From Cytidiella melzeri (Eukaryota > Basidiomycota > Agaricomycetes > Polyporales > Irpicaceae): a DNA stretch of 64,000 nucleotides. A program made the position numbers and the translations under genes. Of this stretch, positions 1 to 64,000 are shown in pieces. Location: assembly GCA_022592445.1 (NCBI GenBank), contig JABYQR010000121.1:51679-115678 (forward strand), in the 5' to 3' direction. Numbering within the stretch: position 1 is the first letter of the stretch; each line of letters opens with the position of its first letter. A model generated the notes under the pieces. It was not told the origin of the DNA and searched no databases. It saw only the letters and a list, made by a program, of their open reading frames with translations.

Positions 1-50
1 AGAAATCGTACGTTATCAGAATTGGTAAGTTCGGCGCATCGTGTTTGGCT

Positions 51-3000
51 TTATTTGTCTCGGTTGTTCCTCAGTCGTTGATTTTCATCTCGTCGTCGTA
101 GGTCGTCGCTCGCGAACCATAGAGCATTATCGCTAGCTCGTCCGGGGAAGTAGCGACGGAGGCGTTCTCCGTTGTAGAGGTGACGAAGAACGTAACCAGA
201 CCTAGTTTGTAACTGGTAAGTGTTCTTGTCGGTCATAGCCTTCACTATGAAAGGACCATCCCATCGAGGATGAAGCTTTGTAGAACTTTCGTGCTTACGT
301 TTTACCAGGTCTCCTACTCCAATGGCTTGTTCCTTATAGGTTCCCTCACGCTTGTCGGCCTCTGTCTTAAGTCGCGCAAACGCATACTCATTCGCTTCGT
401 TTCGGAAACGGTCAAGATCTTGGACATGTTCGAGCCGTTGGATTTGGATGGCCTCGATTTCCTGATCGGTAGGCGGAACGCGAACCACGTCGTATACGTG
501 ATCATTCGGTAAACGCGGGTGTCGACCGTACGTGAGGTAGAATGGAGATGTGCGAAGCGATGGGTTTTCGTGTGCATGATGTGCCAACAAGACATCCGGT
601 AAGTACTCGTCCCAGTGGTTCTGCGAAGTAGGAGCACATACCCGAGCTAACATTTGTACTAGAGTATCATTGAACTTCTCGAGGCGTCCATTGGTCTGTG
701 GGTGATACGGCGTTGTATGCAGGTGTTGAATACCTAAACGGCGAAGGAAGTTTTGTACCAGGTAAGACCGGAATTCTTCGCCATTGTCAGTGAGGATAGC
801 AACGGGCTTACTGTGCGTCGAAATCACGTAGCGCAAGATATTTACGACAGCCTCTGCCGATCGACGTGTCAACGCATTCGCAATGGTAAAGTCAGTTCCG
901 AGATCCATACCAGTAATGAGATACTGATTTCCTTGTTCTGTTTTCGCCAGAGGTCCTACAAAATCAAAAGCCCATATGTCGCCGGCACCTACACGAGGTA
1001 AGGGATGAAGGGTCTGTGGTGCAGAAGGTTCACGACGAACAAACTGACATTCGTTGCAGGTTTTGACGACTCGTTCGACGAGTTCCGTCACGAATGGCAT
1101 CCAAACGCGGCGACGAATTGCCGGTGTAACCGAAGGGACACCGAGGTGGCCAAGGTCGACATGAACACGGCGAATGATGGCTTCAGCCTTCTCAACTGTG
1201 GTAGGTACTTCTACTTGCAGTTCTTCTTCTCCTAACTGAATGATCCGATGTAGCTTTTCTTCGACGAGGCGGTATTTCCCATCACCGACGGCATCAGCTT
1301 CGACTCCAGCCTTCAAGTCCTGTTCATAGCGAGCCAACGTTTTGAACGTCGATGTTCGGTCGGGCGCTGATCTGAGGGCATCAAGAGGATTTGCGAAAAG
1401 CGGTTCAAGAGTCTGTTCATCTGGTGTTTCGTTATGGCCACCACGACGCGATAAGGCATCCGGCGCAAGTTGTGACCTTCCGGGGCGATATATGATTTCG
1501 ACATCAAAATGAGCAAGATCATCGATGAAGCGAGCGAGGCGGCGACCAAGATCCTTTTGAGTACGTGCGTATTTCAAAGACTCATGATCGGTGCGTACCA
1601 CGATAGGCGATCCTTCGATATAACCTCTCCATTTCCGCAAGGCCCAAACGACTGCGAGCATCTCGCGTTCTTGTGCAGAGTATCTTTGTTCCGTAGGCGT
1701 CATTCGTCGCGATTCAAAGGCAACAGTTCGTAAGTTCTTTTCCTTGAATGCGAACCGAAGCGTCGACTTACTATCATCCTTCCCCCCTTTTAGATCCCTA
1801 AACGGCTCCGACGTTTGCTGAAGAACTGCGCCAATGCAGTTTCCTGAGGCGTCGGTATCTATTACAAACAATCGCCATGGTGTTGGATGGATTAGGAACG
1901 CAGGTGAGGTGAGCTTTGTTTTGATTGTCACGAAAGCATGCTCACGGTCAGCATCCCACTCAATAGGACTCCCTTTCTTAGGCGATCCAAGCAGTAAGTC
2001 GTAAATTGGATTCATTATCTTAGCGAAATGTTGAATAAATCGTCGATAGTACCCTGCCAGGTTGCAGAACCCGCGCACCTCTGTAATCGTCGTTGGGCGT
2101 GGCCAATCACGTATCGCGGCCACCTTTTCCGGATTAGGACGAATACCTTGACCTGAAACGATGTGACCAAGGTACAGCACGCTGGTAAGTCCCCACTTAC
2201 ACTTCTTTTCGTTCAGTATCAACTGATGCTTCTCCAGTCGTCGCATGACAGTATCGACATCGCGTAAGTGTTGGTCTGCTGTTTTCGAAAAAATGATGAT
2301 ATCGTCGAGGTACACGATCACGATGATATCGAGTAAATCGCGTAGGATTTCATTCATCATGTTTTGAAATGTCGCAGGTGCGTTGATGAGTCCGAAAGGC
2401 ATTACACGGAACTGAAAATGACCATATCGACAGGTGAATGCAGTTTTCGGACGCGCGTTGTCGGAAAGACGTACTTGCCAATAGCCAGAACGGAGATCAA
2501 GACAAGTGAAGAATTGAGCACCAGCAAGAGTGGCGTAACAGTCATCGATTCGCGGCAATGGGTAAGCATTCGGCACAGTCACTCGATTCAGTGCTCTGTA
2601 GTCGACGCAAATGCGCAGCTCACCGTTTTTCTTCCGAACAGGTAACAAAGGCGATGAATACGGCGACGAAGAAGGTTCAATAACTCCTTCCTTGAGTCCA
2701 TCGTCGACGAACGCTTTGATAGCCTTCTGTTCGATAGGTGAAAGAGGACGGCCGTGTGCGCGAATTGGTTTCGCATCGTTGGTCTCAATGTCATGTTCCC
2801 ATTGGCGTGCCGGTGGATATCCGGGCTTCTCCGCAAAGCAACGAGGGTGACGTTCCTTCATTGCTGTAAGTATACGCCTACTGACGATAGGATCACATAC
2901 CTCGCCTGGGCCCAAATCTTCGACTACCGCGGCGACGAGAGGGTGGCGACGAACACACGACGTTGGGAAGTGTCTCGTTACGTTTCGGCACGGTAAGCAC

Positions 3001-4763
3001 ATCGGTTTCGCTGGTCGAATGATATATTGCAGCCCTGACCTCGGATCAACTAGCTTATACTTGTTCGTGTTCCAGTCGATTGCGGCTTGATGAAGACGCA
3101 TCCACTCCCGTCCAAGAAGAACATCATGACGGAAGTTCGAATCGTTTTCCAAGACATAGGCATGGAAGTCCTCTCGAATCCGTCCACCGAAAACAAGGGT
3201 CATTCGTGCGAACGCGGACGTGGTCGTCTTACCGGCCCCAACTACATCGCGAGGTGTAATACGGAAGAACTCAGCATGGGCACGACGAGCAACATCGCGC
3301 GTGACGTAGTTCGACGTTGCGCCGGTGTCGAGGAGGGCTCGCACACTAATGGCTCTACTTCCGTGAAGGTCGCGATTCGGCGGACCCAGCCCAATCGCGT
3401 ATGTTGGGTTTGTGTCCATCTCTTCATGTACTAACGCGTACAGGGGATCGTCGCTATCATCGGTGAGTCGCTCGTCTTGTTGGGTCGGCTCTTGACTGAC
3501 GAGAGGCTCGAGATCCAGCGCAGGAATATAATCATCAGGCAGATCTTGCGGGAAAAAGTCTCCGTTGTCATTCGAAAAATGTTCAGACTCCATCTCCAAG
3601 GTATGTACTTGTTGTGGTCTCGCAGCTCCATACGTTCGCTGACCATTCGACCGACCGTTTGACACAGGTGATGCCTTGGTAATGCCGGTACGACGAGCAC
3701 GCTTACAATCCTTGGCGACATGACCGCGTTCGTTACAGTTGTAACATCGGACATTCGCCGACTGCTGCATAGCATCGAGGTCCATCGGAGCGTGGTTCGC
3801 GGTGTCGTTATTGGCTGCGGTGTTGTTATTCGTGCCTGCGTTCTGCGAAAAAGGAGGAGCCAGTGCCGGGAACGGAGTGTCTCGTCTCGCCTTGTTCTTA
3901 GCTCGAGGGTCATTGCGCCCATTCTCGTGAGGACGACGTGAAGAAGGGTGAGACTTCTGTACCTGATTAGAGAGCTGACGGTTCTGTGCCCACTCGATAG
4001 CCAGGTCGTAAATGTGCGACATGTTCGGAGCGGTATTGGAGCGCAACGCTTCGGTGATGTACAAACGGGCTTGCTGCGGAAGCGAAGCAAGAAAATTCCA
4101 TCGACGGTCTTGGTAAGTCATCTGATTGTCTGGGATGCGAGCGTCGAGCAGCTGAAACTTCTGTACAAACTCGGCCATGTCTCCCTGATAAACAGTTGCA
4201 TGCATACGGGCGCGAACTTGGTCGAGGATAATAGGGTTGTCAAAACGTTGCCGTAAGAGGACTTCGAAAGCGGCCCAGTCCGCCGGAACAGCCTGACGGC
4301 TGATGAGGTTATGGTACCAGGATAAGGCCAAATCGTCGAAGCATGTCGCGGCTGCCGGAATCCATACATCGGGTGGAACCCCCGACGCACGAACAGCGTC
4401 TCGGAAAATCGTGATCCAATGATTCACGTTGCTATTCGGTGAGTCGAGCTCTCCTGAAAAGCGCGGCGGCGATACCTTAAACGAACCTCGATTAGGTTGA
4501 GGTGCCGCTGGTGCAGCCGGCGCGGGTGCAGGTACAGGTGCGGGTTGAGGCGCATTCACGGTCAACTGAGCCTGCGAGAGCGCGGTCGTGAGGGACTGCT
4601 CGAGTTGTTGCTGGGTCAGCAGCTGGTTCTGGGCAGCCTGGACTTGCTGTCGAGCATCTTGGAGTTCATTCGTCAGGGTGGTGAAGATCTGCTGCAGGGC
4701 TGCAGTAGCTTCGGGCGGAAAGTGATTCTGCAGGATTTGAAACGGATCCATTGTGTATGACAA
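51..4763 (-). mobile_element. Ty3/gypsy retrotransposon Gag-Pol polyprotein, intact
   Basis: A single uninterrupted frame of 1,570 codons holds the whole Gag-Pol of a Ty3/gypsy LTR retrotransposon. From the N-terminus it has a Gag region with a proline/alanine-rich stretch near residue 80 and a CCHC zinc knuckle (CYNCNERGHVAKDC) near residue 340. Next come an aspartic protease (LLDTGATSNYVT), a reverse transcriptase (YLDDIIIFS), RNase H (DTDASGNCIGAVLQQ), an integrase zinc domain (H...H...CNEC), the integrase core (D, ILTDNGEEF, then E in NGRLEKF) and a GPY/F-type tail. No chromodomain follows. The start is the ATG at 4763. Gag and Pol share one frame, so no frameshift is needed. No stop or frameshift is seen, so it is probably young. 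The 3' LTR lies beyond the window edge and I could not fix the 5' LTR. Confidence 0.96.
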
Positions 4764-5661
4764 GTACCGTAAATACTATATATAATGGTGCGCGCGACGG
4801 CGGTACTATGAGCGGTGCCCTGTTCTCAGAAGGACAAAATCAGACGTCAGTTTATATAGGCCTAAAAAGAGAATATACCTTAGTACACTGCGGCAGACGG
4901 CGCGGTGCACCTATACAGAGTCAGAGTCGAGATGAGAATTCGAGGTTGACTAGAGAGAGGATGTGCGAGGTTAGCTAGACCCCACACTTGATCAAGTGTG
5001 GTTTCACTCACTTCAGACGAAGAGCGGTTCGATTTTGCGGTGAAAATGAGCGAGAGAATTCTGCCCATAACGTTCGTATTTCGAGGGTTTTTATCCCTTT
5101 CGTATTGTACAGATTTGTAAGCTACGAGAATAGGAGCTACTTGATTACTTATCATTAATAATCCTTTTATTCAGTCGTTATCAAGAAAATACGCTAAACA
5201 AGTCATGAGAACGATCAGGCGCTACTCGTACAGGTCATACCACAACACTCTGGTCTCAAAACGTGTCGGATCCGCCGTTACCGACCCCAAATGGGTGTCG
5301 ACAATTGTTCGAAATGCAATCAGCCAAAGCCGAACGCACAGACGACAGGATATGATTGCGCGAGGGACCTAAGGCTAGGAGGCCCGGAGGATACATTTGT
5401 TTTGTTCTTTCTGCGGTGTAGTGGACGCGACGTACAGACGAAAACAGTTTAGGCATACATACAACAAGTCAAACAGGGCATGACGTAGATCACATAAATA
5501 ATAGTTGAACGTGAAAGAAGGAGAGCGGCGAGGGTCTCAGCCAAGAAAGCCACGACATGAAAAGTATGAATGGTGATGGAAGGGTAAAGCGTTTGAGTAT
5601 ACGACTGGAGGTTGAGCGGTTAAGGGGAATGCAAGATTGGTTTAAACACGTGGAGAGTGTT
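4764..5661. other. Gypsy 5' leader/LTR zone and sch9 3' flank
   Basis: No gene is seen here. On the minus strand a TATA-like box (CCTATATAAAC, about 4850-4860) lies upstream of the gag start, as expected for the promoter of a 5' LTR. A self-complementary stretch, CCACACTTGATCAAGTGTGG, sits at 4981-5000. The LTR outer edge and primer binding site could not be assigned because the partner LTR is outside the window. The part nearer 5661 should hold the sch9 3' untranslated region. Confidence 0.4.
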
Positions 5662-7833
<2,172 letters not shown>

Positions 7834-8438
7834 GTCGAAGAAGATGGGGTATACAGAGGGTGCTGCGACTGAGTGCTGTAAAGTGAGAGGTGAGGACTAG
7901 TGGCGATTTATAATTGTCCTGATCTTATCGGAACAACGGGATCAATGCCGCCTATTCTGCCCGCAAGAGCTGTGAAGCACGCACCAATTATAGCTGCGTG
8001 TACGAGGACGTACGCTGTGCACAGCGAAAGAGGAACAAGGTTGTTGTGGAAGAGGTTGCGTTGCGACGAGGTAAAAGGGGCTGGCTGGCTTGACGGCGTC
8101 TGTGAGCGTGAACTGATGTTACTGGGCGCAACAATCGCTTTGTTAATCTACCATTGGGTAATCAGCAGCTCTAGCGTGCACAGGTTTAGCAAAGTCCAAT
8201 ACTTTGTTGTTTTGGCTGATGGTCGGTTGATGGCCAAGATCAAGTCAAGGCATACTACTTATACGAAACACGAATAAAGGCCAGTTTTTGACGAGCACCC
8301 GTAATGCACTAGAAATGTGACGTGACAGCCTTATCACGTGATACGTGATTATTGTCACTGTTCCTCCCAGCGCTAAATGATCTGTTCTGTGCCAGCCTGC
8401 AACCGAGAGAACTTCCTTTACCTATCCTGCCAACTGCA
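7834..8438. promoter_or_regulatory. Divergent promoter between sch9 and gle1
   Basis: These 605 bp separate the start codons of two divergently transcribed genes and must hold both promoters. A plus-strand open frame of 125 codons (7900-8277) is present but resembles no family and uses unlikely codons. A GTGACAG...TCACGTGATACGTGAT block at 8319-8350 contains a CACGTG-like E-box half and could be a shared regulatory site. That is inference from composition only. Confidence 0.35.
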
Positions 8439-10450
8439 ATGAGGTTCAGCGCGCCTCGTTCTGACTCGCCGTCGCCGGTGAAGAGGTGATATTTGCTCGT
8501 GTATCCCACCAGTGCGCCTCTGCTAACTTCCGACATAGGCAAAGAAGGCCGCCTCCTCTGAGGGGATCCACATTCGGCGTGCCTTCAGATTCCTCCGACG
8601 AGGAGTATTCGGAGGCAGAGTCAACCGTGTCATCCTCTTCGTCTAGTCATGAATCTGAGTCACAGGTACCGAGATCCTCACGACCGAGAAGCAAACTCAC
8701 GGCCACACCAACGTCAGGTCTTGTCTCTGAGCAGCATAACATAGAAGACATGCTTGCGTCCATCCGGCTCAGAGTCGCTCATCACGACGTCTACGAGGAG
8801 TGGGAGCAGCAGACAAGGAAAGATGCATTCGTGAGTCCATCTCATCTTCTCCTCACGCCACTTGAGCACAGAAGTCAATGACAATGTAGGTTTCAGCTCG
8901 CCATGAGCATGCTGCACTCAGTGAACATAGGAGATACAATGTGGAGATCTCCCGTACGCAGATGGTCAACAGCCAGACCGCTCTACATCAACGGCAGCTG
9001 CAGGATGTGCAGTCGAAGCTCTCGCAGTTCAGAGGAATACAACAACAGCAGGAACAGAAGATGAGGGCAGCGTGGAATGAGAGAAATGGACAGCTGTGGA
9101 AGAGGATAGAGAGTGTTATCAAGTTGGAAGAGGATAAAGTCAAGGCGAGGTTGGAGGCTGAGCAGCGAAAACGGGAAGAAGAAGATCGCAAACGCAGGGA
9201 GGAGGAGCGGCGTATGAGAGAAGAGCAGGAACGCAAGCTTCTGGAGGAGCAGCAAAAGAAACAGGAGAAAGAGAAGAAGCAGCGTCAGCAGGAGCATGAT
9301 AAAGCGAAGCAGGAAGAGGATCAACGTCGTCTCAAGGAGGAAGAAGCTCGAAAAGCAGCCCAGGACCAAGCAGCTGATGGGGCCATGCAAACCATAGGCA
9401 CGTCAACGGTAGCAGAGGATTGGAAGAAAGGGCGTGAGCTGCTGAAGGCATGCTTCCCACATTCTGTTTGCTGTTCAATTTCTCATTCTCACGCGCGACC
9501 TTGCAGAAACTGAAAAGCGGACCTATGAAGACTGTGAAGAGCGACAAACAAATGAAGTCAATCTGGAGTGCAGGTCGTCGGCAGATAACGCCTAAGATTG
9601 GGCAGCTGACCAACGACACAGAGACAATAAAGCGAGTCGTATGTCGCATGGATAAAATAAATTCTTCATATCCTTACTGACATATTCCTCAGTCTCAACA
9701 ACTCATCGAAATAGTGAAACCACCCGTACCGCACCCCAAGCCAATATACTTCGCGCTGTTATCATCACTTTCAAAGGCCATACTGCTACAAGCAGAAACA
9801 GAAGTCACAGCTGAGAAACGCAGCGCCATCCCTCTCGCACAGGTGACAGCGAATCTGCTGTGCTCCGTAGAACGATTCTGTGACGTCTTCTGGGCAAAAC
9901 TGTGCCAGCGTGCAGGCGGTTGGCCAGTCCCATTAGTGATCCCAGCAGAGGATACCGACAACACTCCCTTCGATGAACCAGCGCGTCGCAAAGTTCTGGG
10001 ATATCGTCCACACGAATCTGCCGCAGAGTATTCCACGAGAGTGTCGGGCCTGATGCGCGTCTATTTTCACATCTTAACGGCATCGGTCGATACTGCACTG
10101 GACCCCAGGTTCCGATTACCAAGGTACTGGACGTTCTTTGCCCGTATACTGCAACAGCCGCAGCTACTCGAAGCACCAGTTGGTCCGGAGGTTATCTTTT
10201 GTAAGTTGTCACCTCTGCGCTGATGTTGCCAAGCTCAGTACGTATTTTAGCTGCTCTAGACGTGTATGGCGCACCCGCGCGAGAGATTTGGGGCGCTCAG
10301 TGGGTTAAGCTCTTGAGCGTTCTCTACGAAGGTGCTACTACAGGTCTTCTTGGGGACCCAAGTCGTCTCATCGGAGGGAAATCTGCTGAGGGCATAGCTG
10401 CTCGTGTCCGAGTACAATTGGAGATTGAGAGGATTATGGGCGTACTGTAG
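8439..10450 (+). CDS. gle1: Gle1-like mRNA export factor
   Basis: Encodes a Gle1 family protein of about 578 residues, the nuclear-pore-associated activator of the DEAD-box ATPase Dbp5 in mRNA export. It starts MRFSAPRSDSPSPVK at 8439, with intron 1 at 8486-8538. An acidic and serine-rich N-terminus leads into a long charged coiled coil (about 8960-9370, E/K/R/Q repeats). The conserved C-terminal helical domain begins around GRRQITPKIGQLTND and continues through the FCDVFWAKLCQRAGGWPVP segment, the ALDPRFRLPRYWTFFARIL region and a terminal helix ending at 10450. The frame across 9448-9506 is restored only by a 59-nt intron starting GC and ending AG. The gene converges with the aldo/keto reductase gene downstream, 291 bp apart. 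Confidence 0.9.
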
Positions 10451-10741
10451 CCGTCGTTACTTTGTGCTTTGGTCAAGCATGCTTCACTTCTTGCAGTCGC
10501 TGGAGCGTGCACACCGTTTCATTCGCGAGACCTTCATCTGTACTATTATTGTCAACATCTTCACATTACCATTACTGCACTTCAGAATGCGATTTTTTGT
10601 AATGACACATGCTTAAATCCATCGTGGTGGAGCTATGTCGCTGGACAAATCAATATTGCAGCTGGCATCGCGCAAGAATTCTGTGCACTGCCAACGTCCA
10701 CTGTAACGTCTTCGACTATACTACACTTTACACTGAGTACG

Positions 10742-12081
10742 TCAAAAGGCACTGAATCCCAAGTAGCTACCAACGGCGAATCCAGCTGCACCAAGAAGAG
10801 CCGTGACAGCGATTCTCTTCACCATCTTCCGAAACCGAGTGCTGCCAGGTCCGAGAAGACCAGCAGCGTCGATCGCGGCGATGTCGTCAGAAGACAGTTC
10901 TGATGGATTTCAAATGTCAGCTAGACAGACGGCCGATTTTATCATGAGTCACTCACCAAGGTCGCCTGCGTTCAGATAGCCTTCGAGTCTATCCTTCTTG
11001 GAGCTTGACCTGTAAACATTCGAATGGAACCGCGGCAGATAGAGACGTTGGAAGGAATGGACTTACGTGACAACGACTGTTCCTTTGGCCTTCGCCCATG
11101 CAAGGAGTACTTGCTCAGTAGGGACGTTCAAACGTTCAGAAATGTCTTTCAGAGGCGTGTCCAGCGGGCCACCTGGTTGACGGGTGATTGGGCTAAATAT
11201 CGCACAGGGTCAGCGTAAGAAACACGACAGTGGCGCCAATACCAACATCAGAGCACTGTACGCCTCGGTGACGATGCCGTGCAAGGCCCCAAACTCTACG
11301 ATCGGGGTCTGACGAGCGAGGACGTAGGGATGGAACAAGATCTACACGTGTACCGAAGTAAGCAAAGTAGTTCTCAACTTGAAACCAGAACACAAACCTG
11401 GTTTGCAGCTGGTTTGACCTTCGCAGAATCTAGTAGAATCTCCAGCTCGGCAACACCAAAGTTGCTCACGCCAATGCTCCTATAGGGAGACCTCAATTAC
11501 AGACGTCTGCCACCTCTGCATTTCCGGCTTACTTTGCAAGACCGTCGGCCTTGATCTTTTCCATCTTTGCCCACGCGGTCGGAATATCGGGTGTAGCAAG
11601 ACGAGGGGAGTGGATAAGATACAAGTCAACATATTCCACGCCAAGCTGTCGTGCGAGATAAGTACCGTCCTAGAATCCTATGCCGAGACGTACATTCTTC
11701 AGACTGTTCTGGATTGAGGTCTCAATATCGAGGCCGTTTGTGCCGGAGTATTTGGTGGTGATAAACACGTCTTTGCGGTCCAAGCCACTCTCATGCAGAG
11801 CTTGACCTGCTTCAGTCTCATTCCTGTAGGATTGGGCTGTGTCTGCTCCGTTCCAATGAGTACTGATCATGAAGATTCTATCGATATCACAACATACCGA
11901 TGTGGTTAAAGCCAACCGAAATGGCCTGATCGACCTTGTCAATCGACTGTTGCCCATTTCCCAGCGTCCAAGTTCCAAACGCGATAGACGGAATCGAGTG
12001 ACCTGTGAAGATATCAACGTGGCGTCAATCTGTCGAAAGAGTGTTGGTACCGTCATTCAGCTTTATCGTCGACCAAGGCAT
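10742..12081 (-). CDS. Aldo/keto reductase with C-terminal membrane segment
   Basis: A multi-exon NAD(P)H-dependent aldo/keto reductase of the AKR fold. It starts MPWSTIKLNDG at 12081; a short first intron joins this to HSIPSIAFGTWTLG, the family's first beta strand. The catalytic tetrad is visible: Asp and Tyr in DTAQSYRNE, Lys in ITTKYSG and His in LYLIHSPR. The signature SIGVSNFG and the late motif EQVLLAWAKAKGTVVVT follow. The usual fold ends near LSSDDIAAIDAAG. About 30 further residues follow, with a basic stretch (FRKMVKR) and a hydrophobic run ending VGSYLGFSAF at 10742. This extension could anchor the enzyme in a membrane. The substrate cannot be inferred. At least six introns. Confidence 0.88.
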
Positions 12082-12560
12082 TGTTTTCCAGGTGCGCTAC
12101 GGGTGCGACTAGATGGCGGGAGTGGACGAGACAAGGAGAGCGAGCTTGTGGGATCTGTGCACTATTATTATTGACGGTTACCCATTCGCACGCCAGCAAA
12201 ATATACATGCACGTCATGGATGCATTGTGCCATCGGCCGTGGCATGTGGACCGATGCGATTTGTGCGGCAGTATGCATTCAGCATGTGAGATTCCTACCA
12301 TGTATATAAGTAAGCGCCGATTCAAACAAGTTACTCACGAGTATAATGTGTAGTGTCTCTCAAAGTCGTCAATAAAGCAGGGGAACACGTAGTCATATCG
12401 TGCGACTTAGCTAGCCCAAGAGTCCCTACAGATGGTCGAACCATAATCATAAAACGTTGACTGCCTGATTGCTCGCGACTCGAGTATCGTATCCCCTTCA
12501 CTCGTCTTCACCGTCACCGATGACTGAGACTGAAAGAAAACTCGCATCGTAACGCATCTC
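12082..12560. other. Intergenic, no gene seen
   Basis: Promoter side of the aldo/keto reductase and 3' side of the coiled-coil gene. Open frames here are short and unlike any family. A TATATAAG box on the plus strand at 12303-12310 has no gene behind it that I can support. Confidence 0.4.
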
Positions 12561-14389
12561 CTAACCTGCGCGTTGTGTTGCATGTGCCGCGTTATGGCAA
12601 GAAGCCTGTTCCTGGTCTTTGTTCAGTGCATCTCCGGTGAGTTGTGCAATCTTTTCGAAAGCATCCATCATCGCGGGAAGCACATTAGGTGCACTAGTTT
12701 CCCGACGTGTATCGTCCAGGATATCTTCAGCCAATTTGCGTCTGCGTCTTTCATTCTCGCAGGATTCCTCCACGAGCTGCCTACGCTCTTTCTCGCGTTG
12801 CAAGCGTTCTCGCAGGGCTACATACAGAAAGGCAGCGTGAGTTCGCTTTGGGTATTACAGGAAGCCACTATAGAGAAATTATACGTACACTGTAACTGAT
12901 GTTCCATGCTCCTCACTCGTTCCTCGAGTGACGGAAGAGCAGGCTTCTCATCAGGATCTGGAAGTTGTGGCGCCTCAAGGACGGCTAGCTCCTTGGCTAT
13001 TGTATCTTCGCGAGCCTTCAATGCAGTTATCTGCCGTCGCACGTCCCACAGTTCTCGATTGAGCGTGTTAACTTGAACAGGACGAGAAGCTGCCGGTGTT
13101 TCTAGAGCCTCCTGCTCCTGCTTACTGAAGACGTTGGCGGGAGGCTCTGAAGTCGCTGCGTCAGGTGGAGTGCGTCCTCGCAGCTTTGAACCCCACGCCC
13201 TGCTTGGGACTGGACTAGCGGTCCGGCGGGCTACGTCTACAGGGTTGTACGGCTTTTTGTACACCGCAAGCCGTCGGGATGCAGCCGCCTCAGCCGCAAT
13301 AGAAGACACCGGGTGATGTCGCTTCGTGGACGGGAAGTAATCTTGCCCAGACGCAGGGCTTAGTGGTCGCTTCGATGGCCAAGGCGAGCCATTAATTGCT
13401 GGCCTGTCATCCTGGTTGGAAAACTGCCGTTTAGAATCGTTGCGTTCATGATATCGTCGCTCTCCGAGACTCAGACGATGAGTGTGCATGCCACGATCTA
13501 TCTGCGGTCTTCTGTTCGTGTCATCAAATTCTCCAGCCGACAGTGTTCGAGATCCGGGACTTGCAGACCGTCGTCTCATTGGGAACCTAGTAGGCACATC
13601 GGCAGGCGGGACACGGGAGTCTTCAAGCTCATATCGCCGAGTACGGGAATAGACTGGTTCGTCTGTCGGCAGCATATTCAGCGTTGCAGAATTTGAGGTC
13701 TCCTGGTAGCCGTCCTCCTTCTGAAAAGATCTCCCCAGATCAAAATTCCATTGCGCAGGGGAAATTGAATCATTGTGAGACCGTGCCCCCGTATGACTGG
13801 CCTGTGAAACGCGAGACGAGATGGGTAGATGCGAAGGAGTGGGAGATAGGATCTCCTCCTTTACTGATGGCGTTGCCTGACAAGTACAAGGAACCCGTTA
13901 GGGGAGCGAGGCACGACATCAAGAAGGAAGGCATACCTCAGGCTTTACAGAGGCTTTCGACAACAATGCCAACAACGTTTGCGACTCTGAAAGTCTCCGC
14001 AGCGTGTCTTCAGTGTGCGGGGCTGAGCCAGCGGAGGCAGGCTGTGTTAATTCTTCCACAATGAATGAACGCTCCGCAGAAGTTGGCGTATTCACAGCAT
14101 CCTGCGCAGACAGTCTGCGGTATTGAGACCTGCTGGAGCGTTCTGAACTGAAAAAGGGTACTGATGATGCAGTAGATGTCCTCGAAAGTATCGAGTCACC
14201 AGAAAAGGACGGGTCGGGGGCTGGGGATCGACGACCGTTCCTGTGATGAGGTGCAAAAGTTTTGCGTTCAAACGAAGAAGAATTATCCACTAGCGTATCT
14301 GTGGAGCTCTGCGCGGTCAACGAGTTCGTTGAGTTGTTGCGACCCTTGTAATTGAGCCAGATGGGCTTGCTGCTGGACACGTCTCCCAT
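12561..14389 (-). CDS. Unknown low-complexity protein with C-terminal coiled coil
   Basis: I do not recognise this protein. It starts MGDVSSSKPIWLNYKGR at 14389 and reads through two introns, one ending shortly before ATPSVKEEILSPTP (about 13880) and one ending just upstream of the last exon (about 12828-12893). The N-terminal two thirds are Ser/Pro/Arg rich and look disordered. The last 150 residues are helical and highly charged, with heptad-like stretches (LNRELWDVRRQITALKARE, then RERLQREKERRQLVEES), so a coiled coil for dimerisation or scaffolding is likely. It ends at 12561. Splicing joins the frames cleanly, which supports one gene of roughly 560 residues. Function unknown; nuclear or cytoskeletal roles are guesses. 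Confidence 0.65.
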
Positions 14390-14665
14390 GTCAGCACGGG
14401 ATGCTAAAAAATAGCGAGGGAGTAGCTACTTCTCGAAGAGATGAATGAAGCTTCTGTAAGGGAAATTCAGTACGTTGGCTGTCGGTTATGCCTACACAAA
14501 ACGTACATCGACAAACTTTCGAGTGTGCCTTTACAGGCTATGCTTTGAGCTCGAGTGGCCCCACGAAAAATGATATCAAAGAGTCTCTACCAAAGAGTCA
14601 GTAAAACAAAGGCCTTAAGATGATTAGAGCCTGTACGCATCCCAACTGGGCGCATATAAGCGGTG

Positions 14666-14884
14666 TCAACCTACACTGTCACGAGATGTATTCCAGTTGC
14701 ACAAAACAAATCCGCTCTTCCATACCGCTCGCGATTCTTGCGGCGGAGGTATCGAGAAGTGACTGAGGGCCCTCTCCATTTGCTCGACGTATTTGGGAGG
14801 ATCCGAAGAGGATGGGCTACTCTCGTCTGTGGCCAGCTTCCTCGCAGCATCGCCCTTGTATTGTATGCGAATAGTAATCGTCAT
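14666..14884 (-). CDS. Possible small unknown protein or terminal exon
   Basis: A 72-codon frame beginning MTITIRIQYKGDAARK. It has a beta-like start, an acidic serine run and a segment YVEQMERALSHFSI that could be helical. I do not recognise it. An open stretch upstream (14934-15176) is basic and could be a separate exon, but no splice joins the two cleanly. It may be a short gene, a final exon, or chance. Confidence 0.25.
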   Translation of the reverse strand: MTITIRIQYKGDAARKLATDESSPSSSDPPKYVEQMERALSHFSIPPPQESRAVWKSGFVLCNWNTSRDSVG

Positions 14885-15770
14885 TGCACTCACACAGCTA
14901 CACCGCCACGATCTTCGACCACGGGTATTTATGTCAGTAAGTTATAACAGTTTTACCACGGACTACGTAGTACTGACCAGTTCCGTCTGTCTGTAATTCG
15001 AGTCGCCCCTGCAACCTTTTTCTTTTCGTTGAATTGAGTTGAGCGACGGTGAAATGTTGAGTGCGCGCCGAAAACATATACTCCTCGTGTTTCCCACGTC
15101 GTATTGCCAGCTGGTGAAGAGCAAGAGTGAAGACGCGGGTCGAGCGAAATTTCGGTCGCCCTGCGAAGCGAAGCACGTGGTCGAGATTAGATTAGGCGCT
15201 TAAGCCACGAACCTCATACGTGTTTGACTCGGATCCGTGTCGATGTGCAGATTCACTGAGCTCAACATTTCTATTACAGTTACAATACTACCAGGTCGAA
15301 CATGTCATTATCTACAATGTTCACTCGGCTTCATCCAGAATAACACGAGGTGAGATGGTTCAGCAACTCAGCGCCGTGTGCATGTCTAATGGCTTGTGTG
15401 TGCACGTGTACTCTTGTTAGGCGTACGTTAATCAACGGATGTCGAAACCACGACAGCAATCGCCACTTGAACAAAGCTGCCCAAAAACATGGTTGAGCAG
15501 CATTCCACAGACATAGGCTGCAGCGATCCGGACATGATAGCCAGAACAAATCAACGTGTCTTCCAAGGATGACACACAGCTCATCTTCAAGTTGACATTA
15601 CTATACCTGCAAAGTTCACTGCGGACGGGGAGAGTTTCTAACCAAGCTAGCTTGCGCATAGACGGGGAGTGGGGATACACGCAAAAGAAATTCCACTGTA
15701 AATGTTATAACTGCAACGAATATGGTACACCTTCATGTTTCATGCTTGCCCCATTCCACTACATTCTCCT
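14885..15770. other. Intergenic, no gene supported
   Basis: Short open frames only. The strand next to profilin should hold the profilin 3' untranslated region. Nothing with family resemblance was found. Confidence 0.4.
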
Positions 15771-16329
15771 CTAGTATCCGACACCGATGAGGTAATCGGC
15801 TAGACCTTCAACAACTGGGGTAGCCTCTCCAGCCTGAGTGGGACCTTCGTAGATCGCAACTAGGATAGCTTGTTTGGTCTTCACGAGTATGCAGCCATCC
15901 GCCTGGTTAAAAAGAACATCAATGAATCAAGATAATTCTGGCCGAATGCGCATTGCGCAGGTACATACCTGCTTCTTGCCGTAGATACTGCGTGGGTTTG
16001 CCTCAATTGTGAAATATTTCTGACCTGCCAGACGAATGCCATTTGCTTGTGCAGTGTCAGGGCTCGCATGCAGGGTAGTGATGACCTTCTGTTCCTCTGA
16101 GGAGAGCTAGGGGTCATTGGACTCATCAGCATATGATCTGAGTAGATCTCTGAAGAGTCATACATTGAACCCAGCCGTGCTCGCCCATACACCGCCTTGT
16201 GCGCCGACTATCGCTGCTTTAGCGACCTTGCCACTGCCCACGAGGTTACTATCGACATATGCTATGAGTAGGAAAGGTCAGCATGATTTTTTTGTTGTTG
16301 TTCAAACCAGACATACTTTGCCACGACAT
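15771..16329 (-). CDS. pfy1: Profilin
   Basis: A small actin-monomer-binding protein that feeds actin to formins and other polymerising factors. It starts [20 protein letters not shown], the classic profilin N-terminus, formed by splicing a first intron after the fourth codon. The middle exon carries the [17 protein letters not shown] and [16 protein letters not shown] segments. The last exon reads [18 protein letters not shown] and ends YLIGVGY at 15771. N- and C-terminal aromatic residues for poly-proline binding are present. Length is about 126 residues, the family norm, with three introns. Intact. Confidence 0.97.
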
Positions 16330-16864
16330 CGTTAGACGAGACTATCTGTGAGTGCGAAGGATAAAGTGTGAGGACGGGAGGATAGGATGGAAAGCCTGGT
16401 GGCAGACGGGTTAAGGGATTCAGCTTGCGCGCTAGCGAACTCGGTACTCATCAGTCTCGGAGATCGCCATCGATAGTGACGAACGAATCACCAGTATGGA
16501 CGAACGGATTACCAGTATGGCCGTTTAATGACTTGCGGTAAGTAGTCTCATTCCCAGACGTCAGGCCTTCAGGCGGGAGGCGGGCGAGGAGACAGGAAAG
16601 ACAGAAGATAGGGAAGTACTAGTAATCCCCACAGAGTAGTTTGGAGAGAAACTGGACGAAACGAGAAGAGTGGATTGTTACAGGTGTGACTGCCGTGACG
16701 AGTGACTCTCTCTCGAGTTCGTTCATACCTCAGGAGTCAGGATGTACACTCTGCGCTCAATATCTCACATGTGTCACGACAGCCCTTTCCTATGTCCTAC
16801 CAAAGCCATGCATACATCTAACAACAACGACAACACAGCAACGCGAGATACAAAACCGTACAAA
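16330..16864. other. Intergenic, profilin promoter side
   Basis: No gene seen. A 20-bp near-repeat, GACGAACGAATCACCAGTAT then GACGAACGGATTACCAGTAT, lies at 16479-16518, directly in tandem with two mismatches. Plus-strand open frames overlap the antisense of the next gene and look like shadows. Confidence 0.4.
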
Positions 16865-17956
16865 TCAAATATCCAAGAACGACATTGCTTCACGCCCAGT
16901 CTCTGCAACCGCTTCCCCAAACAACAGGGACTTGAGTCGTCGAATGTCTGGCTTCGTCGCGTGCTTCATCGTCGTCGTCGCACAGGCTTTCTCCTCATCA
17001 CTCAGCGCAAACGTCGGCACAACAGGACTGGGAGGTGCAGATCGCTTCTGCCGCAAGAGAATATCCTTTATGCCACCCGCTCGAAACTTGGATCGAGAGG
17101 ACTGGCTACCTGAAGGTGCATCGTACTGCGAGGCTGGCATAAAATCTGGGTCTATAGGGGTTTCTGGCAGCGGGATGTGACAAGGCGAGCGAGGACTGTG
17201 AGAGGCTGACGGGACGCCCCGTGTAAGCCTTGAATCGGTTACCACTTGCAACTGTCTCCGAGTCGGGTATCGCAGAGTCAAGTCAGGGTTTGCATCGGAG
17301 AACAGATACGGAGATGAAGACCCAGATGCGTAGCCGGATTCTTCGCTGTAGGCGCATGTCTGGGTACGAATGCGTTCTCTGTCTTTGATCGCCATCGTAC
17401 TCTCGTCCTGTGTGCAGACAGTCTTTATTAGATACCAAGGATGGAATATAATCCAGTAACGTACGAGATCGAACATATCATCCCATGGCGGAGGTTCGCA
17501 GTCGCTCTCAGGAGAGTCTAACGCGTGGCACCTCTCCATGGGCGACAAAGACGGAGGTCTGGGAGCAGCTAACTTGCAGACTTGCTTCGCGACCTCTTCC
17601 AGTGCGAACAGTAAGTCGGTGGTCTGAATGTACGAGACGTCCTTGCAATTGTCCACCTCCTTAGATATGTCGGTTTCGGCGTCTTGACCGCCTTCGTAGC
17701 CGCGAAAGGAAGCCGAGAACAGACCAGAAGGTGATTCAAGTGCCGGAAAGTCTTCGTAGAGTTCATGGACCAAGTTCATTATGGAGCGAGCGTAGTCCGA
17801 GATGTTAGAGTCCTGCGAGTCGGAGTTAACGTACAAGCTTGAGGACGAGACCAGAGGTAGATCAGTCATGTAATTTGAGGTGTTCGCGAGAGGGTCCGAG
17901 GGTTGCGCATTGAACAGGGAGCTTCCTCGAAGGGATTCGACGCCAGTCATGGTCAC
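16865..17956 (-). CDS. Unknown fungal protein
   Basis: A 363-codon open frame starting MTMTGVESLRGSSL and ending EAMSFLDI at 16865. A stopless 57-nt intron probably lies inside it (17408-17464; GTACGT donor, CACAG acceptor), giving 344 residues. The N-terminal half has a helical acidic region (YARSIMNLVHELYEDFPAL, then LLFALEEVAKQVCKLA). The C-terminal half is Ser/Pro rich with an SRSKFRAGGIKDILLRQKR basic patch and a final RRLKSLLFGEAVAE helix. No signal peptide or membrane segment. I do not recognise a family. Confidence 0.6.
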   Translation of the reverse strand: MTMTGVESLRGSSLFNAQPSDPLANTSNYMTDLPLVSSSSLYVNSDSQDSNISDYARSIMNLVHELYEDFPALESPSGLFSASFRGYEGGQDAETDISKEVDNCKDVSYIQTTDLLFALEEVAKQVCKLAAPRPPSLSPMERCHALDSPESDCEPPPWDDMFDLVRYWIIFHPWYLIKTVCTQDESTMAIKDRERIRTQTCAYSEESGYASGSSSPYLFSDANPDLTLRYPTRRQLQVVTDSRLTRGVPSASHSPRSPCHIPLPETPIDPDFMPASQYDAPSGSQSSRSKFRAGGIKDILLRQKRSAPPSPVVPTFALSDEEKACATTTMKHATKPDIRRLKSLLFGEAVAETGREAMSFLDI

Positions 17957-18342
17957 AGTAGCTGCAGCAGTGCTTTGAAAGAGAGGACAGTGAGGACGGA
18001 TAGCTTGGCAGAACTCCAGAGTCTACTCTCCCGCCAGTCAGCCGCGGTTCAAAGGATGGTGGTGGCGGCTGACATGGAGTAGCGAGTTTGAGAGAGACGG
18101 TGTGACGAGCAGAAAGTACGACTGTCACAATGTTTCTTGTATTCCTTCGTGACAGTGTCACACAGACGGTCGCTTTAGCCAGCTCATAGGATGCTCTGCC
18201 CTCATGCATCGTTCACGATAAAAAGTGAACATGTAGACAAATACACTTGGACGGGTAGATGTCAATTGCTGAACGTGTTTTTCCTACAGGCTATACTACG
18301 CAAATCTTCCACACACCACGAACTCTGGATGCCCGCACTTCC
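17957..18342. other. Intergenic
   Basis: Upstream of the unknown gene at 16865-17956 and downstream of the GH28 gene. Several short inverted motifs containing TGTGACA occur (for example TGTCACA near 18158). No gene is seen. Confidence 0.35.
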
Positions 18343-20132
18343 TCATTGCGCCAAGGGCTTGATCGGGTTCAACCCTGGGAAGAATTGAGGTGGGATCGTC
18401 CTTCAGCGCACAAGCACGTCCATCAGCTGCTGGTTCAATTCAAAACCTCCACAAAAAACGACACTCACGGGATGGGAATCGGCGAGTTCGTCGCGAACCC
18501 AGCCGCCAAATCTCCAGTCATCGTCGGCGGAGTCGTGTACCCTGCCGGCTCAGTAATCGTCGTCGTCGTCTCGGCGTAGCTCCCTCCACTCCCCGACTTC
18601 AAGCACGGCGCACCGCTGCCGTAAGCACTGCGGCATTTGTTGGTGGCCTTACCGGTAGACGACCAAAGGTTGACGTTTTCGAGTTGGATGTTCGTGCAGG
18701 GTGCCCCGTCTGCGCACAGAATCTGGATCGGAGACCTTTGGACGCCATCGACGACGATACCATCCCAGTTCTGCACAACCAGGTGATGTCAGGTCGAGCC
18801 AAAGATGAAAGAGAGCTGAGAACCAACTGACCGAAAAGACAATGCCGCTGAGCGCGACTCCACTTCCCGCCTGAGTAGCCTCACTCGACCAATACTGGTC
18901 GACATCCAATCCATATGCCGTCCCCCTCGAGATAAAGTTCTGCAACTGCACGTTCTTGACATACCCATCCCCGCCGTTAGACTTGATCATGAAAATCTGG
19001 TTCCCCCCGTTCGTGTACACGTTCCTGTACAACACGTTCTCGATCGCTGTGCCCACTCCGAGCGAACCGATGGCAGAGCCTCCGGATTGGTTGCACCAGA
19101 TTTGTTCGACTTGGATGTTGCTCGCGGGGGATTTGACGGTGACACATTCGTCTCGGTTGGTCACTTCAATGTCATGGATCCAGTAGTTGGTGCCTACTCG
19201 TCGGATGTGCAAGAGATGAGTTGTTGCTAATTGCAGTATAGGAGAAGGATGAAGAAACTAACGCACCCCAGACGTCAATTCCGTCCGAACCACCGAGGTT
19301 TCCTCCGCGGATGGCCATGTTGTAAACTTCACCGTTGGTACCGGCTTGGATGACGAGATGGAATTCCGGAGCTACACAGACCATTAGCAGCTATAACAAC
19401 CACGAAACGCATGCAGGCGACACCACGGCAACTCACAATCTACCAAGATCAAATCGTGCATCGACCAGTTGTTCGAGGTTACAATTCGTACGAGACGAGG
19501 CCTGCACGATAACCTCATTCAGTAACATCACCCAACGTCTTCCTATCTCTATCACTGACCCAGCGTTTCGACACTGATAGCCAAACCCTTGAATAGCTCC
19601 CTTGCCCGTGCTCGAGAAAAACTCAAAGTCATTCGCGTTTTCAATCGCAATCATGTTCCCTCCAGTCGTGCCTTTCCGGAACGCCGCCATAATTAGTCGT
19701 CAGAAATCCAGTGCATGGAAGGAAAGCAAACATACTGGTACGCGTAATGATCCCATCCAACTGGAACGCCCACTTCGTACCGTCGTCCAACGTCTGCCAG
19801 GTCTGCATGTTGTAGTTCCCTGGCGGTACGTAGAGCGTCGCACCGTTCGTTGCCGTTTTGACGCACTGGGTGAACGCGGCGCCGATGGCAGGGCCAATGT
19901 CCTAACGCCAGATCACAGATTCAAAGGAATGTTTGCGAATGGTAAAACAAGAGAGACTACGAACACTCGAGCCGATAGTTCCACCGTAGTTGAGAACGTT
20001 GCATATCGTCCCTTGCTTTTGCGAAAGAGGCGTCGTCGGACCTACAGTGCCAGACAACTGTGCGAATACGCCGCCAGAAACGCTGAACAGCGCGAGAAGA
20101 GCGGTCAGACGTGAGATTCCGTTGAAACCCAT
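18343..20132 (-). CDS. Secreted GH28 enzyme, rhamnogalacturonase-like
   Basis: A secreted glycoside hydrolase family 28 enzyme that should cut the pectin backbone. It starts [20 protein letters not shown] at 20132, a clear signal peptide with cleavage expected after VFA. The right-handed beta-helix follows: [69 protein letters not shown] and [15 protein letters not shown]. The DECVTVKSP and [13 protein letters not shown] versions are closer to rhamnogalacturonan hydrolases than to endo-polygalacturonases, which have NQDDC and GHGLSIGS. Paired cysteines occur near the C-terminus. The last short exon ends [10 protein letters not shown] at 18343. At least six introns, all short. Sub-class is family inference; activity on RG-I is not proven. 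Confidence 0.9.
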
Positions 20133-20826
20133 GGGGGAGGTCGGATGTTTGGTGAGTTTCTTTCGAGTTCCGCGATGCGATATTTATACATGTACGCGAA
20201 GAAGGAGCCGGCGCGCGAGTGGCCTTCCTGCTTCAATTTACCCACCACCTTGAGTTACGTGTCGCACCTGTGTCGGCATAAATTTGGTTCGAGAAACTGC
20301 CGACGGGGCGATGCAGGGACACGAAACTATGGAAAAGACACGAATCATGGGTCAGTATGTCGAGCAAGAACAATTCAATGTCCGTTGCAACGCACAGTAT
20401 GCCTCATGCCCATGAAGCTTCTATGATATAGTACCCCTGGGTGCTGAGAGCTGGTATATTTGACATTCCTCGTCACAGGTCAGCGGAAAGTGGTCAAGTG
20501 TGTAGCTTACCTGCGTGGTTTAGTGGCGTGAGAGGGATATGAGCTTGATGAATGTCATGATGCCGGCCCGCTGGTCAAGACATGAAGCAGCTACGAGCCG
20601 GAGAACATGTATTGCTCGCATTATAATCGGGTCATTTGTCGTGGGCGTGATCCAGTTCCAAGATGCTCGTGGGTGGTTACCGTGACAGCCGCCACCATTC
20701 TACCTCTTACCATTTCTGGCAGAACGCGTTGCGTCACATTCACTAGGCGCATAATCTCACTGCACAGATATATTGAAGCAATTCCAAACCAATGCTTAAA
20801 AATTCCTAGGTTTGTCATAAATCGAT
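20133..20826. other. GH28 promoter region and hemerythrin gene 3' flank
   Basis: No gene is seen. A TATTTATACATG element at 20178-20189 lies 46-57 bp upstream of the GH28 start codon on the opposite strand and may be its TATA region. The rest has only short frames. Confidence 0.35.
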
Positions 20827-21763
20827 CTAATTCCCGCCAGCAGCCTCCCTCCCAGCCTTCGCGTCATGGTCACGATGCTTCAACTCCTCCTCAGCCGCAT
20901 CCTTCTCCTCCTCCGTCGGGAAGGACGCAAACATATCCATAAGCTTGTCAATCGGTGCCGCAAGAAATCCAACAAACGTCTCCAGAGGAGGCTGGTTCGG
21001 AGCCGACGGATGTGTTCTGCACACACACCATCGTGAGTCCTAACACTGTGGATATTTTGACGAAGAATCCTCACCGTGTGGGCACAAATTTCTTCGTCTT
21101 CTTGAAACTCACCGCCGCCTCCTTCGCAGCCGCCTCCCCAATCGCCGCCTCCAGCGCAGGCAAATCCTTAATCTCCTCGTCATCGTTGTGGTGATGCAAC
21201 GACGCCATCATGCGGGTCAGCAACGCGTCAAACTCGGGTGTACCAGCCTGGAGAGATTCGAGCTTGTACAGCTCTTCCTTCACAGTCTGTTTCCATCAAC
21301 ACATTGTGTCAGCGAGACGCAGCAAACCCAAGAGGCAGAAAAGGTAGAGAATTGTGTGAGCGAACCTGGTGCTCCTCCCTGTCGTGGTCGGCGAGCGTCT
21401 TCCCCTTCTCACCCAGATGCTTTTCCATCAACGGATACACCACAATCTCTTCCCCGACGGCATGACGCGCAATCTCCCACCGGAGCTGGTTCGCCCAACG
21501 TGTCTGCGCATCGACGTCCCCGCGTTCGTGCGCGCGTTTGTATTGGTCGTGATATTCGTACATCTGTATTCACCCAAAACAAACGCACACGTCAAAACAA
21601 GGTGCGAGAGGTGGGAACGAGGACTCACTTCCTCATGGTCCTCCTTGATGGCTTGAAACAGTGTCTTTTGCGACATTGTTCTTGATAGAAATGTGCGGCT
21701 TGCGGTCGAGAGTCGGGCGGTTGTGGCGGGGATGAGACGAGGTTGCAAGCTTCGAAGAAACAT
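20827..21763 (-). CDS. Mitochondrial hemerythrin-domain (HHE) protein
   Basis: A four-helix hemerythrin-like di-iron protein, possibly in iron or redox handling. The first exon starts MFLRSLQPRLIPATTARLST at 21763, a basic serine-rich leader typical of mitochondrial targeting. A second in-frame ATG at 21676 (MSQKTLFQAIKEDH) would give a cytosolic form. Metal ligands are visible on successive helices: KEDHEEMYEYHDQY, EIARHAVGEEIVVYPLMEKH, DHDREEH and MASLHHHNDDEE. The C-terminus carries THPSAPNQPPLETFVGFLAA and an acidic/basic tail ending at 20827. Introns are short. About 255 residues with the leader. The exact reaction is unknown. Confidence 0.88.
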
Positions 21764-22093
21764 GAGTGAAGCTGGACTGTTGCCCAGTGCTGACAGCTTT
21801 ATAGGCAAGTCAATAATGACTTGGAGTAGCAGTGACGTCGTCATGATCTGTGCCATCCATCAGAGAGGACGTGCTTGTTCAATGATGTCATGATCCACCA
21901 ATAGCAGCTTTGGTCTTTGATGCTACACGAGCACGAGAAATGTAACGCGAATTTTGCATCAATTATGGAAACCAAAGCTACGTAACTGTACACCTGCAAA
22001 TAGACCACTACGAGCCACGAATTCTTCTGGACAACACAGCTCAACATCCAATAAACCGTCGACACTCGAGGACAACTCACATCGTCAAACAAT

Positions 22094-23399
22094 CTACTCC
22101 GCGGCCAACTCCAGCTTGATCTTCGCGATAGCCTGCGCCGGGTTCAAACCCTTCGGGCACGTCCTCGCACAATTGAAGATCGTATGGCACCGATACAGGC
22201 TCATCTCGTTTTGCAGCTTCTCCTTGCGTTGCGCCTTGTACGAGTCTCGCGAGTCAGCCATCCACCTGTACGCGGCCATCAACGTCGCGGGGCCTAGGTA
22301 CTCGTCTTGGTTCCACCAGTAGCTAGGGCAGGATGTCGAGCAGCAGGCGCAGAGGATGCATTCGTACATGCTAGAATGAAAGTGTCAGTATGGGGCTCGG
22401 GATTTGCATTTGAGGGAACGTACCCGTCGAGCTTCTTACGGTCATCAATGGATTGGAGGTATTCCCTGCCCTCGGGTGGGTTGTCGTTCTTAAGGAAAGG
22501 CTCGATGGACTTGTACTGCTTGTAAAAAAGCGTCAAATCAGGCACGAGATCCTTGACGATGTACACTGCACCACAAAAGTGACTGTCAGCACTGGCCATC
22601 ACCGTTGTGTGTACATGTATGCGTACTGTGTGGCAGAGGATAAATCTTGGTGTCTGAATTTGTATTCCTATCAATCCTGCAAAGGCAAGCCAGCGTATTT
22701 TGGCCGTTGATGTTCATGGCGCACGAGCCACAGATACCCTCGCGGCAAGACCGCCGGAAGGTAAGAGTCGGGTCGATCTCGTTCTTGATCTTGATGAGTG
22801 CATCTAGGACCTGCGCGAAAGCAGCTGTTCGTTAGCATTGTTCACACAATACGTAGTCGTAAAGACTGAGCAGACATGAACGTTTCCGCGAACTCTGGTT
22901 CGTCGAAAACCCTGAGTAAAGCAACCCTGCTCGCCACTGCTCGCCCCAAAGGCTCACTCCGTATCCCAAAACAAGCACCCGCTTCATACTAGTCAAACAC
23001 GATCCCTTCCCAACAACTGACCCAAGAAGGGCGCAGCAGCAAAAAAACCGGGGGACAAGGGAACTAGAGCGGACACCCAAAACACTCACCATAGGACCAG
23101 TCTGGTTCAAATCAATAGTGTACGTCTGCAAAGTCGGTTTCTTCGCTGGCTCGTCCGGGTTCTTAAGTAAAATTAAAAAAAACACCCCAAATCAATACCC
23201 CACAAACAAAAAAAAACAGAGAAGGAGGACGCACCCAACGGTAAATCTTGAACTCCTTGGTCAACACCGGTTTCTCAGTCGGGACGGCCTGGAACCGGGA
23301 AGTAGACGATGCAAAGGAGCGTGCAGCCGAAGCACGCAGCGCTGCTGCTGTCTTGGCCGTCAACGCTGGCTTTGCCCGCAAGGTGAGAGAGGAAGCCAT
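22094..23399 (-). CDS. sdh2: Succinate dehydrogenase iron-sulfur subunit
   Basis: Subunit B of respiratory complex II, which passes electrons from the flavoprotein subunit to ubiquinone. The N-terminus is a mitochondrial presequence ([20 protein letters not shown]). The 2Fe-2S domain carries [20 protein letters not shown]. The C-terminal domain binds the 4Fe-4S and 3Fe-4S clusters through [17 protein letters not shown] and [18 protein letters not shown]. The histidine after RC, a site of carboxamide-fungicide resistance changes in fungi, is present in wild-type form. Several introns; the one at 22811-23089 is 279 nt, far longer than its neighbours. Ends KIKLELAAE at 22094. About 285 residues, full length. 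Confidence 0.97.
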
Positions 23400-24265
23400 A
23401 TTAGTGAGCGTAAGTGGGTGGTGGTGGTCGTCGTCGTCGTCGGTAAAGGGCTGCTTTTGCGCTTGTGGTGAGTGTGGATAGGGCGGGTGTACAGTGCAGG
23501 TAGGAAACGGAGGCAGAGGCGCTCGGACGAGGTCGGCCGGATTACACGTGATTCACGTTGGGGTATTGGCCAATGAGCGTTGGTGGATTGTTTGCAGATC
23601 GCGATTCGAATTCACAGTCTATGTACTGTATGTAGTACATAAGTACATGTACATCGCATTTGAAGCTTATTACTTGACTGGCAAAGTTCGTTTATGGCCA
23701 CTGACTTTCTCGGTGCAAAGACGAGCTGCGCACGCGGACGCAGATGACGAACGACCCGAATGACAACCATCGTCGTTGGCACAAAAGGCTGCGTATTCCT
23801 GCACCGCAAAACATACACACAGCGGAAGAGCTGCTGCCTTGTTCGACATATATTAATATTATAACTGCGCGGCGGCAGCAACGCAGCGGATTACTTGATA
23901 ATGTACACGCGGAATGAGAGAATGATAAGAAGTTCGGTCGGTCTCGTTCAAAAAACTGGCTGCACAGTACCTTGAAAATGGAAGAGGAAGAAAAGATCAA
24001 GAGACAAATGTTCCAGTGAGAAAAAGAAAAAGTATAAAACAACATGAGAGCTGCGTGTGAAAAGTAGAGAAGAGGTATTGGGAATGAGATGATTAACCCG
24101 CTTCGCCACGACCGACTACATCTAAAGCACAAAAAGAAATATGGATTACTGATGTGTTGCCGAATATTCATCCCCGACAGGAGAGTGAGGCGGGGTGGTT
24201 GACTCGAAGGTGGCGAATGTCGAAAGAGTACGTGTTCGCAGACCAAGCAGCAAAGCCGCTGCCGA
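23400..24265. other. sdh2 promoter and downstream spacer
   Basis: No gene found. CGTCGTCGT-type triplet runs sit at 23430-23442 just upstream of sdh2. The right half belongs to the 3' side of the FHA-RING gene. Confidence 0.35.
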
Positions 24266-26020
24266 TCATCGCTTGCGTTTGTTGTTCATCATATCCTCTC
24301 CATGCCCCCCGCTACTGTCGCTGCCGCTAGCAACAGCCTCTGCCTCCCCACTCCCGCTCGCCTCGCCATCCGGCTCGAAGAGGAGTTCCGCCGATCGATT
24401 GCGCCTGCCAGAGTCAGGAGACTGGCTCAACTCTCGACTCCTACCGCTGTCCTCGAGGTCATCCATGACATCCTCAGGGAGCGCAGGCAATGCTGATGCA
24501 TCGGCCATTTCCTCATCGGCGTCCTCCGTTAGGTCGACGACCTCCATGTATGAAGCCGCGTGAGCCGGGCGACGGCGTAAGCTGTAAGTAATACGGGAGC
24601 CAACCCCGTCTTGCTCCACTTCCGTCTCGGCGCCGGCGTCGGGGCGTTCCCGGCTGTGTTCGCCGTGGCCGACTATTGGGGTTGCACTGGCTGCGAGAGG
24701 CGTGCCCACTGCGGCGACGGATGCTATCATGGCGGATGCCTCCGCAATGCTCGCTTCGTCTGCCTCGATTTCCACCTCGACGTCCTCCTCTAGGTTGGCA
24801 AAGGTTCGACAGAGAGGACAGGAGAACGCTGGGTGGTGTTGCTCGAGCAGAGGACGGATGCACTTGTAGTGGAACGCATGTGAGCAAGGGGCGATGAAGA
24901 GTGCCTGGCGGATGGTCACTGAAAATAAACCTGTACGTAACGCTTGGGTCAACATGTTATTCCCTTGATTGAAAAGGGGTGCGTACAAATGCAACAGTCT
25001 GGCAGCGCAGACTTGGATGAAGCAGGTTTCTTCGCTCCCCCGGCAGCTGTGGCCGGAGAGATGGCAATGGCCTTCAGCTGTTTGAGTGCATTTGTGCTGC
25101 GATAACGGGAAAGCAGCTATGAGCCCTAGCAGTAGTTTCGAAAACACGCTTGAGACTCACTTGAAAGGGTTGGAATGCGCCTGCCACTCCCTTCCTACCT
25201 CGACCTTGATCTTCACACACTTGTATATATCCTCCGTGCCTCCCTGGTAATCCACACCCAGCTGGAGGAGGTCCCCGTCCTTGAGCTCGCTCGGATCGCT
25301 TTGCGTGTTGGCTGCGCTCAGCCTGACGTGGTTTAGGAAAGTTCCGGAACTGCTCTTGGTGTCCCGAATGTAAAATTTGCCGCCGTTCTCGACCCATATC
25401 TCTGCGTGAGCCCGACTGACGACTTTGCTCTTGAAAGCGAGCTTGTTCGAGCCGAGTGCGTTGGCGGCGGCGAGTCCAAGCCCAGATCGATCTGTGAATC
25501 GTCCAATACGGAGGGGTTGCTCGCCCTCGCGGACTTCACGGACGATGGGTTCAAACTTGAGGGACCGCCGGGAGTCGAGATGTGGCACGAGGCGTATGCG
25601 ATGTTGAACGGCGTTGCTATTGTGGTTGGAGAAGCCAGTGAGAGCTGGGATGGCGGTTCTGGCGACGGCGATGACCTGAGGGTTCTGGTTGGTGGTGTTG
25701 GAGGCGAGGGCCCCTGCGGATCTTCTCCTGCGCAACATGTGTGAGAAAGCGCCTCCTGCGACCGCTGGTGACGGCTGAAGACTCTGTGAGGTGGATGTCT
25801 GTAGTGCTGCTGGTCGTCGTCTGTGGCCTGAGCCGTCTGGAGAGGGGTTGAGAGGAGGCGAGTCTCTGGAGTTTGAGTGATCGTTGAGTGAGAGCGGTGG
25901 TGGTGGTGGTGAAGAATGAGATTGTGATACGCCGCGAGGTCTGCCTCGCAGGAAGCTGCCGAGAATGGACTGGCGGGCAGGTGGAGACTCTGAGTTTCCT
26001 AAAGCTGCGAGTGCTTCCAT
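24266..26020 (-). CDS. dma1: FHA-RING ubiquitin ligase, Dma1/CHFR-like
   Basis: Joins a forkhead-associated phosphothreonine-binding domain to a RING-H2 finger, the layout of fungal Dma1/Dma2 and animal CHFR/RNF8 ligases in mitotic checkpoint control. The N-terminus (MEALAALGNSES) is Ser/Pro rich. The FHA domain has LRIGRFTDR, SRAHAEIW and DTKSSSGTFLNHVRL. After an intron comes NTNALKQLKAIAI. A second intron splits the RING: DCCICLF then FIAPCSHAFHYKC and FSCPLCR, giving C-x2-C, C-x-H-x2-H-x2-C, C-x2-C. A long acidic, alanine-rich tail ends MMNNKRKR at 24266, perhaps a nuclear signal. About 545 residues, complete. Confidence 0.9.
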
Positions 26021-28685
26021 TGTTGTCTATAATATGTCTGCGGCCGTTGCTGTGTTTTGTGTTTGCTTGCGAAAAAAGCCAGTGCAGGGGGTTTCAGTCT
26101 GCTGTTGAACTGTGATGGGTGATAGGTAGATCAGGTGCTATATTGCCTGCAGAAAATAGCAATTATGGAGCAGATGGATGAAAACAGTGCTATTGTCGAG
26201 GGGAAGGTCGTTGATGCTGGCTGGAGATGGCTGACGGTCGGAGAGGTCAGAGAGGTCAGAGAGAGAGAGAGAGAATTTTACACTGGGTATGGTCGCTGTC
26301 CGAGCACAGGGACACTCGAGCAATGCCAGCCACCGATCTGGGACCCCTGACACCCCTGTGCTCCTGGCTAGCAGTGCCCGCCTCCCCGCTGTTTTTGTCC
26401 TCCTCTCTCCTTCGTTTCCAACTCGTGGCCTCAAAACATGTAAAGCTTCATCCTGTCTGTTGTCTGTGCACAATTGCGTCTCAATACTCAATGCCACAGC
26501 CCAAGCGAAACATAGCCGTGTGGGCTACCTGTGATCAAGCGATCTGTCATCTGTATCCAGCTGGCCGTCCACGGATATCTACAGACAGACAAGTTCATCG
26601 CTCGGTTCACCATGCGAAGGCCTCGATGGACTGCAAGCGTGACAGCTTATTGATGTCCTCCAAAACATTCATGACCAAGTTTATCCTGGTGCAGTTCAAG
26701 CTCACCAAACTATTTGAAGCAGTCCGAGTCGCTGGTGGGGGCTGCAACAAACTCTTCGTCGTGAGTTGCATTGCTGAACATCACGGTTGCCATCATGGAC
26801 TCTGACGTTCGTCGACGCAGCCAACGGTCTGCACTCGACGTAAATACCGATGGACTGATGTGCGCTCTCGGAAGCACGGTACTGTATCAATCCCGCCTCG
26901 CAGTTCCCAAGCTTCCGCGTCTGCACAACGGACTTCCGGCACGTACCAATTGCACTGCTGCCACTATTCCGAATATAGACTTCCAGCGCATGTTCGAAAA
27001 CTACACACCGCAAAAGTTCAAACTAGTTCCGCTGGTCGTGCCGATAGTCAGTCATCCGCCCCAGTAGTTCCGTTATACCTCAGAAAAACATACTCGCACC
27101 ATTCTTCAAGTAATGCATTCCCGCACACATACCCGTCTTACATTCTTCAAGCGATTACCACGCAGATCGCTGACGACGCTTACAACTGTAGCAGTCAATC
27201 TGATCTTTCAACCTCCTCGCCATTGCTACTTTGACCACTGACCTTCTTGCACACTACCCGCGAGATCTTCACTCGGTGTTGTTCTCTTGAAAGGTTGTAC
27301 AAGTGGGTGTATGTGTTTGAGACAGAGCGTCAATACGAGGTCACTCTAACCAGCAGTACTGGCTGTCATTTCCAAGAGAACCCCCGCTTTAGTTGGCATG
27401 AGAGGTGAATCATAGGTGAGCAATTGTTGACGTCACATTCGAATTCAGGAATAAGTATAGACGTAGGCTTCAGCAGATAAGCACTGTAGTGTTGACCTTA
27501 TCACTGAGTATCCATGTTGACACTGCTGATTTACCAGAGAGACCAGGCAACGGATTCAGGCTCTAGAGGAACCAACGACAACTTCACAAGCCCAGCGAAC
27601 GACAATGGACGCCAACTGAAATCCAACGTCTCTTTCGTCCGGCAAGTGGCTGACGTTGGGTAGCCACATGCTGACATGGGCGAACGTTTGCCGCAGATCA
27701 ACGAATAGATCAAGGCTGGTCTCAAGTCAACATTGAAAGGCTCGTCAGGAATCTATAGCTACTCGACTCACTCGACTTTCAACTTGGGCTGTCACAGGGC
27801 TGTCCCGGACGTTATACCGTACTCTTGGCGAGTTGAATGGTAGGTGTTGCAGTGTGTGCCACAACTCTGCCAGCCGCCTTCCACATCAAAGCACCCTCCT
27901 GTGTCGACGTGTCAGCAAAGGTGGAGGGTTAGGAGATCCGCAAAGAGCTCACACATGCTTGTTTGGTTGTCTGTGTTGCGGCACCTCGCCGAGTGAGCCG
28001 GTACGAATATTACCACTCGGTATGGTGCAATTCCAGCAGATTCATGTTGGAGGAAGGTATTCCTAAGTTGTCCAAGCACTCAGGCGTGAGTACATAGACT
28101 GCTAGTACTGTCCACGATACAGTGCAGAATGTGCATGATCCCCAGGCGACGACGAGAGTTGTGGTCTTCAATCAAGCACTGACTTTCTGTCTGTGTAATT
28201 GGAATCTTGTGGGTTGTGACAGACGCATTCCGTGAGACAACAGACCTATATATGCGGGCCGGGCCAGCGGTATGTAGAGCAACACGAGGAATTATGAAAA
28301 CGTGTTTGTCGCAAGTACTACACTCACCGCCACAGATGATTCATTGACCAGGAAAGTGTTGTTGCAGTAGGGTAGCAGCGTCTTACGAGAAGCAGGTATT
28401 GAGCGGACTGTGATGCCAGCTCAATGTTTCCGACCAAACATACACAGCCGAGGTGCAACCGGAAGAGAAGAACTGACCTGGGAGTCAAAGATGCTCAGAC
28501 AGGTGGAAAAGCAAGCTAGGTTCCTTTGTTGTTTATCGCCAAGGATGAGAGAGGAACCTGCGCACTCATAACGCATGCACACCGTCAACTGAGAGATGAA
28601 TAGTATCTGGTAAAGACAGTGGGGGTACGCGCTGAAACTGCGCCTTGTCCGGAACACAAACTGACCACTGACACTGGCGTAAAGT
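26021..28685. other. Long intergenic stretch, no gene supported
   Basis: About 2.7 kb with only short, unconserved frames on both strands. A simple repeat of AGAGGTC followed by GA dinucleotides occupies 26239-26275. A TATATATG box at 28247-28254 is followed by a short frame beginning MKTCLSQVLHS that stops quickly. It could hold a non-coding transcript or old repeats that I cannot identify. Confidence 0.4.
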
Positions 28686-29621
28686 CTACGCAGACGACAT
28701 CAAGCAACCAGGGAGGAATATCTTTCGCAGGTCCTTGGGCGACGCAAATTCACGGCAGACGGGACACATCTTCTTCTTTGACAATGCCGTCTTGATGCAG
28801 CTGCATGCGCACGAACATGACGTGAGTACCTCAGCTCCAGTGCAGGCTCTTGAAAGAAGATACTGACGACGTGCAGAAGAGATGCCCACATTGTGTCGCG
28901 CTGGTTGCCTTGGATGCCTCCAAGCAAAGGGGGCAGCTGACTAGCACACCCACAGCAGAGGACACTGCTGGCTCTGTAACGAGGTTAGGCTCGGCGGCAG
29001 CCTGATCCTTGCAGCACTCCTTTGCATCTTCAGAGACGGCTGTAGAGTCATCCGTCTCAGAGGATTGCAATGAAGGAGGCACGGGAGCGAAGCCATCATA
29101 GTCATCCAGCTCCTCCTCTAACCCCTCGTGCTCGTCGTCCGTCCAGTAGTCAACGATGTCGGATTCGGACTCAGAGTCGTCGTGGCAATCGGGTCCTGCC
29201 TGCTGCTCGTCGGGGAACTTTATCAAGCCCAACTCGTCTTCCCACCCTTCTGAGGAATCGTCAATCTCCTCGTCGGCACTGTCGTCGTCGCTGTCGTCAC
29301 GGTGTACGGCGGCGTACTCGATATGGACGCGGAGACCTGCAGGAGTTCGAAAGTCCTTTTCGCAGACCGCGCACCAGTTGTGTCGAGGGGAGATGACGAG
29401 GTGCTAGGGATGTGACGATTTCGCTGGAGGTTCCGGACACTCACGGTGAGGAATGTACATACGTTTCTGAGAGAGTTCTTGTTCGCGAACCGACGGTCGC
29501 AGGTGTCGCACTTTGGATGGTTGGTGGACACTCGGATGTGGTGACGCCTCGCGTCGCTTCCTGGAAAGTAGCGGTCACAGAGTGTACAGTATACCATGTC
29601 GAGATGGAGAAGGTCAGCCAT
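28686..29621 (-). CDS. C2H2 zinc finger plus C3HC4 RING protein
   Basis: Starts MADLLHLDMVYCTLCDRYF at 29621. The N-terminal part holds cysteine/histidine fingers of C2H2 type: YCTLCDRYFPGSDARRHHI, CDTCDRRFANKNSLRNH and, across an intron, CAVCEKDFRTPAGLRVHI. A long acidic linker (DDSDDDSADEEIDD and SESESDIVDYWTDDEHE) follows. The C-terminus is a RING: CPLCLEASKATSATQCGHLF, then CTSCIKTALSKKKMCPVC across a second intron, giving C3HC4. It ends GCLMSSA at 28686. Around 270 residues. It is probably a nuclear ubiquitin ligase that recognises nucleic acid or protein through the fingers. The family name is not known to me. Confidence 0.82.
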
Positions 29622-31167
29622 AGCAGCGGTGTGGTATTAAAAAGAGTGTAGGGTAGTAGTGGGCAAAAAGTCGAAAGCTGGGGAGCTGGACACAGACCTA
29701 TATTATATAGGTGATACTCAAGAGCCACCTACACGTCCGTCAGAGGGGCGGCTTGCTTCGTGGTGCCATGGTTCATACGATCACCGAGAACGCCGTTCAA
29801 CCGATGCTGAAACTCAAGGTAGATGCAGCTCGCGTTTTCGACGGCAAATAATCCACCTACTTCAAGGTCGTATCATACAACATACATGATTCCTACCTGT
29901 GTGCAACTCAGAGTTTTGCTGAGGCTGCATAACCATGGTCCACGATGTGATCGGCGCCAACACAGGCCGATCGCCATCCCGCCCTTCGTTCCAGATTTGG
30001 AAGGTGTGATCGCACATCCAGCCTCTGTGCACTGCTGGTACTACTGTTCTTATGGTGCACCTCCGTGCTGTTCTCCAGGCCACCACCACCGTAGACAGGG
30101 TGACGCACTCTCTGATATTCACCGGTGCCAATGTTGACTCAAATTTGCGCTGAGATGTTCGCTATGTTTTAACGGCTCCCATGCTGCATACGTTGTTTTC
30201 AACGGCCACACAGACTAAAGCAAAACAAGAGTGCATCTAGTGTGAGTCTATGCTCTTTCTGGCTGAGCTGAATGTCAAGTAAAGGTTTGCAAAGGACGGA
30301 CAGCGAACCTATGTTGCAGTGTTTGAGAGGCCGCGCTACATGATAGTGGTGGTAGTACACAATGCCAGACTCGGAGTTTGTCTACCTTCACTATCGTTAA
30401 CTGCTCTCGGTATTACACCTTCTTCATCTTCGGCTCTCGCGACTTGGTCAGCCACCGTAGCAACATACGCTTCAAGCCCGATCACTCCTCCTTCGTCGAT
30501 GCTTCATCCCTTCCTTCGAGGCATCTGTTCACCTTTGAGCTCACTCGTGCAAGACTCCAAGTTCAAGCAGCTCCTTCTCACTCATCAAGCAGCCGGTCTG
30601 CTCCCAGAATCAAAATAGTCATCACACCTCATTCGGGGATCGCTCTACTTTTCGCGACTTAGGTCGACTCTGTGATCTGAGCAGGGACAAACGGGAACAG
30701 TGTGGCGTTGTCTCTTCCATGCGCAAGTCGGAGAGTCGTTCGCTATTCCTCAGAAAGTTGTCCTTGCTTGCTTTTTGATGGTGCCGGTGAGTCCTGAATT
30801 CCGATCCCATTTATCTGGCCAAGGTGCAGCACAGCGTGCATTACCATGGGCGGTAGTCAGGTGTGACACCGACTCGAATGTTTGTAAACTCGAGTCGTTC
30901 GTCAACTGGGGGGTGGTACGGAGGAGGGCATTGGTATCGGTGGTCATGCCGTGCGTTTTTCTGCACCTGATATTGATGTAGTCGGACGTGTCGAGTGGAC
31001 GGTTTGAAATCGGGAGTCTTGTTGGCTGTAGACTATCCGGTATGAGAACATTGATAGCCTGCTTACAGATTACTCAGGCTGTTCAGTGTTTTGGAAGAAG
31101 TGAAGAAGGTGTGGGTACAGTGACTCTAATATTACATGTGCCGTGAAGACAGCTTCAAATTTTCCGT
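29622..31167. other. Intergenic, no gene supported
   Basis: About 1.5 kb. A TATATTATATAG stretch at 29699-29710 on the plus strand lies upstream of the zinc-finger gene on the other strand. Open frames at 30319-30662 are Ser/Thr rich and unlike any family. Confidence 0.35.
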
Positions 31168-34658
<3,491 letters not shown>

Positions 34659-36681
34659 ATGTGGCTCCCTAAAGCTACTATCTTGTCGCTAGACGGCGAT
34701 GTCGTCGAGGTACGTGAAGTCTCGATGCGACAATATCGTAAGACGTTATACTCACACAGATCTACAAGATTTCAGATCGTCCCGTACTCCGATTTCCTCT
34801 TATTCTCGCCAGAGAAAATAGCGCCTACTTTGCGCAAATTTCAGGAAGATGAAGATCCAGAAAGGCTCGTGATCGTCGAGGCGGTCCTCGATGTCGTCCA
34901 AGCAGAAGCAGAAGAAACCGACCAAGGTCAATGGGACTCACATTGGAAGACGTTCATGGATACTGGGCTGCACAAGGTTTGCGTCGACATCTTGCTGGAT
35001 GACAAGACGTACAAGTCGAGTGTCAAGGAAGTGCGTGTAGCGGGTTTTCCCATATCTCTCTGCAGCAACTCTGACTATGCCATGGCCCTGTCAGGACTAC
35101 CCAGCCTGGACGTTTGTGCTTCTTCGACGCTTTGGAGTTTACCTAGCAAACAAACTAAGCAAATGTCCTAACGCCGTGTTCCTTGCACAGGCTGACGAGG
35201 TACTTGCCCTTCTCCCCAAGCTTTGGGAGTACACGTGGAAGCAGGAGATCATCAAAAAGCATGTGCCCTTCCGTATGTTCCGTTACCGCAACGAAAGCGA
35301 AGACTTGTCCATATCCTTTATACATACCATCGACGCCATGAATAACCTTTACGTCGTGCGTCAGTGAGTCGTATCTCTGCCATCGCTGGAAACCAAAGAC
35401 TCAATATGCACGTTACTTGCAGTGACCAAGCTCCTCCGGTCACTAATCACATCGGACACCTAGCATTATATATGTGGACGTTCTCCACCGATCCACGTTA
35501 CGACGAGCTTATGCTACGAATCCTCATCCTCGTTATCGACACGGCAGAGCGCGAAGAGCTCAAGCCTTTTTTCCAGGAAGCCGTACTCGACAAGAACCTC
35601 CCTCTTCCTCTTGCTGAGAAATTCTGCTCAGAGCTTCTCGACGAATACAACATAAACGGATCGCTGCGAGGCGTCACGTCCTTTCTCAGTGCCATCTCCG
35701 TTCACTGTCCACCCGTGCTGCACGCCAAGATCGAACGTTCACCACAAACCCTCATGCAATGTATCCGGATCGCCTGTCAACGCCAGATGTGCTTGGGGTC
35801 AAGTGACATGGACACCAACAGCGTCTTGGGTGCGAGTCTTAGTGTAATCAAGTACGTTCTGTTACCCCCTTGGTTGTTGTCACGAATGGTAGCATCATAT
35901 GCTGACTACCGCTGCACGTACTCAGGGACATCATGCAAGATTGCATGGAACCAGGAAGCAACCGACACTTACCAGCGTTCTTCGAAATGGTAGATACAGC
36001 CAAGATCATACCTATGGTTGCGCGCATCACCATACACGCTATTGACCGCAACGACCCCAGCTTATTCCGTAAGACACCTCTCCATCATCTCATGCAGACC
36101 GTTTGTGTAACGCAGAACACCACCCTTTCACAGACTGCCTGCAATTCATCCTCGACATGTACGCTATATCCGGAGAAACCTGCCGCCGAACCAACATCGA
36201 GCATGTCATGGCCAAAGTCTTCAAGATTTCTCGCGAGCTTTGGTACCCTACCGTCCAAGACATCCGCTCACATCCGATCCCGGTCAATAACGAGCAGGTT
36301 GTGCGCATGCGCGATTGGGCGCTGAAGACGTGGGTCAATTTCGGGAAGAAGCTGGGGTTCAATGAGCGGGTGGAGGAGAGGCGGTTCAAGGCAATGGAGG
36401 AGCAGGGGGATGTCAGGGCGGAGAGGCAGCCGATGACACCGGGGTCGAGGAGATGTCATTGGAACAAGTGTTTGTGTTCGTGGGACGATAAACCGCCCCA
36501 TCATATGAGAATGTGTAAGGGGTGTTGGCGGGTGTGGTATTGTGGTGCAAATTGTCAGACACGGTGCGTGGTTTTTGCTGTGCTGAAACCGTCGGCTGAG
36601 ATGTTGACTTGTACGCTTGGTAGGGACTGGAGAGAGGGTGACCACAAGGAATATTGTCTGCGTCGTCGTGTGCAAGCGTAG
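34659..36681 (+). CDS. MYND-type zinc finger protein
   Basis: A protein of about 590 residues with a C-terminal MYND finger, a protein-interaction zinc module. It starts MWLPKATILSLDGDVVEVRE at 34659. The body is helical and of unknown fold (NHIGHLALYMWTFSTDPRYD, then HHPFTDCLQFILDMYAISG). Near the end the finger reads CHWNKCLCSW, RMCKGCWRVWYCGANCQTRD and EGDHKEYC, with a short intron between QTR and DW. It ends RRRVQA at 36681. At least five introns. Such MYND proteins form large families in agaricomycetes; the role here is unknown. Intact. Confidence 0.85.
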
Positions 36682-38699
36682 GGAGCCTAAGATCAGTTAT
36701 GATTGTTGATGTACCAAACGAGACACCCCCCTCATCTGTAAATCATTCACAAGTTATGAAGAAGTTGTATACTAAAATATTCTGGATCTGCAGCGAGAGG
36801 TATGCTCTCGCTCGAGCTCGTTGGGTCGCGCGCGCATACTTGAATACGTACCTACCAAGAGACCTTCAGCGAACAACGGCCCAGGTGGGAGATGGGTTAT
36901 TAGCTCCATACTCTGTCACTTTACTCCAGCTTACTCTCTATTGTCAGGTTTTCTCATTCTTCGATGTGCCACTTAACGGATAGTTACGTGTGGCAGAACC
37001 TGAGGCTGACTTGCTTGGTTGACACGAAATTGATGTTTGACTTGACAGTGCTACCTGCACATAGCCTTTAACGCTGGCAGGGCTGGCACTCGAGTATGGT
37101 CATGCTCCCGATGTGTATGGCGGTCGCGATGTTAGGTACATAGCGGCCTTGGTGCGACCCATCAGCCAATATGAGCGGAGTTCTGCTAGCATGTAAATCC
37201 ACCTAGGCATAGACGATGCATATATCTAGCATAAGAGATATCATGTCCGGTAGGTCCAGCACAGAGCCCCAGCGGGCGAGTGAATAGACAAACGCGTCGT
37301 CTGCGGGTGTATCACTGCCGTTAACGGTTTGAGGATCGAGGCGTCCCCTGAAAGGCGCTACTCGAAACACGTATACTGCAACCGTAGAGTAGAGAACGAT
37401 AGTGAGACGAAGCAGATGTTCCTGAAACGCGATAACACGTCTGCCGGTGGTTGAGGCTGTAAAGATGTGTTGATGTAAACCGGTGAAGATCTTGGACTCC
37501 CCAAACTCTTGCTTGTCTGTGAAAGACATAGTAAGCTACGGACCTGCTAGAAGCTGTGAACGGAAGGACAGGTTCGACAGTGTCACTGAATTCATGAGCC
37601 ACAGATAACAAGTACTTGTAGGCGTTGGACTCTGAGCACTCACAAAGGCGAGAGCTAGCCGCTCCTGTAGTACATGTGAGCTCGTCAGAAGCTAACGTTA
37701 GCGCTTGAGAGGAGGTATAGTTATACGACCACCGCGTTCCATTGAAGGTTGATGGTAGTCAGTGCACGGTAAGACTGGGAACAACCTGAGAAATCGAGGA
37801 CGCCCACAAACCCGTCAAATCATTGTACTGTAGAGATAACGCGGTCATTCTGTCGTTCAAGGCTCAATTTCGACTTCCGAGCTGGACAATACCTGAGCTA
37901 GCTTACCGATTGTGGCTCAAGTAGCGGAGATTACCTGGGAATGAAGGTCCGAAGTGACGAAGTTAGCTGATCACGAAATTCTTGCCTAGCGGGCTTTCAA
38001 AGTGACAACTTGCTCCCGTTGTGCCGTACCACGACCACTAAGTAAGTCATGTCGCTTTTCCATCGTTCAGCTTGTGAACACCTCATTGACTTGTACGTGG
38101 TAGGAATAGTCTAAAAGCGCTGTATATTGGCGGTAGCATCACTTTACTTTGTGCGCGTCTCACCTCAAACCGTCACTACGCCGCAATGTAGCTGCACAAT
38201 GTTACTCTTCGCAACGAATTGGTACTGCGAAGCTTCATCTTCAAGCCTCAGAATCACTTGAATTGTATGCAACTAATGTTTCATGCAGTATGCGAGACAT
38301 CTTGAGGCTGTAGTGCACACTGTAAGTCCACCCGAATCCGTTTTCAAGCTTCTGCAAGCGATGCTGAGGATAAATAAAGATAAAGACAGGAGTGATCAAG
38401 GAGAACATCTGTTTGACCCGGGATTTGCACCGCCCATCTCGCGAGCATCACTGCCATCAGTATGAAGTGCACGCTGAAACATCACAACGACGTGATGGGA
38501 AAGCCCTCTCGTCCTATATATGCCGCCCAGCCCTCGTACCCGATGTCCCCTACAGGCTGGCCCCCGTTTTCACCTCACTTTCCCTTTTTCCTTCGTTCTT
38601 CTCCTCATCGCCAACGTTTCGACGCCCCTAACAACTTCACGTTCCCAAACTCGTTGAGAAACAAATTCCCTTCTAACGAATACCGACCCGCAAGCTACT
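36682..38699. other. Intergenic, no gene supported
   Basis: Two kilobases with no recognised gene. A minus-strand frame at 37203-37529 (starts MSFTDKQEFGESKIFTG, 108 codons) is the only one with a plausible ATG and mildly hydrophobic centre, but has no family support. The right end holds a CCTATATATGCC TATA-like box (38512-38523) that probably serves the four-span membrane protein gene. Confidence 0.4.
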
Positions 38700-39627
38700 A
38701 TGGGATACGTTCGCTCACGCAAGTTCTGCTGCTGCCTGCCAGTCAGGTTCGGTGTGTTCTGCATGTCTCTCCTCGGCTTCGCAGGAGGCCTGCTGTTCAG
38801 TATCGGAGGGTTCTTCAATATCCACCAGTACAGTACGTCTGTGTTCTATTTTATCAATGTCGAAGCCTTACAAACAATCGCTAAATTACAGTGACTGGCA
38901 AACTTGAACTAAATGGCCATGAAAAAGCCTCGCTCTGGATCATGTCCCTCACTTTCACTTGGTTCGCCATCGTTTCTCTCGTTGGGTAAGCGTAGCGCCA
39001 CGTTGATATCTCAAGACCCTGTATTTACAAACCCTCATACTTCATAGTTTCTGGGGTTCCTTAAGCAAGGGATACGGCAGTATCAGCTTCTATGCCTACA
39101 CAGTCACCTTCAACACTTTTCTGATCATAGGCAGTGGCGTCTACTTCGTCTGGTCGCTCTTCCATGGCGGCCGCGAAGGCAGCAGTGTCGATAAGTGTGT
39201 CAACGGAGCTACCGGAGACGTCGCCGATGTCAAGTCATGGGTCTGCACGAAGGGTTTCGATGTCATCCGTATCCTCATCGTCGTTCTCTTCGCCATCATC
39301 TGGATCTTCCAGCTCAGTCAGTATATGCTCCCCTTCCGCTGATTTTACCTCTCTTTTTGACTAAACTGATTTTTTTGTGCTCTAGTTGGCATTTTCATCG
39401 TGTTCGACTACCGCGGCCAGCTCCGTGAGGAGTGCGAGCTCGAGGAGTCGGAATCCATGAAAGCTTCACGGCCCTACCCCACCTTCGCCGTCGCCCCTCC
39501 CTCCGGCCCCCAGATGCGCACGACCTACGACGCACAGCCCTACCAGAACAACACGAACGGCTGGAGCTCGGCCAGGTCGCCCTACGCTTTTAACCAGCCG
39601 AACACCGCTCAAGCCGGTGGACGCTGA
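38700..39627 (+). CDS. Four-span membrane protein
   Basis: Starts MGYVRSRKFCCCLPVRFG with a cysteine cluster that could be palmitoylated. Four hydrophobic segments follow: VFCMSLLGFAGGLLFSIGGF, SLWIMSLTFTWFAIVSLVG, YTVTFNTFLIIGSGVYFVW and IRILIVVLFAIIWIFQL (running on into IGIFIVF after an intron). A short loop between spans three and four carries two cysteines (DKCVNGATGDVAD, KSWVCTK). The tail is tyrosine/proline rich (TTYDAQPYQNNTNGW) and ends NTAQAGGR at 39627. Topology resembles tetraspan or MARVEL-like proteins without their diagnostic motifs. Three introns. The exact family is unknown to me. Confidence 0.75.
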
Positions 39628-39860
39628 TCCCGTTGATTGATCCTAGTCAAACGCGGCACAAGAAAAGTTGACGAGAGTAATGAGGACGAGAAGAGGCACT
39701 GGATGCTTTTTGGAGCTTTAAAGATTCGTTTTGTACTTTGATAGCCTTTGTTCATGGATTGTGATGGTCATATTGTCCGCGCGGCTGCAGCTTCAATGAT
39801 CTGCAAGTGAGATGAAGCTGGGTATGAAGAATAGGAATGCCTTGCACAGATAAACTAAGA

Positions 39861-42800
39861 TCATAAGTACAAAGACGAGCAGAAAATGACAGAGTTCGGA
39901 CGTTCTAGCATTTCAGATGCTTTGTCGAATTTTTCTTCAAGCTCGCCATTACCGATAACCTTCGCGGCTTTGCTCATCTGCCTGATAAGCTCTTGCAGTC
40001 GTCGGAACACTCGGATAATGCTTCCCTCGAATTGGTCCGTGAGCTGTGAAAGAAAGGCAATTGGTCAGAAACGCCGTTGCAAGATGTTTAAGGGGGCCAT
40101 GATACCCACCTTGCAAATTTCCGTAAACGACGCTCCACGGCACCATTGCACGACCGCGTCCATGAGCTCGACCTTGAATGACTGGACGTATTCGTCTTCT
40201 ACGATGAGCAGTTTCGACTCTTGAGAGACCTTGGCTATCCTCCTCGCGATATCTTGCATCACACGTAACGGAGCAGCCAGCTCTTCCTTCAGTTTCGTCA
40301 CTTGTTCACTCTTAAGAATAGCCATCGTTTAGCTCAACCATTAACAGATACCATCCAAAGTAATCACGGTCAACTCACCTTTTCAGTAAAGACGAAACAG
40401 CTGAGCAAACCCGCACATTGCTCCGGCGTCAGCGGATTGAACACGCCGTTGAAGATGAGTTCCGTGAGCAACAATTCGTCGCCAGTGCTGATCTCACAAG
40501 CCACTCTTCCCTTCATGTCGACGATATCTTCTTGAGACGTGAACGCCAGGCGACGGAGGACACGTTTCCGGCACTTGAGCTCTTCCATTTGGAGGACATC
40601 GTGTGTAGCCTGTATCCGCTTCTTCAGCTCGCGAATGCGCTGTTGGCACTCTTGCTTCTGCTTATATTGAGTGTAAAGCTCGGATAATCGGGGGTCTTTG
40701 TTGAGCGGGCTGGCAAACACCTTCTTTTCCATAGCTTTGATTTTCTACGATGAGGCGTCATCAGACCTCCCATTTCAATGTCTATCGTTCGGATGGTATG
40801 AGTTGCAACAACTCACCTCAACAAGCGCCCTGAACTTGTCGTCCGTGATGTGCATATTCTGTACCGGATCTAAAAGGGGTATTCCATCTGGGAACCGTCT
40901 ATGGGTCTCAAGTACGCTCTTCCAAGCGGTTTCCCTGGATGCTAGCGGCCGTATGTCCTTTGGCAAGTACAGTCGTAAGTGGGATATCTGTTCCACCGTG
41001 GAGAGCAAGACCGGGACAACCAAAGGCTCGCCTTTCTCGCCTGCTTTACACGGCTGGATGCCCAAAGGAGTAGGTGTCGTATTGGAACGATCTTTAGGCA
41101 AGCTGGAGCCGGAAGCGCAGTTCAGCAGGACGTCCACTACGTATTGTTCGTGTGGAGGTATCTCTTCTGCGGTAGGCATTGGGCGGTTCTAACATGGCGA
41201 GTTTGAAAGTGAGTAGACCAGGGAAAGGGAAGTACTGTTCACGCACCTTTGGAGGTAAACGCTTCTGGTAGTTGATGACAACTCCCCAGCCGAAATCAAG
41301 GTCCTTGTAGTTGATTTTTACTAGTCGCCCGGGTTGTAGGAAGGGAACGCTGTAGTTTGGGTGTGTTATTACTTCTCGAAAATCCGCTCCCATTTGCTCC
41401 AGCTGCTGGCGGTATTCATAGTACTCAGCTATGAGTGGTTCGTCCTCGATGACCATAGCCGCTTTTTTCTCTTCTTCACGGCGGTATTCTGGAGGGGGGA
41501 TGACAGCAAATCAATTTTATCCAAATTTACGGGTACAAGGTCTGAGGCTTACCGTCTTCGAGAAGAGGAACTCCTGCGTTGCTTTGGAACTGGAAGAAAC
41601 AACGTTCGAGCATAAACTCCGGACTGATACCTTCCACTTTCATAAGGTTGAGGACCATATTATAGCCCAGGTGAAAAGCTGAGTCGAGTCGGTCGGCCTC
41701 TCCCTTTATCATAACCTTGGCTGACGCAGGCTCGAGTTTCTCGTCGCACATCACGATAACAACACCTCGGTCATCCAACCCTCTACGACCGGCGCGACCC
41801 GACATCTGGATGTATTCGCCAGAGGAGAGATTTCGGAAATCACGACCGTCGAATTTGCGAGCAGCGGTGAATACAACGGTTTTGGCTGGCATGTTAAGAC
41901 CTATGGAGAATGTTTCCGTGGCGAACAGCACCTTGATCAGGCCCTCCTGAAACAGAATCTCAATCACCTCCTTCAATATGGGTAAGAGACCGCCGTGGTG
42001 AACGCCGACGCCGCGTTTCAAAAGAGGAAGCAAGTTCGTAATCTGCGGAAGTTGACGATCGGCTTCGGATAGGTTCTCGATGGCGTTGTTGAAGATATTC
42101 GTAGTAACATCTTGTTCGTCCGTCGAGTTGAACTCTGTCTTCGTCATAGACAGAGCGAGACCTTCACATTCTCGCTTGCTGAAAGCAAAGACGATGACGG
42201 GATTATAGTTTTTCATCATGATCATCTTCACAATCTTCTGTATGTCCGAATTGCCTGAGTGTAGGAGTCATCAGCGTGTTTGTTGTGCCCACGTGACAGA
42301 ACTCACCTTTCTTCTCGCCACCTTTCTTCGATTTCCCCTTGCGGCCCTTCCCTCCGCTCCTGGGATCTGCGGGGTCGTCACCTTGCTGGTCCTGTAACAT
42401 ACCCATCGCTTTGCTGAAGTTATCTTCACGGAACTCTCCCTTTTCGTCTACAACCAAATAGATACCTTCACCGCCAGCGGGGAAAAGGTAGTGCTGTAAA
42501 GGAGTAGGGCGGAAGTCGGTGTAGACGACATGGCACGGCTGCTCATGAGACCTGCATATCCATTCTGCGAACTGCATCGCGTTGGGAATAGTGGCAGAGA
42601 GGAAGACATAGCGAACTGTATGCGGCAGAAGAATGATCGTCTCTTCCCAGACGACACCTCGTTCTTTGTCTCGCATGTAATGTATTTCGTCGAATATGAC
42701 CCAAGCGACCTCTCTCATGATCTCGGAACCGCGATACAACATTGAGCGCAGAATCTAAAGATGCATCAGTAGTGCAACTTCACGGACGGTGAGAGTCTGC

Positions 42801-43606
42801 TGACCTCCGTGGTCATTACAAGGCAGGTTGCTGAAGGGTTTATGGTTACGTCGCCAGTCATGAGCCCGACATCGCCAAACTCTGCGAGCATCTCACGGTA
42901 CTTTTGGTTGCTCAAGGCCTGAAAGATGTAAATTCAATGCACTGACTACACGTGATGTTCGCTAACTACTGGCCTTTATTGGACTTGTGTAGATTACACG
43001 CTGCTTGTTCTGCAAACATTGTGCGATGGCATACTCAGCTACCACAGTCTTACCCGCACTCGTGTGTGCAGAAACAAGTACGCTTTCGTTGCGCTGAATA
43101 GCATGGACTGAAACTTCTTGGAAGGGGTCCAAAGTGAATTTATATTCGCGAGCCGGTTTCGCTGGAGGTACATGTTTCGATATGGGGACGTAGGGGTAAC
43201 CTGGTGGCACCGCAACTTGATGTCGCACCTAAATCATGTTAGTTTGACCGTCGCTCTGGAAAATAAAGATGCGCACCTGATGCTTCAACTCGAGTCGGGC
43301 ACCTGCTTCTATTGCGCCTTGCAGACCTGCACTGGCTGCCACCTCGCGCTTCGCTTCAAACTCAACTTCATCCACAACCAGAGGTGCCGGCGGGGACTCA
43401 ATACGTTGCCTTTTGGAAACAGATGGCCCTGCCTCGTTGTCTGTGTGTTGCTGAGCACCGTTCGTATAAACATCTTCTGTGTCTTCAGCATTCGCCCTGC
43501 GTTTCCTCAGCACTTCAGGTCGTGCGTCCACCTCGATAGAGTCACCAACGTTGTCCAAGTCTTCGGGTCCCTGAGTCAAGAAAGAGAACAGGTCATGAGA
43601 GTCCAT
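39861..43606 (-). CDS. mtr4: Mtr4 exosome RNA helicase
   Basis: The Ski2-like DExH helicase that unwinds RNA for the nuclear exosome as part of TRAMP-type complexes. It starts [19 protein letters not shown] at 43606. Helicase motifs: [103 protein letters not shown] and [15 protein letters not shown]. The arch/KOW insert begins near [19 protein letters not shown]. The C-terminal DSH domain ends [17 protein letters not shown] at 39861, the expected Mtr4 end. About 1,070 residues with several introns. A DNA transposon is inserted 115 bp upstream of the start codon. Confidence 0.96.
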
Positions 43607-43635
43607 CTTGATAACTAGGCGTGGTACAGCCTGAG

Positions 43636-43720
43636 TACACTCCTAAGCGAATGCGATGTCGGGCGGATATGAGCGCGGGGTATGTCGTCGCGGCGACGAA
43701 AGAAGGGAATGTGGCGGTTT
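43636..43720 (+). repeat. Left part of tandem-duplicated host unit (copy 1)
   Basis: These 85 bp match 49862-49946 with two mismatches. Both begin TACACTCC and end GTGGCGGTTT. Copy 1 is broken at 43720 by the DNA transposon and resumes after it at 49648. The final CGGTTT is the left target-site duplication. Confidence 0.9.
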
Positions 43721-43770
43721 TATGCCGTCGGAACTGTACATTAAATAAAAATGCGTCGCGCGCCCGAATG
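43721..43770 (+). repeat. Left terminal inverted repeat
   Basis: Starts TATGCCGTCG, then shares TGTACATTAAATAAA and ATGCGTCGCGCGCC with the reverse complement of the right end, with a few mismatches and one small indel. Confidence 0.9.
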
Positions 43771-44085
43771 TGACCCCCGCGCGTCAATAGAAGGACCACT
43801 TTACACTGTCGTTTATGTCGCGCGTCGATAGCGTTGTTTGTCCAAGTGAGAAATCAAGGATGCATTCCGAGGGTGTGTATACTGAGTACGTACTATGAGT
43901 CCGTGGCTCGAAAAGTACTATTACACTCGAAAGGATCGGGGAATCATTAAGACCTGAAGTAGGAAATACCATATCAATCAAGCATTAAAGATGTGATAGA
44001 AGGGCAAACGAGTGACAATATCAGTAGTCCGTGTCAGGGGAGTGCAAAAGGAGAGAAAGTAAGTGTAGTGAAAAAGAATGTATAC

Positions 44086-45916
44086 TCAATTTGCCCAAGG
44101 ATCTGACATGTCGGAAGGTCGCTCCCACCTGCCCGGCGAATGATGGAGAGGCATGTTCGATGACCACGTCGCTAAGGCTGCATGGGTAGAAGGTGTCGAA
44201 GGTCCTGCAATAGGCGGAGGCGGAGGCTGCGATAGAGGCAAGGACGGACTGCCGTGCCTGATCCCGCTGGTCGACGCTTCCGAAAACGATGGCTGCGTTA
44301 CAAATGATGTTGGCCTGCTAGTGTCCGTCGTGTCTCCAAACCCAAAGGCTGAGTTGACCGGGAAAAGCGGCTCAAAGCTTGTTGGCATTGTCGGACTCGG
44401 AGTTGGGCTGGGAGTGCGGCTGAATACTGGTGCGTTCTTGAACCTGTACGTTGGCCCGTTCGAAGTCTTGTTCGGCTTTGGAGGTGTTTGCGATTTTGTG
44501 TCTTTGCGCTTGATTGCAATTGGCTTGGGGCGAGTCATCTCAATCGGCTCGGTCTTTACCTTTGCAATGGCAGGCAGCTTGGCCACTAGCTCGAGAATCA
44601 GCGTATAGATTCAAAACGGTAAGCACGAAAGGACATACAAGCTCTGTCAAGCCGGCCCAATAGTGAGTTTCCCTTTCCTCCATTCGCAAGCCCTGATATG
44701 CAGTTAGTACGCCGTTATGAGGGTTTGACTCGGACTCTGAGAAAAGTAGTGCCTGGGCAACAGCAACTCACTCGGTGCCTTCAGTGGGCCTTCCACAATC
44801 TCAACCTCACTCTCCTGATCGCTGTCAGCCTCCATGGCTCGCTTTTTCCCTTTCGAGGCGTTCGCGAACGGCGGTGATGCACCAGACAATGACTTCAAAC
44901 TCTTGCGGGTGGTCTGATTGGACAGAATATTGCCGCTGTTGTCCTCGCCATCGCTCAGGCTGTGCAACGGTTTGGAGGGCAGCCATGAGGTACGACGGAG
45001 TACATCAGCAGGCACAGGCTCTATCGAGGCTGGTATGTAGCAACTGAGTTTGGACATGACAGTAAGCATTACCACAGTTGCGCGCACCTATATGAATGAA
45101 GCTCTCTGACTTCCCTCGTCCCTTCCGACTCTTCACCCCATATAACTGCTCTCCAGTCGGCTCTGCTGATGTGTGCACGCACAACTTCCGAGACTCTGGG
45201 TAGCAAAGTACATAGGCCCCACGACCGTCAGCATGATCTCCTTGCCCTTTGAGGTACTCAAAGAATCCCGGCAGCGCATTCTGAAGTGCTCGATGAACAC
45301 GCGCAGAGCTCCAGGCCCGGTCAAATGCCACGTTGAACTTGACTTGCCCCTCTTGCTCGAGCTCGTGCAGCAGGCCATCATTGGTGAGCGGACGAATAGG
45401 CTCATCAAAGATGTACCGCCCGCTCTCCTCCTATGTGGTAGATCACGAAAAGGTTAGTAGTACTCAAAATATCAGGATGAAAATCATACTCAGACTTACG
45501 TCCATGCTGATACAACCCTGCGTGTACAATACGACTGCCCGAACTTCAAAAACCGTAGAAGACCCCTGCTGAGAAGCTGACGAACTTGCTTTCTCGCGGC
45601 TGGATTTGTGTAACTTCAAGCCATATCGGAATACAAGTCGGTATGTCAGCATTTCTTAGAATTGAGATTTAGTGCTGATGCGTACCTTTGGCTTTCTTTT
45701 CATTGAAGCAACCACCTTTCGAGCTTTTGCGGTCAGTCCTGCATTCGCTTCTCTGTCAGCTGCGTAGAGTGCTGATTTTGACACCTGGACCGCGTGCATC
45801 CCCGAGAGTGAGTTGATTGCTGCTTTGAGCTGGATCTGACGTGCGTTTGTCACAGAATTTGAGTCTTCTGCATCCGAAGCACTGGCAGAGCCCTGCTCAG
45901 CCTCGCTCGACGACAT
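44086..45916 (-). CDS. Transposon-borne accessory protein, unknown
   Basis: Starts MSSSEAEQGSASASDAEDSN at 45916. A lysine-rich helix (ARKVVASMKRKPK) and a middle domain follow, with FDEPIRPLTNDGLLHELEQ, then VKFNVAFDRAWSSARVHRAL and FFEYLKGQG, then GVKSRKGRGKSESFIHIG. This block resembles, from memory only, a domain of unknown function common in agaricomycete hypothetical proteins next to transposases. The C-terminal half is Ser/Pro/Lys rich, with LAKLPAIAK-type helices upstream of a disordered tail ending DPWAN at 44086. About six introns. It lies wholly inside the transposon, so it may be a second element protein rather than a host gene. No activity can be assigned. Confidence 0.65.
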
Positions 45917-46141
45917 GGCAGAAGCAAAAAGAGAAAGAAGATGTCAAATTTGCTATGTACACTGAGGCTTTTATCTCGCACGCCGCTGCATTAACATCAC
46001 AATATCCCTGTGGGCCTCACCATTGGTTGTTGATCACTAGTACTGAGTTACATCAAACTGCAGAGCCTCGAGGCCTTGTAGCTCAGGCACATGTACTAGT
46101 AGTAAGAGGGGTAACTTGCGTGAAAACATGATTTATATTTG

Positions 46142-48179
46142 CTACTCTGCTAGTTGTACAAGTAGTTCTACAGCACGAGCCCAGAGCTCTGCACGAGGCC
46201 GCCAAATATTTTCAGCTAAGCTGACGGTAATCTCTCGGCGACCTCGGCGACCCGAGCGAAGTACCTCGAGTGTTGGGTATGTATTGTCTTCCCACTCATC
46301 GGGCAGTAGGCCATAACCGCCGGGTACTACTTGGCTATCCTGAATGATTACCAGTGCTGCTCGGAACACCTGCTCACTTTCACGTGTAGCAAATGGAGTC
46401 TCACTTTCAGGAACATCGACAGCCTCGTGGTTGAAGTTGTGGCCGTGATTCTGCTCAACTGCTGCTTCTAGCTGAGTGATACCTGGGCGAGGGCTGTCGG
46501 GGTTGTCATCATCTGTGTCTTCATCAGATGGATGTCCAGCTCCAGTTTGGCCTGGTGTACGATGAGTCAATCTTCCGTGAACTCCGTAGTACTTGGCAAT
46601 GATATCTGGATGTACGTTGGTGAGGTCATCAATGTACACCCCGTGCTTGGTCTGGCCAATGAATCTTAAATCCTATCATATTAAGTGGTGGGTGTAAGGT
46701 TGAGCACACATAAAGAAAACCTATCATTGACATACATTAGGACTTCGATGACCTGCAATGCCAGACAGAGGCTTTGCATTCCAGTCAGCACAGAACTGAT
46801 CACAGTCATCATTGATCATGTCAAGAAATAGGAAGTGAAGAAGCCACATGTGCCGAGGGTCCTCAATGTTGAGGTGATGAAGACGTTCTAGACGGGAGAA
46901 GAAAGCTCGCCAACGGCGGGCAAACTGTGATCCTACTTCAACCCACAGGCGCTCAATGCGGGTGTTATGAGTGGATCTATCATAGCATCATAAGACCTAG
47001 CACACTTATTGACAGTTGATATGAGACTCACGATCCCCAGATGAATGAGCCACGGTTGGCCCCACGAAGTAGGATCATCAGTACGGCGACATCTTTATTT
47101 TCGCCGCCACGGTCTCCGCGTACACGAGACGGAAGGCCCCATGTATTTGCTGCGCAAACAAAAAGCTCTTGAACGGTAGAAGCTTTATTGTTCGTGCTTG
47201 CTCGCATCATGACTGCCTGGCAATGTGTATAAGTACTAATAGCTGTAACTAGAGTTATTAAAGTACACACTGTGCGGTCATAACCGTCAGCGCCCCCATG
47301 AATGACAATCCCCCATCGAATTAACTTATGATGACCATCAATATGCCACAAAGCGTTTGGTCGTGGAACCTGATACTGACGTCGTCGGATCGAAGGCCGT
47401 TGAGTATGTAGTATATGACCAACGGGGTCAACACGCTTAATAGATGCGACTACACGCTCCTGCTGTACACGGTATCCCTTCTGGCGTAGAAAGCCTATGA
47501 GGTAGCGTATGCCAGACTCCGGGCGGGCACTGCGGAATGCCTTGACTAACCTATCGAGGTCAGCGTCGGATATAGGTGTGAAAGCGTAATCAATGCGATA
47601 GCGGCGAAGAGATTGTCGTAGCGTATGTCGATGAACACCAACCATGCGAGCCAGTTGGGATACAGTGATTCGTCGAGAAGGGGACATGGCAGCATGAAGG
47701 TATGCTCTATTAATGATCTTCCGAGGCCGACCACGGCGACCCGATGCAGCAACATGCACCGGTTGGATAGCAGCAATGTCAAGTGTCTCTCTGACATCAT
47801 ATTGTTTGATTAGTTTGGGCTTTTATAGCACTGGAGCGGTCAAGAACAATACATACCGTCCACAAGCGGTTGCATGCATCTCCTTAAGCTGACTTCCGAG
47901 CTCACTCACAGCTTCTACACATGCAATAAGCCACTCCTCGGAAAGGCCTTCAATGTGTGCAATCCGGGCAAGCGCAAGGAGCAGCGGGCAGACGTCGTCG
48001 ACAAGAGTATTGAGATGGACCTTGACACGTAAGGGATCCATGTCTGCCTGTCGAAGAACTTGAAATGCTCTAGTGTACGCTGTTCCGATAATCTCACAGG
48101 CAGCGTGGATATTTGCTGCCCATGCTTCTCCATTGTCTCGGTCGGGCAATCGTGGAAGAGTATCCGTTAGAGACGACAT
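46142..48179 (-). CDS. DDE integrase-like transposase (IS3EU type)
   Basis: Starts [20 protein letters not shown] at 48179. A helical N-terminal region and one intron lead to [15 protein letters not shown] and a helix-turn-helix ([20 protein letters not shown]). The integrase-fold core follows: first Asp in [19 protein letters not shown], second Asp in [12 protein letters not shown] and the Glu in [12 protein letters not shown] after an intron, a DDE triad. The C-terminal domain ([20 protein letters not shown], then [19 protein letters not shown]) ends VELLVQLAE at 46142. About 570 residues. All catalytic residues are present and no stop was seen, so activity is possible. It is the presumed mobiliser of the surrounding 5.9-kb element. 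Confidence 0.87.
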
Positions 48180-48374
48180 GCTTACAAAACAGTATGTAGG
48201 GTGTGTGAGTGATGAACGGCGTGAAGACAACAACATTTGCTTACTTGGATTATCGATCATTTTTGAGTTGGGCACGCGCCTACGCCAATTGTACGCCTTC
48301 GCCGTCTCCCTCTCTCTCGGAGCCACTCATCATACTCTGCTGGATATCACGAATCAGCATTTCCTCCCGAGAAA

Positions 48375-49365
48375 ATGGAAAATCAGCGCTGCAATGGCAA
48401 ATATACCAAGAGTCCCGATTTCTGCTTTAACGATGGCACAATCTGGATCCGCGTGAGTACATACCTTGTCTAGCTGTTGCTGCGCACTGAGCTCTCATTG
48501 TGTCACTTGGATGCACAGGTGGAAAGGACACTGTATTGCCTCCACCGTGGTATCCTGGAATCCCATTCGGAGACATTCGCGCAGATTTTGCCCATGAGAG
48601 GAACTGGAGGGGATAAAGAGGACAACCCTGTCTTCCTCGAGTCGATCACAAGCGCAGACTTCGACTATTTGGTCAGGCATATATTCATAGGGTGAGTGCA
48701 CATCTTTCCTTGATGCTTGACAACTCACCTAATACGCATGCTGAAGATGGGTGGCACCTCCGCCGTATGACACTGCAATGCTGATCAGTCTCCTTAAGCT
48801 GGGCAGTCTGTATCAGATGAAACTGGTGCTCACTTTTGCCCAATACCATATCAAAGACGAGCCACGCATATCCCCAGCCACGAAGATTAACCTCGCACGT
48901 CGGTATACCATCCCAGATTGGGTCCGGCCAGCCTTCGAAGCACTAGTTCGCACGGGCCCGCTGCATATCACGGACGAAGATATAGATCAGCTAGGTCTTG
49001 TTACATATGCTATACTTACCAGGGCGCAGGCTGAAATTGCGAGAGAGCGACTGCGGCTGTCTCTTGCAGCTCCGCCTACTGTGCTTGGGGATGGCTGTGT
49101 TGCACATGACCGCTGCGAAGGTGCTTGGAAGGAGTTCTGGGGAATCAAGGTTTCCCGTTGGTTAAATCACCCGGACAAGCCTCCTCGACTGTCAAAGACC
49201 TGCGAGTTTATTGAACAGCTCGGTGATATTCCGTTCATGAGGAGCCGGTGCCATTCGGAAACACTGTTGAAGCTTCGGGGAATGGCGCCGTTGAGAGCGG
49301 AGGAGCGGATCACTGAAGAGGGAGTTGAGAAGGTACTTGCATTTCATCGGTTGTTAGAGCTGTAA
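48375..49365 (+). CDS. BTB/POZ domain protein carried by the transposon
   Basis: Starts MENQRCNGKYTKSPDFCFND at 48375; splicing after GTIWIR (GTGAGT donor) gives VERTLYCLHRGILESHSETF, the BTB core with the typical HR...L.S.S..F pattern. A second intron joins HIFIG to WVAPPPYDTAM. The tail is helical (LLKLGSLYQMKLVLTFAQYH, then INLARRYTIPDWVRPAFEAL), as in the many BTB proteins of agaricomycetes, and ends FHRLLEL at 49365. About 290 residues. BTB proteins often act as cullin-3 adaptors. It starts 195 bp from the divergent transposase start, and lies inside the inverted repeats, so it looks like captured cargo. Confidence 0.82.
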
Positions 49366-49589
49366 TACGAAGTAGTAGTCCTCATCCACGAAATATGTTC
49401 ACATGGCTATTTGGCGGTGGTGACTAAAAGTTTTCATTTTCTCCCCATGCAAGCACACAGGTTACGATAAAATAAACAGGTGTCTCTGTAAGCCTTGTTA
49501 TGAAGTTCTTGCACACTCATATTGCTTTTGAAAACCGTCGCGGCCGTAATATATGCGAAGTTGGGGAATGTGGCCTCAGCGCCTATGTA

Positions 49590-49641
49590 CATTCGCGCGG
49601 CGCGCGACGCATTTTATTTAATGTACAATTTCGACGGCATA
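49590..49641 (-). repeat. Right terminal inverted repeat
   Basis: Reverse complement begins TATGCCGTCG and pairs with the left end. Immediately followed by CGGTTT (49642-49647), the right copy of the target duplication. Confidence 0.9.
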
Positions 49642-49861
49642 CGGTTTGAGGGATGGGCGTGCGACGAAAAAAATATCACTGAGATGGGTGTGAAACACCG
49701 CTCCGACAACCAGCCCATCATATAATCTGTCTATAGCCAGTTTATCTAGACCAGCAATAATGGACATCGAGCGTACATAATTATCATTATATGCACAGTT
49801 CAACTATCTGACCACCATGTTATGTGTGATTGAACATGCACAGTGCGAGCAGACTTGACGT
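49642..49861 (+). repeat. Remainder of tandem unit copy 1
   Basis: Continues copy 1 after the transposon, starting CGGTTTGAGGGATGGG. Shares GACAACCAGCCCATCATATA and TCTGTCTATAGCCAGTTTAT with copy 2, at about 95% by eye. Removing the element and one CGGTTT gives a unit of 299 bp. It also has an extra segment of about 45 bp (about 49797-49841) absent from copy 2. Confidence 0.85.
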
Positions 49862-50111
49862 TACACTCCCAAGCGAATGCGATGTCGGGCGGATATGAGC
49901 GCGGGGTATGTCGTCGCGGCGACGAAAGGAGGGAATGTGGCGGTTTGAGGGATGGGCGTGCGACGAAAAAAATAAATATCACTGAGATCGGTGTGAAACG
50001 TCGCTCCGACAACCAGCCCATCATATAATCTGTCTATAGCCAGTTTATCTGGACCAGAAATAATGGACATCCAGCGTACATAATTATCAGGATATGCACA
50101 GTGCGAGCAGA
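49862..50111 (+). repeat. Tandem unit copy 2, the uninterrupted (empty) site
   Basis: Runs from TACACTCC through GTGGCGGTTTGAGGGATGGG, without the transposon, to GCACAGTGCGAGCAGA. It preserves the arrangement expected before insertion and so fixes the transposon ends to the base. Confidence 0.88.
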
Positions 50112-50224
50112 AGCCGCGAGAGACTCGGGCAATAGACGTTTTGATCTCACTTTGCTTGAGCTGGGATGGACAGCGCGGAATGAACAAATGACATATTCGA
50201 AACAACAACAACTTGTAAATACAG

Positions 50225-50979
50225 CTAATTCAAAGTACAATCATACAACGCGAGCTGCCCCTGTAGTTCCGTCCAAATATCCCTGCGAATCTCCTCGCGC
50301 GTACGTGCAGCTACAGGTTCAGGTAGGAGTTTCTGTGCTGGGCCAGGGGCACGCTTCGGCTTGAAGCGCGCCATCCAGGAGTCGAGGAAACTGCCTTCAA
50401 AAGGAACGCTGGTGTTCCAATCAGGCCAGTTGGAGCCAGCAGGAAACTCGGGATAGGTGCCGACGAACGCCATCCAGTACAGCGAAACACCCCACGACCA
50501 CTGGGGATGTGTGCGGTCCAAGACGGTCGTGAGGAGCCAGCGCTCGACGCCGTTGAGGAGCGATTCCCAGGATGCGAACGACTCGCAATTGAAATGCTTG
50601 AGGGTGGTTGCAAACGTAAGCGGGTAGTCAGTCTCCTGTGCTGAATATGTGAGTTGCATGTCACTCGACGCAAGGCGCGATGGACTTACTGGTGGGAGGG
50701 TGACCGCGAAGTCATAATCGGCCTCTTCGCCTTTCACCTTTGCGGGGCGCACTGTCGCCGTGAGGAAACCAGCAGCCTCGGGAGGCACTGCGACTGTGAC
50801 TGTGAGGGGCTATGAACTGTTAGCAACTCGAGTGCTTGAGAACATGGCGAATCAACTTACCACTGCGTCCGATGTGTGTGATAAGCCGTAGATCTCAATC
50901 CATAAGGGAACACGACGGCAGCCGTCGACCTCTTCGCCGTGTTGTCGCTGTCCGGGATTGACCATGAAGACAGTCGCCA
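50225..50979 (-). CDS. Unknown protein
   Basis: Starts at the first ATG of the open frame (MATVFMVNPGQRQHGEEVDG, 50979), although the frame stays open further upstream, so a 5' exon is possible. Introns join TSDAV to PLTVTVAVPPEAAG and VTLPP to ETDYPLTFATT (the second is stopless). A tryptophan-rich middle (WGVSLYWMAFVGTYPEFPAG) and a charged C-terminal helix (REEIRRDIWTELQGQLALYD) end at 50225. No domain recognised. Confidence 0.55.
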
Positions 50980-51330
50980 TGGTCGAGGGAAGTTGCAGGC
51001 GATGTTGCAAGAGGGAGGATGTTGCGGAAGGACTGGCGACACTGACAACAACGCTGAAGGGGACAAACCCAACGCCAACGCCTCTGGCAGACGCCGAGGA
51101 AGTTCGCACAGTCACGTGTGTGTCTCCCTCGTCGAGATCAGCAACCTCAAACACATCGATGGGCTCGCAAACTCTTCTCCTTTCTCTACGACGTGCGCGC
51201 GAAGCTTGAGAAAGATTGGAAAAAGGTGAGCAAGACAGTTCTTGTCTTGTATTGTGCGATCTAACTTGACTGAGGCTGTTTACAGCTGCAGTATCATTCT
51301 TGTACTACCTTTGCACATCCACCAATCAGC

Positions 51331-54300
51331 ATGTCTGCAAACACTTCAGCTTACAGCTTAGACCCTGCAGGTACGTACACAGGGATTGCTCTGGTTCTCT
51401 ATGTACACTAACACCTTCTATGCAGTGTGGTCTTTAGGCGATAAGGACCAAGTGACATGCTTGTTGTGTCCAAGCTTGACTTCTGGTCTTCCACTCACAA
51501 TTGCACGCCGCTACGCTCAGGGCCACGAATCTACAGCTCGGCATCAGCAGCGCCTCCAGTACCGTCGGCAGCTACAAGAGGCCAACCTTGAGCGCTCCAA
51601 GCTGCAAGAAGCAGAAGTGCAGAGGCAAGAAATGCAAGGCATTGAAGAGTCTCCAGACACATCTCAGGATGAAGCGCGTCTGGTGGACATGTCTCATGAT
51701 CCAGTTCCATTCAGTGAGCTCTGGCAACTCCAGGATCGTGAGCACAGTGTGGGGGTATTAGAGGTTGATGAAGAGGAGGAGGAGTATGCTGCCGAAAATG
51801 CCAAGCGCGATGAGATGTTGGATCCAGAGTATGAGCTGTTTGAGGATGACATGCAAGATGAGCATGCTGGGCAGGAGACCATAGGCATAGGTGAGTTGTC
51901 CTACCTGGGTATGAAGAATTGCATGATTTGAAAGTCCCGCTAACAATCTATCATAGGTATACCAGAGTTCTCACACTCCAGTCAGCCATCTGCTCAGGAT
52001 TCATTGTTCTCTCCATGGCCGTCCAAGTCAGTAAGTATAAGTAGGGTCCTACAGTCAGATAGCTACTTATCTTCATCAGCTCTTTCTCACAGACCTCTTG
52101 CTAACGTCTCCACGTCTGCGGTTCTCGGATGCACAAATCAGTGCAATGCTCAGATGGGCCAAGGCGTTACATGCACGTGACGTTCCAACCTTGTATGCTA
52201 TCAAGAAAATGCGCCAGGACCTCCGTCGTCTGGTTGGAGATCCCACAAAGAAAGTTGTAAGTCCTAGCGGCAATATCTTCTACATCAATGATATTGGGGC
52301 TGCGGTTGCAAAGGTATGGTTGTATATCTTGTAATCAAATTTCAATCTGAACCTGTTTTAGGATTACGCAAATCCTTTGACTCGATTTGCAATGTCCGAC
52401 TTTCCTGAAGACCGTGGAGGGCATATGTCTGAAGCACAGCATGGTTTCAAGATGCTTCGTGATGGCCCTGAAGGCATTGTCACCCCTGCTGTAAGGGTTG
52501 AAGGGAAGATCTTTTTCACTCAGGAGCTGCTTCAGCGATCCGACGCGTCTTATTTTATACCGGAGCGGTTCTTTGTGGATCGTTGTAGTTCACGACGAGA
52601 CGCAATCCCAACTGCTGGAGGCACACCAGAGACACTTACAGCATTAGGCCGTAGCGTTTCTTGGACTGAGGTAAGGTACATCTTCAATTGGTTGTATTTT
52701 TTCTCACTGGTTGATTAAATATAGGGTGGTTTTGTTGTGAGCAACCAACAGATGCTATGTCCTGTGGCTACCTTCAAGGTTCCCTTCGACAAATTGTATG
52801 GGTCATATCCTGAACATGTCCAGCTGTTCTCTGGTATGTCTCAATAAACCCACTTAGTGACTTTCTCACTTAACTTAATTTTCACAGATGAGTCTCGGAA
52901 ATACGCCGAAAAAATGCCAAATCCCATTCGACAACTTGCCAAGGGCAGGATGTGCTACGCTGTCCCAGTCATCGTGTTCATCGATGATGTTTCTGGCAAT
53001 GTTTCAAAGCAGTGGAACAAGCATCATGTTGTCTACGCCTCTAACGCAAACTTGCCACGGGAGATGATAGAAAAGGAATTCTCGGTCAAGTTTGTCTCAT
53101 CGTCACCACATGCGTCTCCAATAGAGCTTGCAAAGGCTGTCTGTGACTCCATAAAGTAAGTACAGTCCTGAATTCTGCTGCAGAAAAATTATACTGGTAC
53201 TTTTTACTCACTTCTCAAATAGTTCAGCAGCTCAGAATGGTGTTGAGGCCTGGGACTGCAAGTATGACGAAGAGGTTTTGTTGCTTCCATATGGCTTCTT
53301 TTTTGGTGGCGACAATCCAATGCAAGCAGAGGAATGCAGTCACAACGGGCTTGGTTGTAATCTCTTTTGCCGAACTTGCAAAGTTGGTGGTACCAAAGCT
53401 CATAAAGCCTCAGAAGAAGGCTTTCTTGAGCTATTCTCTGTATGTTTCTTTCTATTTTCTTTTTCAAGAGTCAAGGTTGGGAACCTGATTTTTTGTGCTA
53501 CTGTAGGAAGGCCCACTTCGAACACCACATGAAACAGACGCAGAAATTCGAAGACAGCTCAGCATGTCTGTTCTCCCTGGAGCTCAGAGCAAGGTTGACA
53601 GCGCACGTCAGGCCACTGGTGTTTGGGACTCAGGACTTCACAGCATCATTCATACCTTGATTGAGATGGGTAAACAGCTTCGGAAGGCACGGCCAGACAA
53701 TTCCCAGGCATCTGAGGATGCAATACGAAAGCAGCTTGAGACAGAGCTAGATCGCCTACTTCAGCCACATTCCGTGGATGACTGGATTAACCCATTGCTT
53801 GGACTAGCCGGTCAGTTTCCACAATATTCATGTTACCATTGATCTCATATATCATTCAAGGAGTTAACATTCACATGGATACACCTACTGAGATACTACA
53901 CACAGTGCTGCTAGGTGTTGTCAAATACTTCTGGGGCCAGACTGTTCATATCATCGAAAAAGCAAAGTCGCTTGCTTTACTTGAAGCACGAATGGAGTCA
54001 CTCGCGGTGCATGGCCTCAATCTCCCTGCGTTTGTTCCAGCATACATCTGCCATTACCGTGGGGGTCTTATTGGAAAGCATTTCAAGAGCCTTGCTCAAG
54101 TAATGCCATTCCTCATTCATGACCTAGTTCCTCAGGATGTACTTGATGGATGGAATGTGATTGGAGAACTGGTTGTTCTTCTCTGGCATACAAGTATTGA
54201 GGACCGAGAAGTATACTTGGCATGTTTCATTTTATTTTATGGTGTTGCAATATCTCATTGCTGCTGTAGGCCCATCTATCTAGGACCATTCAAGACCTTC

Positions 54301-56271
54301 TCAATATCACTGCAAAATGTGCACCGAGCATTCTCATCACCAAGCCAAAATTCCACTTCCTAGTCCATCTTCCAGCATACATCCGCCGTTTTGGCCCTGC
54401 CATTCTCTTTTCAACAGAACGCTATGAGAGCTTCAACCACGTATTCCGGCTTTCATGCATCCACAGCAATCGGCAATCACCCAGTCACGACTCCTGTAAG
54501 ACCTTTGCTGCACAGGACGCTGTCAAGCATGTGGCCCTTGGTGGATTCTGGTATGATGCCGAGAAGAAGACTTGGAGATCTGCAGGTCATGGAGTCCGGG
54601 ACTACATGAGGGATCATCCAGAAGAGAAAGCACACCTGGGTTATAAAGAAACCAAGCCTGTTATTTCTGGTATGATTCTGAAGATGCTACACTATCTCTG
54701 TGACTATACTGATAATTATGCTAGGATCTGCACACCTACCCAAGTCACAGCAGAGACATTCGATGTCTGTTACATGGGCACAAACATACTCCTCAACAGT
54801 CACTAGCAGCTCACCCTCAGCTCAACTTGCTGCCCATGGACTGGACACACGACGCTACTTCAAGGTTGAGTCTATGACTCTCATCAACGGCGATAAAGCT
54901 GTCACTGGGAAAGATATTCTTGTTAAGTATGGTGATAATCAGGTGAGCTATCTTAGTTTTGGTAAATGTTTCACTATCATTGAATCTTCTCCTGCTCTTA
55001 GTACAAGTTTGCACGTGTTATTGAGATGCTGGTGCCACTGGAAAATGTCTCCCAAGTTTCTCACATCTCTGTTCAGCTGTTCAAGATAGAGGACACACGA
55101 CATGAGAAGCTTCGAGTCCCTCGACTGACCTTGACACAAGACACTGCCCTTCTCACACTCCAGGTATGTTAAACGCAATTGTACAGCTGTATGTGCTCAG
55201 TCAGGGATTATTGCAGGACATCATATGTGCAGTCAATACCCAGCACAATTGCACAGACTCAGACTCCCAATGCATAGGAGTGACATTGCATCCTACCCGG
55301 CAAGAACGCACCTTCACAGAGCATCGTACCAAGCAAATTGCTCAGCATGCAGAGACACCTCACTTCTTACTCAATATCTACTCAATTCACAACTACGAGC
55401 AGATTGCTAAAGCTCTTCCTTCATCGCTACGACGGGCTGAGCCAGTTATCCCTGACACAGCAGTTTGAGAAGTGCGGAAAGCAGCTGTGAAGCACATGGG
55501 AGCTCAAAAAGCTGCATCAAAAGCTGCACTTCCACCTTCCAGCACCACAAGGATCACCAGACCGATCACTCCAGCTGCGTTCAATGTGTCCAACGTCATG
55601 ACACAGCCTTTACCAGGTAAGCCCCTGTGCATGAAGGGTATATCCGCACACACACTAATGATCATGTTCATCACATGCAGACAGCAGGGCTGTGACTGCA
55701 CGACCATTTGAAACACCTCAACGGAGCTCGGTCAAACAAGGTGCAAAGCGCAAGGTAACAGAAATGGATGTGAGTATCAGTTCCTACAATTATTGTGCAT
55801 GTGCTCATTTTTTGTGGGCAGAAGGAAGCAGGCAGAGGTTTCCAAGCCAATCCAATTGCTTCCAGCTCTCAATCTCAAAATCGCGAGAGCAACACTGGCG
55901 TTGCATTTGCTGATTCACAATGGCAGCGTTCATTTTCTTGGCCAGCAGCACAGCCAGGTCCCCACATTCCTGAGTCTGGGCCACCCTTTCCACCTCCATT
56001 TGCGCCGCCGCAGTTCCTTTCACCATTCTCCCCACCCCCACCTCCATTTGCACCACCACCATTCCTTCCACCATTCTCCCCACACCCGACACATGCAAGA
56101 AACATGCAATCATCAATTCCGCCGCCGCCCCCATCCCACACAATCGACATTCCTGTTGCAGATCGCGATCCACCACACCCCTCAGCCGTGCCTCCTCAAT
56201 CTTTCAATCGCTTCTCGCGCTGGACCCGCGCGACGCCGTTTGGGCCCGAAAATGACTCTTCACACATGTAA
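51331..56271 (+). CDS. Large agaricomycete repeat-family protein, perhaps transposase-derived; in-frame TGA
   Basis: Starts MSANTSAYSLDPA at 51331; splicing gives VWSLGDKDQVTCLLC. It runs through about twelve exons. Segments include DLLLTSPRLRFSDAQISAML, VPVIVFIDDVSGNVSKQWNK, FFFGGDNPMQAEECSHNG, CNLFCRTCKVGG, MDTPTEILHTVLLGVVKYFW, RGGLIGKHFKSLAQVMPFLI and PKFHFLVHLPAYIRRFG. The order (Asp-containing core, CxxC pairs, an FNT-like motif near ILFSTERYESFNHVFR) recalls Plavaka/KDZ-type fungal transposases, from memory only. At 55466-55468 a TGA interrupts the frame, which continues open to a proline-rich end at 56271. So the gene either ends at the TGA or is a pseudogene. Exon edges are approximate. 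Confidence 0.7.
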
Positions 56272-56438
56272 ACTAGTGCCTCGCTTTTTTAATAGTACAA
56301 CATGCTCACTCGTCGTGGTCAATTCATGGGGCCTCATTGTTGACCAAACAAAGATAAACACGGTGCGTTTATATCGATGCAGGGCGCTTCTGACCTTTCT
56401 CCAGGTCACACTGGTTGTTCGACGCCCTTGCCTCACTC

Positions 56439-57807
56439 ATGAGTCTCTTCGACGACCTTTTTTGTGGCGACATGCCCTCGTCGCACGAACCCGTGGCCTC
56501 AAACTCTCAATTTCCTTCTTCCTCTTCTTTCTACCCCCCCAGCACCAGCGAGGACGACACCGGCCTGAACAACGTCCCGCAACTTTCCCGATCAGACGGC
56601 ACCGAATCCATCGCCTCCATCAGCACTGGCGTTCAGCCTGTTGGGTCCATTCGTCGTCGTCGCCGTGACAGTTCCCCCGAGCTGGGACGTGAGAGGAAGA
56701 AGCAATCGCTTGTGTTTGCGCGCAGCAGATGCTTGGAGTACCGTCTCGACGAGACCGCGGCTGACCACTTCAGCCAGGTAAGTACCAATATTCCGTCCTC
56801 CCACTTGCTGACATTACTTCCACAGCTTGATTCCGACCAACGCAGCATCGAGACCTTCATCCTCCTCAAGGCCCAGCTCTTGGCGAAGAGCAACGAGACC
56901 TTGCTGTCCAAGTCTTACAAGGCCCATGTTTCCGACCAGGTGCTGGTGTGCTTGACGTGTCCGTCGATTCCTGCCTACCTCAAGAATGCGGTCGACACGG
57001 TCATGGTGAGTGCACCCTAGAGCATGCGTGTCGTACGTGCTAACTCCCAAACATTCGCAGGCCTTCGTCAAGGAGTCCCCGGAATGGTTCAAGCTTGATC
57101 GCGTCACCTTGCACTCCATGGAGAAGTGGAGGACGATCCGGACCATCGTAAGCAATGCTATGACCCGCCACCGATCGGATATCAAGGCCACGGTGAGTCG
57201 CACTATTATATCAACATGGCTCGATGGTCACTGGTCTTGCCCTACAGATCGCCGCGTCCCTCGTCTCAAGCACCGACAAAAACAAGCCGTGCAAAGGGGC
57301 ACAAGATGTTATGGCCCTGGTTAGCGACATCGTGCCTGAATATATCAGCACGGACTGCTCGCACTACGTTCGCTTTGCTTTTCTGGTAAGTCCTTTTGCT
57401 CTCGAGGGAAGTTCACCCTGCTAACCTCAATTTGCAGCGTCAGTGCTATCTCAAGCACCGGGAACTTCAAGCCAACACCGCTGTCGAAGGCACAAGCAGC
57501 GCTGCCGGGCCTTCGAAGAAGGATGACACGTACTGGAAGTACGTCGACGACGAGCTTCAGAAGGCAAACGTCAAGCTCAAGGCCAAGTCGGCATCCAATG
57601 CGCAGGCCGCAACGCTTCTCAAAGAGTGAGTCGTTGCTGAATCTTACTGGCACCGTCACTCAACAATTCCCCAGTTACTTCGACAACTGCCTCAAAGCTG
57701 ACTTGAACATGTTCCCCATCCGCGACGGAGTGCTGCCCATTGGGCCCGCTGATCTCCTTCCTGTTCAGCGGGCTGTCAAGAAGTTCATGCACAGCGTTGT
57801 TATCTGA
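56439..57807 (+). CDS. Unknown multi-exon protein
   Basis: Starts MSLFDDLFCGDMPSSHEPVA at 56439, 168 bp after the end of the open frame of the large gene, on the same strand. A serine-rich N-terminus and a basic patch (GSIRRRRRDSSPELGRERKK) lead to a helical body in six short exons: IETFILLKAQLLAKSNETLL, then WRTIRTIVSNAMTRHRSDIK, VSDIVPEYISTDCSHYVRFA and DYFDNCLKADLNMFPIRDG. It ends MHSVVI at 57807. No recognised domain. The RTI...W/Y.RFAFLR pattern resembles agaricomycete hypothetical proteins found beside transposons, which is memory and not proof. Confidence 0.6.
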
Positions 57808-57915
57808 TCGTCGTTGTCGCGCTCGTTCTCGTCGTTGTCCTTGTCCTCTCGTTGTCGCGCTTTTTCTCCTCTCGTCGTCGCGCTCGTTCTCTACTCGTCT
57901 TCGCGCTCGTGCTTG
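57808..57915 (+). repeat. Pyrimidine-rich degenerate tandem repeat
   Basis: About five imperfect units of 20-23 bp built on TCGTCGTTGTCGCGCTCGTT, directly after the stop codon of the preceding gene. Probably its 3' untranslated region. Confidence 0.6.
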
Positions 57916-58419
57916 CATGTACATACTGTCGTTTCTCCGCTCTCGCTTGCTGTCGTTTACACCATGTCATACACTTTCGATAGTTTAAATTCATTGCATG
58001 CTAATATGATTCAACTGTGTGACTATGTGAAATATGATCTATTGTACATCCGGTGTACATCACGAAAGCACCGTGGGCTGGATGTTTACTACAGACTATA
58101 CATATATATCCGTTGTCGTCACAATGTCGGTATCAACTACAGAGGAAGTCTCGGTTGCGATGTGACTTTGACATCGGTGCGCTATCTACGGAGTACGTCG
58201 ACTGGATCATTATTTATTTCTATCGAAGGGATGTGAGCGCGGCATATGTCGGTGCGATGTGGTCGGATGCTGCATCGGACATCTTCGCCCGGACATACTA
58301 CAGCACCTAGGCTTCGCCTGGGCATGTAATCTCCCACCCAATTGTTGGCACTAATGAAACTCCGCTAGACGCGGGCTGATGGCGGCAAACCGAGAGCTCG
58401 GCGGGGGACTTGGGTGATT
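57916..58419. other. Spacer, no gene seen
   Basis: AT-rich with a TATACATATATATC stretch near 58098-58111. GGATGTGAGCGCGGCATATG at 58228-58247 resembles GGATATGAGCGCGGGGTATG of the tandem unit near 43665 and 49891, so a diverged copy of that repeat may be present. Confidence 0.35.
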
Positions 58420-58903
58420 TGTAACCTCATCAATAGCTGGTACACATAGTAATCCTAGGCAACTGCATGGGACATTGATATGATTAAGAGTGTACATATT
58501 TTAGTATAGCATAGTATCCAAGAGAGTACAAATGTAGGTATATCAAACTTCTACACAGTGGACAAAACCTTACTGGTGGCATTGTTGTAAGCGATCTGAG
58601 ACACGCAGGAAACACTCAGAAACAGAGTTTTTACAAGGTATATTCTTCGAGCCAGAAGGGAAAACTCTGAGTACAGGTATCGCGACAGGGCTAGTAATGG
58701 GGAAACATACCTTCGAGCCAGAAGGGAAAACTGAAGAGGCTCGAAGGGAGGGACGTGTCTTATATATGTGTCGCGGCATGAAGAAGGGGACCAATAGCAA
58801 ACGTGAGAGAGACGTGGAAGTAGAGGATGATGTAATCTAGTAATGTACTATAAAGGAAGGTAAAAAGGAACGAAAGACGCGTGTTGTAACCCAGCGGGTT
58901 ACA
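58420..58903 (-). repeat. 3' LTR of truncated gypsy element, 484 bp
   Basis: On the plus strand it begins TGTAACCT and ends GGGTTACA, an inverted TG...CA pair matching 7 of 8 bases. It lies 21 bp beyond the pol stop codon, behind a purine-rich tract GGATGGGTGAGAG on the minus strand. A minus-strand TATA box (CATATATAAGAC) sits at about 58765-58776. A 22-bp direct repeat, CTTCGAGCCAGAAGGGAAAA plus CT, occurs at 58645 and 58711. Confidence 0.85.
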
Positions 58904-58924
58904 CTCTCACCCATCCAGTAGAAA

Positions 58925-60003
58925 TCAATCATCGACCTGCAGGTCAGGGAGGCCTTGCTCGCGTAAGAAGTCTGTGAGCTGAACCAGGTCGCGAACCTCA
59001 GCGCCTGGTAGCCACTGGTCGTGCTCAGGACCATACCCGACCCAGCGCACGAGATATTGGAAACCACGTCCACGCGGTCGACGATCAAGGATGCGTTCAA
59101 CGAAATGTTCGGGACCATCCGGTGTGACGACAGGACCAGGCTCTGCGTGCGCGCGTGCAGGAAATAAGAGATTGTCGTTGGCATGGAAAGGTTTTAATGA
59201 TGAAGCGTGAAAGGTGGGAAAAATGTCCATGGTTGCAGGCAGCTCTAGGGTGTATACTGACGAGTCGGGCCAAGCCTGAAGCACGCGGTAGGGACCGTTG
59301 TAGCGAACCATAAATTTCGCCACACGATGGTCCCCTTTCCTCATGTAGTCGCGTCGTCGATGGAAAGTGGACAGTAAAACACGATTGCCCACCGCGTACC
59401 GGATTTCGACACCTCGATTTTTATCAGCGTGGGTGACCTGCAAGACCTTTGCTAACAATAAGTTATCCTGCGCCTCCAAGGTATCCGTCTCGACCCGATG
59501 AATCACACAAGCAGCGTCGATTTCCTCCTGCTCTAGCAATAGAAGCGCAAAAACGGGAGGCAGGATTCGAGGCGAACGGCCATGCCGGAGTTGGAAAGGA
59601 GAGTAACCGGTCGATGCGTTGACAGTATTCATGTAGTTGAAGCGTACAAGGGGTAAAGCGCGAGCCCACCCTTTCTGGTTTTGTTGAACGTGGAAACGCA
59701 GAGATTGAATCAAAGTCTTATTTGAGCGTTCACTAGCGCCGTCCGTCTCCGGGTGATAAGCGGAGGACATCTTCTGCTTGATACCGGTGAGTCTGCACAC
59801 AGCCTTCCAGAAACGCGAAACGAAAAGTTTATTGCGGTCGGAGACAATTTCGAGAGGGAGACCGTTCTTGCAATACCAGTGTTGGAAGAAGAGACCAGCT
59901 ATATCCTCGGCAGAAGCGTCCGTTCTGCATGGTACCGCCCGAAAATCGGAGTTAAGACGGCAAGTCATTGTCAGCACGCAGTTTGAGCCTTCATCCTCTG
60001 GCT
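58925..60003 (-). mobile_element. 5'-truncated gypsy pol: integrase core and chromodomain
   Basis: About 360 codons. The frame opens near PEDEGSNCVLTMTCRLNSDF and holds the second integrase Asp in LPLEIVSDRNKLFVSRFW, the Glu in HPETDGASERSNKTLIQSL, a GPY/F-like block (RVAKFMVRYNGPYRVLQAWP) and a chromodomain (FVERILDRRPRGRGFQYLVR, then WVGYGPEHDQWLPGAEV). It ends at 58925. Gag, protease, reverse transcriptase, RNase H and the start of integrase are missing; the homology ends near 60003 where plus-strand retroelement sequence begins. A remnant, not mobile by itself. A chromoviral element distinct from the one at 51-4763. Confidence 0.9.
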
Positions 60004-60210
60004 GGTGGCAACTTGCAAGGGATTACACCCTTGGGGTAGCATATATCACAAATCCCCAAGAGACAACCCAGAGCAGCCCTCATACTGTCCGAGAGAAACT
60101 CCGGAGGGTGGGATTAAAGTGTCTATAACAGGGAGGAGTGTAACCCTGGCGCGGGTTAGCACAGTGCTCGGAACAGCATATATACTCCGATAAGACTGAA
60201 ATCATAACAT
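60004..60210 (+). repeat. Gypsy 3' end fragment with start of an LTR
   Basis: Plus-strand sequence ends in the purine tract GGGAGGAG, followed at 60139 by TGTAACCCTGGCGCGGGTTA, an LTR start like that of the neighbouring element. A TATATACT box follows at 60178. It is fused to the truncated minus-strand element at about 60003. Confidence 0.6.
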
Positions 60211-61229
60211 CTCAGTTAAACTGCCTTTTGGCGTAACGGTTATGACGTTGGAGTTCAGATCGCTTACAATTGTGAATCTTAAAATTCCCCTTTTCCAGTA
60301 AAGCCCTTTTCATGCCTCTGTCAGGCTCTTTGTTTCTTCTGTTTGCACTGCTCACACACTGACACATGTTCCATAGTGTATCATGGTTACTTAGATGGTC
60401 TTTGGGACAGTCACCCTGTCTCTTTTGTGGTAAAGCTCTAGCCATACCTCTGCCCAATTATGTGATCCAATTTGAATTGTAACAACTACCCAGATTGTAC
60501 ACTCGTCTTTCTTCCCTCATTCCTTGTTTCCCATTGCCTCTGTTCAACACAGCCTATTACATTGATACAACCAGAAGTTGGCCAGGCCTGCAGGCTGACT
60601 CTATCACATGCAAATCAACTCTATCGCATGGACTCACTCAGTCCGGGAGTTCGAGTGAGTTTTACAAGGTATCAGTGAGAGTTTTGAGCATAAAGAGAGG
60701 AGACTGAGGTGGTGGTCAGACAAATAGATGGGGATCAAAAGTGGTAGTGTTGCATTGATCAGAGTAAGTCTTATATACAGTAACTACTGGCGCTACACAC
60801 GTGATCAATGCAGAGTCTCAATGTATTTGAACAGTGACAGGCTTTGGCAATGTTTATTGACCAAACCTCAGGAGCTTCAAACAACAATCTGAGGATTCAA
60901 GCAGGGTTTGTGTCCTGACCTCCAAAGGTGTTGTGACCTTCATTGCAAACGGCTCACATGACCACGACAGGCTGTGCCAGACCAAGCAACGGCAAAGAAC
61001 TGCAACAATGAAACATTCCTTGGTCCTGCGGCAAAACAGAGGTCTTGCTATGCAGCTCAATAAGGTCTTGAACATTGCTGACAACCTCCCAGAGATCCCG
61101 TACGTGGGCCATAACAACGGATACATCAAAAGGCAAGGTTGTGTGTGCTGCTAAGACCTAACAATGCTGTCAGATCTCTGAGTACTGTAACAGTTAAGGT
61201 TACTACTCACCAGATAAGTGTTAAACTTG
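60211..61229. other. Degenerate repeat DNA, no gene seen
   Basis: Only short frames. GCATTGATC and GATCAATGC form a 9-bp inverted pair around 60752 and 60806. A TGGACTCACTCAGTCCGGGA stretch at 60627-60646 can form a small hairpin. Confidence 0.35.
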
Positions 61230-61680
61230 AGGGGGAGATAATGAGATAGAGAGTAGGAGTTGTGTTGAGCGAAGTACTGGAGAGTACAGAGTAGTCCTTT
61301 ATCAACAGAGTGGATAAGACTGAGGGGATATGCCCTCAGGAGTGCCTCTATATATACATGAAGGGGAGGACCCCAGGTGCTACCTTAAGACCCCTAATAC
61401 CTACATGAGTAAGCGAAGTAATCTACCTTACTAAGCATGCCCTATGCCCTAGTGGTGCCACTTCAATAATCAACCAATAGCAATTGTCCCCATGACTTGA
61501 CCCCATGACCCAGCTCCAAGGCTAGACTTGTTCTAGCTTGTTCTAAGACAAGGCTAGACTTTTCCAGAAGGTTCTATGAACTATGACATCATCTAATGGA
61601 ATGTTCTAAACTATGACATCATAGTTCCAGCAAGTTCCACAATGTTCCAGAGAGTTCTATCATGTGATACACAGATAAGG
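61230..61680 (-). repeat. Probable LTR fragment with promoter
   Basis: A GAGGGGGAGA purine tract at 61231-61240 precedes TAATGAGATAGAGAGTAGG. TATATATA lies at 61352-61359, and downstream repeats of GTTCTA, AAGGCTAGACTT and CTATGACATCAT (61587 and 61611) look like retroelement regulatory DNA. It shares GTGGATA(A)GACTGAGG with 63501-63516. Element type and edges not determined. Confidence 0.4.
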
Positions 61681-61687
61681 AAAGGAG

Positions 61688-61735
61688 CGCATCAGCGCAT
61701 CAGAGACAGAAGGCGCATCAGCGCATCAATTGATA
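61688..61735 (+). repeat. GCGCATCA short tandem repeats
   Basis: Two pairs of GCGCATCA, as GCGCATCAGCGCATCA, separated by GAGACAGAAG-type sequence. Confidence 0.8.
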
Positions 61736-61746
61736 GGCACTGAGAA

Positions 61747-61837
61747 TAAGCACCGGAATAGGCGCCTGATAAGCGCCAGATAAGCGCTGGAAAAGCGCCT
61801 AAATAGACGCTGGATAAGCGCTTGACAAGCGCTTAAA
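61747..61837 (+). repeat. 11-bp tandem repeat, eight units
   Basis: Eight units of 11-12 bp following TAAGCGCYNGA (for example TAAGCGCCAGA, TAAGCGCTGGA, TAAGCGCTTGA). Each contains a palindromic core such as AGCGCT or GGCGCC. Confidence 0.85.
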
Positions 61838-62114
61838 TATTCCCAATAATACCGTTGCCTGGTAAGGCAAGTCTTGTAGAAACATTGAAAATCTGTGACA
61901 AGTACCTAAGACACAAGCGTTGAGCGAGTGAGTCCAAGGTGCAAAGGAAGAGAGCACGATGGGGGGAAAAGAGAGGAATGAGTGAACTCTTACAGTACAA
62001 TGAGAGACGGCTCAATAAGGAAATGATAATGCAGAAGGCTGTGTCTGCGGGAATGAGGCTACACTAACATGTGATTCATATAAAAAGAGAACAATGAAAA
62101 GAACAAGGTAACCT

Positions 62115-62700
62115 TGGGGGGGGCACGGTGGTGTAGTGGGCCATGGCACCGTGGGTGAGGAGACGCATGCTGCATGCAGCGCGTTCGGATCCCCTTGCCC
62201 CCTTTGTTTCCCCACTACCTGATGGTCAGTTGTGTGATCTCCTTGTGTCCTGCTTTCTTGCGCTTGAAGGTGCTTTCTTCTCCGGACCACCCTCTGACAT
62301 CACCGAGTGGCAGCCCCATTCCTAGATACTCGGTGTAGTCCGGCCATCACGGCATTTGGGTATGGAGTGGTGTCCATGCCCAGTGTTGCCTCCCAAACCG
62401 GGATTTAGTCCCCAGGCTGGTTTGGCGTGGCAGATGTAACCGAGATGGAGCATTCAGGGGTGCTCGGGTCTGAGTCTGGCTCACAGAATGTTCCCACGTC
62501 TCCAATTACTTAGAAGCAATAGTGGGAATGGGTATTTAGAGGTTAAAATCAGGCCTGGTAATCTGTACGGAAGTCCGGAGATAACTCCCAACCTCCCTTA
62601 TCACAAGAAGTCCCGGCCTTGGCCAACCCCCAACTGTCGTGGATGGCCTGACTAGCCCTTATTTTTCGCAATTTACCTCTTGTTTTTATCTGTAAAACTC
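62115..62700 (+). repeat. SINE-like sequence with Pol III A and B boxes
   Basis: TGGTGTAGTGG at 62129-62139 matches the tRNA A-box consensus TRGYNNARNNG at every fixed position. GTTCGGATC at 62183-62191 matches the B box at eight of nine positions, 43 bp downstream, a workable spacing. No tRNA cloverleaf can be folded, so this is tRNA-derived rather than a tRNA. A nested hairpin lies at 62393-62425 (CCAAACC/GGTTTGG with inner GGGA/TCCC). Ends are not defined. Confidence 0.5.
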
Positions 62701-63470
62701 CGGGCTGCAACCCAGTTGCAACCTCTCTGCACAAACTCCTTTGCACGTCTATTAAGCGCCTGTATCACGTGGCTTAGACGCTCCACATGGTCATGTTACT
62801 TGATACTATGTCACACTGGCATGTGACTTAGCTTAAGTAAGACCACATGGCTACAAACCCATGGCTCAGCCCACAGCTAGGGTTTGACGTCATAGATACC
62901 GTTCACATGGACTCCTTTTGTTCTTTCTCTATTGTTCTCTTTATGGAAGGATGTTCTCACAGGTGTGGGAATGGAATACAATACTTGGTCTCCTTTTAGA
63001 TAGATTCTCTCACGAGTAGAGTTCTTGGCAAGGTCTAGACAATAGCTATTGTTCTCCTTTAGGTAGTTCTTTTGTTCTTTGTTCACACGGCTTCTTGCAA
63101 AGCCTGCCCTCAACATGGTCTGTGCGCAGGTCCCTGAGGTCTATATAAGCAGCTGCATGTACGCTCCTAGCCCCCATCTCGACCTCTTGGTCTTTACTGG
63201 GCTAGGTAAGCCACTCCCTCCTGTACTACATAGCTAGTAGTATTCAATGCTAACTTGGTCTTTACTGTGCTAGCTACCTGAATAAGGTTTATAGTTGGTG
63301 AGAGCATTGTGCTACAAGCCTGCCACCACCTTGTCGTTGACTTTGTTAAGACCGACTATTGTCAAGGGACAAGTTGTCAGGTCAGAACCCCTTGGTGTAG
63401 CTACACTCAAGGTCTGATGATGGTCTAGGCCGCGCAGTCGCTGTCAAGCACAGTGGCAGACAGATGATGG
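62701..63470 (+). promoter_or_regulatory. LTR-like promoter region
   Basis: A palindromic TGACGTCA (62885-62892, a CREB/ATF-type site), a TATATAAG box (63142-63149) and a 20-bp direct repeat CTTGGTCTTTACTGGGCTAG (63186 and 63254, one mismatch) lie in order on one strand with no gene behind them. This is what a retroelement LTR promoter looks like, but no LTR edges or coding remnant are visible. Confidence 0.4.
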
Positions 63471-63479
63471 TTCGATAGA

Positions 63480-64000
63480 AGGAATATTGATACAAAGTGG
63501 ATAGACTGAGGTTCTAGCCCCATGTCTAACGGCTATTTATACATGTTGACCTAACTACTTTTGGACCAGTCCAAGGTAGTGGTAGCAAATCGGAGAAACA
63601 GAAAGGAAGAACAATACACAGAGAACGGCCACTACTCTGGAAAGCCAATGAGAGAAAAGACCGTCAAGGTGCGGAAACAAGGAACAATAGAAAGGGGAAA
63701 CATGAGGCAGAGATCAATAGAGAAGGGGTTGAACCCAAAACAGGGGATAGACGGAGTTGGATCCGAAACAGGGGATAGACGGGGTTGGACCCGATGGAGT
63801 GGTAGCGGAGGTATGGAAAGGCCGAGGGTTGAATTAAAGCAATGGTAATCAATTGGAGTTAGGTCCGAGGTTTGAATGGACATCAGAAGGCAACTGATAA
63901 CATAATAGTCCGTGTTGAACAGAGGCGATGTGGATCAGGGAATGATGGAGGAAAGACGAGTTGGATCGTCAAGGCAATTGTAAAGAAGATAACTGGTTAT
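63480..64000. repeat. Repeat DNA with 28-bp tandem unit
   Basis: 63501-63516 shares GTGGATAGACTGAGG with the LTR fragment near 61316. A 28-bp unit ending CAGGGGATAGACGG occurs at 63728-63755 and 63756-63783, with a partial third copy after it. The open frames here are low complexity and not supported as genes. Confidence 0.45.

Follow-up and report, generated by a model that had tools for sequence, protein, structure and literature searches.

The window analyzed in this study is a 64,000-bp stretch of DNA (contig C26, positions 51679-115678) from the draft assembly of the wood-decay basidiomycete Cytidiella melzeri (Polyporales), comprising 49,687,580 bases in 731 contigs. It contains a complete IS3EU-type DNA transposon, delimited by terminal inverted repeats (TIRs) and a target-site duplication (TSD), that has the same boundaries in other genomic copies and carries three genes. 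The following features were distinguished:

43715..43720, no strand: left target-site duplication, CGGTTT
43721..49641, no strand: complete IS3EU-type DNA transposon, 5,921 bp
43721..43771, plus strand: left terminal inverted repeat, 51 bp, beginning TATGCCGTCGG...
44086..45916, minus strand: companion gene, 499 aa, deposited as P0121, downstream of the transposase gene on the same strand (exons 45916-45686, 45613-45500, 45430-45088, 45029-44772, 44692-44639 and 44585-44086)
46142..48179, minus strand: transposase gene, 599 aa, recognized by Pfam rva_4, splice sites and dN/dS (exons 48179-47857, 47790-47271, 47216-47032, 46976-46736 and 46672-46142)
48375..49365, plus strand: BTB/POZ-domain gene (Pfam BTB), 289 aa in the model used (exons 48375-48452, 48519-48691 and 48747-49365)
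49162..49641, no strand: right-end tract, the last 480 bp of the element, with raised identity to a divergent copy
49589..49641, minus strand: right terminal inverted repeat, 53 bp
49642..49647, no strand: right target-site duplication, CGGTTT
49937..49951, plus strand: target GTGGCGGTTTGAGGG without interruption, lying in the tandem, paralogous repeat unit that spans 49862-50111

The element opens with TATGCC and closes with GGCATA. Its two arms are 89% identical (E 1.8e-10 in a genome-wide search) and are flanked on both sides by CGGTTT, in agreement with an earlier note on this DNA, which had described inverted ends of about 50 bp and a duplicated CGGTTT at these boundaries. Three close copies were found elsewhere in the assembly, namely at C179:3113-9033 (99.6% identity to the window copy), C501:80010-74131 (98.9%) and C568:25400-31306 (97.3%; the inner of two copies on this contig), together with a divergent full-length copy on C297. 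According to the earlier note, copies with other ends or another duplication length would have argued against its reading. However, the TSD is 6 bp long in all five copies with scorable flanks (CGGTTT in the window, GAAGCG on C179, AATATT on C501, GGGGAA for the inner copy on C568 and CCAGCC on C297), the flanks of the rearranged outer copy on C568 and of a solo end on C727 not being scorable, and TATGCC..GGCATA termini are present in all five copies having both ends in place. Scanning the 49.7-Mb assembly with the end pattern (up to three mismatches) yielded 13 termini, compared to one for the pattern read backwards. These were both ends of the window copy, of the copies on C179, C501 and C297 and of the inner copy on C568, two ends of the outer copy on C568 and one left end on C727, indicating that the transposon family is small in this assembly.

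Alignment of the joined flanks, containing a single CGGTTT, with the unit at 49862-50111, as the earlier note had proposed, resulted in a 241-column match at 94.2% identity, with 10 mismatches and four gaps. The unit represents a dispersed repeat: a genome search with its 85-bp stretch gave 40 scored matches, of which two fall within the window. The sequence GTGGCGGTTTGAGGG was unbroken in seven of the ten loci fetched, including the window's own second unit; the remaining three are L029, where the element is inserted, L037, which is divergent, and L038, which carries a single mismatch. The unit had been regarded as the element's own empty site. The insertion point is indeed proven to the base, but the proof comes from a paralogous member of a dispersed repeat, and therefore the target sequence is proven and the pre-insertion allele is not.

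Several further observations concern the surroundings of the element. The target repeat (43636-43720, 49648-49853 and 49862 onwards) features a constant end, TACACTCCC, and a variable length, and is 99% identical across 1.6 kb to three loci; this repeat may represent one end of a DNA transposon of the CACTC type. By eye, the ORFs at 53791-54806 resemble a Plavaka/KDZ-type transposase. A tandem array of 11-bp units (ATAAGCGC...) was noted in the region 61218-61900, with 61746-61834. The stretch 61218-61900 shows an 83% match to a locus (L030) adjoining a copy of the target repeat, and similar ATAAGCGCC units are located to the left of the C297 copy. The gene to the left of the element (minus strand, from 43604-43606 leftwards), which by eye resembles an MTR4/SKI2-type helicase gene, has its apparent start codon about 115 bp from the element, which lies upstream of it.

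The transposase was assigned to the Pfam family rva_4 (PF24764; E 4.5e-61) and possesses the catalytic triad D259 (the D of WHID), D316 and E351, the last two being separated by 34 residues. An integrase fold was predicted for its homologue P0001 from Arthromyces matolae, which is 49% identical over 99% of the window transposase. An HMM comparison placed the prokaryotic models IS481 (8e-11) and IS3 (1.1e-9) nearest among the NCBIfam families, both under their curated cut-offs, as would be the case for distant kin. No HHCC-type zinc domain was present among the Pfam matches at E values up to 1. The encoded DDE transposase reported earlier was thus recovered, but the element encodes three genes and not one.

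For the companion gene, the deposited exon structure was adopted. Its product had no Pfam match at E values up to 1, and its identification as the alpha-kinase expected from Kojima 2025 was rejected on this basis. Profile comparison showed the companion to be homologous to the tails that follow this transposase in fused gene models from other Agaricomycetes, several rva_4 gene models from this class running on into the companion. A direct BLASTP comparison with the fused protein of Lanmaoa gave nothing significant (E 0.077), and the homology is therefore visible through profile comparison only. The profile built from the two Cytidiella companions alone matched seven fused models weakly (E 2e-4 to 0.08), whereas P0049 (E 0.72) and the short P0013 (E 3) were not convincingly recovered and P0100 was not listed at E values up to 10; these three models were placed among the tails by eye from the multiple alignment. 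Among the matches listed, 13 homologues exceeded 650 aa, of which 11 were read (all except P0004 and P0078) and ten were aligned. P0028 was kept out of the alignment because its tail looks different, and the same applies to the tail of the shorter P0083. Structure comparison tentatively suggests a possible ubiquitin-like (beta-grasp) domain at residues from about 97 to 242 of the companion. Since the companion recurs with the transposase, a role as cofactor or regulator of transposition is most likely, and the position of the companion behind the transposase in several mushroom genera suggests that this protein family, for which Pfam holds no model, may be a general component of such elements. 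We consider the recurrent companion to be the more interesting part of the element.

Distant rva_4-like ORFs were also detected on C693, C130, C593, C545 and C257 (L040-L044), matching parts of the window transposase at 29-57% and residing in repeats of about 3.5 and 4.7 kb. Recognizable TIRs were sought around these paralogues and none was clear; the tail profile gave no match to them at E values up to 1, and the companion profile gave a single one (E 0.96). Having neither clear TIRs nor a convincing companion match, they were set aside.

The BTB gene was deposited as P0123 with 321 aa, featuring a longer N-terminus than the 289-aa model used here. Known BTB proteins include cullin-3 adaptors. 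Compared to the Pfam model PF00651, the domain is divergent (E 1.7e-4; 22.2 bits against a cut-off of 20.5), and the Irpex homologue falls below the cut-off (14.3 bits), so the margin of the assignment is thin. Outside Cytidiella, the protein search returned a protein of Irpex rosettiformis as its sole match (56%), indicating that the BTB protein is lineage-restricted as far as this search is concerned. Keyword searches in the main texts of open-licence PMC papers brought up no IS3EU element with a BTB gene, and the word BTB is absent from the main text of PMC12730594. The protein is most likely a host-facing interaction partner acting via protein-protein contacts, and its gene has been aboard since before the split of the two Cytidiella subfamilies.

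Comparison of the window copy with the C297 copy, a single pair from two subfamilies that exchange sequence, yielded dN/dS values of 0.094 at a dS of 1.08 (transposase), 0.24 at a dS of 0.76 (companion) and 0.093 at a dS of 1.11 (BTB gene), the latter determined up to position 49100, outside a homogenised tract that affects the whole-gene value of 0.12. Within this tract, the right end of the element is 96-98% identical to the C297 copy, compared to 55-86% in the other 250-column windows, pointing to recombination or gene conversion between the subfamilies. The ratios indicate that all three genes are under purifying selection between the two subfamilies, and as both additional genes are thus kept by selection, it is most likely the element itself that benefits from them. 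Furthermore, GT-AG is kept at all 11 introns in all five copies. The transposase reading frame is uninterrupted in the window copy as well as in the inner copy on C568, and broken by one stop on C179 and by a 41-nt deletion on C501; on C297 the projected exons give no continuous frame, meaning that the divergent partner of the dN/dS comparison may itself be decayed. The BTB protein and the companion could instead be passive passengers that were caught by an IS3EU element and have no role in its life cycle, as fungal IS3EU elements are described as carrying other genes (TET/JBP, alpha-kinase; PMC12730594) and the search with the BTB protein returned, outside Cytidiella, just the one Irpex rosettiformis protein. 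However, this is rather improbable in view of the low dN/dS values of both genes at high dS, of their reading frames being open in all five aligned copies, even on C179 and C501 where the transposase is broken, and of the recurrence of the companion behind the transposase in other Agaricomycetes.

Regarding the age of the insertion, distances between copies were calculated as plain mismatch fractions. The window copy differs from the C179 copy at 24 of 5,921 positions (0.41%; 22 transitions) and from the C501 copy at 26 of 5,880 aligned bases (0.44%; 25 transitions), supporting the previous description of the element as young; the window copy was probably also recently mobile. Its three intact genes are compatible with the further proposal that it is possibly active. 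CpG transitions account for 27 of the 41 private changes (three of four in the window copy, 10 of 18 on C179 and 14 of 19 on C501), although 22% of C and G are in CpG context, and this excess in the mutation spectrum is read as methylation of the inserted copies. It could be argued that the element is immobile and that its copies seem young through segmental duplication or assembly effects, as the assembly is a draft in many contigs and only two of the four close copies keep the transposase uninterrupted. This explanation is hardly credible, since the copies lie in different flanks and each is bounded by a 6-bp TSD of its own, a pattern that segmental duplication would not create, and since the window copy has only four private substitutions.

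A composite arrangement was observed at C568:18,553-31,406 (L039, L011, L045 and L046), where a 97% copy is located inside a divergent copy at GGGGAA and the body of the outer copy is inverted. A related-looking end (TATGACGTTCC...) is joined to the outer body at TTCCCC-AAC, the left end of the outer copy abuts GGGGAA ahead of the inner copy, and GGGGAATGTGG comes after the inner copy. The same target 6-mer at three junctions would be consistent with reversed-ends transposition at the site of a preceding insertion, with misassembly as the alternative. In addition, the solo left end at C727:42228-42593 (L013; about 366 bp) belongs to the divergent subfamily (96% to C297).

Considering these results together, the locus very probably harbors a young, structurally complete and potentially autonomous three-gene transposon of the IS3EU type, whose companion and BTB proteins probably serve the element. 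The ends, the 6-bp duplications, the catalytic triad, the predicted fold and the intact genes were observed. As deduced from its family, the transposase would bind the 51/53-bp ends through its HTH part and free them, whereupon the DDE core would perform strand transfer, joining them 6 bp apart in the target; repair of the 6-nt gaps would then give rise to the 6-bp TSD, the overall mode being cut-and-paste. The companion would act as transposition cofactor or regulator, and the BTB protein would contact host proteins. A broader reading is that IS3EU elements of Agaricomycetes are multi-component machines featuring an obligate companion with a new ubiquitin-like domain, to which individual lineages add host-facing regulators, such as a BTB protein that, by analogy with its known relatives, would be a cullin-3 adaptor and counter silencing or repair by the host, similar to the role proposed for TET/JBP in other fungal IS3EU elements, and that the same transposase inverted the C568 locus by pairing ends of different copies; this we regard as speculative and on the whole unlikely. 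The additional genes can be dated, having been aboard before the subfamily split, and are seen under selection from one genome. Moreover, as the young copy is intact and its target sequences are known, both transposition and the requirement for the individual genes become accessible to assays in laboratory yeast.

IS3EU is described as a minor superfamily (45 Repbase families in May 2022, 17 of them autonomous) with TA..TA ends and a TSD of usually 6 bp (Kojima 2023, PMC10045372). The earlier assignment to IS3EU agrees with such published descriptions in the ends, the 6-bp TSD, the DDE type and the kinship with IS481 and IS3, and the TIR of more than 30 bp and the presence of extra genes in fungi are likewise shared. 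It appears very unlikely that the element should instead be placed with one of the other integrase-like superfamilies (IS481EU, Ginger1/2), or in a superfamily of rva_4 transposases distinct from IS3EU, although IS481 scores slightly ahead of IS3 among the NCBIfam models, the tree in Kojima 2023 does not separate IS481EU from IS3EU/GingerRoot (PMC10045372), and the IS3EU families in Repbase are known here by description. IS481EU elements, which also encode an integrase-type DDE transposase, are characterized by termini of the form TNT..AYA or TGT..ACA and by a TSD length of about 4, 15 or 25 bp, in contrast to the 6 bp and TA..TA found here in all five copies, and Ginger1 (TSD of 4 bp, HHCC domain) and Ginger2 (4 or 5 bp) differ from the element in TSD length, the HHCC domain being undetected here by Pfam at E values up to 1 (PMC10045372).

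Within IS3EU, the TET+ elements of rust fungi have TIRs of more than 30 bp, TAYGG..CCRTA ends and TET/JBP and alpha-kinase genes, according to the description in Kojima 2025 (PMC12730594). In contrast, the element studied here has TATGCC..GGCATA ends and contains the BTB gene together with a companion that belongs to no Pfam family, and none of its three proteins matched a TET/JBP or alpha-kinase model in Pfam at E values up to 1, which places it outside the TET+ rust subgroup. Styx of Zymoseptoria, as described in PMC10853768, is a fungal IS3EU-like element with a 36-bp TIR, a 6-bp TSD and four coding sequences, whose new insertions were traced in a pedigree and for which a non-replicative mechanism was suggested. 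By description, it resembles the present element in its TSD length and in carrying several genes, but it is an ascomycete element, and two of its four genes are known from Zymoseptoria only (PMC10853768). The rva_4 proteins of Agaricomycetes, such as P0001, belong to the same family as the window transposase, some of them with the companion, and are known from gene models recorded as hypothetical or integrase-domain proteins. Ganoderma belongs to the order Polyporales, as does Cytidiella melzeri. Its IS3EU-annotated repeats share the superfamily label with the present element and are reported as annotation counts (PMC8955403). Compared to these systems, the element fits a new three-gene variant within the known superfamily IS3EU.
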